From NCBI RefSeq assembly GCF_005981925.1, contig NZ_VBVX01000014.1:1-44371 (forward strand): a DNA stretch of 44,371 nucleotides, given 5' to 3'. A program made the translations under genes and the position numbers. Positions 1 through 44,371 of this stretch are shown in pieces. The stretch is from Streptomyces albidochromogenes. Lineage in GTDB: Bacteria > Actinomycetota > Actinomycetes > Streptomycetales > Streptomycetaceae. The notes under the pieces were generated by a model. The model searched no databases. It saw only the letters and a program-made list of their open reading frames with translations, and was not told the origin of the DNA. Each line of letters begins with the position of its first letter. The first letter of the stretch is position 1.

Positions 1-131
1 CCCAGGGTTACCCCGCCGCCCCCGCGCCCGCCTGGGGCGCCCCGCAGCACGGCCACCACGGCGGGCACCAGCAAGGCCACTACGGCGGGCACCGGCAGAA
101 GGGCTTCGGCCGGATGCTCTTCTCGTCCTGA
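1..131 (+). CDS. C-terminal end of a Gly/His-rich protein (5' truncated by window)
   Basis: Reading from position 3, 42 codons run in frame to a TGA at 129-131. The tail has a proline/alanine stretch (YPAAPAPAWGAP), then a His/Gly-rich run (HGHHGGHQQGHYGGH), and ends GRMLFSS. His-rich tails like this often bind metal or are simply flexible, but no domain is visible in this fragment and I do not recognise the protein. The start lies outside the window. A strong hairpin at 147-184 follows the stop and probably ends its transcript, back to back with the minus-strand tRNA operon. Confidence 0.6.
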   Translation, partial: QGYPAAPAPAWGAPQHGHHGGHQQGHYGGHRQKGFGRMLFSS

Positions 132-146
132 CCCGACCGGCACACG

Positions 147-184
147 AAGCAGCCCCCGGCCGATGTCCCGGCCGGGGGCTGCTT
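147..184. terminator. Bidirectional hairpin terminator
   Basis: Perfect 16-bp inverted repeat (147-162 with 169-184, 6-nt loop) between the end of the Gly/His-rich CDS and the 3' end of the last tRNA-Val of the minus-strand operon. It is placed to terminate both convergent transcripts. Confidence 0.75.
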
Positions 185-189
185 GCTGG

Positions 190-264
190 TGGTGCGCGAT
201 ACTGGGATTGAACCAGTGACCTCTTCCGTGTCAGGGAAGCGCTCTCCCGCTGAGCTAATCGCGC
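190..264 (-). tRNA. tRNA-Val(GAC), CCA encoded
   Basis: On the minus strand the cloverleaf has acceptor GCGCGAT/ATCGCGC, D arm with AGCTCAGCGGGAGAGC, anticodon stem CTTCC/GGAAG with loop CTGACAC (anticodon GAC), and T arm ACTGG-TTCAATC-CCAGT. The 3' CCA is encoded at 190-192. It is the last gene of a five-tRNA minus-strand operon and near-identical in body to the next two Val genes. Confidence 0.95.
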
Positions 265-303
265 GGGATTCATTCAGTTGATCTTGCGGTCGTGCTGACT
301 GCG

Positions 304-375
304 TGCGCGATACTGGGATTGAACCAGTGACCTCTTCCGTGTCAGGGAAGCGCTCTCCCGCTGAGCTAATCGCGC
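304..375 (-). tRNA. tRNA-Val(GAC), CCA not encoded
   Basis: Same sequence as the tRNA at 190-264, with anticodon GAC and acceptor GCGCGAT, but the discriminator A at 304 is followed by CGC rather than CCA, so the tail must be added by tRNA nucleotidyltransferase. A 39-nt spacer separates it from the downstream copy. Confidence 0.95.
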
Positions 376-404
376 GGGACGGACACCCGTTTCCGGGGTT
401 CCAG

Positions 405-476
405 TGGACGATACTGGGATTGAACCAGTGACCTCTTCCGTGTCAGGGAAGCGCTCTCCCGCTGAGCTAATCGTCC
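405..476 (-). tRNA. tRNA-Val(GAC), variant acceptor stem
   Basis: Third tandem Val(GAC) gene. The D, anticodon and T arms match the two downstream copies but the acceptor stem is GGACGAT/ATCGTCC. CCA is not encoded. Its 5' end lies only one nucleotide from the encoded CCA of the upstream tRNA-Cys. Confidence 0.95.
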
Positions 477-477
477 T

Positions 478-551
478 TGGAGGTGGAGACGGGATTTGAA
501 CCCGTGTAGACGGCTTTGCAGGCCGTTGCCTCGCCTCTCGGCCACTCCACC
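478..551 (-). tRNA. tRNA-Cys(GCA), CCA encoded
   Basis: Minus-strand cloverleaf with acceptor GGTGGAG/CTCCACC, anticodon stem ACGGC/GCCGT, loop CTGCAAA (anticodon GCA) and discriminator U73 as expected for cysteine. CCA is encoded at 478-480. It is second in the operon, between tRNA-Gly and the three tRNA-Val genes. Confidence 0.95.
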
Positions 552-591
552 AGGAGTGAATGACAGGGGGTCGGGAAGATCCCCCACACCG

Positions 592-664
592 AGCGGACGA
601 CGAGATTCGAACTCGCGACCCTCACCTTGGCAAGGTGATGCTCTACCAACTGAGCCACGTCCGC
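592..664 (-). tRNA. tRNA-Gly(GCC)
   Basis: Minus-strand cloverleaf with acceptor GCGGACG/CGTCCGC, anticodon stem TCACC/GGTGA, loop TTGCCAA (anticodon GCC), T loop TTCGAAT and discriminator U73. CCA is not encoded. It is the first gene of the Gly-Cys-Val-Val-Val operon. Confidence 0.95.
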
Positions 665-704
665 TTGTCTTACCGGGGCGTTCCGTGTCCCGGCGACGTG
701 TTGA

Positions 705-732
705 ACTCTAGCGGATTCCGGGGCCAGTACAA
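705..732 (-). promoter_or_regulatory. Probable promoter of the Gly-Cys-Val tRNA operon
   Basis: On the minus strand, TTGTAC (727-732) is separated by 16 nt from TAGAGT (705-710), close to the housekeeping sigma consensus. Transcription would start near 698, about 35 nt before tRNA-Gly. Confidence 0.6.
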
Positions 733-794
733 AAACGCGTTTGTGCAGCGTGCTGCGCTGCCTCCGCCCCGGCGCAGGTCATCGCGGTCCGCTC

Positions 795-800
795 TAGACT
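795..800 (+). promoter_or_regulatory. -10 box TAGACT, leaderless pabB-like gene
   Basis: TAGACT ends 7 nt before the GTG at 808, so the start codon would lie at or next to the transcription start. No Shine-Dalgarno sequence precedes the GTG, which fits a leaderless mRNA. Confidence 0.5.
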
Positions 801-807
801 CGGGGCC

Positions 808-1872
808 GTGCACGACCTTCCCCCTTTGGCCCGCTTCGGCGGCCTTGTCGCCACCGATCTGCGCGATGTGACCAGCGATCCCGCCGCACTCGACTCCGCC
901 GGCTTCTGGGCCGTCACCGCGGACTTCGAGGGCGGTCTCGTGTGCGCCCGCTTCGGCGACGTGCGCACCGAACCGGTCCCCGCCCCGGTGCCCGGGGCCT
1001 GGCTCGGGCCCTCGGCCGGTGACTGGACGTCGTCGATGGACCGCGCCGCGTACACGGCCGGAGTGCGCCGTATCCGCGAGCACATAGCCGCCGGCGACGT
1101 CTACCAGGCCAACCTGTGCCGCGTCCTGACCGCGCCGCTGCCCGACCGGGCCGGTGCGCGGGCCGACGTGGACGCGCTCACCGCCCTGCTCGCGCGGGGC
1201 AACCCGGCGCCGTACGCGGGAACGATCCGGCTGCCCGCGCACGGCGTCGAGATAGCCACCGCTTCCCCCGAGCTCTACCTGCGGCGCGACGGGCGGACCG
1301 TCGAGTCGGGGCCCATCAAGGGCACCGGACGCACGGCCGGCGATCTCCTGGAGAAGGACCACGCCGAGAACGTGATGATCGTCGACCTGGTGCGCAACGA
1401 CCTCGGACGGGTCGCCGTCGCCGGCTCCGTGACCGTGCCGGAACTGTGCGTGGTCGAACCGCACCCCGGCCTCGTCCACCTCGTCTCCACGGTGCGCGCC
1501 GAACTCGCGCCCCGCGCCGGGTGGGCCGAGCTGCTCGGGGCGACGTTCCCGCCGGGCTCGGTCACCGGCGCGCCCAAGTCGAGCGCCCTGGCGATCATCG
1601 AGGCGCTGGAGACCGCGCCGCGCGGCCCGTACTGCGGAGGCGTCGGCTGGGTCGACGCCGACCGCGGCACCGGCGAGCTGGCCGTCGGCATACGCACCTT
1701 CTGGATCGACCGCGCCCTCCCCGGCGGCCCCGTCCTCCGGTTCGGTACGGGTGCGGGCATCACCTGGGGCTCCGACCCCGAGCGCGAGTGGGCGGAGACC
1801 GAACTCAAGGCGTCCCGGCTGCTCGCGGTAGCGTCGGGCACCTACCGGGAGACGGGAAGGACCGCGTCATGA
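808..1872 (+). CDS. pabB: Aminodeoxychorismate synthase component I-like, chorismate-binding
   Basis: 354 aa chorismate-binding enzyme, expected to convert chorismate plus ammonia to 4-amino-4-deoxychorismate for p-aminobenzoate/folate. The catalytic C-terminal fold is complete: PIKGTGR at 169-175, with Lys171 where PabB enzymes carry lysine and anthranilate synthases alanine; AENVMIVDLVRNDLGR around 187-201; GSVTGAPK; and a final GAGITWGSDPEREW. It is shorter than full PabB/TrpE (about 450-500 aa) because most of the N-terminal domain is missing. The GTG start is supported by a -10 box 7 nt upstream. The stop overlaps the next ATG by four bases (ATGA), coupling it to the ADC lyase gene. No glutaminase (PabA) is in the window. 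The role in primary folate synthesis rather than a secondary pathway is inferred. Confidence 0.88.
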   Translation: MHDLPPLARFGGLVATDLRDVTSDPAALDSAGFWAVTADFEGGLVCARFGDVRTEPVPAPVPGAWLGPSAGDWTSSMDRAAYTAGVRRIREHIAAGDVYQANLCRVLTAPLPDRAGARADVDALTALLARGNPAPYAGTIRLPAHGVEIATASPELYLRRDGRTVESGPIKGTGRTAGDLLEKDHAENVMIVDLVRNDLGRVAVAGSVTVPELCVVEPHPGLVHLVSTVRAELAPRAGWAELLGATFPPGSVTGAPKSSALAIIEALETAPRGPYCGGVGWVDADRGTGELAVGIRTFWIDRALPGGPVLRFGTGAGITWGSDPEREWAETELKASRLLAVASGTYRETGRTAS

Positions 1873-2690
1873 AACTCTGGGTCGACGGCGGGCTGCGGGA
1901 TGCGGCGACCGCCAGGGTGTCCGTACTCGATCACGGACTGACCGTGGGCGACGGCATCTTCGAGACGGTGAAGGCGACCGCCGGGCGGACCTTCGCCCTC
2001 ACCCGCCACCTGGACCGGCTGGCCCGCTCGGCGCGCGGCCTCGGGCTGCCCGAGCCGGACCTCGACGAGGTGCGCAGGGCCTGCGCCGCCGTGCTGGAGG
2101 CCAATCCCATGGCGCTCGGCCGGCTGCGGATCACGTACACCGGCGGCCTGTCACCGCTCGGCTCCGAGCGCGGCGACACCGGCCCCACCCTGATCGTCGC
2201 GGTGGGGGAGGCGGCCCGCCGGCCCGACAGCACCGCCGTGATCACCGTCCCCTGGACGCGCAACGAGCGCGGCGCGCTCACCGGCCTGAAGACCACGTCG
2301 TACGCCGAGAACGTCGTCGCACTTGCCCGCGCCCACGAACACGGGGCGTCGGAGGCGCTGTTCGCGAACACCGTCGGGCAGCTCTGCGAGGGCACCGGCT
2401 CCAACGTCTTCGTCGTACTCGAAGGCCGGCTGCTGACCCCGCCGGTCTCCTCCGGCTGCCTGGCGGGCATCACGCGCGCCCTGGCCGCCGAGTGGACGGG
2501 CGCCGAGGAGGCCGACCTGCCGATGGACGCGCTGGAGCGGGCCGACGAGGTCTTCCTGACGTCCACGCTGCGCGACGTGCAGGCGGTGCACCGGGTCGAC
2601 GGCCGTCAACTGCCCGGCGCGCCGGGCCCGGTGACGGCCAAGGCGATGCGGGTCTTCGACGAACGGGCCGCGTCCGACCTGGACCCGTAG
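1869..2690 (+). CDS. pabC: Aminodeoxychorismate lyase (fold-type IV PLP enzyme)
   Basis: 273 aa protein of the branched-chain aminotransferase / ADC lyase family. PabC releases pyruvate from aminodeoxychorismate to give p-aminobenzoate. Visible features are the N-terminal VLDHGLTVGDGIFETVK, the probable PLP lysine in LKTTSYAENV, and CEGTGSNVFV near residue 180, which binds the cofactor phosphate. Length and motifs fit the family. The ATG overlaps the stop of the chorismate-binding gene, and this pairing is the main argument for lyase over a D-amino-acid or branched-chain aminotransferase. The alternative cannot be excluded from sequence alone. Confidence 0.85.
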   Translation: MKLWVDGGLRDAATARVSVLDHGLTVGDGIFETVKATAGRTFALTRHLDRLARSARGLGLPEPDLDEVRRACAAVLEANPMALGRLRITYTGGLSPLGSERGDTGPTLIVAVGEAARRPDSTAVITVPWTRNERGALTGLKTTSYAENVVALARAHEHGASEALFANTVGQLCEGTGSNVFVVLEGRLLTPPVSSGCLAGITRALAAEWTGAEEADLPMDALERADEVFLTSTLRDVQAVHRVDGRQLPGAPGPVTAKAMRVFDERAASDLDP

Positions 2691-2745
2691 GCCGCCCGGC
2701 CGGAGGTGTCCGCCCCGCGGGGATGACGGACGGCCGTCCGGCGGG

Positions 2746-2751
2746 TAGAAC
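2746..2751 (+). promoter_or_regulatory. -10-like TAGAAC before the GNAT gene
   Basis: TAGAAC ends 8 nt before the ATG at 2760. No ribosome binding site lies between, so this gene is also likely leaderless. Confidence 0.35.
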
Positions 2752-2759
2752 TCCCCCTG

Positions 2760-3605
2760 ATGACCACGACTCTGCGGCCGACAGCGCCGCTTCAGCAGGG
2801 CCTCGACGGCGCGAGGTCACGTACGTACGACGTGTGCGTGAACAGCCGCCCGGTCGGCGCCGTCGAACTGTCCGCGGACCCCCGCGCCGGCGGCGTGGGC
2901 GCCGTCGGCCGGATCGCCGCACTGCGCATCGACGAGCCCGACCGGCGCCGTGGCAGGGCGACGGTCGCCGCGCTCGCCGCCGAGGAGGTGCTGCGCGGCT
3001 GGGGCTGTGGGCAGGTGGAGATCTCCGTTCCGGCGGGGGCGTCGGCCGCGCTCCGCCTGGCGGCGGCCCTCGGCTACACGGAACGCCGCCGCGTCATGAC
3101 CAAGGCGCTGCCCGCACAGCCGCCCGGCCTGCCCGGGGGCGTCGTGGGCAGGCCGATGACCGAGGACGAGTTCGCGACCTGGCTCGTCCACACCAAGGCC
3201 GGGTACGTCCGGACCCTGACCGCGCGCGGCTGGTCCGAGGAGGCGGCGCGGGCCAAGTCCGAGGCGGACCACGCGACCGCCCTGTCCGGCGGGGCCGCCA
3301 CCCCGGACACGTACCTGGGCGTTCTGGTCCGCGACGGCGCGGTGGTGGGCACGCTCTGGCTGGCGCTGCGCCACCCGCACCCGGGGCAGAGCGGGTCCTA
3401 CGTCTTCGATGTCGAGGTGCCGGCGGAGTGCCGGGGCCAGGGGCTCGGGCGGGCGCTGCTGCTGCTCGCGGAGCGGGAGACGCTGGCGGCCGGGCTGGAG
3501 CGCGTGGGACTCAACGTCTACACGGACAACACCCCGGCCCTGCGGCTGTACGAATCGCTGGGCTACGAACCGGTGTCGTACCACCTCTTCAAGCAGCTGC
3601 TCTGA
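2760..3605 (+). CDS. Tandem GNAT-family N-acetyltransferase
   Basis: 281 aa with two GNAT modules. The N-terminal half has an acetyl-CoA loop-like RRRGRATVAAL (about 62-72) and GNAT strand/helix LAAALGY; the C-terminal half is a full domain with VPAECRGQGLGRALL (loop near residue 224), LNVYTDNTPALRLYESLGY and a terminal hydrophobic strand. Such two-domain acetyltransferases transfer acetyl from acetyl-CoA to small amines or peptides. The substrate cannot be told. The second domain keeps the better cofactor motif and is probably the active one. It converges on the DsbA-like gene with a 24-nt gap. Confidence 0.85.
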   Translation: MTTTLRPTAPLQQGLDGARSRTYDVCVNSRPVGAVELSADPRAGGVGAVGRIAALRIDEPDRRRGRATVAALAAEEVLRGWGCGQVEISVPAGASAALRLAAALGYTERRRVMTKALPAQPPGLPGGVVGRPMTEDEFATWLVHTKAGYVRTLTARGWSEEAARAKSEADHATALSGGAATPDTYLGVLVRDGAVVGTLWLALRHPHPGQSGSYVFDVEVPAECRGQGLGRALLLLAERETLAAGLERVGLNVYTDNTPALRLYESLGYEPVSYHLFKQLL

Positions 3606-3629
3606 CGCGGCGTCGCGGGCCGCGTGCGG

Positions 3630-4136
3630 TCAGCCGAGCAGCCGGTCGACGATCGCCTCGATACGCGCGCGCAGCCCCTCCTGGCTCTTGCCGCCGTCCA
3701 GGCGCTCGCCGTCGATCACGTACGTCGGCGTACCCGTGACACCGATGGCCTTGCCCTCGGCCTGGTCGGCGTCGACGATCAGCAGGTGCCTGCCGTCGAT
3801 CAGGGCGGTGTCGAACTCCTCCGCGTCCAGCCCGAGTCCGGCCGCGACCTCCAGCAGCAGGGGCTCGCCCTTGGCCGCCAGCTCCTCGTTCCGGGCGAGC
3901 ACGGCCTCCACGTACGGCCAGCCCTTGCCCTGGTCGACGGCCTCCTCCGCGGCCTGCGCGGCGGCGTAGGCGTGCTTGTGCTTCTCGAGGGGGAAGTGGC
4001 GCAGGCGTACGTCGAGCCGGTCGCCGTAGCGCTCACGCAGGGCACGCACGTCGTCCAGGGCGGCGTGGCAGTCGGGGCACTGGAGCTCGCACCAGACGTC
4101 GAGGACGACGGGGCGGGCGGAGGAGGAATCGGTCAT
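3630..4136 (-). CDS. DsbA-family thioredoxin-fold oxidoreductase
   Basis: 168 aa thioredoxin-fold protein. The redox motif is C20-P-D-C23 (with an extra Cys16) after the first strand VVLDVWCELQ, and the cis-proline loop GVTGTPTYV has Pro137. Between them lies a helical insertion, as in DsbA/FrnE proteins. There is no signal peptide or membrane segment, so it most likely acts in the cytoplasm, unlike classical DsbA. The substrate is unknown. Start at the ATG ending at 4136; the upstream sequence has no clear Shine-Dalgarno. Confidence 0.85.
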   Translation of the reverse strand: MTDSSSARPVVLDVWCELQCPDCHAALDDVRALRERYGDRLDVRLRHFPLEKHKHAYAAAQAAEEAVDQGKGWPYVEAVLARNEELAAKGEPLLLEVAAGLGLDAEEFDTALIDGRHLLIVDADQAEGKAIGVTGTPTYVIDGERLDGGKSQEGLRARIEAIVDRLLG

Positions 4137-4292
4137 GGGGCCAGTCTTCCAGCCCCGGCCCCCGCGCCCCAACCGGGACCTGGGGAGGAGCGCGCCCCCG
4201 AGATCTCCCTGAGGTCCGCCGGGGGCATGGCCCGGCCGGCGCGGTCCGGTGCAGGATGGAGGGGAACGCACACCCTGGGGCTGGAGGACCGG

Positions 4293-4742
4293 ATGCTGGC
4301 AGAGACCATCTGTTCCGCGGTGTCCGCGGCCGGTCTGGGCATCGCCGCGATCACCGCGTACCGCAAGCGATTCCTGGCCGCGACGCGCATCGCCGCGTAC
4401 GCGCTCGTGCCGGTCGGGCTGGTGATGACCGGTGTCGTCGAGTGGGTTTCGGGCATCGCCCTCAAGCCGCAGGTCTGGGCGGGATTCGGCGTGCTCGCCC
4501 TGTCCTGGGTGCTCTTCATGACCACCAGGGCGGTGGAGCGCCGCGGCGGCGGCACCCGCAAGGAGCGCCGGGCCGCGCGGGCGGCGGGGCGCGAGGCAGC
4601 CGCTCCGGGAGCGGCCGCGCCGTCGCTCGCCGCGGGGGCCCCGGCGGCCGCGCCGCAGCGGCGGCAGGGGTCCGGCGCGAAGGCGCGGGGCGGCGACGAT
4701 TTCAGCGACATCGAGGCGATCCTGAAGAAGCACGGCATCTGA
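4293..4742 (+). CDS. Small membrane protein with basic, Ala-rich tail
   Basis: 149 aa. The ATG follows GGAGG (4283-4287) with good spacing. Three hydrophobic stretches (about residues 4-20, 32-50 and 63-80) are followed by a basic stretch (RRGGGTRKERRAARAAGRE), a long Ala/Pro linker and a short terminal motif DFSDIEAILKKHGI that looks structured. No catalytic motif is seen. The function is not recognised. The acidic/amphipathic end may dock a partner, but this is speculation. Confidence 0.75.
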   Translation: MLAETICSAVSAAGLGIAAITAYRKRFLAATRIAAYALVPVGLVMTGVVEWVSGIALKPQVWAGFGVLALSWVLFMTTRAVERRGGGTRKERRAARAAGREAAAPGAAAPSLAAGAPAAAPQRRQGSGAKARGGDDFSDIEAILKKHGI

Positions 4743-4937
4743 GGAAGCACGTCATCCGCGCGGGCACGCCATGGGCGGCCCGGCGCGCGGCGGTGCGGCT
4801 TGTGAAGCGAAAGCTGGCAACTCGGATGCCGAAGTGATCAGTGGAAGATCGCGTATGGCCAAGATCCGGCGAACTGCGGGCGCAGGTGGGCGTGTTGGTC
4901 GTAGGGGGTGGTCGGCCTGCGTCATCATCGGCCCGAG

Positions 4938-5090
4938 ATGCTGGACACATCCCGGGGCGAGGCCCCCGCACCCACCGAAGAACCGCGCGGCTGCCTGTTC
5001 GCGCTTTCCCAGCCACCCCTGATGATCTTCCTCGGGGTGATCGGCTTCCTGTTGCTGATGGCCGCGATGCACGACCTCTTCCTGCTGTGA
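4938..5090 (+). CDS. 50-aa single-span membrane peptide
   Basis: Short open frame MLDTSRGEAPAPTEEP followed by a hydrophobic segment (PPLMIFLGVIGFLLLMAAMHDLFLL). The C-terminus lies just after the single transmembrane helix. Third-position GC bias and composition suggest a real gene. A longer GTG start at 4908 is possible. It is convergent with the CGNR regulator gene. The 195 bases upstream (4743-4937) hold no other gene that I can support. Confidence 0.6.
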   Translation: MLDTSRGEAPAPTEEPRGCLFALSQPPLMIFLGVIGFLLLMAAMHDLFLL

Positions 5091-5123
5091 GGCCCCTGCT
5101 GCCGGGCGGCGCCGCGCGCCGCG

Positions 5124-5681
5124 TCAGCCCGCGGCTTCCTTGCGCCGCGCCCGGTACGCCGCCACGTGCAGCCGGTTGCCGCAGGTGCGGCTGTCGCAGT
5201 AGCGGCGGGACCGGTTGCGCGACAGGTCGACGAAGGCCCGTCGGCAGTCCGGTGCCTCGCACCGGCGCAGCCGCTCCTGCTCGCCCGAGACCACGATGAA
5301 GGCCAGCGCCATGCCGCAGTCCGCCGCGAGGTGGTCGGCGATCGAGGCGCCGGGCGCGAAGTAGTGCACGTGCCAGTCGAAGCCGTCGTGGTCGGTCAGC
5401 CGGGGCGTGGTGCCGGCGGCCGCCACGAGCTGGTTGATCAGCTCCGCACAGGCCCGGGGGTCGGGCGCCGCGAACACCTGCGCGAAGCGCCCTCGCACGT
5501 CCCGTACGGCCCTCAGGTCCGCGCCGGTGAGCGTTCCCACGTCGCTGACGTGGTGGAGGCGCACAAAGCCGTACAGCGCCTCGATGTCGGCGAGCCGGTC
5601 GCCCTGGTCGCTCTCCGGTGCCGTGTTCACCAGATCGACGACGACGTCGAGGGCGCGCCGGGTGTCGTGGGGGATCAGCAC
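5124..5681 (-). CDS. CGNR zinc-finger transcriptional regulator
   Basis: 185 aa. The N-terminal part (about 1-135) matches the ABATE-like stress-sensing domain found with this finger (VVDLVNTAPES, DLRAVRDVRGRFAQV). The C-terminal finger has Cys141, Cys146, Cys162 and Cys167, the last in the signature CGNR, within RRCEAPDCRRAF...RYCDSRTCGNR. Proteins of this type are probably DNA-binding regulators; the target is unknown. It starts with GTG at 5681, preceded by AGGGAG at proper spacing. A -10 box TAAAGT lies at 5730-5735. Confidence 0.85.
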   Translation of the reverse strand: MLIPHDTRRALDVVVDLVNTAPESDQGDRLADIEALYGFVRLHHVSDVGTLTGADLRAVRDVRGRFAQVFAAPDPRACAELINQLVAAAGTTPRLTDHDGFDWHVHYFAPGASIADHLAADCGMALAFIVVSGEQERLRRCEAPDCRRAFVDLSRNRSRRYCDSRTCGNRLHVAAYRARRKEAAG

Positions 5682-5729
5682 GATTCGCTCCCTGGCCTGC
5701 CGCGGGCGGGCGCCCGCAGATGCCGGACG

Positions 5730-5735
5730 ACTTTA
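5730..5735 (-). promoter_or_regulatory. -10 box TAAAGT for the CGNR gene
   Basis: Minus-strand TAAAGT about 48 nt upstream of the GTG, giving a leader of about 42 nt that contains the Shine-Dalgarno. No convincing -35 is seen. Confidence 0.4.
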
Positions 5736-5754
5736 GCGGCTCGTGCGTGAAGCG

Positions 5755-5800
5755 CACCGGCGCCGTCGCCGCGGTGGTATCCGCGGAGACGGCGCCGGTG
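5755..5800 (-). terminator. Nested hairpin terminator after ssgB
   Basis: A 13-bp perfect stem (5755-5767 with 5788-5800) with a smaller inner hairpin, between the ssgB stop and the CGNR gene on the same strand. It lacks a long U tract, as is usual in Streptomyces. Confidence 0.6.
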
Positions 5801-5872
5801 TGTGCCGTATGCAGTTGTCCGCCCCTCGCCGTCGCCCCGAGTCGGACGGCGCTGGGTGGCTCTCGGTCTGGC

Positions 5873-6286
5873 TCAGTTCTCCGCCAGGATGTGTGAGAGT
5901 TCGGTGTCGAGGTCGAAGTGGCGATGCTCGGTGCCCGGTGGAACCGCGGCGTCCGTCCGCTTGAGGAACGATTCCAGGGCCCGCGCCGGGGCCTCGAGCA
6001 AGGCTTCTCCTTCCGGGGAGCTCAGTGCGATGCAGACGACACCCTGGCCGTGGCTGCGGGACGGCCAGACTCTGACGTCTCCGGTACCGGTGGGCCGGTG
6101 CAGGCCCTCGGCGAGGAGATCGCGGGCGAACACCCACTCGACGGTTTCCTCGGCTCCGGTGTGGAAGGTGGCATGCACGGCATAGGGATCGGCCGTGTCA
6201 TACCGCAGGCCCGCGGGTACAGGCAGTGATGACTCGCTCGACACTACGAGGCGCAGGTGCAGCTCGCAGCTGACCGTGGTGTTCAT
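5873..6286 (-). CDS. ssgB: SsgB, sporulation-specific cell division activator
   Basis: 137 aa, starting MNTTVSCELHLRLVV and ending HILAEN, the highly conserved SsgB sequence of streptomycetes. SsgB belongs to the SsgA-like proteins and, in work on S. coelicolor, recruits FtsZ to future septum sites during sporulation of aerial hyphae. The protein is cytoplasmic, without membrane segments. Residue 128 is threonine, a position reported to vary within the genus. It starts at ATG 6286, with a weak AAAGG upstream. A possible stress-sigma-type promoter lies at 6346-6371, and a nested hairpin follows the gene. Confidence 0.96.
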   Translation of the reverse strand: MNTTVSCELHLRLVVSSESSLPVPAGLRYDTADPYAVHATFHTGAEETVEWVFARDLLAEGLHRPTGTGDVRVWPSRSHGQGVVCIALSSPEGEALLEAPARALESFLKRTDAAVPPGTEHRHFDLDTELSHILAEN

Positions 6287-6345
6287 AAGCGCCAGGGCCT
6301 TTCGCTCAGTGTGCGCTCGGGGATTCGCACGTCGGCGAAATCGAC

Positions 6346-6371
6346 ATGCCACCTACGGTGTCGTTGTAAAC
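6346..6371 (-). promoter_or_regulatory. Possible SigB/SigH-type promoter of ssgB
   Basis: On the minus strand GTTT (6368-6371), a 16-nt spacer and TGGCAT (6346-6351) resemble the GTTT-N14..16-GGGTAT pattern of SigB-family promoters. ssgB of S. coelicolor is known to depend on sigma H. The -10 match is only partial (4 of 6). Confidence 0.35.
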
Positions 6372-6463
6372 CCCTCTGACCTTTTTGCGGCGCTTCAGGT
6401 ACCTCGTACGGCGGAGTGACACTTGAGGCAGTACGACCATTCCAGCCACGCGATCACGTCCGG

Positions 6464-6469
6464 TAGGTT
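6464..6469 (+). promoter_or_regulatory. -10 box TAGGTT, leaderless PGPGW gene
   Basis: TAGGTT ends 7 nt before the ATG at 6477, with no Shine-Dalgarno between. Confidence 0.5.
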
Positions 6470-6476
6470 GGGCTTC

Positions 6477-6932
6477 ATGAACGCGGAGAGTAACGAGCGG
6501 GAAGAAGTCGTCGGCCCGGCGACCGCAGAGCCCGCCGAGGGGGGCGCGACCGGGGGCGAGCGGGAGCTCGGGTCGCGGGCGCCGCAGGTCGTCAAGCGCT
6601 ATCGCACCCTGCACCTGAGCTGGCAGGTCGGGGTCTTCGTCATCGGTCTGGCGGTCGTGGCGGCGGGCGTGGTCATGCTGCCGCTGCCGGGACCCGGCTG
6701 GCTGGTGATCTTCGGCGGCATGGCGATCTGGGCCACCGAGTTCGTGTGGGCACAGCTGGTCCTGCGCTGGACGAAGCGGAAGGTCACCGAGGCGGCGCAG
6801 AAGGCGCTCGACCCCAGGGTCCGGCGGCGCAACCTGATCCTGACGACGGTCGGTCTGGTGATCGTCGCGGTGCTGGTCGGGATCTACGTCTGGAAGTTCG
6901 GCATGGCGATGCCCTGGAACATCGACGAGTGA
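6477..6932 (+). CDS. TIGR02611-type PGPGW transmembrane protein
   Basis: 151 aa. After an acidic 35-residue head come two close membrane segments (about 50-70 and 76-95) separated by the signature PGPGW at 71-75, then a basic loop (RWTKRKVTEAAQKALDPRVRRR) and a last membrane segment near 118-140. This arrangement defines a small family of actinobacterial membrane proteins of unknown function. The ATG at 6477 is chosen because a -10 box sits 7 nt upstream. The tRNA-Val(CAC) gene follows 54 nt after the stop. Confidence 0.85.
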   Translation: MNAESNEREEVVGPATAEPAEGGATGGERELGSRAPQVVKRYRTLHLSWQVGVFVIGLAVVAAGVVMLPLPGPGWLVIFGGMAIWATEFVWAQLVLRWTKRKVTEAAQKALDPRVRRRNLILTTVGLVIVAVLVGIYVWKFGMAMPWNIDE

Positions 6933-6967
6933 CCGGCAGGGGGTTCGGGGGACCCGCTGACATGGGG

Positions 6968-6973
6968 TAATGT
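6968..6973 (+). promoter_or_regulatory. -10 box TAATGT for tRNA-Val(CAC) copy 1
   Basis: TAATGT ends 13 nt before the mature tRNA 5' end. A poor -35 candidate TTCGGG lies 18 nt further upstream (6944-6949). Confidence 0.4.
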
Positions 6974-6986
6974 GTGCGGAGCGCCG

Positions 6987-7058
6987 GGGCGATTAGCTCA
7001 GTGGGAGAGCGCTTCGTTCACACCGAAGAGGTCACTGGTTCGAACCCAGTATCGCCCA
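6987..7058 (+). tRNA. tRNA-Val(CAC), copy 1
   Basis: Acceptor GGGCGAT/ATCGCCC, D arm AGCTCAGTGGGAGAGC, anticodon stem CTTCG/CGAAG with loop TTCACAC (anticodon CAC), T arm ACTGG-TTCGAAC-CCAGT, discriminator A. CCA is not encoded. It is a single-gene unit followed by a strong terminator hairpin. Confidence 0.95.
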
Positions 7059-7064
7059 CCCGGA

Positions 7065-7102
7065 CCGAAGGCCCGGAAGACGAGAGTCTTCCGGGCCTTC
7101 GG
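7065..7102. terminator. Hairpin terminator shared by tRNA-Val and the convergent membrane gene
   Basis: A 17-bp perfect inverted repeat (7065-7081 with 7086-7102, loop GAGA) directly after the tRNA. It ends 3 nt before the stop codon of the convergent minus-strand gene, so it can serve both. Confidence 0.8.
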
Positions 7103-7105
7103 CGT

Positions 7106-9634
7106 TCACCGCATCCGCCCCAGCGTGTCCCGCAGCCGGCGCGCGTCGCGCAGCCGCTGCTCGTACGTCGCCCCGACCGCCAGCAGCAGCAGCCCGGCGA
7201 GGGCCGGCGGCAGCCAGCGGGGGAGCGCGCCGACGACCTGGACGACGTACGGCGCCAGCTCGTGCAGCGCGACCAGGGCGAGCACGGTGGAGCCGAGCAC
7301 CAGCAGCGCCTGGAGCCGGTGCCTGGCGCCCGTGAGGGTCACCGCCAGCGCCGCCGCCCCCAGCAGCAGCGGGCGCAGCCAGTGCCCGTCGCCCCAGGCC
7401 GCGATCAGGCTCGGCAGGAGGGTCGCGGCGAGACCGGGGCCGTACGCCGTCCAGGACGAGGCCCGCGGGTCGCGCCGCCGGCGCAGCAAGCCGATCACCA
7501 GAGCCGGCACGGTCACGGGCAGCGTGTACGCCTCCGGCGTGGCCACGTCCGAGGCGCCGAGGCGGACCCAGGTGGCCAGCACGAGGAGAGCGGCCGCCGC
7601 GTACCCGACGGGGCGCCGGTCGGCCCGTACGGCCGTGCCGGCGGCGATCACCCCGCACAGGGCCAGGACCAGCGCGAGCGTGGGCGCGTCGCCCGTCGCC
7701 AGCGCGATCGCGACCAGCGCCGCCGCCGCGCCCGACACCTCCAGGGGCAGCGCGGTGACGTGCCCGCGGACCCGGGCGGCGAGTACGGCGGCGAGCGCCG
7801 GCACGGCGAGGACCAGCAACGCGGCCCGGTGCGCCGGCAACTCCATCGAGGCGGCGAAGGCACCGCTCAGCCCGGTCGCGAACGCGACGGCCGCGGCGGC
7901 GGAGGCGGCCGGGACGACGGGCCCGCCGCCGAGCACGGCGGCCGTCGCGAAGAGCGCCAGCAGCACCCCGAGCACGGCGAAGGTCGCGGCCTGCGCGGCC
8001 AGCGCCAACAGCGAGACGGACAGGGCCGCCGCGAGGGCGCAGCCGAACGCGGTGAGCGCGACCGGCCCGCCGGGCGCGTGTCCCGCACCGGCGGCGGTGG
8101 GGCGTACCGCGAGGGCCAGGGGCGCGGCGGTCAGGAGCGCGTAGACGGCGAGGGCCACCGGGTGGCCGAGGCCGAGGGCCGCCGGGACGCTGTACGCCGC
8201 CGCCCAGGCCAGGGCCAGGGCGCCGCACGCCGCCGGCTCGCGCCGGGCGCGGCCCGGGGAGGTGCGGTGATGCGCCACCGCGAGGACGGCGGCCGCGATG
8301 AGCAGGACCACCGGGGTGGTGGAGGGCCAGGGCCAGGACGTCCCGGAGGCCAGCGCCTCGCGGGCCCCGGCGGGGGCGCCCGACCAGACGCGTTCGGCCC
8401 AGCGGACGGGCCCCAGGACGGCGACGGCGACCGGCGGCAGCGCCCACAGCGCGCCCAGCGCCAGCACGGCGCCCGACGACCCGGCCGCACCCAGGACCAT
8501 CGGGCGCGGCAGGCCCGGCCGTACGGCGGCCAGCATCGCCACGGCGCACAGCACGTAGACGGGTACCGCCCACGCGCCCGGCACGACGGGCCGCAGCACC
8601 CCGCCGACGGCGGCCAGTACGGCCAGCGCGGCCACGGCCCAGGCGGCGACGGCGTGCGGCGACCAGGCGGCGGGGACCGAGGCGGCCCCCGCCGCCGGGG
8701 CACCCGCCGGAGCGCCGGCCGGCTGCGGTGTGCCGTGCGGCGCGGGTTCCGGTGCCCCGCCGCCGCGCGGCGCCGGCGTCCACCGGGCGGCGAACGCCGC
8801 CAGGGCCGCGACGGCCAGCAGCAGTGCGCCCGGGCGCACCGCTGCGCCGAAGCCGCCCGCCGCCACGGACAGCGCGCCGGCGCCCAGCAGCGTCCCCGCT
8901 CCCGCCGCCCAGGCCAGGACGCACGCCAGGGGACGGACCCCGCGGCCCCTGCCCCGCAGTGCCACGGCGACGTCGAGCGCCGCCGTCGCCAGCAGCGCCC
9001 AGGTGAGCGTGAGCGGACCCGCGTCGGCGGCCACCGCCCAGAGCAGGAAGGGGAGCTGAGCGGCGATCAGCGCCGCGGGCAGCGGCAGGCGCAGCCGGCC
9101 CAGGCCCAGACCGTACGCCGCCCAGAGCGCCGCCAGCGCCGCCGAACCGCCCGCGGCGTACGCGAGCGCGTCCGTGTCCGGCATCGCCACCCGGTGCAGG
9201 GCGTACACGTCGAGGACCGTGAGGGCGAGGCCGAGCGCGGCCACCGACTCGGCGGTCGACACGAGCCCCCGGCGCAGCAGCGCGGCGGGCGCCGCCAGCG
9301 CCAACGCCGTGACGGCGGCCAGCACCGCCGAGCGGCCGCCGATGCCCAGGTGGCCCCAGCTGACCAGGGTGAAGGCGACGGCGGCGATCGTCAGCAGGAC
9401 GCCGCCGAGCGTGAGCAGCACGTTCTGCGCCCCGCGCGGCGAGGCGTCCCGAGGGGCGGGCGGCGCGAAGGGGTGAGAGGGGCTCGGCGGGTACTGCGCG
9501 GCGACGGCGGACTGCCGCATGACATCGAGCAGCCAGGCCCTGCGGGCCAGCAGTTGGGCGCGACGGGCTTCGAGGTGTCCCAGTTCGCGGTCGAGGATCA
9601 CCAGTTCCTCGGCGGGCGGTGGCGCGTTCTCCAT
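7106..9634 (-). CDS. Very large polytopic membrane protein (SCO7613 C-terminal domain type)
   Basis: 842 aa from the ATG ending at 9634. A short N-terminal part (about 1-70) forms a charged coiled-coil-like helix (LDRELGHLEARRAQLLARRAWLLDVM) and a Pro-rich linker. The rest is a long series of Ala/Leu/Val-rich hydrophobic segments, about twenty or more, ending in a short basic tail. No transporter or enzyme signature is seen. It resembles large Streptomyces membrane proteins annotated by the SCO7613 C-terminal domain, whose function is unknown. An in-frame ATG ending at 9670 would add 12 residues; neither start has a clear Shine-Dalgarno. It lies between the two tRNA-Val(CAC) genes. Confidence 0.8.
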   Translation of the reverse strand: MENAPPPAEELVILDRELGHLEARRAQLLARRAWLLDVMRQSAVAAQYPPSPSHPFAPPAPRDASPRGAQNVLLTLGGVLLTIAAVAFTLVSWGHLGIGGRSAVLAAVTALALAAPAALLRRGLVSTAESVAALGLALTVLDVYALHRVAMPDTDALAYAAGGSAALAALWAAYGLGLGRLRLPLPAALIAAQLPFLLWAVAADAGPLTLTWALLATAALDVAVALRGRGRGVRPLACVLAWAAGAGTLLGAGALSVAAGGFGAAVRPGALLLAVAALAAFAARWTPAPRGGGAPEPAPHGTPQPAGAPAGAPAAGAASVPAAWSPHAVAAWAVAALAVLAAVGGVLRPVVPGAWAVPVYVLCAVAMLAAVRPGLPRPMVLGAAGSSGAVLALGALWALPPVAVAVLGPVRWAERVWSGAPAGAREALASGTSWPWPSTTPVVLLIAAAVLAVAHHRTSPGRARREPAACGALALAWAAAYSVPAALGLGHPVALAVYALLTAAPLALAVRPTAAGAGHAPGGPVALTAFGCALAAALSVSLLALAAQAATFAVLGVLLALFATAAVLGGGPVVPAASAAAAVAFATGLSGAFAASMELPAHRAALLVLAVPALAAVLAARVRGHVTALPLEVSGAAAALVAIALATGDAPTLALVLALCGVIAAGTAVRADRRPVGYAAAALLVLATWVRLGASDVATPEAYTLPVTVPALVIGLLRRRRDPRASSWTAYGPGLAATLLPSLIAAWGDGHWLRPLLLGAAALAVTLTGARHRLQALLVLGSTVLALVALHELAPYVVQVVGALPRWLPPALAGLLLLAVGATYEQRLRDARRLRDTLGRMR

Positions 9635-9724
9635 GCCGATGAGTGTGGTGGCCGCCACACTCCGGGACATGGGTTCTGATACTCAGATCGGTGCGTGAGT
9701 ACGCCACGCGGGCACACTCCGGGC

Positions 9725-10171
9725 ATGAACTGGAGCCACTACCGCTTTCGCAGCGTGTGGGACCTGCCCGCCCCGCCCGGCGCGGTCTACACCGCCCTCG
9801 AACAGGTCGACGCGTACCCCCGTTGGTGGCCGCAGGTGCGGGGCGTCACCCGTCTCGACGAGAGCACGGGCGTCGTCCGTGTGCGCTCCTTCCTGCCGTA
9901 CGAACTGGTCGTCACCGTGCGCGAGAAGCGGCGCGTGCCCGAAGCCGGCGTGCTGGAGGTCGCCATGAGCGGCGACATGGACGGCTGGGCCCGCTGGACG
10001 GTGCGGCCGCGCGGCGCGGACGGGACGCGCGCCGTGTACGAGCAGGAGGTCGAGGTCCGCAAAGCCCTGGTGCGCCGGCTCGCCGTACTCGGGCGCCCCC
10101 TCCTCATCGCCAACCACGCGCTGATGATGCGCGGCGGGCGTCGTGCGCTCGCGGCGGCCCTCGCGGTTTGA
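9725..10171 (+). CDS. SRPBCC-family protein (START/Bet v 1-like fold)
   Basis: 148 aa. The pattern HYRFRSVWDLPAPPGAVYTALEQVDAYPRWWPQV is the typical first strand and helices of the SRPBCC fold. Later strands (GVVRVRSFLPYELVVTVRE, DGWARWTVRP) and a long C-terminal helix complete it. These proteins bind hydrophobic ligands in a cavity; the ligand is unknown. The ATG at 9725 is chosen because the fold begins there; a GTG at 9695 would add ten residues with no better upstream signal. The stop codon overlaps the -35 of the next tRNA promoter. Confidence 0.8.
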   Translation: MNWSHYRFRSVWDLPAPPGAVYTALEQVDAYPRWWPQVRGVTRLDESTGVVRVRSFLPYELVVTVREKRRVPEAGVLEVAMSGDMDGWARWTVRPRGADGTRAVYEQEVEVRKALVRRLAVLGRPLLIANHALMMRGGRRALAAALAV

Positions 10172-10197
10172 ACCCAACCCGCGAGGGGTTGTATGGT
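10168..10197 (+). promoter_or_regulatory. Promoter of tRNA-Val(CAC) copy 2
   Basis: TTGAAC (10168-10173), an 18-nt spacer and TATGGT (10192-10197), 13 nt before the tRNA. The -35 overlaps the stop codon of the SRPBCC gene. Confidence 0.65.
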
Positions 10198-10210
10198 TCA
10201 GTCCGTTCCC

Positions 10211-10282
10211 GGGCGATTAGCTCAGTGGGAGAGCGCTTCGTTCACACCGAAGAGGTCACTGGTTCGAAACCAGTATCGCCCA
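10211..10282 (+). tRNA. tRNA-Val(CAC), copy 2
   Basis: Identical to the gene at 6987-7058 except that the T loop is TTCGAAA instead of TTCGAAC. Anticodon CAC, acceptor GGGCGAT/ATCGCCC, discriminator A; CCA is not encoded. It is followed at once by a rho-independent terminator. Confidence 0.95.
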
Positions 10283-10292
10283 CCCGGGAAAG

Positions 10293-10322
10293 GCCGGTCC
10301 GTCACCGACGGACCGGCTTTTT
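10293..10322 (+). terminator. Rho-independent terminator after tRNA-Val copy 2
   Basis: An 11-bp stem GCCGGTCCGTC/GACGGACCGGC with a 3-nt loop, followed by five T residues. Confidence 0.85.
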
Positions 10323-10363
10323 CGTGCCCCCGCACCGTGCGGGTGTCCCGTGCGCCCGGCCGG

Positions 10364-11092
10364 TCAGGCGGCGGCCGCCGGGATCTCGGGGCGCAGGGGC
10401 CACGCCGGATTCACCGCCTCCTCCGACCCGTTGCGGGCGAACCACGCCTGCAGACCGCGTGCCTGCGCCGCGTGCCACACCGCCTGGAGGGAGTGCAGCT
10501 CGGCGGGCGAGAGCCGTTCGAGACGCGCGGCGAAACGGCGGCCCAGCGCGCGTACGACCTCCAGCGAGGCGGTCGCGTCGGCGGCCGCGTCGTGCGCCCC
10601 GTCCAGCTCCACCTCGTACTGCGCGCACAGGTCGGTGAGCGTACGGCGGCCCTTGCGGTAGCGGTCGAGATGCTTGTCCAGGACGCGCGGGTCCAGTACG
10701 CACAGCGGGCGGCTGTCCAGATAGCGCGTCAGCGAGGACGCCCGGTGTCGGCGCAGCTCACGGTCCAGCAGCGTCAGATCGAACGGCGCGTTCATCACGA
10801 CCAGCGGCCGGCGGGCGATGCTCTGCTCGGTCAGGCACCTGGCTATCTCCTCCATGACGGGGGCGGGCCAGCGGCCGTTGCGCTGGAGATGATCGTCCGT
10901 CAGGCCGTGGATCGCGGCCGCTTCGGCCGGCACCGGGATGCCCGGATTCACCAGCCAGCGCGTCACCCGCACCCGCCCGCCCGGCGCGTCCTGCACGACC
11001 AGCGCGGCGGAGACGATGCGGTCCTCCTCGACATCCACCCCCGTCGTCTCGGTATCGAACGCGGCGAGGGGTCCTTCGTACCAGCACGTCAT
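10364..11092 (-). CDS. DEDDh 3'-5' exonuclease (DnaQ/epsilon-like)
   Basis: 242 aa. The exonuclease fold shows all catalytic residues: Asp13 and Glu15 in FDTETTG, Asp105 in NAPFDLTLLD, and His167-x4-Asp172 in AHDAAADA, so it is the DEDDh subtype. These enzymes remove nucleotides from DNA or RNA 3' ends using two metal ions. There is no BRCT, helicase or polymerase domain, so it is a stand-alone exonuclease. The C-terminal 60 residues form an extra helical tail with no known motif. AGGAG precedes the ATG at 11092. It diverges from the DUF4365 gene. Confidence 0.9.
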   Translation of the reverse strand: MTCWYEGPLAAFDTETTGVDVEEDRIVSAALVVQDAPGGRVRVTRWLVNPGIPVPAEAAAIHGLTDDHLQRNGRWPAPVMEEIARCLTEQSIARRPLVVMNAPFDLTLLDRELRRHRASSLTRYLDSRPLCVLDPRVLDKHLDRYRKGRRTLTDLCAQYEVELDGAHDAAADATASLEVVRALGRRFAARLERLSPAELHSLQAVWHAAQARGLQAWFARNGSEEAVNPAWPLRPEIPAAAA

Positions 11093-11278
11093 GTCGAACT
11101 CCTCTTGCTCCCATGGCAGATGGCGTGCGTCCCCTGCCCGAACCGGTGATACCCGGGACGTTTGCCCGGTACGCCGTTTGCGGGGCAGGCGGAGCGGAGA
11201 CAACACAGGTGACGGCACGGGCGGTTGACGGACCGTCGCGGGGAAAGATCGGCAACAGCCCGGAAGGCACCGTCAGCC

Positions 11279-11845
11279 ATGGCGCTCACGCAGCCCGAAC
11301 CGGGCGGGCTGCTGCCCGAGCGGATCGCACCGCTGCGCGGCGGACTCGCCACCACCGCCTGCATGGAGACTCTTCAGGTGGGCTATCTGCACGCGGTCGC
11401 GGCGGCCGCGGGATGCTCTCTCTCACAGCCGTTCCCGGACAACGGCATCGACTGGCACGTGAGCCACAGCGCTCCCGAGCACACGGTCGACGACGAAGTC
11501 ACCATCAAGGTGCAGCTCAAGTGCACCTACCAGATCCCGCCGCACCCGGCCGGCGGCGCCTTCTCCTTCACGCTCGACAACGCGCACCTGGAGAAGCTCG
11601 CCCGCAGCCCGGTGTCGGTGCACAAGATCCTGGTCGTGATGATCGTGCCGCGGACCCAGGAGGACTGGCTGCGCGCCGGCCACGACCGGCTCGACCTGCG
11701 GCACTGCTGCTACTGGACCAACCTGGCCGGACACCCGGTGACGGGCAGGCGCAGGACCACCGTGCGGATCCCGACCTCGCGGATGTTCGACGACCGCGCG
11801 CTCTGCGAGATCATGACCCGGGTCGGGGCGGGAGGGAGACCCTGA
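11279..11845 (+). CDS. DUF4365 protein, PD-(D/E)XK nuclease-like
   Basis: 188 aa. The core looks like the restriction-endonuclease fold: a helix with METLQVGYLHAVAAAAGC (about 29-46), GIDWHV with Asp58, then strand TIKVQLKCT with Gln79-x-Lys81, matching the D...(D/E/Q)XK catalytic pattern of DUF4365. The C-terminal part has WTNLAG and a conserved basic strand (RRRTTVRIP). No helicase or specificity domain is present, so the substrate is unknown. The ATG at 11279 is preceded by GGAAGG. Its stop overlaps the next start (ATGA), so the two are translationally coupled. DUF4365 membership rests on motif recall, not a search. Confidence 0.75.
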   Translation: MALTQPEPGGLLPERIAPLRGGLATTACMETLQVGYLHAVAAAAGCSLSQPFPDNGIDWHVSHSAPEHTVDDEVTIKVQLKCTYQIPPHPAGGAFSFTLDNAHLEKLARSPVSVHKILVVMIVPRTQEDWLRAGHDRLDLRHCCYWTNLAGHPVTGRRRTTVRIPTSRMFDDRALCEIMTRVGAGGRP

Positions 11846-13089
11846 TGCGGCACCGGCCGAACGACGAGCCCGTACGACCACACCCGAGCACGGAGCCCGA
11901 CGGCGGCTTCGCCGCGGGGCCCGGCGTCTGGGACGCCTGCGTGGGGCCCGACCCCGCGCAGGTCGACCCCGCCGTGCTCGGCGTGCTCCTCGCCCGGCAC
12001 GGCTGGCGGCGGCGCGGCGGCGCGGCGGGGCGCTACGCGCGCTGGACCCCGCCGGGTCCCTCCGGCGGCGCCACCAGCCTGCTCGTACCGGAAAGCAGGG
12101 CGTTCCCCGACAGCGACGACCTGCTCGGCGAGGCGCTGACCGCGCTCGCCCGCTGCGCCGCGCCCTCCGCCCGCGAGGTGCTGGTCTCGCTCGCCGTGCC
12201 GAGCGACGAGATCAGGTGGTGGCGCGACGTACCGGAGAGCCCTTCGGGAGCCGCGTCCTGGACGGCGCAGGAGCAACTGCGCTCGGCGGCACGCCAGTTG
12301 CTGCTCGCGGGGGCGCTCGCCGCGCGGGGGCGCGCCGGGTACTACGGCGCGCGGCACCGGCGGCAGGCGCAGGCGTCGCTGGAGGGCGTCCTGGTGGGAC
12401 CGGCGCCCGGCGGGCGGGCGCTCACCGCGTTCGTACCGGTTCAGGTGGGGCGCGGGGCGGTCGTACGGCTGCACCACGCGCTGCACGCCGCCCGCGAGGC
12501 CGTCGACTACCAGCGGGCGACGGGCGGCATGGACGCCTTCGACTCCGCTGTCGAGGCGGGGGTGAGCCGCGAGCTGACGGACGCGGTGATCGCGCTGGTG
12601 CACGGCTCGGAGGGCGCGCGGATCGGGCTGGAGTGGTCGCCGGGCGCCGGAGTGCCCGAGGGGTGCGCGGCGCGTCCCGAGGCGGTCGAGTTCTCACCCG
12701 GCGACCTGCCGGCGCTGCGCGCGGCGGCCGCGCGCTACACGCTCGACGAGCCGTCCGTCGCGGTACGGATCACCGGCGCCGTCGTGCGGATGCGGCGCTC
12801 GGGGCCGCGCGGGTCCGGCACGGTGCGGCTGCGTGTCCTGGCGGGCGCGGAGGTGCCGCACGTACGGATGGTGCTCGACGAGGAGGCGTACCGGATAGCG
12901 GGCCACGCCCACCTGGTCGGGCTGCCGATCAGGGTCCACGGGCAGCTGGAGAGCCGGGGCGGTTTCCGGCGGCTCACCGGCGCGCGGAGTGTGGTGCCCG
13001 TGCAGGTGGACGACGCGGAGCGGGACCGGCTGATGAAGTCGCTCCACGAGAACCTGGACTTTTTCGAGGAGGCGTGCGGCGGGGATTAA
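11845..13089 (+). CDS. Conserved protein of unknown function, partner of DUF4365 gene
   Basis: 414 aa with no membrane segments or signal peptide. The first ~60 residues look disordered. The middle (about 70-260) is mixed helix/strand with long Ala/Arg-rich helices. The C-terminal ~110 residues (from VAVRITGAVVRMRR through HLVGLPIRVHGQLESRGGFRRLTGARSVVP) are strand-rich and could be a small beta-barrel, perhaps OB-like. No catalytic signature is seen. The start codon overlaps the DUF4365 stop, arguing for one complex or one pathway. Stop is TAA. A function in nucleic-acid processing is only inferred from its partner and the divergent exonuclease. Confidence 0.75.
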   Translation: MRHRPNDEPVRPHPSTEPDGGFAAGPGVWDACVGPDPAQVDPAVLGVLLARHGWRRRGGAAGRYARWTPPGPSGGATSLLVPESRAFPDSDDLLGEALTALARCAAPSAREVLVSLAVPSDEIRWWRDVPESPSGAASWTAQEQLRSAARQLLLAGALAARGRAGYYGARHRRQAQASLEGVLVGPAPGGRALTAFVPVQVGRGAVVRLHHALHAAREAVDYQRATGGMDAFDSAVEAGVSRELTDAVIALVHGSEGARIGLEWSPGAGVPEGCAARPEAVEFSPGDLPALRAAAARYTLDEPSVAVRITGAVVRMRRSGPRGSGTVRLRVLAGAEVPHVRMVLDEEAYRIAGHAHLVGLPIRVHGQLESRGGFRRLTGARSVVPVQVDDAERDRLMKSLHENLDFFEEACGGD

Positions 13090-13118
13090 CCGTTTCGCGA
13101 GGAGGTCACCCGGCTCGG

Positions 13119-13124
13119 TACAGT
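13119..13124 (+). promoter_or_regulatory. -10 box TACAGT, probable thrS promoter
   Basis: TACAGT would give a start near 13131 and a leader of about 48 nt. The leader carries a 6-bp hairpin CGCGCG/CGCGCG (13134-13139 with 13150-13155) and the AGGAGA ribosome site at 13168. No T-box specifier stem or antiterminator sequence is recognisable. Confidence 0.45.
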
Positions 13125-13178
13125 TACTAGCCACGCGCGCAAGCACTTACGCGCGACCCCCTCAGTCAGGAGAGACCG

Positions 13179-15155
13179 GTGTCAGACGTCCGTGTGTTCA
13201 TCCAACGCGATTCCGAGCGGGAAGAGCGCGTGGTGACGACGGGCACCACGGCGGCGGAACTCTTCCCCGGCGAGCGCACCGTCGTGGCCGCGCGGGTGGC
13301 CGGCGAGCTGAAGGACCTGGCGTACGTCGTCGCGGACGGCGAGGAGGTCGAGCCGGTCGAGATCTCGTCCGAGGACGGCCTGAACATCCTGCGCCACTCG
13401 ACCGCGCACGTGATGGCGCAGGCCGTGCAGGAGCTCTTCCCCGAGGCGAAGCTCGGCATCGGCCCGCCGGTCAAGGACGGCTTCTACTACGACTTCGACG
13501 TCGAGAAGCCGTTCACCCCCGAGGATCTCAAGGCCGTCGAGAAGAAGATGCAGGAGATCCAGAAGCGCGGGCAGCGCTTCTCGCGCCGCGTCGTCACCGA
13601 CGAGGCCGCGCGCGAGGAGCTGGCGGACGAGCCGTACAAGCTGGAGCTCATCGGCATCAAGGGCTCCGCGTCCAGCGACGACGGCGCGGACGTCGAGGTG
13701 GGCGGCGGCGAGCTGACCATCTACGACAACCTCGACGCCAAGACCGGCGACCTGTGCTGGAAGGACCTCTGCCGGGGTCCGCACCTGCCCACCACCCGCA
13801 ACATCCCCGCGTTCAAGCTGATGCGCAACGCCGCCGCCTACTGGCGCGGCAGCGAGAAGAACCCGATGCTCCAGCGCATCTACGGCACCGCGTGGCCGTC
13901 GAAGGACGAGCTGAAGGCGCACCTGGAGTTCCTCGCCGAGGCCGAGAAGCGCGACCACCGCAAGCTCGGCAGCGAGCTGGACCTCTTCTCGATCCCCGAG
14001 CAGATCGGCTCCGGCCTCGCCGTCTTCCACCCCAAGGGCGGCATCATCCGCCGGGTCATGGAGGACTACTCGCGCCGCCGGCACGAGGAGGAGGGGTACG
14101 AGTTCGTCTACACCCCGCACGCCACCAAGGGGAAGCTCTTCGAGACCTCGGGTCACCTGGACTGGTACGCCGACGGCATGTACCCGCCCATGCAGCTCGA
14201 CGAGGGCACGGACTACTACCTCAAGCCCATGAACTGCCCGATGCACAACCTGATCTTCGACGCGCGGGGCCGGTCCTACCGTGAACTGCCGCTGCGCCTC
14301 TTCGAGTTCGGGACCGTGTACCGGTACGAGAAGTCCGGCGTCGTGCACGGCCTGACCCGTGCCCGCGGCTTCACCCAGGACGACGCGCACATCTACTGCA
14401 CCAAGGAGCAGATGGCGGAGGAGCTCGACCGTACGCTCACCTTCGTCCTCGGCCTGCTGCGCGACTACGGCCTGACCGACTTCTACCTGGAGCTGTCCAC
14501 CAAGGACCCGGAGAAGTTCGTCGGTTCGGACGAGATCTGGGAAGAGGCCACCGAGACGCTGCGCCAGGTCGCCGAGAAGCAGGGGCTTCCGCTGGTCCCG
14601 GACCCGGGCGGCGCGGCCTTCTACGGCCCGAAGATCTCCGTCCAGTGCAAGGACGCCATCGGCCGCACCTGGCAGATGTCGACCGTGCAGCTCGACTTCA
14701 ACCTGCCGGAGCGCTTCAACCTGGAGTACACCGGCCCCGACGGCAGCAAGCAGCGCCCGGTGATGATCCACCGCGCCCTGTTCGGCTCGATCGAGCGCTT
14801 CTTCGCGGTGCTCCTGGAGCACTACGCGGGCGCGTTCCCGGCGTGGCTCGCCCCCGTGCAGGCGGTCGGCATCCCGATCGGCGACGCGCACATCCCGTAC
14901 CTCCAGGAGTTCGCCGCCGACGCGAAGAAGAAGGGGCTGCGGGTCGAGGTCGACGCCTCTTCGGACCGGATGCAGAAGAAGATCAGGAACCAGCAGAAGC
15001 AGAAGGTCCCCTTCATGATCATCGTCGGTGACGAGGACATGAACGCGGGCACCGTCTCCTTCCGCTACCGGGACGGGTCGCAGGAGAACGGCATCCCCCG
15101 CGAGGAGGCGCTGGCGAAGATCGCCGACGTCGTGGAGCGCCGCGTCCAGGTGTGA
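13179..15155 (+). CDS. thrS: Threonyl-tRNA synthetase
   Basis: 658 aa class II synthetase that charges tRNA-Thr. In order: an N-terminal TGS domain (1-65), the editing domain with [11 protein letters not shown] near 71-81, the catalytic core and a C-terminal anticodon-binding domain (from about 550). The zinc ligands Cys353 (MNCPMH), His404 (DDAHIYC) and His531 (MIHRALFGS) are present, as are motif 2 ([12 protein letters not shown]) and motif 3 (FGSIERF). The length is normal. The GTG start follows AGGAGA. The next gene on this strand is the HIT-family gene, an order also found in mycobacteria. Confidence 0.98.
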
Positions 15156-15179
15156 CGGCCCCTCCCGTGCGCGCACGGT

Positions 15180-15226
15180 GAGAACAGGCCCCGGCGGGGC
15201 GGTCAGCCCGCCGGGGGCCTGTTCTC
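15180..15226. terminator. Bidirectional terminator between thrS and the channel gene
   Basis: A long GC-rich stem (about 15180-15198 with 15207-15226, one bulge) opening with GAGAACAGGCC and closing with GGCCTGTTCTC. It spans the stop codon of the minus-strand channel gene and serves both convergent transcripts. Confidence 0.7.
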
Positions 15227-15865
15227 GTCCTCCTGCGCGAACGTCTGGATCAGCCAGGCCGAGAAGGAGCCCGTCACCGCTCCCAGCAGTGCCAGGCCGC
15301 CGCCCATCATGCCGACCGCGATGAGCCGGCCGGCCCACGTCACCGGCGCCACGTCCCCGTACCCCACCGTCGTCAGCGTCGAGCAGGTCCACCACAGGGC
15401 GTCTCCGAAGGTACGGATCGACGCGCCGGGCGCCGCGTGCTCCTGGTGGTAGACGGACAGGGCGCCGGCGAAGCCCAGCAGCACGGCCGTCAGACCCGCG
15501 TACGTGATCACCCGGGCGTGCAGGCTCAGCCGGGGCCGGTCCCGCCTGCGCTGCACCGCCCCGTACACCCGCACCATGCGGACCGGGCGCAGCAGCGGGA
15601 GCACCAGCACGACGGTGTCCAGCCAGTGGGTGCGGACGAACCCCATCCTCCGGCCCGACAGCCGCCACCGCACCGCGTAGTCGGCGACGAACAGCGCCCA
15701 CAGGCTCACGGTCACCGCCACGCACGCGTCCCGCCAGACCGGGGCCAGGTCGTGCGCCAGCACGCGGACCGCGTAGGAGGCGAGGAAGAGGAGCGACGCG
15801 GCGAAGAGCGGAAGCTCGGCCCGCTCCTCCCACCGCCCCAGCGGACTGTCGCGATCGTCGTGCAT
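15203..15865 (-). CDS. Potassium channel of the six-helix type, reduced voltage sensor
   Basis: 220 aa. Membrane helices lie at about 18-36, 46-66, 82-100 and 117-138, followed by the pore loop TCSTLTTVGYGD (selectivity filter 166-171) and a last helix (about 175-205). The fourth segment carries only a few arginines (RPVRMVR), so voltage sensing is doubtful. The C-terminus ends soon after the pore helix without an RCK domain. Four subunits would form a K+ channel in the cytoplasmic membrane. It converges on thrS and diverges from the HIT gene. Confidence 0.88.
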   Translation of the reverse strand: MHDDRDSPLGRWEERAELPLFAASLLFLASYAVRVLAHDLAPVWRDACVAVTVSLWALFVADYAVRWRLSGRRMGFVRTHWLDTVVLVLPLLRPVRMVRVYGAVQRRRDRPRLSLHARVITYAGLTAVLLGFAGALSVYHQEHAAPGASIRTFGDALWWTCSTLTTVGYGDVAPVTWAGRLIAVGMMGGGLALLGAVTGSFSAWLIQTFAQEDENRPPAG

Positions 15866-15930
15866 CGGCCCAGCATGGCCGCCGGGTGGCCCGCCTCGCC
15901 CCGGCGACACGTCCGGCGGGTGCCAAGTCA

Positions 15931-15936
15931 TATGCT
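15931..15936 (+). promoter_or_regulatory. -10 box TATGCT, leaderless HIT gene
   Basis: TATGCT ends 7 nt before the ATG at 15944 with no Shine-Dalgarno. It overlaps an upstream in-frame ATG (15932), which is therefore unlikely to be the start. Confidence 0.5.
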
Positions 15937-15943
15937 GCACTCC

Positions 15944-16495
15944 ATGACGATTGAGCCGGAGCAGCAGATCGGAGTGGGGACGCCGGACGCGTTCCAGCGC
16001 CTGTGGACGCCCCACCGGATGGCGTACATCCAGGGGGAGAACAAGCCGACCGGTCCGGGGGCCGAAGACGGCTGCCCGTTCTGCTCGATTCCGGCGAAGT
16101 CCGACGAGGACGGGCTCGTCATCGCGCGCGGCGAGCACGTGTACGCGGTGCTGAACCTCTACCCGTACAACGGCGGCCACCTGATGGTCGTCCCGTACCG
16201 CCACGTCGCCGACTACACGGACCTCGACGACGCCGAGACCGCCGAGCTCGGTACCTTCACCAAGCGCGCGATGACGGCCCTGCGCACGGCCTCCGGCGCC
16301 CAGGGGTTCAACATCGGGATGAACCAGGGCTCGGTCGCCGGGGCGGGCATCGCCGCCCACCTGCACCAGCACGTGGTGCCGCGCTGGGGCGGCGACACCA
16401 ACTTCATGCCGGTCGTCGGGCACACCAAGGTCCTGCCGCAGCTGCTGGGGGACACCCGCACGATGCTCGCCGACGCCTGGCCCGAGGCGCGCTGA
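15944..16495 (+). CDS. HIT-family hydrolase/phosphorylase (Ap4A-type)
   Basis: 183 aa. The histidine triad is H139-L-H141-Q-H143-VV, with a zinc-type Cys pair C44-P-F-C47. Family members act on dinucleoside polyphosphates or nucleotide conjugates. The Mycobacterium homologue in the same place (between thrS and pgsA) has been described as a diadenosine tetraphosphate phosphorylase, which is the likely role here by synteny. ThrRS makes Ap4A as a side product, so the neighbourhood makes sense. Start ATG at 15944 chosen from the -10 box spacing. Confidence 0.88.
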   Translation: MTIEPEQQIGVGTPDAFQRLWTPHRMAYIQGENKPTGPGAEDGCPFCSIPAKSDEDGLVIARGEHVYAVLNLYPYNGGHLMVVPYRHVADYTDLDDAETAELGTFTKRAMTALRTASGAQGFNIGMNQGSVAGAGIAAHLHQHVVPRWGGDTNFMPVVGHTKVLPQLLGDTRTMLADAWPEAR

Positions 16496-16516
16496 GCGGG
16501 CCGCCTACCGGCGGGC

Positions 16517-18184
16517 CTACGCGTCGTAGACGTCGGCCTTCCTGGGCGCCGCGTCCTGGACCAGGCCGCTGAGGACGAGGGACCGGTTGGTGAAGCGGTC
16601 GGTGTCCACGCCGTGATCGTCGAGCACGCGGATCGCCGCCGCGTGCACCACACGCAGTACGGGCGTGGCCGCGCGCATCGCGTCGTCGGCCATGAAGCGG
16701 TGCCGCCAGGGCTTCTCGGCCCAGGCGTGCCGCAGGCCGAAGGGCTCGGGGAGCACGATCTTGCCGCCGAAGTAGTCGAGGACCGGCGGGAACCACGTGA
16801 ACGGGGCGCGCACCGCCAGCCTGACCACCTCGTTGGCGTCGACGAGCGGCAGGTTCTTGTCGACCGTCTCCCAGAACCTGACCGGCTTGCTGACCGTGAC
16901 CGTCTTGGCCGCGGGCTTCGTGGTGAAGAGCGAGTGGACCGGACCCAGCGCGTGGCCGGTGACCTCGATGCGCAGCGTCTCGTGCAGCACGGTGACCGTG
17001 ATCAGCATGGTGATGACCAGCTGGCCGTCCCACAGGGTGAACTGCACGCCCAGGTAGTGGCGGTTCCCGGCGCCGAACTGCTGCTCGTTGCAGATCCGCT
17101 GTATCTCGTGGCCCTTGATCTGGAACGCGTCGACGTCCTGGCCGTCGGGCCTGGCCACCTCGCCCGCGTTCTCACCGATCGGGGCGACGATCCAGTGCCG
17201 TACGGACGGCTTGGGGAAGCCGCCGGTGTGCAGCGGGCCGCGCTCCAGCATGCGCAGCTGGTCGTGGATGGCGCGGATGACGTCCCAGCTGCGGAAGCCG
17301 TGGATCTCCTTGCCGGCCTCGCGGGGAACGAGCTCCTCGGCGAGCTGCCAGCTGCCCCAGCGGGTGCCCATGCCGAGTATCCCCTTGGGGCCCGCGTAGA
17401 AGACCGAATTGCTGTACTGCTCGGCGGTGAGCTTCGCGAGCGACTGGCGCAACTGCTCGGCGGCGGACTCGTTGGGGTCGCGGGGCACGGCTTCGGGGAT
17501 CTTCGCGCCCACGCCGCCGCCACTCAGCAGGCCCTCCCAGCGGGCCCGCATGTCCTTGGCCGTGGACTCGCTGATCCGCTTGGCCAGCACCCAGCCGACG
17601 ACGGGGGCGACGAGCATCGCCCGCAGGTAGATCGCCAGGACTCCGTCGAGGGGCAGCATGACGAGGAGGATCAGGAGGAGGCCGCCCACGGCGACCAGGG
17701 CGGCGGTGCCGAACGCGCCGGCCCGCTTGCCCTGGGCGCCGGCGATCGTGCGGCGCAGCTGGAACACGGCGAGCCAGATGAGCAGGCCGGGCAGGAAGAG
17801 CAGGCCGAAGAGCGCCATGACGGCGGTGAGCCTGGCGTCCCGCTCCTTGCGGATGCGGGTGGCGGCGAGGCAGTGCTCGACGACGGTCTGCGGCTCGGTG
17901 CCGAAGGACTGGATGAGCGCCTTGCGGGCCCCGCCGAGCATGCGCACCTGGACGGCGCGCGAGAAGGCCTCGCCCAGGTTCGGTTCGAGGAGGGAGAGCT
18001 TGCCCTTCTTCACCTCGGACTTGTGCCATTCGCTGTTGGCCTTGAGGATCTCGGTCACCGGGCTGTCGCGGTACGCCGCCGAGGCCAGGGCCTGCGTCGC
18101 GGCCGTCTGGCCCGCGGCGCCCTGGAGCGGGACCTGCGCCCCCGGTGAGAAGTCGAACCCGTCATCCGCCACTGCTGCCCCCAT
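16517..18184 (-). CDS. Unrecognised membrane protein, 555 aa
   Basis: 555 aa. An N-terminal cytoplasmic part (about 1-125) has FDFSPGAQVPLQGAAGQTAATQ and a basic stretch, then come two or more hydrophobic segments around 125-210 (LTAVMALFGLLFLPGLLIWLAVF; ALVAVGGLLLILLVMLPL). After these is a large soluble domain of about 340 residues containing FYAGPKGILGMGTRWGSWQLAEELVP and WDVIRAIHDQLRMLERGP. No enzymatic motif is recognised. AGGAG lies somewhat far upstream of the ATG at 18184. It is downstream of the EF-G-like gene on the same strand but a hairpin lies between. Confidence 0.75.
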   Translation of the reverse strand: MGAAVADDGFDFSPGAQVPLQGAAGQTAATQALASAAYRDSPVTEILKANSEWHKSEVKKGKLSLLEPNLGEAFSRAVQVRMLGGARKALIQSFGTEPQTVVEHCLAATRIRKERDARLTAVMALFGLLFLPGLLIWLAVFQLRRTIAGAQGKRAGAFGTAALVAVGGLLLILLVMLPLDGVLAIYLRAMLVAPVVGWVLAKRISESTAKDMRARWEGLLSGGGVGAKIPEAVPRDPNESAAEQLRQSLAKLTAEQYSNSVFYAGPKGILGMGTRWGSWQLAEELVPREAGKEIHGFRSWDVIRAIHDQLRMLERGPLHTGGFPKPSVRHWIVAPIGENAGEVARPDGQDVDAFQIKGHEIQRICNEQQFGAGNRHYLGVQFTLWDGQLVITMLITVTVLHETLRIEVTGHALGPVHSLFTTKPAAKTVTVSKPVRFWETVDKNLPLVDANEVVRLAVRAPFTWFPPVLDYFGGKIVLPEPFGLRHAWAEKPWRHRFMADDAMRAATPVLRVVHAAAIRVLDDHGVDTDRFTNRSLVLSGLVQDAAPRKADVYDA

Positions 18185-18331
18185 CGCCGCACGCAACCGC
18201 TCCTGCGGCCTTTGCCCAACTGCCCTGCCCCGCACACCTTCCGGAACGGGGCGCCCCGGAGCACACCAGCGTATCCGGCGCGGCCGGGTGCGGCCCCGGG
18301 GATGACCCTGCCCGTCATCGGACAGTGAAAT

Positions 18332-18363
18332 GCCGCCCGTCGCAATCGAATTGGACGGGCGGC
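18332..18363 (-). terminator. Hairpin terminator after the EF-G-like gene
   Basis: A 10-bp stem (18332-18341 with 18354-18363) with a 12-nt loop, 7 nt past the minus-strand stop at 18371 and followed on that strand by a short T-containing tail (ATTTCA). Confidence 0.65.
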
Positions 18364-18370
18364 CTGCCAA

Positions 18371-20578
18371 CTATGATCCGTTTTCGGCCTGTTCGCGGAT
18401 CCTGCCGGACAGCTGCGGCGGCATCGGCTCGTGGCGGGCGTACGAGCGGCTGAACCGCCCGGTGCCGTGCGAGACCGACCGCAGGTCCACGGCGTACCGC
18501 CCGATCTCGATCTCCGGGACCTCCGCGCGCACGAGCGTGCGCCCCTGCCCCGCCTGCTCGGTCCCGACCACGCGCCCCCGCCGTCCCGACAGGTCGCTCA
18601 TCACCGGCCCCACGTACGGGTCCGGCACCAGCACCACCACCTCGGCGACCGGCTCCAGGAGATGGATCCGCGCCTCGGCCGCCGCCTCGCGCAGCGCCAG
18701 CGCGCCCGCCGTCTGGAACGCCGCGTCGGAGGAGTCGACCGAGTGCGACTTCCCGTCGGTCAGCGTGACCCGTACGTCCACCAGCGGGTGGCCGGCGGCG
18801 ACGCCCCGCCCCGCCTGCGCGCGTACCCCCTTCTCCACGGACGGGATGAACTGGCGCGGCACCGCGCCGCCCACGACCTTGTCCACGAACTCGATGCCGC
18901 TCCCCGGCGGCAGCGGCTCCACCTCGATCTCGCAGATCGCGTACTGGCCGTGGCCGCCGGACTGCTTCACGTGGCGCCCGCGCCCGAACGCCTTCGCCCC
19001 GAACGTCTCGCGCAGCGACACCTTGTGCGGTACGACGTCCACCCGCACCCCGTACCGGCTGCGCAGCCGCTCCAGCGCGACGTCGCGGTGGGCCTCGCCC
19101 AGGCACCACAGGACCAGCTGCCGGGTGTCCTGGTTCTGCTCCAGGCGCATCGTCGGGTCCTCGGCGACCAGCCGGGCGAGCCCCTGGGAGAGCTTGTCCT
19201 CGTCCGCCTTGCTGTGCGCCTCGATGGCGAGCGGCAGCAGCGGGTCGGGCATGGTCCACGGTTCCATCAGCAGCGGGTCGTCCTTCGACGACAGGGTGTC
19301 CCCGGTCTCGGCCCGCATGAGCTTGCCGACGGTGGCGATGTCGCCCGCGATGCAGCGGTTCAGGGTGCGCTGCTGCTTGCCGAACGGCGAGGACAGGGCG
19401 CCGATCCGCTCGTCCGCCTCGTGGAGGTCCTGGCCCTCGTGGTCGCGGTCCGTCAGGCCGTGGCCCGACACGTGCACCGTCTCGTCGGGCCGCAGGGTGC
19501 CGGAGAAGACCCGTACCAGGCTGACCCGCCCGACGTACGGGTCGGACGCCGTCCTGACCACCTCGGCGGCCAGTGGCCCGTCGGGGTCGCAGGTGACCGG
19601 CGGGCGTGGCCGGCCGTCCGGTGTGGTGACGGCGGGCGCCTCGTGCTCGGCCGGGGTCGGGAAGCCGCCCGTGATCAGCTCCAGCAGCTCGACCGTGCCG
19701 ATGCCCTCGCGGTTCCCGTCCGTCGGCGGGGCGGCGGCGAGCACCGGATGGAATGTGCCCCGCGCCACGGCCCGCTCCAGGTCGTCGACGAGCGTCTTGT
19801 AGTCGATCTCCTCGCCCGCGAGGTACCGGTCCATGAGGGTCTCGTCCTCGCTCTCGGCGATGATCCCCTCGATCAGCCTGCTGCGGGCCGCCTCGATCCG
19901 CGGCACCTGCTCGCCGTCCGGCGGCGAGTCCTTGCGCTCGCCGGACGAGTAGTCGAAGACCCGCTGCGACAGCAGGCCGACGAGCCCCTCGACGGGGGCG
20001 TGGCCGTCCGCTCCCTGGGGCCCGTACAGCGGCAGGTACAGCGGCAGTACGGCGTCGGGGTCGTCGCCGCCGAAGGTCCGCGCGCAGACCCGGGTCATCT
20101 CGTCGAAGTCGGACCTGGCCGCTTCGAGGTGCGTGAAGACGATCGCCCGCGGCATGCCGACCGCCGCGCACTCGTCCCAGAGCATCCGGGTCGAGCCGTC
20201 CACCCCGTCCGAGGCCGAGACGACGAAGAGGGCGGCGTCCGCCGCCCGCAGTCCGGCCCGCAGCTCCCCGACGAAGTCGGCGTATCCGGGGGTGTCGATG
20301 AGGTTGATCTTCACGCCGCCCCATTCGACGGGGACCAGCGACAGCTGCACCGAGCGCTGCTGGCGGTGCTCGATCTCGTCGTAGTCGGAGACGGTCGCGC
20401 CGTCCTCGACGCGGCCCGCCCTGTTGACCGCTCCCGTCGCCAGCGCGAGAGCCTCGGTCAGGGTCGTCTTGCCCGATCCGCTGTGGCCGACCAGCACGAC
20501 GTTGCGTATCGACGAGGGCCGGTCGGCCGTTGCCGCCCTGCCGGCGGCTCCGGGGTGGGTGTGCGTCTTACCGCCCAT
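18371..20578 (-). CDS. EF-G-like translational GTPase with diverged GTPase motifs
   Basis: 735 aa with the EF-G domain order: GTPase (1-270), beta-barrel domain II, then domains III, IV and V (RETFGAKAFGRGRHVKQSGGHGQYA is the domain IV start). The P-loop GHSGSGKT (31-38) is intact. However the switch I RGIT is RSVQ (75-78), the catalytic-His position in DTPGH is Tyr99 (DTPGY), and the base-recognition NKxD is THLE (149-152). It is therefore not the canonical fusA but an EF-G paralogue of the FusA2 type, whose role is unsettled. GGGAGG precedes the ATG at 20578. It diverges from pgsA. Confidence 0.88.
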   Translation of the reverse strand: MGGKTHTHPGAAGRAATADRPSSIRNVVLVGHSGSGKTTLTEALALATGAVNRAGRVEDGATVSDYDEIEHRQQRSVQLSLVPVEWGGVKINLIDTPGYADFVGELRAGLRAADAALFVVSASDGVDGSTRMLWDECAAVGMPRAIVFTHLEAARSDFDEMTRVCARTFGGDDPDAVLPLYLPLYGPQGADGHAPVEGLVGLLSQRVFDYSSGERKDSPPDGEQVPRIEAARSRLIEGIIAESEDETLMDRYLAGEEIDYKTLVDDLERAVARGTFHPVLAAAPPTDGNREGIGTVELLELITGGFPTPAEHEAPAVTTPDGRPRPPVTCDPDGPLAAEVVRTASDPYVGRVSLVRVFSGTLRPDETVHVSGHGLTDRDHEGQDLHEADERIGALSSPFGKQQRTLNRCIAGDIATVGKLMRAETGDTLSSKDDPLLMEPWTMPDPLLPLAIEAHSKADEDKLSQGLARLVAEDPTMRLEQNQDTRQLVLWCLGEAHRDVALERLRSRYGVRVDVVPHKVSLRETFGAKAFGRGRHVKQSGGHGQYAICEIEVEPLPPGSGIEFVDKVVGGAVPRQFIPSVEKGVRAQAGRGVAAGHPLVDVRVTLTDGKSHSVDSSDAAFQTAGALALREAAAEARIHLLEPVAEVVVLVPDPYVGPVMSDLSGRRGRVVGTEQAGQGRTLVRAEVPEIEIGRYAVDLRSVSHGTGRFSRSYARHEPMPPQLSGRIREQAENGS

Positions 20579-20787
20579 GATCCTTGCCTCCCAGTTCGAG
20601 CACGGTGAGGAGAGGGGGCGCGGACATGTGGGAGCCGCAGTGACGAGGCGACACCAGTGACGCCCGCGGTCATTCGAGCTTTCCACTCCGGCCACGGCGC
20701 GTCCATACGTAGTACGCGACCGGCAGGCGCCAGGAGCCCCTGTGACGGCCCGGCGATGCCCCGGCACGGTCACAGGCGGGTCGTCGC

Positions 20788-20793
20788 TACGAT
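20788..20793 (+). promoter_or_regulatory. -10-like TACGAT for the pgsA-pimA operon
   Basis: TACGAT predicts a start near 20801 and a 46-nt leader ending in GGGAAGG just before the pgsA ATG. No good -35 is seen. The rest of the 268-nt divergent region holds nothing else that I can support. Confidence 0.35.
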
Positions 20794-20846
20794 GGGCCAG
20801 CCGGTGGCCATAGGGGCCGCACGGCGCACCGACCCTCGGGAAGGCC

Positions 20847-21509
20847 ATGCTGAACAAGTACGCGCGTGCATTCTTTACGCGTGTCCTCACACCGTTCGCC
20901 GCGTTCTTGCTCCGCCGAGGGGTGAGCCCCGACGCGGTGACGCTCATCGGTACGGCCGGAGTGATGGCGGGTGCGCTGGTCTTCTTCCCCCGGGGAGAGT
21001 TCTTCTGGGGCACGATCGTCATCACGCTGTTCGTCTTCTCCGACCTCGTCGACGGCAACATGGCGCGGCAGGCGGGGGTGTCGAGCCGCTGGGGCGCCTT
21101 CCTCGACTCGACCCTCGACCGGGTCGCCGACTCGGCCGTCTTCGGCGGAATCGCGCTCTGGTACGCGGGCCGCGGCGACGACAACGTGCTGTGCGCGGTC
21201 GCGATCTTCTGTCTCGCGAGCGGCCAGGTCGTCTCGTACACGAAGGCCCGCGGCGAGTCCATCGGACTGCCGGTGGCGGTCAACGGCCTCGTGGAGCGCG
21301 CCGAGCGGCTCGTCATCACGCTCGTCGCCGCCGGACTGGCCGGACTGCACGGCTTCGGCGTGCCCCGCATCGACGTCCTGCTGCCCTTCGCGCTGTGGAT
21401 TGTGGCCGTGGGCAGCCTCGTCACGCTCGGCCAGCGGGTCGTGACCGTACGCAGGGAGGCGGCCGAGGCGGACGCCGCCGCCGCGCCGGGGAGTGAGGCC
21501 ACCTCGTGA
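20847..21509 (+). CDS. pgsA: CDP-alcohol phosphatidyltransferase (phosphatidylinositol phosphate synthase)
   Basis: 220 aa integral membrane enzyme. It carries the full signature D66-x2-D69-G70-x2-A73-R74-x8-G83-x3-D87-x3-D91, which binds CDP-diacylglycerol and metals. About six hydrophobic helices follow the amphipathic N-terminus. Its operon with a PIM acyltransferase and PimA points to synthesis of phosphatidylinositol (phosphate) from inositol phosphate, as shown for the mycobacterial orthologue, rather than phosphatidylglycerol phosphate. Its stop overlaps the next GTG by four bases (GTGA). Confidence 0.92.
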   Translation: MLNKYARAFFTRVLTPFAAFLLRRGVSPDAVTLIGTAGVMAGALVFFPRGEFFWGTIVITLFVFSDLVDGNMARQAGVSSRWGAFLDSTLDRVADSAVFGGIALWYAGRGDDNVLCAVAIFCLASGQVVSYTKARGESIGLPVAVNGLVERAERLVITLVAAGLAGLHGFGVPRIDVLLPFALWIVAVGSLVTLGQRVVTVRREAAEADAAAAPGSEATS

Positions 21510-22417
21510 GCGGCGCCAGGGAACGGCTGACGGACGGCCTGTACGGCCTCGGGTGGGCCACCGTCAAGAAGCTGCCCGAGCCGGTGTCCGTCGCCCTGGG
21601 ACGCCGGATCGCGGACACCGTCTGGAAGCGGCGCGGGAGCAGTGTGCTGCGCCTGGAGTCCAACCTCGCCCGGGTCGTCCCCGACGCCGGCCCCGAGCGC
21701 CTGGCCGAGCTGTCCCGGGCCGGCATGCGCTCGTACATGCGCTACTGGATGGAGTCCTTCCGGCTGCCCGCGTGGAGCAAGGAGCGCGTCGGCGACGGTG
21801 TGGAGGTCCAGGAGGTGCACCGTCTGACGGAGGCCCTGGACGCCGGGCGGGGCGTCGTGCTCGCGCTGCCGCACCTGGCCAACTGGGACCTCGCGGGCGC
21901 CTGGGTCACCACCGCGCTCGGAGTCCCGTTCACGACCGTCGCCGAGCGGCTCAAGCCCGAGACGCTGTACGACCGGTTCGTCGCGTACCGCGAGAGCCTC
22001 GGGATGGAGGTCCTGCCGCACGAGGGCGGCAGCGCCTTCGGGACCCTGGCGCGGCGGCTGCGCGCCGGCGGCCTGGTCTGCCTGGTCGCCGACCGCGACC
22101 TGTCGGCGTCGGGCACCGAGGTGAAGTTCTTCGGCGACACGGCGCGGATGCCCGGCGGGCCCGCGCTGCTCGCCCAGCAGACCGGGGCGGTGCTGCTGCC
22201 CGCGACCCTCTGGTACGACGACTCACCGGTCATGCGGGCACGGGTCCACCCGCCCGTCGACGTACCGGAGACCGGCACGCGGGCCGAGAAGACGTCCGTC
22301 ATGACGCAGGCGCTCGCGGACGCCTTCGCCACCGGCATCGCCGAGCACCCCGAGGACTGGCACATGCTGCAACGGCTGTGGCTCGACGACCTCGAGCCGC
22401 GTCAGGAGACTTCGTGA
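21506..22417 (+). CDS. Phosphatidylinositol mannoside acyltransferase (PatA/HtrB-like)
   Basis: 303 aa of the LpxL/HtrB acyltransferase fold. The catalytic H-x4-D motif is His123-LANW-Asp128 in LPHLANWD, and ADRDLSASGTEVKFFG is typical of the substrate pocket. The mycobacterial orthologue between pgsA and pimA transfers palmitate to the mannose of PIM1/PIM2. There is no clear membrane helix; association with the inner leaflet is likely. It overlaps both neighbours by four bases, so it is translationally coupled. Confidence 0.9.
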   Translation: MSGARERLTDGLYGLGWATVKKLPEPVSVALGRRIADTVWKRRGSSVLRLESNLARVVPDAGPERLAELSRAGMRSYMRYWMESFRLPAWSKERVGDGVEVQEVHRLTEALDAGRGVVLALPHLANWDLAGAWVTTALGVPFTTVAERLKPETLYDRFVAYRESLGMEVLPHEGGSAFGTLARRLRAGGLVCLVADRDLSASGTEVKFFGDTARMPGGPALLAQQTGAVLLPATLWYDDSPVMRARVHPPVDVPETGTRAEKTSVMTQALADAFATGIAEHPEDWHMLQRLWLDDLEPRQETS

Positions 22418-23574
22418 AGATCGGCATTGTCTGTCCGTACTCGTGGGACGTTCCGGGCGGCGTCCAGTTCCACATCCGGGACCTGGCCGAGCACCTCATC
22501 GGGCTCGGGCACGAGGTCTCCGTCCTGGCGCCGGCCGACGACGAGACGCCGCTGCCGCCGTACGTCGTCTCGGCCGGCCGGGCCGTCCCGGTGCCGTACA
22601 ACGGCTCGGTCGCCCGCCTGAACTTCGGGTTCCTCTCCGCCGCGCGGGTACGGCGCTGGCTGCACGACGGCACCTTCGACGTCATCCACATCCACGAGCC
22701 GACCTCGCCGTCGCTCGGGCTGCTCGCCTGCTGGGCCGCGCAGGGGCCGATCGTCGCCACCTTCCACACCTCCAACCCGAAGTCGCGGGCGATGATCGCG
22801 GCGTACCCGATCCTCCAGCCGGCGCTGGAGAAGATCAGCGCGCGCATCGCGGTCAGCGAGTACGCGCGCCGCACGCTGGTCGAGCACCTGGGCGGGGACG
22901 CGGTCGTCATCCCCAACGGGGTCGACGTCGACTTCTTCGCGAAAGCGGAGCCGAAGGCGCAGTGGCAGGGGCGGACGATCGGCTTCATCGGCCGCATCGA
23001 CGAGCCCCGCAAGGGCCTGCCCGTCCTGATGCGCGCGCTGCCGAAGATCCTGGCCGAGTGCCCCGACGCGCGGCTGCTGGTGGCGGGGCGCGGGGACGAG
23101 GAGGAGGCGGTCGCCTCGCTGCCGAAGGAGATGCGCGGGCGCGTCGAGTTCCTCGGCATGGTCAGCGACGAGGACAAGGCGCGGCTGCTGCGCAGTGTCG
23201 ACCTGTACGTCGCGCCGAACACCGGCGGCGAGAGCTTCGGCATCATCCTCGTGGAGGCGATGTCGGCGGGCGCCGCCGTCCTGGCGAGCGACCTCGACGC
23301 GTTCGCGCAGGTGCTCGACCAGGGGTCCGCGGGCGAGCTCTTCGCCAACGAGGAAGCCGACGCGCTGGCCTCGGCCGCGGTGCGGCTGCTCGGCGATCCG
23401 GAGCGGCTGGCCGAGCTGCGGCTGAAGGGCTCGGCGCACGTACGGCGCTTCGACTGGTCGACGGTGGCGGCCGACATCCTGTCGGTGTACGAGACGGTGA
23501 CGGACGGCGCCGCGTCGGTGGACACCGACGAACGTTCGGGGCTGCGGGCGCGGTTCGGGCTGGCCCGGGACTGA
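22414..23574 (+). CDS. pimA: Phosphatidylinositol alpha-mannosyltransferase PimA
   Basis: 386 aa GT4 glycosyltransferase with two Rossmann domains. The start MKIGIVCPYSWDVPGGVQFHI, the mid motif HIHEPTSPSLGLLACW and the C-terminal GGESFGIILVEAMSAGAAVLASD (E-x7-E nucleotide-sugar motif) are those of PimA, which moves the first mannose from GDP-mannose to phosphatidylinositol on the cytoplasmic face. It is the third gene of the pgsA operon, starting with GTG inside the preceding stop. The last ~20 residues (TDERSGLRARFG) are a variable tail. Confidence 0.93.
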   Translation: MKIGIVCPYSWDVPGGVQFHIRDLAEHLIGLGHEVSVLAPADDETPLPPYVVSAGRAVPVPYNGSVARLNFGFLSAARVRRWLHDGTFDVIHIHEPTSPSLGLLACWAAQGPIVATFHTSNPKSRAMIAAYPILQPALEKISARIAVSEYARRTLVEHLGGDAVVIPNGVDVDFFAKAEPKAQWQGRTIGFIGRIDEPRKGLPVLMRALPKILAECPDARLLVAGRGDEEEAVASLPKEMRGRVEFLGMVSDEDKARLLRSVDLYVAPNTGGESFGIILVEAMSAGAAVLASDLDAFAQVLDQGSAGELFANEEADALASAAVRLLGDPERLAELRLKGSAHVRRFDWSTVAADILSVYETVTDGAASVDTDERSGLRARFGLARD

Positions 23575-23620
23575 TCCGGGCCGGGCGCCGGTGGCCGGCC
23601 GGGGCTCCGCCGGGCCCGGG

Positions 23621-23626
23621 TAACGT
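23621..23626 (+). promoter_or_regulatory. -10 box TAACGT, leaderless LemA-like gene
   Basis: TAACGT ends 8 nt before the GTG at 23635, with no ribosome binding site. Confidence 0.45.
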
Positions 23627-23634
23627 AGCCGCCC

Positions 23635-24180
23635 GTGACCGCAACCCTCATCTGGATCGTCGTAGCCCTCTTCGCGATCGGGCTGTACCTCAGCTGGACC
23701 GCGGGCCGGCTGGACCGCCTGCACGCCCGTATCGACGCCTCCCGCGCCGCGCTCGACGCCCAGCTGCTGCGCCGCGCCTCGGTCACCCAGGAGCTGGCGA
23801 CCTCCGGGGTGCTCGATCCCGCCGCGTCGATCCTCCTCTACCAGGCGGCGCACGCCGCCCGGCAGGCCGAGGAGGACCACCGGGAGGTGGCGGAGAGCGA
23901 GCTCAGCCAGGCCCTGCGGGCGGTGTTCGGGGAGACGGCGCAGGTCGAGGCGGTCAAGGAGGCCCCCGGCGGTGAGGACGCGGCCGGGGAGCTGGCGGCG
24001 GCCGTGCGCCGGGTGCCGATGGCCCGGCGCTTCCACAACGACTCCGTACGCGCCGCACGGGCGCTGCGCCGCCACCGCAAGGTGCGCTGGTTCCGGCTGG
24101 CGGGCCACGCGCCGTTCCCGCTGGCCTTCGAAATGGACGACGAGCCCCCGGTGGCGCTGGCCGACCGTCCCGGCAGCTGA
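23635..24180 (+). CDS. LemA-like single-span membrane protein
   Basis: 181 aa. One N-terminal membrane helix (about 4-22) is followed by long charged helices, RLDRLHARIDASRAALDAQLLRRASVTQELATSG, which resemble the LemA family helical pattern, and a C-terminal part ending in FRLAGHAPFPLAFEMDDEP. The family has no firm function. The protein should sit in the membrane with the helical domain on one side, orientation unknown. The distance to LemA is large, so the assignment is by pattern only. Confidence 0.65.
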   Translation: MTATLIWIVVALFAIGLYLSWTAGRLDRLHARIDASRAALDAQLLRRASVTQELATSGVLDPAASILLYQAAHAARQAEEDHREVAESELSQALRAVFGETAQVEAVKEAPGGEDAAGELAAAVRRVPMARRFHNDSVRAARALRRHRKVRWFRLAGHAPFPLAFEMDDEPPVALADRPGS

Positions 24181-24282
24181 CAAAACGATCCACCGGCTGC
24201 GCATTGGCCCTTGCGGTGGACTGGTCGGGCGATGTTCTCTCAGAGACAGCAAGAACCTTCTTTCTCCGAGTGAGGTCCATCC

Positions 24283-25191
24283 GTGTCCAGCACCAGCAAC
24301 TTCCAGGCCCCCGAGACCGGCACCGCACGCGTGAAGCGCGGCATGGCGGAGCAGCTCAAGGGCGGCGTGATCATGGACGTCGTCAACGCCGAGCAGGCGA
24401 AGATCGCCGAGGACGCGGGCGCCGTGGCCGTCATGGCGCTGGAGCGCGTGCCCGCCGACATCCGCAAGGACGGCGGCGTGGCCCGGATGTCCGACCCCAA
24501 CATGATCGAAGAGATCATCGAGGCCGTCTCGATCCCGGTCATGGCCAAGTCCCGCATCGGCCACTTCGTCGAGGCCCAGGTCCTCCAGTCCCTCGGCGTC
24601 GACTACATCGACGAGTCCGAGGTGCTGACCCCGGCCGACGAGGTCAACCACTCCGACAAGTGGGCCTTCACCACCCCCTTCGTCTGTGGCGCCACCAACC
24701 TGGGCGAGGCCCTGCGCCGTATCGCCGAGGGCGCGGCCATGATCCGCTCGAAGGGTGAGGCCGGCACCGGCAACGTCGTCGAGGCCGTCCGCCACCTGCG
24801 CCAGATCAAGAACGAGATCGCCAAGCTGCGCGGCTTCGACAACAACGAGCTGTACGCCGCCGCCAAGGAGCTCCGCGCCCCGTACGAGATCGTCAAGGAG
24901 GTCGCCGAGCTCGGCAAGCTCCCGGTGGTGCTGTTCTCCGCCGGTGGCGTCGCCACCCCCGCCGACGCCGCGCTGATGCGCCAGCTCGGCGCCGAGGGCG
25001 TCTTCGTCGGCTCCGGCATCTTCAAGTCCGGCGACCCGGCCGCCCGCGCCGCCGCGATCGTGAAGGCCACCACCTTCTACGACGACCCGAAGATCATCGC
25101 GGACGCGTCCCGCAACCTCGGCGAGGCCATGGTCGGCATCAACTGCGACACCCTCCCCGAGACCGAGCGCTACGCCAACCGCGGCTGGTAG
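24283..25191 (+). CDS. pdxS: Pyridoxal 5'-phosphate synthase, lyase subunit PdxS
   Basis: 302 aa (beta/alpha)8 barrel that joins ribose 5-phosphate, glyceraldehyde 3-phosphate and ammonia to make PLP. Asp32, the Schiff-base lysine Lys89 (MAKSRIGHF) and Lys157 ([10 protein letters not shown]) are all present, as is the phosphate loop [10 protein letters not shown]. Length and sequence are fully canonical. GTG start after TGAGGT. The glutaminase gene pdxT starts 8 nt after its stop, giving the usual two-gene unit. Confidence 0.97.
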
Positions 25192-25199
25192 TGCCGGAC

Positions 25200-25790
25200 A
25201 TGAGCAACCCTGTGATCGGCGTCCTGGCTCTCCAGGGCGACGTACGGGAGCACCTGGTCGCCCTGGCCGTGGCGGACGCCACGGCCAGGCCGGTCCGGCG
25301 CCCCGAGGAGCTCGCCGAGATCGACGGCCTGGTCATCCCCGGTGGCGAGTCCACCACCATGTCCAAGCTGGCCGCGCTCTTCGGCATGCGGGAGCCGCTG
25401 CGCGAGCGGATCGCGGACGGCATGCCGGTCTACGGCACCTGCGCCGGACTGATCATGCTCGCCGACAAGATCCTCGACCCGCGCTCGGGCCAGGAGACGT
25501 TCGGCGGCATCGACATGATCGTGCGCCGCAACGCCTTCGGACGGCAGAACGAGTCGTTCGAGGCCCAGGTCGAGATCGCCGGCATCGAGGACGGCCCCGT
25601 CGAGGGCGTCTTCATCCGCGCCCCGTGGGTGGAGTCGGTCGGCGCCCGGACCGAGGTGCTCGCGGAGCACGACGGCCACATCGTCGCCGTCCGCCAGGGC
25701 AACGCCCTCGCCACGTCGTTCCACCCCGAACTGACGGGCGACCACCGGGTGCACCGGCTCTTCACAGAGATGGTGCGCGCCGTACGCTGA
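25200..25790 (+). CDS. pdxT: PLP synthase, glutaminase subunit PdxT
   Basis: 196 aa class I-type glutaminase that feeds ammonia to PdxS. The triad is Cys81 (YGTCAG), His175 and Glu177 (SFHPEL), and the oxyanion loop PGGEST (48-53) is intact. The ATG at 25200 ([14 protein letters not shown]) is preferred over a GTG at 25191 that overlaps the pdxS stop, because family members start with this segment. Confidence 0.96.
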
Positions 25791-25801
25791 CGGGATCCCG
25801 G

Positions 25802-25807
25802 TAGGAT
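25802..25807 (+). promoter_or_regulatory. -10 box TAGGAT for yebC
   Basis: TAGGAT predicts a start near 25814 and a 40-nt leader ending in AGGAGA at 25841-25846. Confidence 0.45.
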
Positions 25808-25853
25808 CTCTGCCGAACGCAGCAGTGTTTGGTGACGCGAAGGAGACAGGCGG

Positions 25854-26606
25854 ATGTCCGGCCACTCTAAATGGGCTACGACGAAGCACAAGAAGGCCGT
25901 GATCGATGCCAAGCGCGGCAAGCTCTTCGCGAAGCTGATCAAGAACATCGAGGTCGCGGCCCGCACCGGCGGCGCCGACATCGACGGCAACCCGACCCTC
26001 TTCGACGCCATCCAGAAGGCGAAGAAGAGCTCCGTCCCCAACAAGAACATCGACTCCGCGGTCAAGCGCGGCGGCGGTCTCGAGGCGGGCGGCGTCGACT
26101 ACGAGACCATCATGTACGAGGGTTACGGCCCCAACGGCGTCGCGGTGCTCATCGAGTGCCTCACCGACAACCGCAACCGCGCCGCCTCCGACGTGCGGGT
26201 CGCCATGACCCGCAACGGCGGCTCGATGGCCGACCCCGGCTCCGTCTCGTACCTCTTCCACCGCAAGGGCGTCGTGGTCGTCCCCAAGGGCGAGCTGTCC
26301 GAGGACGACGTGCTCGGCGCGGTCCTCGACGCGGGCGCCGAGGAGGTCAACGACCTCGGTGAGTCCTTCGAGGTGCTGAGTGAGGCCACCGACCTGGTCG
26401 CGGTCCGGACCGCGCTCCAGGACGCCGGCATCGACTACGACTCGGCGGACGCCAACTTCGTCCCGACCATGCAGGTCGAGCTCGACGAGGAGGGCGCGCG
26501 GAAGATCTTCAAGCTGATCGACGCGCTGGAGGACAGCGACGACGTGCAGAACGTCTTCGCCAACTTCGACGTGTCCGACGAGGTCATGGAGAAGGTCGAC
26601 GCCTGA
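25854..26606 (+). CDS. yebC: YebC/TACO1-family protein
   Basis: 250 aa with the family start [25 protein letters not shown] and the motifs [28 protein letters not shown] and [10 protein letters not shown]. YebC proteins were annotated as transcriptional regulators, but recent work places several of them on the ribosome, helping translation of proline-rich stretches. The cytoplasmic three-domain fold is complete. It lies upstream of ruvCAB as in many bacteria, but a strong terminator separates them here. Confidence 0.95.
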
Positions 26607-26630
26607 CGCTCCGGTCAGCGGCGCGAAACA

Positions 26631-26670
26631 GCGGCGGGCCGACGGGACACACCCGTCGGCCCGCCGCTTT
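26631..26670 (+). terminator. Rho-independent terminator after yebC
   Basis: A perfect 16-bp stem (26631-26646 with 26652-26667), loop ACACA, followed by TTT. It separates yebC from the ruv operon. Confidence 0.85.
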
Positions 26671-26685
26671 GTCACTGGCACCCGA

Positions 26686-26691
26686 TAGCCT
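26686..26691 (+). promoter_or_regulatory. -10-like TAGCCT for the ruv operon
   Basis: TAGCCT, 31 nt before the ruvC GTG, leaves a leader of about 25 nt containing GGGGAGGG. No convincing -35 or LexA box is visible. Confidence 0.3.
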
Positions 26692-26722
26692 GCACAAACA
26701 GGTGATCGAAGGGGAGGGCATC

Positions 26723-27268
26723 GTGCGCGTACTGGGCGTGGACCCGGGGCTGACCCGGTGCGGCGTCGGCGTCGTCGAGGGCGTCGCGGGCCGTCCCCTG
26801 AAGATGCTCGGCGTCGGAGTCGTGCGGACGCCGGCGGACGCGGAGCTGGGGGACCGGCTGGTGGCGATCGAGCGCGGCATAGAGGCGTGGCTCGACGAGC
26901 ACCGGCCCGAATACGTCGCGGTGGAGCGGGTGTTCAGCCAGCACAACGTCCGTACGGTGATGGGCACCGCCCAGGCCAGCGCGGTCGCGATGCTCTGTGC
27001 CGCGCGCCGCGGACTGCCCGTCGCCCTGCACACGCCCAGTGAGGTCAAAGCGGCCGTCACCGGCAACGGCCGGGCCGAGAAGGACCAGGTCGGAGCCATG
27101 GTGACCCGCCTCCTGCGGCTCGACGCCCCGCCGAAACCGGCCGACGCCGCCGACGCACTCGCGCTCGCCATCTGCCACATCTGGCGCGCCCCCGCGGTCA
27201 ACCGCCTCCAGCAGGCGCACGCCGCGGCCCGCGCGCCCCGCATCCCCGTACGGAAGGTCACCCGATGA
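26723..27268 (+). CDS. ruvC: Holliday junction endonuclease RuvC
   Basis: 181 aa. The four acidic catalytic residues are Asp7 ([10 protein letters not shown]), Glu68 (AVERVFSQ), Asp141 and Asp144 ([11 protein letters not shown]). RuvC works as a dimer that nicks four-way junctions symmetrically after RuvAB migration. The GTG at 26723 is chosen because of GGGGAGGG just upstream and because the family starts at this strand. It overlaps ruvA by four bases (ATGA). Confidence 0.96.
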
Positions 27269-27894
27269 TCGCATTCGTCAGCGGCCCGGTCGCCGCACTC
27301 GCTCCCACCACGGCGGTCATCGAGGTCGGCGGCATCGGCATGGCCGTGCAGTGCGCGCCGAACACGCTGTCCGCGCTCCGCGTCGGCCAGGACGCGAAGC
27401 TCGCGACCTCGCTGGTCGTACGGGAGGACTCGCTCACCCTCTACGGCTTCGCCGACGACGACGAGCGGCAGGTCTTCGAGCTGCTCCAGACCGCCAGCGG
27501 CGTCGGCCCCCGGCTCGCCCAGGCCATGCTCGCCGTGCACTCGCCCGACGCGCTGCGGCTGGCCGTGTCGACAGGCGACGAGAAGGCGCTCACCGCCGTG
27601 CCCGGCATCGGCAAGAAGGGCGCCCAGAAGCTGCTCCTGGAACTCAAGGACCGCCTCGGAGAGCCGCTGGGCACCGCCGGCCACGTCGGCGCCCAGCGCG
27701 CCGCGTCGGGGCCCGCCCCCTGGGGCGAGCAGCTCCAGGCCGCGCTCATCGGCCTCGGCTACGCGACGCGCGAGGCCGAGGAGGCGGTCGCGGCGGTCGC
27801 CCCGCAGGCCGAGGCGGCCCTCGCGGAAGGCAGCCGGCCGCCCGTGCCGCAGCTGCTGCGCGCCGCGCTCCAGACCCTCAACCGCGCCCGCTGA
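27265..27894 (+). CDS. ruvA: Holliday junction branch migration protein RuvA
   Basis: 209 aa. The N-terminal OB domain ([12 protein letters not shown]) is followed by two helix-hairpin-helix motifs ([14 protein letters not shown] and [13 protein letters not shown]) and the flexible C-terminal domain III ([22 protein letters not shown]) that contacts RuvB. RuvA tetramers hold the junction. Second gene of ruvCAB. Confidence 0.96.
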
Positions 27895-27944
27895 CTCCGG
27901 CCGGCCGGCTCCGACCGCTCACTTCCGATGCGAGAGACCCGTAC

Positions 27945-29012
27945 ATGAACTGGGACGACAACGGACCCGACATCGACCAGCGACTGGTCGACTCCGGCCC
28001 CGACGGCGAGGACCAGGCCGTCGAGGCCGCGCTGCGCCCCAAGGACCTCGACGAGTTCGTCGGCCAGGAGAAGGTCCGCGAGCAGCTCGACCTGGTCCTG
28101 CGGGCGGCCCGTGCCCGCGGCGCCACCGCCGACCACGTGCTGCTGTCGGGCGCCCCGGGCCTCGGCAAGACGACCCTGTCGATGATCATCGCGGCCGAGA
28201 TGAACGCCCCGATCCGTATCACCTCGGGCCCCGCCATCCAGCACGCCGGCGACCTCGCCGCGATCCTCTCCTCCCTCCAGGAGGGCGAGGTCCTCTTCCT
28301 CGACGAGATCCACCGGATGTCCCGCCCAGCCGAAGAGATGCTCTACATGGCCATGGAGGACTTCCGCGTCGACGTGATCGTCGGCAAGGGCCCCGGCGCC
28401 ACCGCCATCCCGCTGGAGCTGCCGCCGTTCACCCTCGTCGGAGCCACCACCAGGGCCGGCCTGCTGCCGCCCCCGCTGCGCGACCGATTCGGCTTCACCG
28501 GGCACATGGAGTTCTACGAACCGGCGGAGCTGGAGCGCGTCCTTCACCGCTCCGCACGGCTGCTCGACGTGGAGATCGACACGGACGGCGCCGCCGAGAT
28601 CGCCGGACGCTCCCGCGGCACGCCCCGTATCGCCAACCGGCTGCTGCGCCGCGTCCGTGACTACGCCCAGGTCAAGGCCGACGGGATCATCGACCGTGAC
28701 ATCGCCGCCGCGGCCCTGAAGGTGTACGAGGTCGACGCCCGAGGCCTCGACCGCCTCGACCGGGCCGTCCTCGGAGCCCTGCTCAAGCTGTTCGGCGGCG
28801 GCCCCGTGGGGCTCTCCACGCTGGCCGTGGCCGTGGGGGAGGAGCGGGAGACGGTCGAGGAGGTGGCCGAGCCGTTCCTCGTACGGGAGGGGCTGCTGGC
28901 CCGGACGCCGAGGGGCCGGGTGGCCACGCCCGCGGCCTGGACGCACCTGGGGCTCGTACCGCCGCAACAGGGTAACGGAAAAATCGGACAACAGGGTCTC
29001 TTTGGGACGTGA
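27945..29012 (+). CDS. ruvB: Holliday junction branch migration ATPase RuvB
   Basis: 355 aa AAA+ ATPase. Walker A GAPGLGKT (69-76), Walker B LFLDE with Asp120/Glu121, sensor GATTRAG, arginine-finger region PLRDRFGF, and a C-terminal winged helix ([15 protein letters not shown]). The hexamer pumps DNA through the RuvA-bound junction. The ATG at 27945 is 50 nt past ruvA and overlaps the stop of a six-codon frame beginning at 27928. Confidence 0.96.
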
Positions 29013-29068
29013 TGGACCTGACGGCGCGGAGGGTCGACCTGTCAGGAACCACGGTGCCATGCTGGGCG

Positions 29069-29098
29069 TTGTTCCATTGATGCGGACTCGCTTAGACT
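29069..29098 (+). promoter_or_regulatory. Promoter of the yajC-sec genes
   Basis: TTGTTC (29069-29074), an 18-nt spacer and TAGACT (29093-29098), about 90 nt before the yajC GTG. Confidence 0.5.
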
Positions 29099-29187
29099 CC
29101 GCCGATGCCGCCCTTCCAGGGCCGGCGTGCCCACCCCCGTAGATCAGGCCGCTCCCCGGCGCGGTCGTGCGAAGGAATTTCCGTCCC

Positions 29188-29670
29188 GTGAATATCGTGA
29201 CCCTCCTCCCCTTCATCGTGCTCATCGGGGCCATGTTCCTGATGACCCGGTCCGCCAAGAAGAAGCAGCAGGCGGCTGCGCAGATGCGCAACGAAATGCA
29301 GCCCGGCACCGGCGTCCGGACGATCGGGGGCATGTACGCCACCGTCAAGGAAGTTCACGACGACACGATCCTCCTCGAGGTCGCGCCGGGCGTGCACGCC
29401 GTCTACGCGAAGAACGCCGTCGGCGCCGTCCTCGAGGACGAGGAGTACAACCGCATCGTCCACGGTGACGGTGACCTCAAGATCGACGCTCCGGTCGTCC
29501 CGGACGACGCCTCTTCGCTGACCGAGTCCGCGGACTCCGACGACGTCGCGCGCATCGACCTGGGCAAGAAGGACGAGGCCGGCGAGGCGGGCAAGGCGCA
29601 CGACGCGGCCGACGTGGCCGCCGACGAGCCGAAGGACAAGAAGACCGACGGCGAGAGCGACGCGAAGTAG
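29188..29670 (+). CDS. yajC: Preprotein translocase accessory subunit YajC
   Basis: 160 aa. One N-terminal membrane helix (IVTLLPFIVLIGAMFLMT), then the family motif RSAKKKQQAAAQMRNEMQPGTGVRTIGGMYATV. The last ~60 residues are an acidic/lysine-rich, probably disordered tail (DLGKKDEAGEAGKAHDAADVA) that makes it longer than the roughly 110 aa of E. coli YajC. It works with SecD and SecF on the Sec channel. The GTG at 29188 is preferred because GAAGGA lies 11 nt upstream and the hydrophobic helix starts there. Confidence 0.93.
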   Translation: MNIVTLLPFIVLIGAMFLMTRSAKKKQQAAAQMRNEMQPGTGVRTIGGMYATVKEVHDDTILLEVAPGVHAVYAKNAVGAVLEDEEYNRIVHGDGDLKIDAPVVPDDASSLTESADSDDVARIDLGKKDEAGEAGKAHDAADVAADEPKDKKTDGESDAK

Positions 29671-29677
29671 TCACGTA

Positions 29678-29717
29678 CGGGGACCGGGGCACGCCCACCG
29701 GCGCGCCCCGGTCCCCG
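29678..29717 (+). terminator. Hairpin between yajC and secD
   Basis: A 13-bp perfect stem (29678-29690 with 29705-29717) with a 14-nt loop and no T tract. It may attenuate rather than fully stop transcription into secD. Confidence 0.5.
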
Positions 29718-29814
29718 GATCGTGTCGACTTCCGCGGGGCTGGGCCCCACATACTTCGTGGCCGCCTTGGCGCTCACCCGGCGCGGGGGCGGTTGGACAG
29801 GGAGAAACGAGAAG

Positions 29815-31548
29815 GTGGCAGCACCGAAGAAGGGCCGCAGGCCCGCGGGGGCTCCGGGCAGGCCAGGTCGAGCTCTGGCTCTGATCCTGATCGCCATGGT
29901 CGCGCTCACCAGCGGGATGTTCGCGACCGGTGAGCTCACGCCGCGTCTGGGCATCGACCTGGCCGGCGGCACGAGCATCACGCTCGAGGCCAAGGCCGAG
30001 CCGGGCAAGCCGAACTCGATCAACAAGACCAACATGGACACGGCGGTCGGCATCATCGACCGCCGTGTCAATGGTCTTGGTGTGTCCGAGGCCGAGGTTC
30101 AGACCCAGGGCGACAAGAACATCATCGTCAACATCCCCCGGGGCACGAACGAGAAGCAGGCCCGCGAGCAGGTCGGCACGACCGCCCAGCTCTACTTCCG
30201 GCCCGTGGTGACCTACACCGCCGGTACCCCGACGCCGGACGCCCCTCCCTCCCCGAAGCCCTCGGCGGGCGGCAAGGACGGCAAGGACGACAAGTCCACG
30301 CCGACCGCCACCGCCACCACGCAGGGCCGCGCCGTGACGGACGGGCTCAAGAAGGACCCGACGCCGACGCCCACGGGCAGCGCGTCGAAGAGCCCGGAGA
30401 AGAGCGGCGAGCCGTCGGCCACCCCGCCGGCCGACCCCGCGACCGCCGCGCTCGAGAAGAAGTTCGCGGCGCTGGACTGCGCCGAGAAGACCGACCGGGT
30501 CCAGGCCAACATGGGCGCCAAGCCCGAGGAACCGATGGTCGCCTGCGGCAAGAACAACGGGGGCCAGTGGGAGAAGTACATCCTGGGCCCGGCCGAGGTC
30601 AACGGCAAGGACGTCGACGACGCCAGCGCCACCCTCGACACCCAGCGCGGCGGCGGCTGGAAGGTGAACATGGAGTTCACCGACGCGGGCTCCAAGAAGT
30701 TCCAGAAGATCACCGGCAAGCTCTCGCAGCAGCAGCCCCCGCAGAACCAGTTCGCGATCGTCCTCGACGGCGAGGTCGTCTCGGCCCCGTCGGTCAACCA
30801 GACGCTCAGCGCCAACGCCGAGATCTCCGGCAGCTTCACCCAGGAGTCGGCCCAGGACCTGGCCAACATCCTGTCGTACGGCGCCCTTCCGCTCACCTTC
30901 AGCACGGAGACCGTCACCACCGTGACGGCCGCGCTCGGCGGCGAGCAGCTGCAGGCCGGCCTGATCGCCGGCGCCATCGGTCTCGCGCTGGTCGTCGTCT
31001 ACCTGCTGGCGTACTACCGCGGCCTGGCGTTCGTCGCGATCGTGAGCCTCGTCGTCTCCGCGATCCTGACGTACACGATCATGACGTTGCTCGGCCCGGC
31101 CATCGGCTTCGCCCTCAACCTCCCCGCGGTGTGTGGTGCGATCGTCGCCATCGGCATCACGGCGGACTCGTTCATCGTGTACTTCGAACGCATCCGTGAC
31201 GAGATCCGCGAGGGCCGCACGCTCAAGCCCGCCGTGGAGCGCGCCTGGCCGCGTGCCCGCCGCACGATCCTGGTCTCCGACTTCGTGTCGTTCCTCGCCG
31301 CCGCGGTGCTGTTCGCCGTGACCGTCGGCAAGGTGCAGGGCTTCGCGTTCACGCTCGGCCTCACCACCCTGCTCGACGTGGTCGTCGTCTTCCTCTTCAC
31401 CAAGCCGCTGATGACGCTGCTGGCGCGCACGAAGTTCTTCGGCCAGGGCCACCCGTGGTCCGGCCTGGACCCGAAGCGGCTCGGCGTACAGCCTCCCCTG
31501 CGCCGTACCCGTCGCGTCTCCGCCCCCATCGACCCGAAGGAGGCCTGA
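29815..31548 (+). CDS. secD: Protein translocase subunit SecD
   Basis: 577 aa RND-type membrane protein that uses the proton gradient to pull secreted proteins through the Sec channel. Six membrane helices: one near 30-50 and five in the C-terminal third (from LIAGAIGLALVVVYLLAYY), with the family motif LGIDLAGGTSITLEA near 50. The P1 extracytoplasmic domain is interrupted by a low-complexity Pro/Thr/Lys segment at about residues 137-215. GTG start with GGGAG upstream. secF follows 1 nt after the stop. Confidence 0.96.
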   Translation: MAAPKKGRRPAGAPGRPGRALALILIAMVALTSGMFATGELTPRLGIDLAGGTSITLEAKAEPGKPNSINKTNMDTAVGIIDRRVNGLGVSEAEVQTQGDKNIIVNIPRGTNEKQAREQVGTTAQLYFRPVVTYTAGTPTPDAPPSPKPSAGGKDGKDDKSTPTATATTQGRAVTDGLKKDPTPTPTGSASKSPEKSGEPSATPPADPATAALEKKFAALDCAEKTDRVQANMGAKPEEPMVACGKNNGGQWEKYILGPAEVNGKDVDDASATLDTQRGGGWKVNMEFTDAGSKKFQKITGKLSQQQPPQNQFAIVLDGEVVSAPSVNQTLSANAEISGSFTQESAQDLANILSYGALPLTFSTETVTTVTAALGGEQLQAGLIAGAIGLALVVVYLLAYYRGLAFVAIVSLVVSAILTYTIMTLLGPAIGFALNLPAVCGAIVAIGITADSFIVYFERIRDEIREGRTLKPAVERAWPRARRTILVSDFVSFLAAAVLFAVTVGKVQGFAFTLGLTTLLDVVVVFLFTKPLMTLLARTKFFGQGHPWSGLDPKRLGVQPPLRRTRRVSAPIDPKEA

Positions 31549-31549
31549 G

Positions 31550-32671
31550 ATGTCCCGACTCGGAAGCCTCGGCGCCCGCCTCTACAACGGTGAGGTCGGA
31601 TACGACTTCGTCGGCAAGCGGAAGATCTGGTACGGCCTCTCGATCCTGATCACCATCACGGCCATCGTGGGCCTGGCGGTGCGCGGCCTGGTCATGGGTA
31701 TCGAGTTCGAGGGCGGCGCCGTCTTCACCACGGCGAAGACCGGCGTCTCCGTCGCCCAGGTCCAGGAGGACGCCGAGAAGGCGTCCGGCCACGACGCGAT
31801 CGTCCAGGAGCTCGGCAACGGCGGCATGCGGATCCAGATCAGCGGTCTGGACACCGACACCGCCATCCCGGTCAAGGACGAGCTCGCGAAGGACCTCGGC
31901 GTCTCGGCGGACGACATCACCTCCGAGCTGGTCGGCCCCAGCTGGGGCGAGCAGATCGCGAACAAGGCCTGGACCGGCCTCGCGATCTTCATGGTGCTGG
32001 TGGTGGTCTACCTCGCCATCGCCTTCGAGTGGCGCATGGCCCTGGCCGCCCTCATCGCCCTGGTCCACGACCTCACGATCACCGTCGGTGTGTACGCGCT
32101 GGTCGGTTTCGAGGTCACCCCGGGCACCGTGATCGGTCTGCTCACGATCCTCGGATACTCCCTCTACGACACCGTCGTCGTCTTCGACGGTCTCAAGGAG
32201 GGGGCGAAGGACATCACCAAGCAGACGCGCTGGACGTACAGCGAGGTCGCCAACCGCAGCCTCAACGGCACCCTGGTGCGCTCCATCAACACCACTGTCG
32301 TCGCGCTGCTGCCGGTCGCGGGCCTGCTGTTCATCGGCGGCGGTGTGCTGGGGGCGGGCATGCTCAACGACATCTCGCTGTCGCTCTTCGTCGGCCTGGC
32401 GGCCGGCGCGTACTCCTCGATCTTCATCGCCACTCCGCTCGTCGCCGACCTGAAGGAACGCGACCCGCAGATGAAGGCCCTGAAGAAGCGCGTCCTCGCC
32501 AGGCGGGCGGCCGCGACGGCCAAGGGCGAGAACCCGGACGCCGACGGCTACGACGCCTCCGGCGAGCTCCAGGACGGCTCCGCGGGCGACGCGGCGCCGG
32601 CCGGCGCCGTCGTCGGGCAGCCCCGTGGCCGCAGCGGGGGCCGGGGCAGGCCCTCGGGGAAGCGCCGATGA
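31550..32671 (+). CDS. secF: Protein translocase subunit SecF
   Basis: 373 aa, six membrane helices with the first at about 28-48 and five from about 140 onward. The GIEFEGGAVF segment and VIGLLTILGYSLYDTVVVFDGLKE, with an acidic residue in the fourth helix, are typical of SecF. The last ~60 residues are a charged, glycine/arginine-rich cytoplasmic tail. A strong AAGGAGG precedes its ATG inside the secD end, and its stop overlaps the apt ATG by four bases. Confidence 0.96.
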   Translation: MSRLGSLGARLYNGEVGYDFVGKRKIWYGLSILITITAIVGLAVRGLVMGIEFEGGAVFTTAKTGVSVAQVQEDAEKASGHDAIVQELGNGGMRIQISGLDTDTAIPVKDELAKDLGVSADDITSELVGPSWGEQIANKAWTGLAIFMVLVVVYLAIAFEWRMALAALIALVHDLTITVGVYALVGFEVTPGTVIGLLTILGYSLYDTVVVFDGLKEGAKDITKQTRWTYSEVANRSLNGTLVRSINTTVVALLPVAGLLFIGGGVLGAGMLNDISLSLFVGLAAGAYSSIFIATPLVADLKERDPQMKALKKRVLARRAAATAKGENPDADGYDASGELQDGSAGDAAPAGAVVGQPRGRSGGRGRPSGKRR

Positions 32672-33210
32672 CGACGAGCACGCAGGACCTCCTGCTCAGC
32701 CGCATCCGGGACGTGCCGGACTATCCGAAGCCCGGAGTGATGTTCAAGGACATCACCCCGCTGCTCGCGGACCCGGCGGCCTTCACGGCCCTGACCGACG
32801 CCCTCGCGCAGCTGTGCGTGAGCTGCGGCGCCACGAAGATCGTCGGCCTGGAGGCGCGCGGCTTCATCCTGGCCGCGCCGGTCGCCGTCCGCGCGGGCCT
32901 CGGCTTCATCCCCGTACGCAAGGCGGGGAAGCTGCCGGGAGCGACGCTGAAGCAGGCGTACGAGCTGGAGTACGGCGCCGCCGAGATCGAGATCCACGCC
33001 GAGGACCTGGCCGACGGCGACCGCGTCATCGTCATCGACGACGTCCTCGCCACCGGCGGCACCGCCGAGGCCTCGCTGGAGCTCATCCGGCGGGCCGGCG
33101 CCGAGGTCGCCGGGGTCGCGGTCCTCATGGAGCTCGGATTCCTGGGCGGTCGCGCCCGTCTGGAACCGGCGCTCCGAGGGGCTCCGCTGGAGGCCCTGAT
33201 CACGGTCTGA
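32668..33210 (+). CDS. apt: Adenine phosphoribosyltransferase
   Basis: 180 aa type I phosphoribosyltransferase that makes AMP from adenine and PRPP. The PRPP loop is [12 protein letters not shown] (120-131), [13 protein letters not shown] (61-73) holds the diphosphate loop, and the N-terminal [13 protein letters not shown] hood is present. Translationally coupled to secF (ATGA overlap) and followed by a strong terminator, so apt is the last gene of the sec operon and relA has its own promoter. Confidence 0.96.
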
Positions 33211-33223
33211 CCAGCACGGCTGT

Positions 33224-33270
33224 ACGTGGAAGGCGGGCCTCGGAGGAATTCCGGGGCCCGCCTTCCACGT
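33224..33270 (+). terminator. Terminator after apt
   Basis: A 15-bp or longer stem (ACGTGGAAGGCGGGC with its complement, outer ends 33224 and 33270), a 15-nt apical region, then TTG. Confidence 0.75.
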
Positions 33271-33315
33271 TGTCCCAGGTGTCAGGCCGGGGGGGAACCG
33301 GAGGCCGGGCATCGT

Positions 33316-33321
33316 TACCAT
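33316..33321 (+). promoter_or_regulatory. -10 box TACCAT, probable relA promoter
   Basis: TACCAT predicts a start near 33328 and a 43-nt leader with GAGGAG next to the TTG start. The in-frame ATG at 33320 overlaps this box and so is unlikely to be used. Confidence 0.45.
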
Positions 33322-33370
33322 GGGCTTTCCGGGCCTGACCGGGGGACCCGGACCCGCACGAGGAGCGCTC

Positions 33371-35989
<2,619 letters not shown>

Positions 35990-35994
35990 CACGA

Positions 35995-36040
35995 ACGCGC
36001 GAGGCCCCGGTACGGACATCCGTACCGGGGCCTCGCGCGT
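35995..36040. terminator. Strong bidirectional terminator relA / DUF349 gene
   Basis: A perfect 21-bp stem (35995-36015 with 36020-36040) with loop ACAT, between the relA stop and the stop of the convergent minus-strand gene. Confidence 0.9.
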
Positions 36041-36052
36041 ACCGCCGGGGTG

Positions 36053-37282
36053 TCAGCCGCCGAACTCCTGGAGACCCTTCAGGGCCTGGTCCAGCAGCGC
36101 CTGCCGGCCTTCGAGCTCGCGGGCGAGCTTGTCGGCCTTGGCGTTGTTGCCCGCCGCGCGCGCCTGGTCGATCTGACCGCGCAGCTTGTCCACGGCGTCC
36201 TGGAGCTGGCCCGTCAGACCCGCGGCGCGGGCGCGCGCCTCAGGGTTCGTACGGCGCCACTCGTTCTCCTCGGTCTCCTGGAGGGCCTTCTCCACCGCGT
36301 GCATCCGCCCCTCGACCTTCGGGCGGGCGTCGCGCGGCACGTGGCCGATGGCCTCCCAGCGCTCGTTGAGGGAGCGGAACGCGGCCCTGGCCGCCTTCAG
36401 GTCCTTCACCGGCACCAGCTTCTCGGCCTCGGTCGCGAGCTCCTCCTTGAGCTTGAGGTTCTCCGCCTGCTCGGCGTCGCGCTCCGCGAAGACCTCGCCG
36501 CGCGCCGCGAAGAACACGTCCTGGGCGCCGCGGAAGCGATTCCACAGGTCGTCCTCGGCCTCGCGCTGGGCGCGGCCGGCGGCCTTCCACTCGGTCATCA
36601 GGTCGCGGTACCGCGCGGCCGTGGCGGCCCACTCGGTGGAGCCCGAGAGGCTCTCCGCCTCCGCGACCAGCTTCTCCTTGGTCTTGCGGGCCTCCTCGCG
36701 CTGGGCGTCCAGCGAGGCGAAGTGGGCCTTGCGCCGCTTGGAGAACGCCGAGCGCGCGTGCGAGAAGCGGTGCCACAGCTCGTCGTCGGACTTCCGGTCG
36801 AGCCTCGGCAGGCCCTTCCAGATGTCCACGAGCGCCCGCAGCCGCTCGCCGGCCGCCCGCCACTGCTCGCTCTGCGCCAGCTCCTCGGCCTCGACGACCA
36901 GAGCCTCCTTGGCGTGCTTCGCCTCGTCGGTCTGCTTCGCCTTCTCGGCCTTGCGCTCCTCGCGGCGCGCCTCGACCGTCGCCACCAGTGCGTCGAGGCG
37001 CTTGCTCAGCGCGTCGAGGTCACCGACCGCGTGGTGCTCGTCGATCTGCTGACGCAGATGCCCGATCGCGGCCTGGGCGTCCTTGGCGGACAGGTCGGTG
37101 GTCTTCACCCGCCGCTCGAGGAGGCCGATCTCGACAACCAGGCCCTCGTACTTGCGCTCGAAGTAGGCCAGGGCCTCCTCGGGAGAGCCCGCCTGCCAGG
37201 AACCGACGACCTTCTCGCCGTCGGCCGTACGCACGTACACGGTGCCGGTCTCGTCGACACGGCCCCACGGGTCGCTGCTCAC
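36053..37282 (-). CDS. DUF349 repeat coiled-coil protein
   Basis: 409 aa, nearly all alpha-helical. After a small N-terminal beta part (DETGTVYVRTADGEKVVGSWQAG) there are three DUF349 repeats, each with a conserved W and a WHRF/WNRF element (DELWHRFSHARSAF, DDLWNRFRGAQDVFF, and RWEAIGHVPRD). The C-terminal 60 residues form another Lys/Ala-rich helix. The protein is cytoplasmic. DUF349 proteins have no firmly known function. GTG start preceded by GGAGGAGG. Confidence 0.88.
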   Translation of the reverse strand: MSSDPWGRVDETGTVYVRTADGEKVVGSWQAGSPEEALAYFERKYEGLVVEIGLLERRVKTTDLSAKDAQAAIGHLRQQIDEHHAVGDLDALSKRLDALVATVEARREERKAEKAKQTDEAKHAKEALVVEAEELAQSEQWRAAGERLRALVDIWKGLPRLDRKSDDELWHRFSHARSAFSKRRKAHFASLDAQREEARKTKEKLVAEAESLSGSTEWAATAARYRDLMTEWKAAGRAQREAEDDLWNRFRGAQDVFFAARGEVFAERDAEQAENLKLKEELATEAEKLVPVKDLKAARAAFRSLNERWEAIGHVPRDARPKVEGRMHAVEKALQETEENEWRRTNPEARARAAGLTGQLQDAVDKLRGQIDQARAAGNNAKADKLARELEGRQALLDQALKGLQEFGG

Positions 37283-37423
37283 AGCGCCTCCTCCACATGA
37301 TGCCCGCGAGGGCTGTTCACCCCGGGCATCGTCCACAGTTTCTTTCGCGGGGCTGCATGCGCCCTGCACACCGCCAACATAGGCGAACGGCAGGGCGGCT
37401 GTCCGCATCCCGCACTTCCGGAT

Positions 37424-38230
37424 TTACTTGGTGACGGTCGCCTTGTCGATGACCACGGTGGCATTGGGCGCCCCGTCGCCCTGACCGGTCGCCTCACCCG
37501 CCGCGGCGATCTTCTTCAGCACGTCCTGACCACCCTTGATGGTTCCGAACGGTGTGTAGTTGGCGGGCAACTTGCTGTCCTGGTAGACGAGGAAGAACTG
37601 GCTGCCGCCGGTCCCCGGACCCGCGTTCGCCATGGCGACGGTGCCCGCCGGGTAGACGCCGCCCTTGAGCTTCGGGTCCTTCAGGTTCTCGTCCGGCAGC
37701 TTGTAGCCGGGCGTGCCCGAGCCCTGCGCCGTCGGGTCGCCGCACTGCAGGACGTAGATGCCGCTCGTCGTCAGCCGGTGGCACTTCGTGTGGTCGAAGT
37801 AGCCCTTGGCGGCGAGGAAGTTGAAGGAGTTCACCGTGCGCGGGGCCTTCGCCGGGTCCAGCGCGAGCGTGATGTCGCCGCAGGTGGTGTCGAGCTTCAT
37901 CGTGTAGGTGGCCGACTTGTCGACGGTGAGCGCCGGCTCCTTCTTGTACGACAGCTTCTTGACCGAACCCGGCGCGGGCTCGGCACACGGGTCGGGCGCC
38001 TTCGAGGGTGTGGAGGTGGGCGTCGCGTCGGCGACGGTGTCGTCCTTGTCGTCGCCGCCCAGCACGCCCGTGGCGAACGCCGTCGCGCCGGCCGCGAGCA
38101 CCACGGCGAGCGCCGAGGCGATCACGGCGTTGCGGCGGCGCGCCTTGCGCCGGGCCTCGGCGCGGCGCTGCTGCTGGCGTTCGAACTTCTCCCGGGCGAG
38201 CTGGCGCCGCCGCTGATCGCTGCTGACCAC
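37424..38230 (-). CDS. Membrane-anchored or secreted cyclophilin-type peptidyl-prolyl isomerase
   Basis: 268 aa. A very basic N-terminal stretch (about 1-34) precedes a hydrophobic segment (35-56, VIASALAVVLAAGATAFATGV), then a Thr/Pro/Asp linker and the cyclophilin domain from about residue 95 (TTCGDITLALDPAKAPRTVNSFNFLAAKGYFD, then GGSQFFLVYQDSKLPANYTPFGTI). The domain is extracytoplasmic and probably speeds proline isomerisation of exported proteins. There is no lipobox. The catalytic arginine region is KCHRLTTSG, so the key residue is present. GTG start with AGGAG upstream. Confidence 0.9.
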   Translation of the reverse strand: MVSSDQRRRQLAREKFERQQQRRAEARRKARRRNAVIASALAVVLAAGATAFATGVLGGDDKDDTVADATPTSTPSKAPDPCAEPAPGSVKKLSYKKEPALTVDKSATYTMKLDTTCGDITLALDPAKAPRTVNSFNFLAAKGYFDHTKCHRLTTSGIYVLQCGDPTAQGSGTPGYKLPDENLKDPKLKGGVYPAGTVAMANAGPGTGGSQFFLVYQDSKLPANYTPFGTIKGGQDVLKKIAAAGEATGQGDGAPNATVVIDKATVTK

Positions 38231-38301
38231 CGGTGTTCTCCTCGTACGTCTCGTCTGTCACTGCTGTCGCACTGCTGTCCGGCCGAGCCGAGCTTGCCCG
38301 T

Positions 38302-38307
38302 ACCGTA
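38302..38307 (-). promoter_or_regulatory. -10-like TACGGT for the cyclophilin gene
   Basis: Minus-strand TACGGT about 72 nt upstream of the GTG. The -35 is poor, so this is a weak call. Confidence 0.3.
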
Positions 38308-38338
38308 TATGGGTTCGCTGTGCGATGAGCGGCGCCGG

Positions 38339-38344
38339 TAGGCT
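38339..38344 (+). promoter_or_regulatory. -10 box TAGGCT for the metallo-hydrolase gene
   Basis: TAGGCT predicts a start near 38351 and a leader of about 50 nt with GAGGA before the GTG at 38402. Confidence 0.4.
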
Positions 38345-38401
38345 CTGATCTGCTGCAATCGACAGCGGCATCTCCCGCCGGACGACATATTGAGGACGAT
38401 C

Positions 38402-39091
38402 GTGCTTATTGCCGGGTTCCCCGCCGGGGCCTGGGGGACCAACTGTTACCTGGTCGCCCCCGCCGCGGGCGAGGAGTGCGTGATCATCGACCCCGGCCAC
38501 CAGGCCGCCGCGGGCGTCGAGGAAGCGCTCGCGAAGCACCGCCTCAAGCCGGTCGCCGTCGTCCTCACCCACGGCCACATCGACCACGTCGCCTCGGTCG
38601 TCCCGGTCTGCGGAGCGCACGACGTGCCCGCGTGGATCCACCCCGCCGACCGGTACATGATGAGCGACCCCGAGAAGGCGCTCGGCCGCTCGATCGGCAT
38701 GCCGCTGATGGGCGAGCTGACCGTGGGCGAGCCCGACGACGTCAAGGAGCTGGCCGACGGCGCCGAGCTGAAGCTGGCGGGCCTCGACTTCACCGTCTCG
38801 CACGCGCCCGGCCATACCAAGGGGTCGGTGACCTTCCGGCTGCCCGAGCAGTCCGACATCCCGTCGGTCTTCTTCTCGGGCGACCTGCTGTTCGCCGGCT
38901 CCGTCGGACGCACCGACCTGCCCGGCGGCGACCACGCCGAGATGCTCGAGTCGCTGGCCCGCGTGTGCCTGCCGCTCGACGACTCGACCGTGGTGCTGGC
39001 CGGCCACGGCTCCCAGACGACCATCGGCCGCGAGCGCGCCACCAACCCGTATCTCAACGGTCTGGCCGCCGCTCCCCGACGAGGAATGTGA
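38402..39091 (+). CDS. Metallo-beta-lactamase-fold hydrolase (glyoxalase II-like)
   Basis: 229 aa. The binuclear zinc motif is T56-H57-G58-H59-I60-D61-H62, followed by [22 protein letters not shown] and a final AGHG, the full set of metal ligands of the glyoxalase II branch. Likely a thioester or related hydrolase; in streptomycetes the thiol is mycothiol rather than glutathione, so the true substrate is open. GTG start with GAGGA upstream; a TTG further up at 38390 is less likely. hisS follows 11 nt after its stop. Confidence 0.9.
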
Positions 39092-39102
39092 CGAGACTTC
39101 CT

Positions 39103-40365
39103 GTGAGCACCTTCAAGGCCCCCAAGGGCACGTACGACCTCATCCCGCCGGACTCCGCGAAGTTCCTGGCGGTCCGCGAGGCGATCTCCGCGCCGCTGCG
39201 GAACTCCGGCTACGGCTACATCGAGACGCCCGGCTTCGAGGACGTGGCCCTCTTCTCGCGCGGTGTCGGTGAGTCCACCGACATCGTCAGCAAGGAGATG
39301 TACGCCTTCGAGACCAAGGGCGGCGACCAGCTGGCGCTGCGCCCCGAGGGCACCGCCTCCGTGCTGCGCGCGGCCCTCGAAGCCAACCTGCACAAGAGCG
39401 GCAACCTGCCGGTCAAGCTCTGGTACTCCGGCTCGTACTACCGCTACGAGCGCCCGCAGAAGGGCCGCTACCGCCACTTCTCGCAGGTCGGCGCCGAGGC
39501 GATCGGCGCCGAGGACCCGGCCCTGGACGCCGAGCTGATCATCCTCGCCGACCAGGCGTACCGCTCGCTGGGCCTGCGCAACTTCCGCATCCTGCTGAAC
39601 TCGCTGGGCGACAAGGAGTGCCGCCCCGTCTACCGGGAGGCCCTCCAGGGCTTCCTGCGCGATCTGGACCTGGACGAGGACACCCGCCGCCGCATCGAGA
39701 TCAACCCGCTGCGGGTGCTCGACGACAAGCGCGCCGAGGTCCAGAAGCAGCTCGTCGGCGCGCCGATGCTGCGCGACTACCTGTGCGACGCGTGCAAGGC
39801 GTACCACGAGCAGGTCCGCGAGCTGCTGAACGCGGCGGGCGTCGCCTACGAGGACGACGAGAAGCTGGTACGCGGCCTCGACTACTACACCCGCACCACC
39901 TTCGAGTTCGTCCACGACGGCCTCGGCTCGCAGTCCGCGGTGGGCGGTGGCGGCCGCTACGACGGCCTGTCCGAGATGATCGGCGGCCCCGCGCTGCCGT
40001 CCGTCGGCTGGGCGCTCGGCGTGGACCGCACGGTGCTGGCGCTGGAGGCGGAGGGTGTCGAGCTCGACCTGCCGGCCGCCACCAGCGTGTACGCGGTGCC
40101 GCTCGGCGAGGAGGCGCGCCGCGTCCTGTTCGCCGCGGTCACCGAGCTGCGCAGGGCCGGGATCGCGGCCGACTTCGCGTACGGCGGCAAGGGCCTCAAG
40201 GGCGCCATGAAGAACGCCAACCGCTCCGGCGCCCGGTACACGATCGTCGCCGGCGAGCGGGATCTGGCCGACGGCCAGGTCCAGCTCAAGGACATGGAGA
40301 CCGGCGAGCAGGAGCCGGTCGCCCTCGACGCTGTCACCGCGGAGCTGCGCCGCCGCCTGGCCTGA
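39103..40365 (+). CDS. hisS: Histidyl-tRNA synthetase
   Basis: 420 aa class II synthetase. Motif 2 region [32 protein letters not shown], the histidine motifs [13 protein letters not shown] and [11 protein letters not shown], and the C-terminal anticodon-binding domain ([18 protein letters not shown]) are all present. Charges tRNA-His. The GTG at 39103 is chosen because homologues begin [12 protein letters not shown]; an in-frame GTG at 39088 overlaps the preceding stop and has poor spacing. It is probably co-transcribed with the metallo-hydrolase and ended by the hairpin at 40383-40419. Confidence 0.97.
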
Positions 40366-40676
40366 GCGCCCCCGCGCCGCACCAGGGGCCCGGCCGTCGC
40401 GACGACGGCCGGGCCCCTGCCCGTGCGGCATCCGCTCGCACACCCGCTCGTAACGTCAACCCGGCGCGCGCCGATTCGCCCGCCCGGGCCGCCGCGACGC
40501 CCCCCGGCCGGGGCCGGAGCCCTCGAACGCCGCTTCGCGCCGGTCACAGCCCTGCGGAAGGGCGCACGGCGGGGCGCGGGCCCGTATCCCTTTATGTCCA
40601 TCGAACGGTGGACCGGGGTGACGGTGCGGCAGAATGAGCCTGTCCGGCAGCCAACACTCAGTGACGGAACGGCGAT
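40366..40676. other. Intergenic region between hisS and the VKOR gene
   Basis: A 311-nt gap. Apart from the hisS terminator I see no gene or RNA. A weak -10-like CAGAAT sits near 40630, about 42 nt before the VKOR ATG. Confidence 0.5.
40383..40419 (+). terminator. Terminator after hisS
   Basis: A perfect 16-bp stem (40383-40398 with 40404-40419), loop GCGAC. Confidence 0.85.
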
Positions 40677-41312
40677 ATGACGACTGCAGCGGTGGACGAC
40701 CGCACCTCCAACGGCACGCAGGACGGCCCGAAGGGCGCGACCGGCAGTGGCCGTCCCCTCGCCCTGCTGCTGGTGATCACGGGTCTGGCCGGGCTGCTGG
40801 CCTCCTGGGTCATCACGATCGACAAGATCAAGCTGCTCGAGGACCCGGGCTTCCAACCGGGCTGCAGCCTCAACCCCGTGGTCGCGTGCGGCAACATCAT
40901 GAAGAGCGAGCAGGCCGCGGCCTTCGGATTCCCCAACCCGATGCTCGGACTCGTCACCTACGCGATGGTCGTCTCCATCGGCGTCGGCCTGCTGGCCGGG
41001 GCGCGCTACCGCCGCTGGTTCTGGCTCGGCCTGAACGCGGGCACCCTCTTCGGCGTCGGATTCTGCACCTGGCTCCAGTACCAGTCGCTCTACAACATCG
41101 GCTCGCTGTGCCTGTGGTGCTGCCTGGCCTGGGTCGCCACCATCGTGATGTTCTGCTACGTCACCACGCACAACATCAAGCACCGGCTGCTCCCCGCCCC
41201 CAAGGGCCTGCGCAGTGTCCTCACCGAGTTCCACTGGCTGCCGCCGGTGCTGTGGATCGGGATCATCGGCATGCTGATCCTGACCCGCTGGTGGACGTTC
41301 TGGACCAGCTGA
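40677..41312 (+). CDS. Vitamin K epoxide reductase (VKOR)-family membrane protein
   Basis: 211 aa with about five membrane helices. The redox cysteines are in place: Cys63 and Cys71 in the first loop (GCSLNPVVACG), and the membrane CxxC pair Cys145-L-W-Cys148. In actinobacteria VKOR homologues re-oxidise a periplasmic DsbA-type protein and pass electrons to quinone, standing in for DsbB. It is not fused to a thioredoxin domain here, so its partner must be elsewhere; the DsbA-like protein at 3630-4136 has no signal peptide and is an unlikely partner. The ATG at 40677 has no strong Shine-Dalgarno. Confidence 0.92.
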   Translation: MTTAAVDDRTSNGTQDGPKGATGSGRPLALLLVITGLAGLLASWVITIDKIKLLEDPGFQPGCSLNPVVACGNIMKSEQAAAFGFPNPMLGLVTYAMVVSIGVGLLAGARYRRWFWLGLNAGTLFGVGFCTWLQYQSLYNIGSLCLWCCLAWVATIVMFCYVTTHNIKHRLLPAPKGLRSVLTEFHWLPPVLWIGIIGMLILTRWWTFWTS

Positions 41313-41323
41313 GCCGACGGCGT

Positions 41324-41345
41324 TGTCAGTGGGCTGACATAGGCT
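41324..41345 (+). promoter_or_regulatory. Inverted repeat abutting the leaderless rarA promoter
   Basis: A perfect 6-bp inverted repeat TGTCAG-N4-CTGACA (41324-41339) ends at the base next to the -10 box TAGGCT (41340-41345), which is itself 6 nt before the GTG at 41352. This is a good position for an operator. Confidence 0.5.
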
Positions 41346-41351
41346 TCACAC

Positions 41352-42722
41352 GTGGAGCCAGACCTGTTCACCGCAGCCGCCGAAGAGCGCCGGCTCAAGG
41401 ATCCGTCCAGCAGCCCCCTCGCCGTGCGGATGCGTCCGCGCACCCTCGACGAGGTCGTCGGCCAGCAGCATCTGCTGAAGCCGGGGGCGCCGCTGCGCCG
41501 GCTCGTCGGTGAGGGCAGCGGCGGCCCCGCCGGACCCTCCTCGGTGATCCTCTGGGGCCCGCCCGGCACCGGCAAGACCACGCTGGCGTACGTCGTGAGC
41601 CTGGCCACCCAGAAGCGCTTCGTCGAGCTCTCCGCGATCACCGCCGGCGTGAAGGAAGTGCGCGCCGTCATCGACGGGGCCCGCCGCGCCTCCGGCGGTT
41701 TCGGCAAGGAGACCGTCCTCTTCCTCGACGAGATCCACCGCTTCAGCAAGGCCCAGCAGGACTCGCTGCTGCCCGCCGTGGAGAACCGCTGGGTCACGCT
41801 CATCGCGGCGACCACGGAGAACCCGTACTTCTCGGTCATCTCCCCGCTGCTCTCCCGCTCCCTCCTGCTGACGCTGGAGCCGCTGACCGACGACGACCTG
41901 CGGGCCCTGGTGCACCGGGCCCTCACCGAGGAGCGCGGTCTGGGCGGAGCGGTCACGCTCGCCGACGACGCCGAGGCGCACCTGCTGCGGATCGCGGGGG
42001 GCGACGCCCGGCGCGTGCTCACCGCGCTCGAAGCGGCCGCCGGAGCGGCCATCGCCAAGGGCGAGGAGGAGATCACCCTCGAAACGGTCGAGGAGACGGT
42101 CGACCGGGCGGCGGTGAAGTACGACCGTGACGGCGACCAGCACTACGACGTGGCGAGCGCCCTCATCAAGTCCATCCGCGGCTCCGACGTCGACGCCGCG
42201 CTGCACTACCTGGCGCGCATGATCGAGGCGGGGGAGGACCCGCGGTTCATCGCGCGGCGGCTGATGATCTCGGCGAGCGAGGACATCGGCCTCGCCGACC
42301 CGACCGCCCTGCCGACGGCCGTGGCCGCCGCCCAGGCGGTGGCCATGATCGGGTTCCCCGAGGCCGCCCTCACCCTGAGCCACGCCACCATCGCGCTGGC
42401 TCTCGCGCCCAAGTCCAACGCCGCGACGAACGCGATCTTCGCCGCCCGGGCCGACGTACGCAAGGGCCTGGCGGGCCCGGTCCCCGCGCACCTGCGCGAC
42501 GGGCACTACCAGGGCGCGGCCAAGCTCGGCCACGCGCAGGGCTACGTCTATCCGCACGACGTCCCCGGCGCCATCGCCGCTCAGCAGTACGCGCCGGACG
42601 CCGTGCAGGGCCGCCATTACTACGAGCCCACGCGCTACGGCGCGGAAGCCCGGTACGCCGACGTCGTCGAGAAGGTGCGCGGCCGGCTGCGCGGCGACGG
42701 TCAGGCCGAAACCCGCCCCTGA
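41352..42722 (+). CDS. rarA: Replication-associated recombination AAA+ ATPase RarA (MgsA)
   Basis: 456 aa. Walker A GPPGTGKT (69-76), Walker B LFLDEIHR (Asp126/Glu127), sensor AATTENPYF, arginine finger region SPLLSRS, then the tetramerisation part with [26 protein letters not shown]. RarA acts at stalled replication forks with SSB and RecA. GTG start, leaderless by the -10 spacing. It converges on the DUF2470 gene with a 24-nt gap. Confidence 0.94.
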
Positions 42723-42746
42723 CGTGCCGCCGGTCCGCCCGCCGGG

Positions 42747-43562
42747 TCAGTGCGCGGCCGCCTCGAAGAGCTGGTGCATGGCCCGGCGCAGCCCGACGAC
42801 GTCCCGCACCGGCTCGCGGAAGTCGAAGCGCGCGTCGAAGACCCGCCCCCGCTCGCCGCCGCTGAAGCGCACCCGCAGCCCGAACCGGTCCAGACCCAGG
42901 GGCACCGCGGCGGTGCCGTCGGCCCTCTCGCCGACCAGACCGCACAGCTGCCGCACCTGGTCGCCGTGCGCCGCGTGCAGATGCTGGAGCAGCTCCGCCT
43001 CGTGCTCGACGAGCGGATCGGCGGCCGCGGCCGCGAAGGCCTCGGGTTCGACCATGCCGGTGCCCCACAGATCGTCCACCCGCGCCTCGCCGACCTCCAG
43101 CCGCACGAGCATGCGCCCCGGCTCCGCGACCCCGCGTACGCAGGTCAGCCAGCCGGAGACCCAGGCGCGGCCCCGGATACGGTGGGGCACGGACACCGGG
43201 GCCACGTCCGTGATCTCCAGCACCGCCGGGAACTCGTCGTCCTGGGCGTGGGTGGCGGCCCGTACGACCGGTGAGTCGGCGGGGAAGACCAGCAGCACCT
43301 CGCCGTCGGGCCCCACGCTCCGCTCCTCGGGAACGAGCTGCTCGGGGAGGGCCGCGACGGGACGCGGGAGAAGCACTACCGCGGAGCAGGTACTCTGTAC
43401 GAGAGTTCGTGTGCGCTCGGCTGCTGACGGCATCCGCGCGATTTCAAGTCCGCTGGGACGCGGCTGACCACGATCTGATCGGACCTCCGTCGCGTCGACA
43501 CTCTTGATGTCGGCCTTCTTTGTGTTGTCCGTGACGTGACTGGTGTTCCCCGGACGAGACAT
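42747..43562 (-). CDS. DUF2470 protein (HugZ/heme-oxygenase-like C-terminal domain)
   Basis: 271 aa. The middle part is like a split-barrel flavin/heme domain (GEVLLVFPADSPVVRAA, RIRGRAWVSGWLTCV); the C-terminal ~85 residues (VEHEAELLQHLHAAHGDQVRQLCGL...GLRVRF) match DUF2470, the domain at the end of HugZ-type heme-degrading proteins. A heme- or iron-linked role is inferred and is supported by an iron box just upstream. Two starts are possible: ATG at 43562, with a near-ideal AAGGAG five nt upstream, and ATG at 43433, where the recognisable protein (MPSAAERTRTL) begins. The extra 43 residues have weak codon bias. I favour 43562 because of the ribosome site. Confidence 0.75.
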   Translation of the reverse strand: MSRPGNTSHVTDNTKKADIKSVDATEVRSDRGQPRPSGLEIARMPSAAERTRTLVQSTCSAVVLLPRPVAALPEQLVPEERSVGPDGEVLLVFPADSPVVRAATHAQDDEFPAVLEITDVAPVSVPHRIRGRAWVSGWLTCVRGVAEPGRMLVRLEVGEARVDDLWGTGMVEPEAFAAAAADPLVEHEAELLQHLHAAHGDQVRQLCGLVGERADGTAAVPLGLDRFGLRVRFSGGERGRVFDARFDFREPVRDVVGLRRAMHQLFEAAAH

Positions 43563-43576
43563 GCGATCTCCTTGAG

Positions 43577-43595
43577 TAAGGTGAGCCTAACCTAA
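43577..43595. promoter_or_regulatory. DtxR/IdeR (DmdR1)-type iron box between DUF2470 gene and rpsD
   Basis: The minus strand reads TTAGGTTAGGCTCACCTTA, differing at one base from the known streptomycete iron box, which ends CACCTAA. It lies between the two divergent genes, next to the AAGGAG of the DUF2470 gene, and contains -10-like hexamers on both strands (TAGGTT, TAGGCT; TAACCT). Binding by an iron-dependent repressor would block the DUF2470 promoter and perhaps touch rpsD. Confidence 0.8.
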
Positions 43596-43618
43596 CCTAC
43601 AACGGAGGTCTGGAGAAC

Positions 43619-44233
43619 GTGCCTAACCAGTCGCGTCCCAAGGTCAAGAAGTCCCGTGCGCTCGGCATCGCGCTGACGCCGAAGGCTGTCAAGTACTTCG
43701 AGGCCCGCCCCTACCCGCCGGGCGAGCACGGCCGTGGGCGCAAGCAGAACTCGGACTACAAGGTCCGTCTGCTCGAGAAGCAGCGTCTGCGCGCGCAGTA
43801 CGACATCAGCGAGAAGCAGATGGCCCGCGCCTACGACCGCGCCAAGAAGGCCGAAGGCAAGACCGGCGAGGCCCTGGTCATCGAGCTCGAGCGCCGCCTC
43901 GACGCCCTGATCCTGCGTTCGGGCATCGCCCGCACGATCTACCAGGCCCGTCAGATGGTCGTCCACGGCCACATCGAGGTCAACGGTGGCAAGGTCGACA
44001 AGCCGTCGTTCCGCGTCCGTCCCGACGACGTCGTGATGGTCCGCGAGCGCAGCCGCGAGAAGCACCCCTTCCAGGTTGCCCGCGAGGGTGGCTACGACAC
44101 CGAGGGTGAGACGCCGCGCTACCTCCAGGTGAACCTGAAGGCCCTGGCCTTCCGCCTGGACCGCGACCCGAACCGCAAGGAAATCCCGGTCATCTGCGAC
44201 GAGCAGCTCGTCGTCGAGTACTACGCCCGCTGA
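43619..44233 (+). CDS. rpsD: 30S ribosomal protein S4 (cysteine-free N-terminus)
   Basis: 204 aa, binds 16S rRNA early in small-subunit assembly. The S4 RNA-binding motif is LERRLDALILRSGIARTIYQARQMVVHGHIEVNGGKV. The N-terminal ~40 residues (MPNQSRPKVKKSRALGIALT...PYPPGEHG) contain none of the four cysteines that bind zinc in the C+ form, so this is the zinc-free (C-) type. It starts with GTG after GGAGGT (43604-43609). It stands alone, not in the alpha operon with rpsM-rpsK-rpoA. Confidence 0.97.
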   Translation: MPNQSRPKVKKSRALGIALTPKAVKYFEARPYPPGEHGRGRKQNSDYKVRLLEKQRLRAQYDISEKQMARAYDRAKKAEGKTGEALVIELERRLDALILRSGIARTIYQARQMVVHGHIEVNGGKVDKPSFRVRPDDVVMVRERSREKHPFQVAREGGYDTEGETPRYLQVNLKALAFRLDRDPNRKEIPVICDEQLVVEYYAR

Positions 44234-44265
44234 TCCAGCGGCCGCGGTAGTCGGGCACGTGCCTC

Positions 44266-44310
44266 AGCCCGCCGTCTCCTCGTTCCGCACGGAACGGGAG
44301 GCGGCGGGCT
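44266..44310 (+). terminator. Terminator after rpsD
   Basis: Long interrupted stem opening with AGCCCGCCG and closing with CGGCGGGCT, with an inner CGTTCC/GGAACG hairpin. Confidence 0.7.
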
Positions 44311-44337
44311 CGCGCGTGTGCGGGGCGGCGCCGCGCG

Positions 44338-44371
44338 TCGTCGTGGTCGCCGCGCGCGGCGACCACGACGA
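44338..44371. repeat. Perfect 34-bp palindrome at the window edge
   Basis: 17 bases (44338-44354) are followed by their exact reverse complement (44355-44371) with no spacer. The window ends here, so the repeat may extend. It could be part of a terminator for a convergent gene outside the window. Confidence 0.6.

What the first reader, a model, noticed from the sequence alone, without database searches (positions are those of the whole stretch)
10364..13089. Exonuclease diverging from a coupled DUF4365 / unknown protein pair: possible undescribed nucleic-acid module
A DEDDh exonuclease with all catalytic residues faces a translationally coupled pair: a DUF4365 protein with a D58...Q79-x-K81 PD-(D/E)XK-like core, and a 414-aa protein with no known motif but a strand-rich C-terminal part. 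Two nuclease folds and a tightly coupled unknown suggest a joint role in DNA or RNA processing, repair or defence. The location beside thrS in core chromosome argues for a conserved rather than a mobile function.
Basis: partly seen in the sequence, partly recalled or inferred. Interest (0 to 1): 0.6.

Follow-up and report, generated by a model that had tools for sequence, protein, structure and literature searches.

The report
Resident two-gene phage-defence candidate (PDC-M02)
Next to a core tRNA-synthetase gene sits a two-gene pair, a nuclease of the kind used by the SPARDA immune system plus a partner with a DNA-binding-type fold; it is already catalogued as a candidate anti-phage system of unknown mechanism, and it is unusual in having stayed at one chromosomal spot across much of a bacterial family.

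Summary
The DUF4365 gene (A, 11279-11845) and the 414-aa gene (B, 11845-13089) are real, overlap by 1 bp and form a genuine pair. Both match PADLOC's unnamed candidate PDC-M02 (307 and 612 bits). A B-family frame follows A in 80 of 82 distant loci from several phyla, mostly with 4- or 11-bp overlaps; one locus is a natural A-B fusion; plasmids and prophages carry the pair. The A half of that fusion models as the SPARDA nuclease DREN (VIA Z 13.1). B ends in an SSB/PriB-like OB fold. The exonuclease is separate: it stays near thrS where the pair is absent (14 of 15) and was not found near 82 distant pairs. In the window's family the pair lies beside thrS in the 10 other genera fetched, under purifying selection, with repeated decay of either gene. 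Best reading: a nuclease-effector defence module in which B senses nucleic acid and switches on A, like SPARDA without Argonaute. Pairing, fold and location are shown; sensing, activation and defence are inferred.

The parts
11279..11845 (+). Gene A: stand-alone DUF4365 / DREN-type PD-(D/E)XK nuclease, 188 aa; putative active site D58, Q79, K81 (D54 nearly invariant)
   Evidence: PF14280 77.7 bits; PADLOC PDC-M02A PDLC04276 306.7 bits; D58, Q79 and K81 each kept in 142 of 146 rows, D54 in 138; the A half of a natural A-B fusion matches SPARDA DREN, Z 13.1
11845..13089 (+). Gene B: 414-aa partner; residues 42-117 alpha-beta-beta-beta-alpha N-domain, 139-300 mainly helical middle, 305-385 OB fold
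   Evidence: PADLOC PDC-M02B PDLC04317 611.9 bits; AlphaFold2 mean pLDDT 82.3; OB part matches SSB/PriB/RPA
11843..11847 (+). TGATG overlap of the A stop and B start (translational coupling, inferred)
   Evidence: 4-bp overlap in 57 of 75, 11-bp in 13 of 75, 1-bp in 2 of 75 and a gap in 3 of 75 distant loci
10364..11092 (-). E: DnaQ-like DEDDh exonuclease (PRK07942), 242 aa; flanking gene, not part of the module
   Evidence: NCBIfam 297 bits; retained in 14 of 15 loci that lack the pair
13179..15155 (+). thrS, threonyl-tRNA synthetase; downstream neighbour of the pair
   Evidence: TIGR00418 hit 13392-15125; B under 1.5 kb upstream, same strand, in 120 of 123 comparable genomes

Best explanation
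A and B are a two-gene, DREN-effector immune-type module (PADLOC candidate PDC-M02), resident beside thrS in the window's family. A is the effector, a PD-(D/E)XK nuclease of the SPARDA DREN type using D58, Q79 and K81, and is expected to be silent alone. B holds A and senses: its SSB/PriB-like OB fold binds single-stranded nucleic acid exposed by phage or plasmid replication, its N-domain and middle domain transmit this, and B then assembles or releases A so that it degrades DNA (possibly RNA), blocking the invader or the infected cell. Shown: the pair, its conservation, A's fold (through a relative) and conserved catalytic-type residues, B's predicted OB fold, carriage on plasmids and prophages, and long vertical residence here. 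Inferred: nuclease activity of A, physical A-B contact, ssDNA as the trigger, and the defence outcome.
For: PADLOC PDC-M02A/B at 307 and 612 bits. A B-family frame after A in 80 of 82 distant loci; coupled overlaps; natural fusion L064, 343 aa. A half of the fusion best matches SPARDA chains (Foldseek E 1.5e-6; VIA Z 13.1, 140 residues, 3.5 A). D58, Q79, K81 each in 142 of 146 rows; Nba DREN D41/Q60/K62 are catalytic and DREN alone has undetectable activity (PMC12205087, passages). B C-terminal OB fold: 4dam Z 9.3, 3klw Z 8.8. Pairs in Leptospira phage LE1 and a Mycobacterium prophage, on plasmids; of 118 neighbour ORFs 10 match phage integrase and 4 type I specificity subunits. Loss of either gene is tolerated: intact A with broken B in 5 loci, intact B with broken or absent A in 5, as expected if both are needed to act and neither is a lone toxin.
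Against: No experiment. In this family the pair is not in an evident defence island: neighbours are tRNA-Val, thrS, an ion channel and EF-G-like genes, and presence is steadier than I expect of a defence system (B match in 169 of 199 genus genomes). Defence-gene neighbours of distant pairs are few and I ran no control set. OB folds are common, the best OB match is the metal-binding SilF (Z 10.3), and a shared fold shows no function. The fusion model has pTM 0.48, so no A-B interface can be read from it. Not every A keeps the site: L035 has E for D58, and L149 has R and T for Q79 and K81 beside a B match. Intact A beside broken B could include assembly errors.
Confidence: 0.5

Rival explanations
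1. Domesticated housekeeping module: in the window's family the pair has been recruited to a chromosomal nucleic-acid task (for example trimming recombination, replication or conjugation intermediates) and no longer serves defence.
For: Beside thrS in all 12 loci picked from 10 other genera of the family; B match in 169 of 199 genus genomes; dN/dS for A 0.06-0.16, like E and thrS, and for B 0.14-0.24, somewhat higher; distances of A and B track E (Spearman 0.57 and 0.69, permutation maximum for B-E 0.39).
Against: Repeated loss, truncation and frameshift at the same site, usually without loss of neighbours, shows it is dispensable; relatives elsewhere are mobile.
Confidence: 0.2
2. Direct restriction-like system: B is the DNA-targeting subunit that brings nuclease A to invading DNA and cuts it without harming the host.
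For: OB fold and nuclease in one coupled pair; some neighbouring type I specificity and ResIII genes (4 and 3 of 118 ORFs).
Against: No modification enzyme or recognised specificity domain in the pair; the closest effector, SPARDA DREN, acts as a collateral nuclease (PMC12205087, passages).
Confidence: 0.15
3. Toxin-antitoxin: A is a constitutively toxic nuclease and B its antitoxin.
For: Small nuclease plus coupled partner, on plasmids and prophages.
Against: A stays intact with D54, D58, Q79 and K81 where B is frameshifted or truncated in 5 loci (L157, L158, L166, L167, L168), which a lone toxin should not allow; B is large and multi-domain.
Confidence: 0.1
4. Three-gene module: exonuclease E works with A and B.
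For: E, A and B lie together in 25 of 26 genus loci (L002-L026, window included; L027 has B alone) and in 11 of 12 loci of other genera.
Against: E is kept near thrS without the pair in 14 of 15 loci; L149 has A and B matches without E; no E homologue among ORFs of 82 distant loci or of the 17 first distant loci.
Confidence: 0.03

Closest known systems
PADLOC candidate system PDC-M02 (PDC-M02A + PDC-M02B)
   Same: Both proteins match with high scores; all 50 B proteins scanned, window B included, match PDC-M02B.
   Different: The catalogue entry gives no mechanism or description; the residency beside thrS and the domain make-up were worked out here.
SPARDA (short Argonaute + DREN-APAZ)
   Same: Effector fold and D...QxK active-site pattern of DREN (PMC12205087, passages).
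   Different: A has no APAZ part (188 aa against 388-423 aa for the matched SPARDA chains); window B has no Pfam family and its relatives only scattered weak hits, none to Piwi.
SSB / PriB / RPA OB-fold proteins
   Same: Residues about 301-395 of B.
   Different: B has further parts, and its profile finds no sequence-level relative in the PDB.
Archaeal Hjc resolvases and I-Ssp6803I
   Same: Match the A half of the fusion, Z 9.6 and 9.4.
   Different: Score below SPARDA; stand-alone enzymes without a coupled partner (recalled).

Membership tests
PADLOC PDC-M02 | A-type protein matching PDC-M02A | tested here: met
   PDLC04276, E 1.2e-92, 306.7 bits, residues 1-188
PADLOC PDC-M02 | B-type protein matching PDC-M02B | tested here: met
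   PDLC04317, E 1.1e-184, 611.9 bits, residues 7-412
PADLOC PDC-M02 | The two genes adjacent | tested here: met
   1-bp overlap in the window; a B-family frame next to A in 80 of 82 distant loci
PADLOC PDC-M02 | Anti-phage activity | not testable with these tools
   PADLOC lists it as a candidate; [quoted passage not shown]
SPARDA | DREN (DUF4365) nuclease domain with D, Q, K catalytic residues | tested here: met
   PF14280; VIA Z 13.1 to 9qcc_Y for the A half of the L064 fusion; D58, Q79, K81 in the window and in 142 of 146 rows each. The residue correspondence rests on motif and fold, not on a residue alignment
SPARDA | APAZ region fused to DREN | tested here: not met
   A is 188 aa and PF14280 spans residues 34-181, leaving no room for APAZ
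SPARDA | Short Argonaute (MID-PIWI) partner gene | tested here: not met
   B has 0 Pfam families at E<=5; none of 50 B proteins matches a Piwi family at E<=0.1
OB-fold single-strand binding proteins | OB fold | tested here: met
   B model residues about 301-395, e.g. 4dam_F Z 9.3, 86 aligned, 3.0 A
OB-fold single-strand binding proteins | Single-strand nucleic-acid binding | not testable with these tools
   needs a binding assay
Toxin-antitoxin | Toxin gene cannot persist without the partner | tested here: inconclusive
   5 loci with intact A beside broken B speak against it, but assembly errors are possible

The most novel reading that the evidence does not exclude
A guide-free relative of SPARDA: an OB-fold protein (B) replaces Argonaute as a direct sensor of single-stranded nucleic acid and switches on a DREN nuclease, and one bacterial family has kept this as a vertically inherited innate immune module beside thrS since its common ancestor.
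Probability: 0.3. Interest if true: 0.75.

Novelty: new member of a known kind. Interest (0 to 1): 0.5.

Why it matters
If the reading holds, the DREN effector is shared between Argonaute-guided and unguided immune systems, and a candidate defence system carried by most members of a genus could be tested directly in genetically tractable laboratory strains. It would also be a case of a mobile-type defence module turned into a long-term chromosomal resident, with natural single-gene losses that separate the roles of the two parts.

Tried and rejected
Three-gene module with the exonuclease: rejected. PADLOC does give E a DEDDh hit (97.2 bits) and a PDC-S48 hit (78.9 bits), but NCBIfam places it in PRK07942 at 297 bits, so I read these as generic DnaQ-domain hits. 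Plain toxin-antitoxin: disfavoured. SPARDA membership: two defining features not met. Recent acquisition in the window: not supported; A and B are GC-rich like their neighbours (0.698 and 0.771; thrS 0.677, E 0.727, window 0.718) and track E in divergence.

Led nowhere: PDB sequence searches with the B profile (0 hits) and the A profiles (what look like chance hits), so the D58/Q79/K81 to D41/Q60/K62 match rests on motif and fold. tblastn of P0001 against phages found nothing and against plasmids one weak hit; a Gluconobacter B found no phage; viral-contig scans with P0001 and P0003 found no relative. Promoter and terminator scan found nothing. In the fold searches the N-domain and middle domain of B were barely tested, so no fold is claimed for them; a likeness of the N-domain to dsRBD/HicA folds is recalled only. 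One of 50 B proteins weakly hits GMT-wHTH (E 0.0035). The neighbour survey used 118 of 266 candidate ORFs, showed only the top 25 of 397 PADLOC and 141 Pfam families, and had no control set.

Rows dropped: an alignment of 45 chosen A sequences gave D58/Q79/K81 invariant, but it had left out L035, which has E for D58. The full count over all 146 A rows (window copies L001 and L002 left out; a few records are present twice) is 142 of 146 for each residue; misses are L035 (D58), L149 (Q79, K81), and L120, L088 and L111 (all three; short or cut frames).

Papers: PMC12205087, PMC10810196, PMC6299218, PMC12988326 and PMC11811056 were seen as passages only; all others as search listings only. That the pair is not in print rests ('PDC-M02', 0 papers), 17, 63, 64, 96 and 97 in an open-licence library without preprints; the work behind the PDC names was not read. 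S. coelicolor locus tags guessed from memory gave one listing that I did not read.
Full report
The window holds the three genes as described: a DnaQ-like DEDDh exonuclease E (10364-11092, minus), a DUF4365 protein A (11279-11845, plus, 188 aa) and a 414-aa protein B (11845-13089, plus), then thrS at 13179. A and B overlap by one base. The genome has one DUF4365 match and one B match. 'Genus' and 'family' below mean the window's own, as the genome tool groups them.

What the pair is. B has no Pfam family, but PADLOC names it PDC-M02B (611.9 bits over residues 7-412) and A PDC-M02A (306.7 bits over residues 1-188). This is a catalogued phage-defence candidate without a described mechanism. 'PDC-M02' occurs in 0 papers of the library. 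PMC12988326 (passages) says that PDCs come from a guilt-by-embedding approach and that validation is pending for most.

Co-occurrence. Of 17 first distant loci (actinomycetes and plasmids; L027 is in the genus), 16 held an A and in all 16 B followed it; L027 had B only, and the A of L044 is short. A genome scan with an A alignment matched 112 stretches, of which 109 encode relatives and 80 were kept; a viral scan gave 2 more. In these 82 loci a B-family frame follows A in 80. L079 keeps only the first 17 residues of B; L124 has a truncated A and no B found. Among the 80, B looks cut or split in L068, L091 and L106 and matches weakly in L082 and L104; in L088 and L111 A was seen only as the tblastn match. 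Of 75 loci with a computed junction, 57 overlap by 4 bp, 13 by 11 bp, 2 by 1 bp and 3 have a gap. L064 (Scytonema hyalinum) is an A-B fusion of 343 aa. Many cyanobacterial B proteins are short, about 180 aa, with N-domain and C-domain but no middle; L117 and L122 are cyanobacterial with a full-length B.

A is a DREN nuclease by fold. In the AlphaFold2 model of the L064 fusion (mean pLDDT 81.0, pTM 0.48) the A half matches SPARDA chains best: Foldseek E 1.5e-6, VIA Z 13.1 over 140 residues at 3.5 A for 9qcc_Y; Hjc follows at Z 9.6. Over all 146 A rows at hand D58, Q79 and K81 are each kept in 142 and D54 in 138 (rows partly redundant). L035 has E for D58. L149, from another genus of the family, with a B match and no E nearby, has R for Q79, T for K81 and A for D54. 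The other misses (L120, L088, L111) have short or cut A frames. In NbaSPARDA D41, Q60 and K62 are the catalytic residues, alanine changes abolish or impair activity, and DREN alone has undetectable activity until it tetramerises (PMC12205087, passages). A DUF4365-APAZ/Argonaute complex also degrades DNA nonspecifically (PMC10810196, passages). Window A was not folded alone; the fold is carried over from its relative.

B ends in an OB fold. The model of window B with 49 relatives has mean pLDDT 82.3 and pTM 0.66. Residues about 301-395 match OB folds: SilF Z 10.3, S. coelicolor small SSB (4dam) Z 9.3, PriB Z 8.8. The metal-binding SilF stands first, so the OB fold alone does not prove nucleic-acid binding. 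A full-length structural match is a 381-aa protein of Leptospira phage LE1 (E 1.8e-17); LE1 has a 381-aa gene beside an A gene, which my B profile also finds (86 bits), so I take them to be the same protein.

Mobile relatives. A-like matches occur on 27 plasmid records, of which I opened 8: Streptomyces, Phaeobacter, Paenarthrobacter, Gluconobacter, Tistrella, Caballeronia, Nostoc and Tolypothrix; all 8 have a B after A. Pairs also lie in Leptospira phage LE1 and in Mycobacterium prophage prophi102-2, where they are the first two genes (B profile 281 bits). Of 118 neighbouring ORFs scanned (of 266 candidates), 10 match phage integrase, 3 resolvase, 4 type I specificity subunits and 3 ResIII; no control set was run.

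Residency in the window's family. Some B match was found in 169 of 199 genus genomes, a few of them divergent or fragmentary, and some DUF4365 in 160 of 199. Of 123 genomes with both B and thrS among the listed rows, B is less than 1.5 kb upstream of thrS on the same strand in 120 and 1.5-1.8 kb upstream in 3; 27 genomes with a listed B had no listed thrS and 26 the reverse, and these were not counted. In the family B was found in 92 of 150 genomes and 11 of 17 genera. Twelve loci picked from 10 other genera all show A-B-thrS (A frameshifted in L153), with E upstream in 11 of 12. With the PADLOC profile over a class sample 38 of 296 genomes match, 8 of 114 genera; 22 of the 38 are in the window's genus. 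Between the window and four relatives dN/dS is 0.06-0.16 for A and 0.14-0.24 for B, against 0.06-0.15 for E and 0.09-0.20 for thrS. Over 25 loci, window included, distances of B and A correlate with E (Spearman 0.69 and 0.57; 200 permutations of B-E, maximum 0.39). With thrS, present only as a fragment, they are weaker (0.45 and 0.35) and the latter would not stand out from those permutations.

Empty and decaying sites. I took 15 of the 30 genus genomes without a B match. thrS is present in 15, E in 14 (one in pieces; none in L133), and the E-thrS gap is about 220-970 bp instead of 2.1 kb; L134 keeps a piece of A and L141 pieces of A and B. So the pair is a dispensable insert between two genes that usually stay, and the exonuclease is not part of it. 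E itself is sometimes missing: L133, L149, L156, L170. Single-gene losses go both ways. Intact A with D54/D58/Q79/K81 beside a frameshifted or truncated B: L157, L158, L166, L167, L168. Intact B beside a lost, truncated or frameshifted A: L162, L164, L165, L169, L153. Most of these loci were chosen because they looked irregular and are not a rate; some are draft assemblies.

Mechanism. Most likely A is the effector and B the sensor-activator, as Argonaute-APAZ is for DREN in SPARDA, but without a guide. The tolerance of either loss fits a module that needs both parts to act and speaks against a simple toxin-antitoxin pair. Rivals are a domesticated housekeeping role (0.2), direct restriction (0.15) and toxin-antitoxin (0.1).

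Verdict. It is a member of an already catalogued candidate, so the novelty is moderate; the fold assignment, the catalytic match to SPARDA and the deep residency make it well testable.

Noticed in passing
window 6984-7063 and 10208-10287: Two tRNA-Val(CAC) genes in an 80-nt direct repeat (98% identical) flank a 3.2-kb segment with an 854-aa ORF and a polyketide-cyclase-like gene; the second copy lies about 80 bp beyond the 3' end of the exonuclease.
   Followed up: no
window 190-664: A cluster of five tRNA genes: Val(GAC) three times, Cys, Gly.
   Followed up: no
L064 9911-10942: Natural A-B fusion protein in Scytonema hyalinum.
   Followed up: partly
L049-L051, L053-L063, L065-L067, L069, L070, L072 and others: Cyanobacterial B proteins of about 180 aa that lack the middle domain; on two cyanobacterial plasmids a tyrosine recombinase follows the pair.
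   Followed up: partly
L164, L165, L169: Three genus genomes keep intact B but only about 60 N-terminal residues of A, with D54 replaced by G.
   Followed up: partly
L149 (A at 5139-4576): Near full-length A in another genus of the family with R, T and A in place of Q79, K81 and D54, beside a B match and without E: a probable natural dead nuclease.
   Followed up: partly
L156, L170: Two genus genomes have an open frame of about 380 aa that matches window B only from residue 111-121 on, with no A and no E found: possibly B used alone.
   Followed up: no
G404:C7, G597:C380, G584:C17, G527:C1:4765681: Second, divergent B copies (about 30-35% identical) on other contigs or far from the main copy in some family genomes, which may be mobile versions beside the resident one.
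   Followed up: no
L037 1671-6236: On a linear Streptomyces plasmid the pair directly follows a helicase-associated-domain gene near the plasmid end.
   Followed up: no
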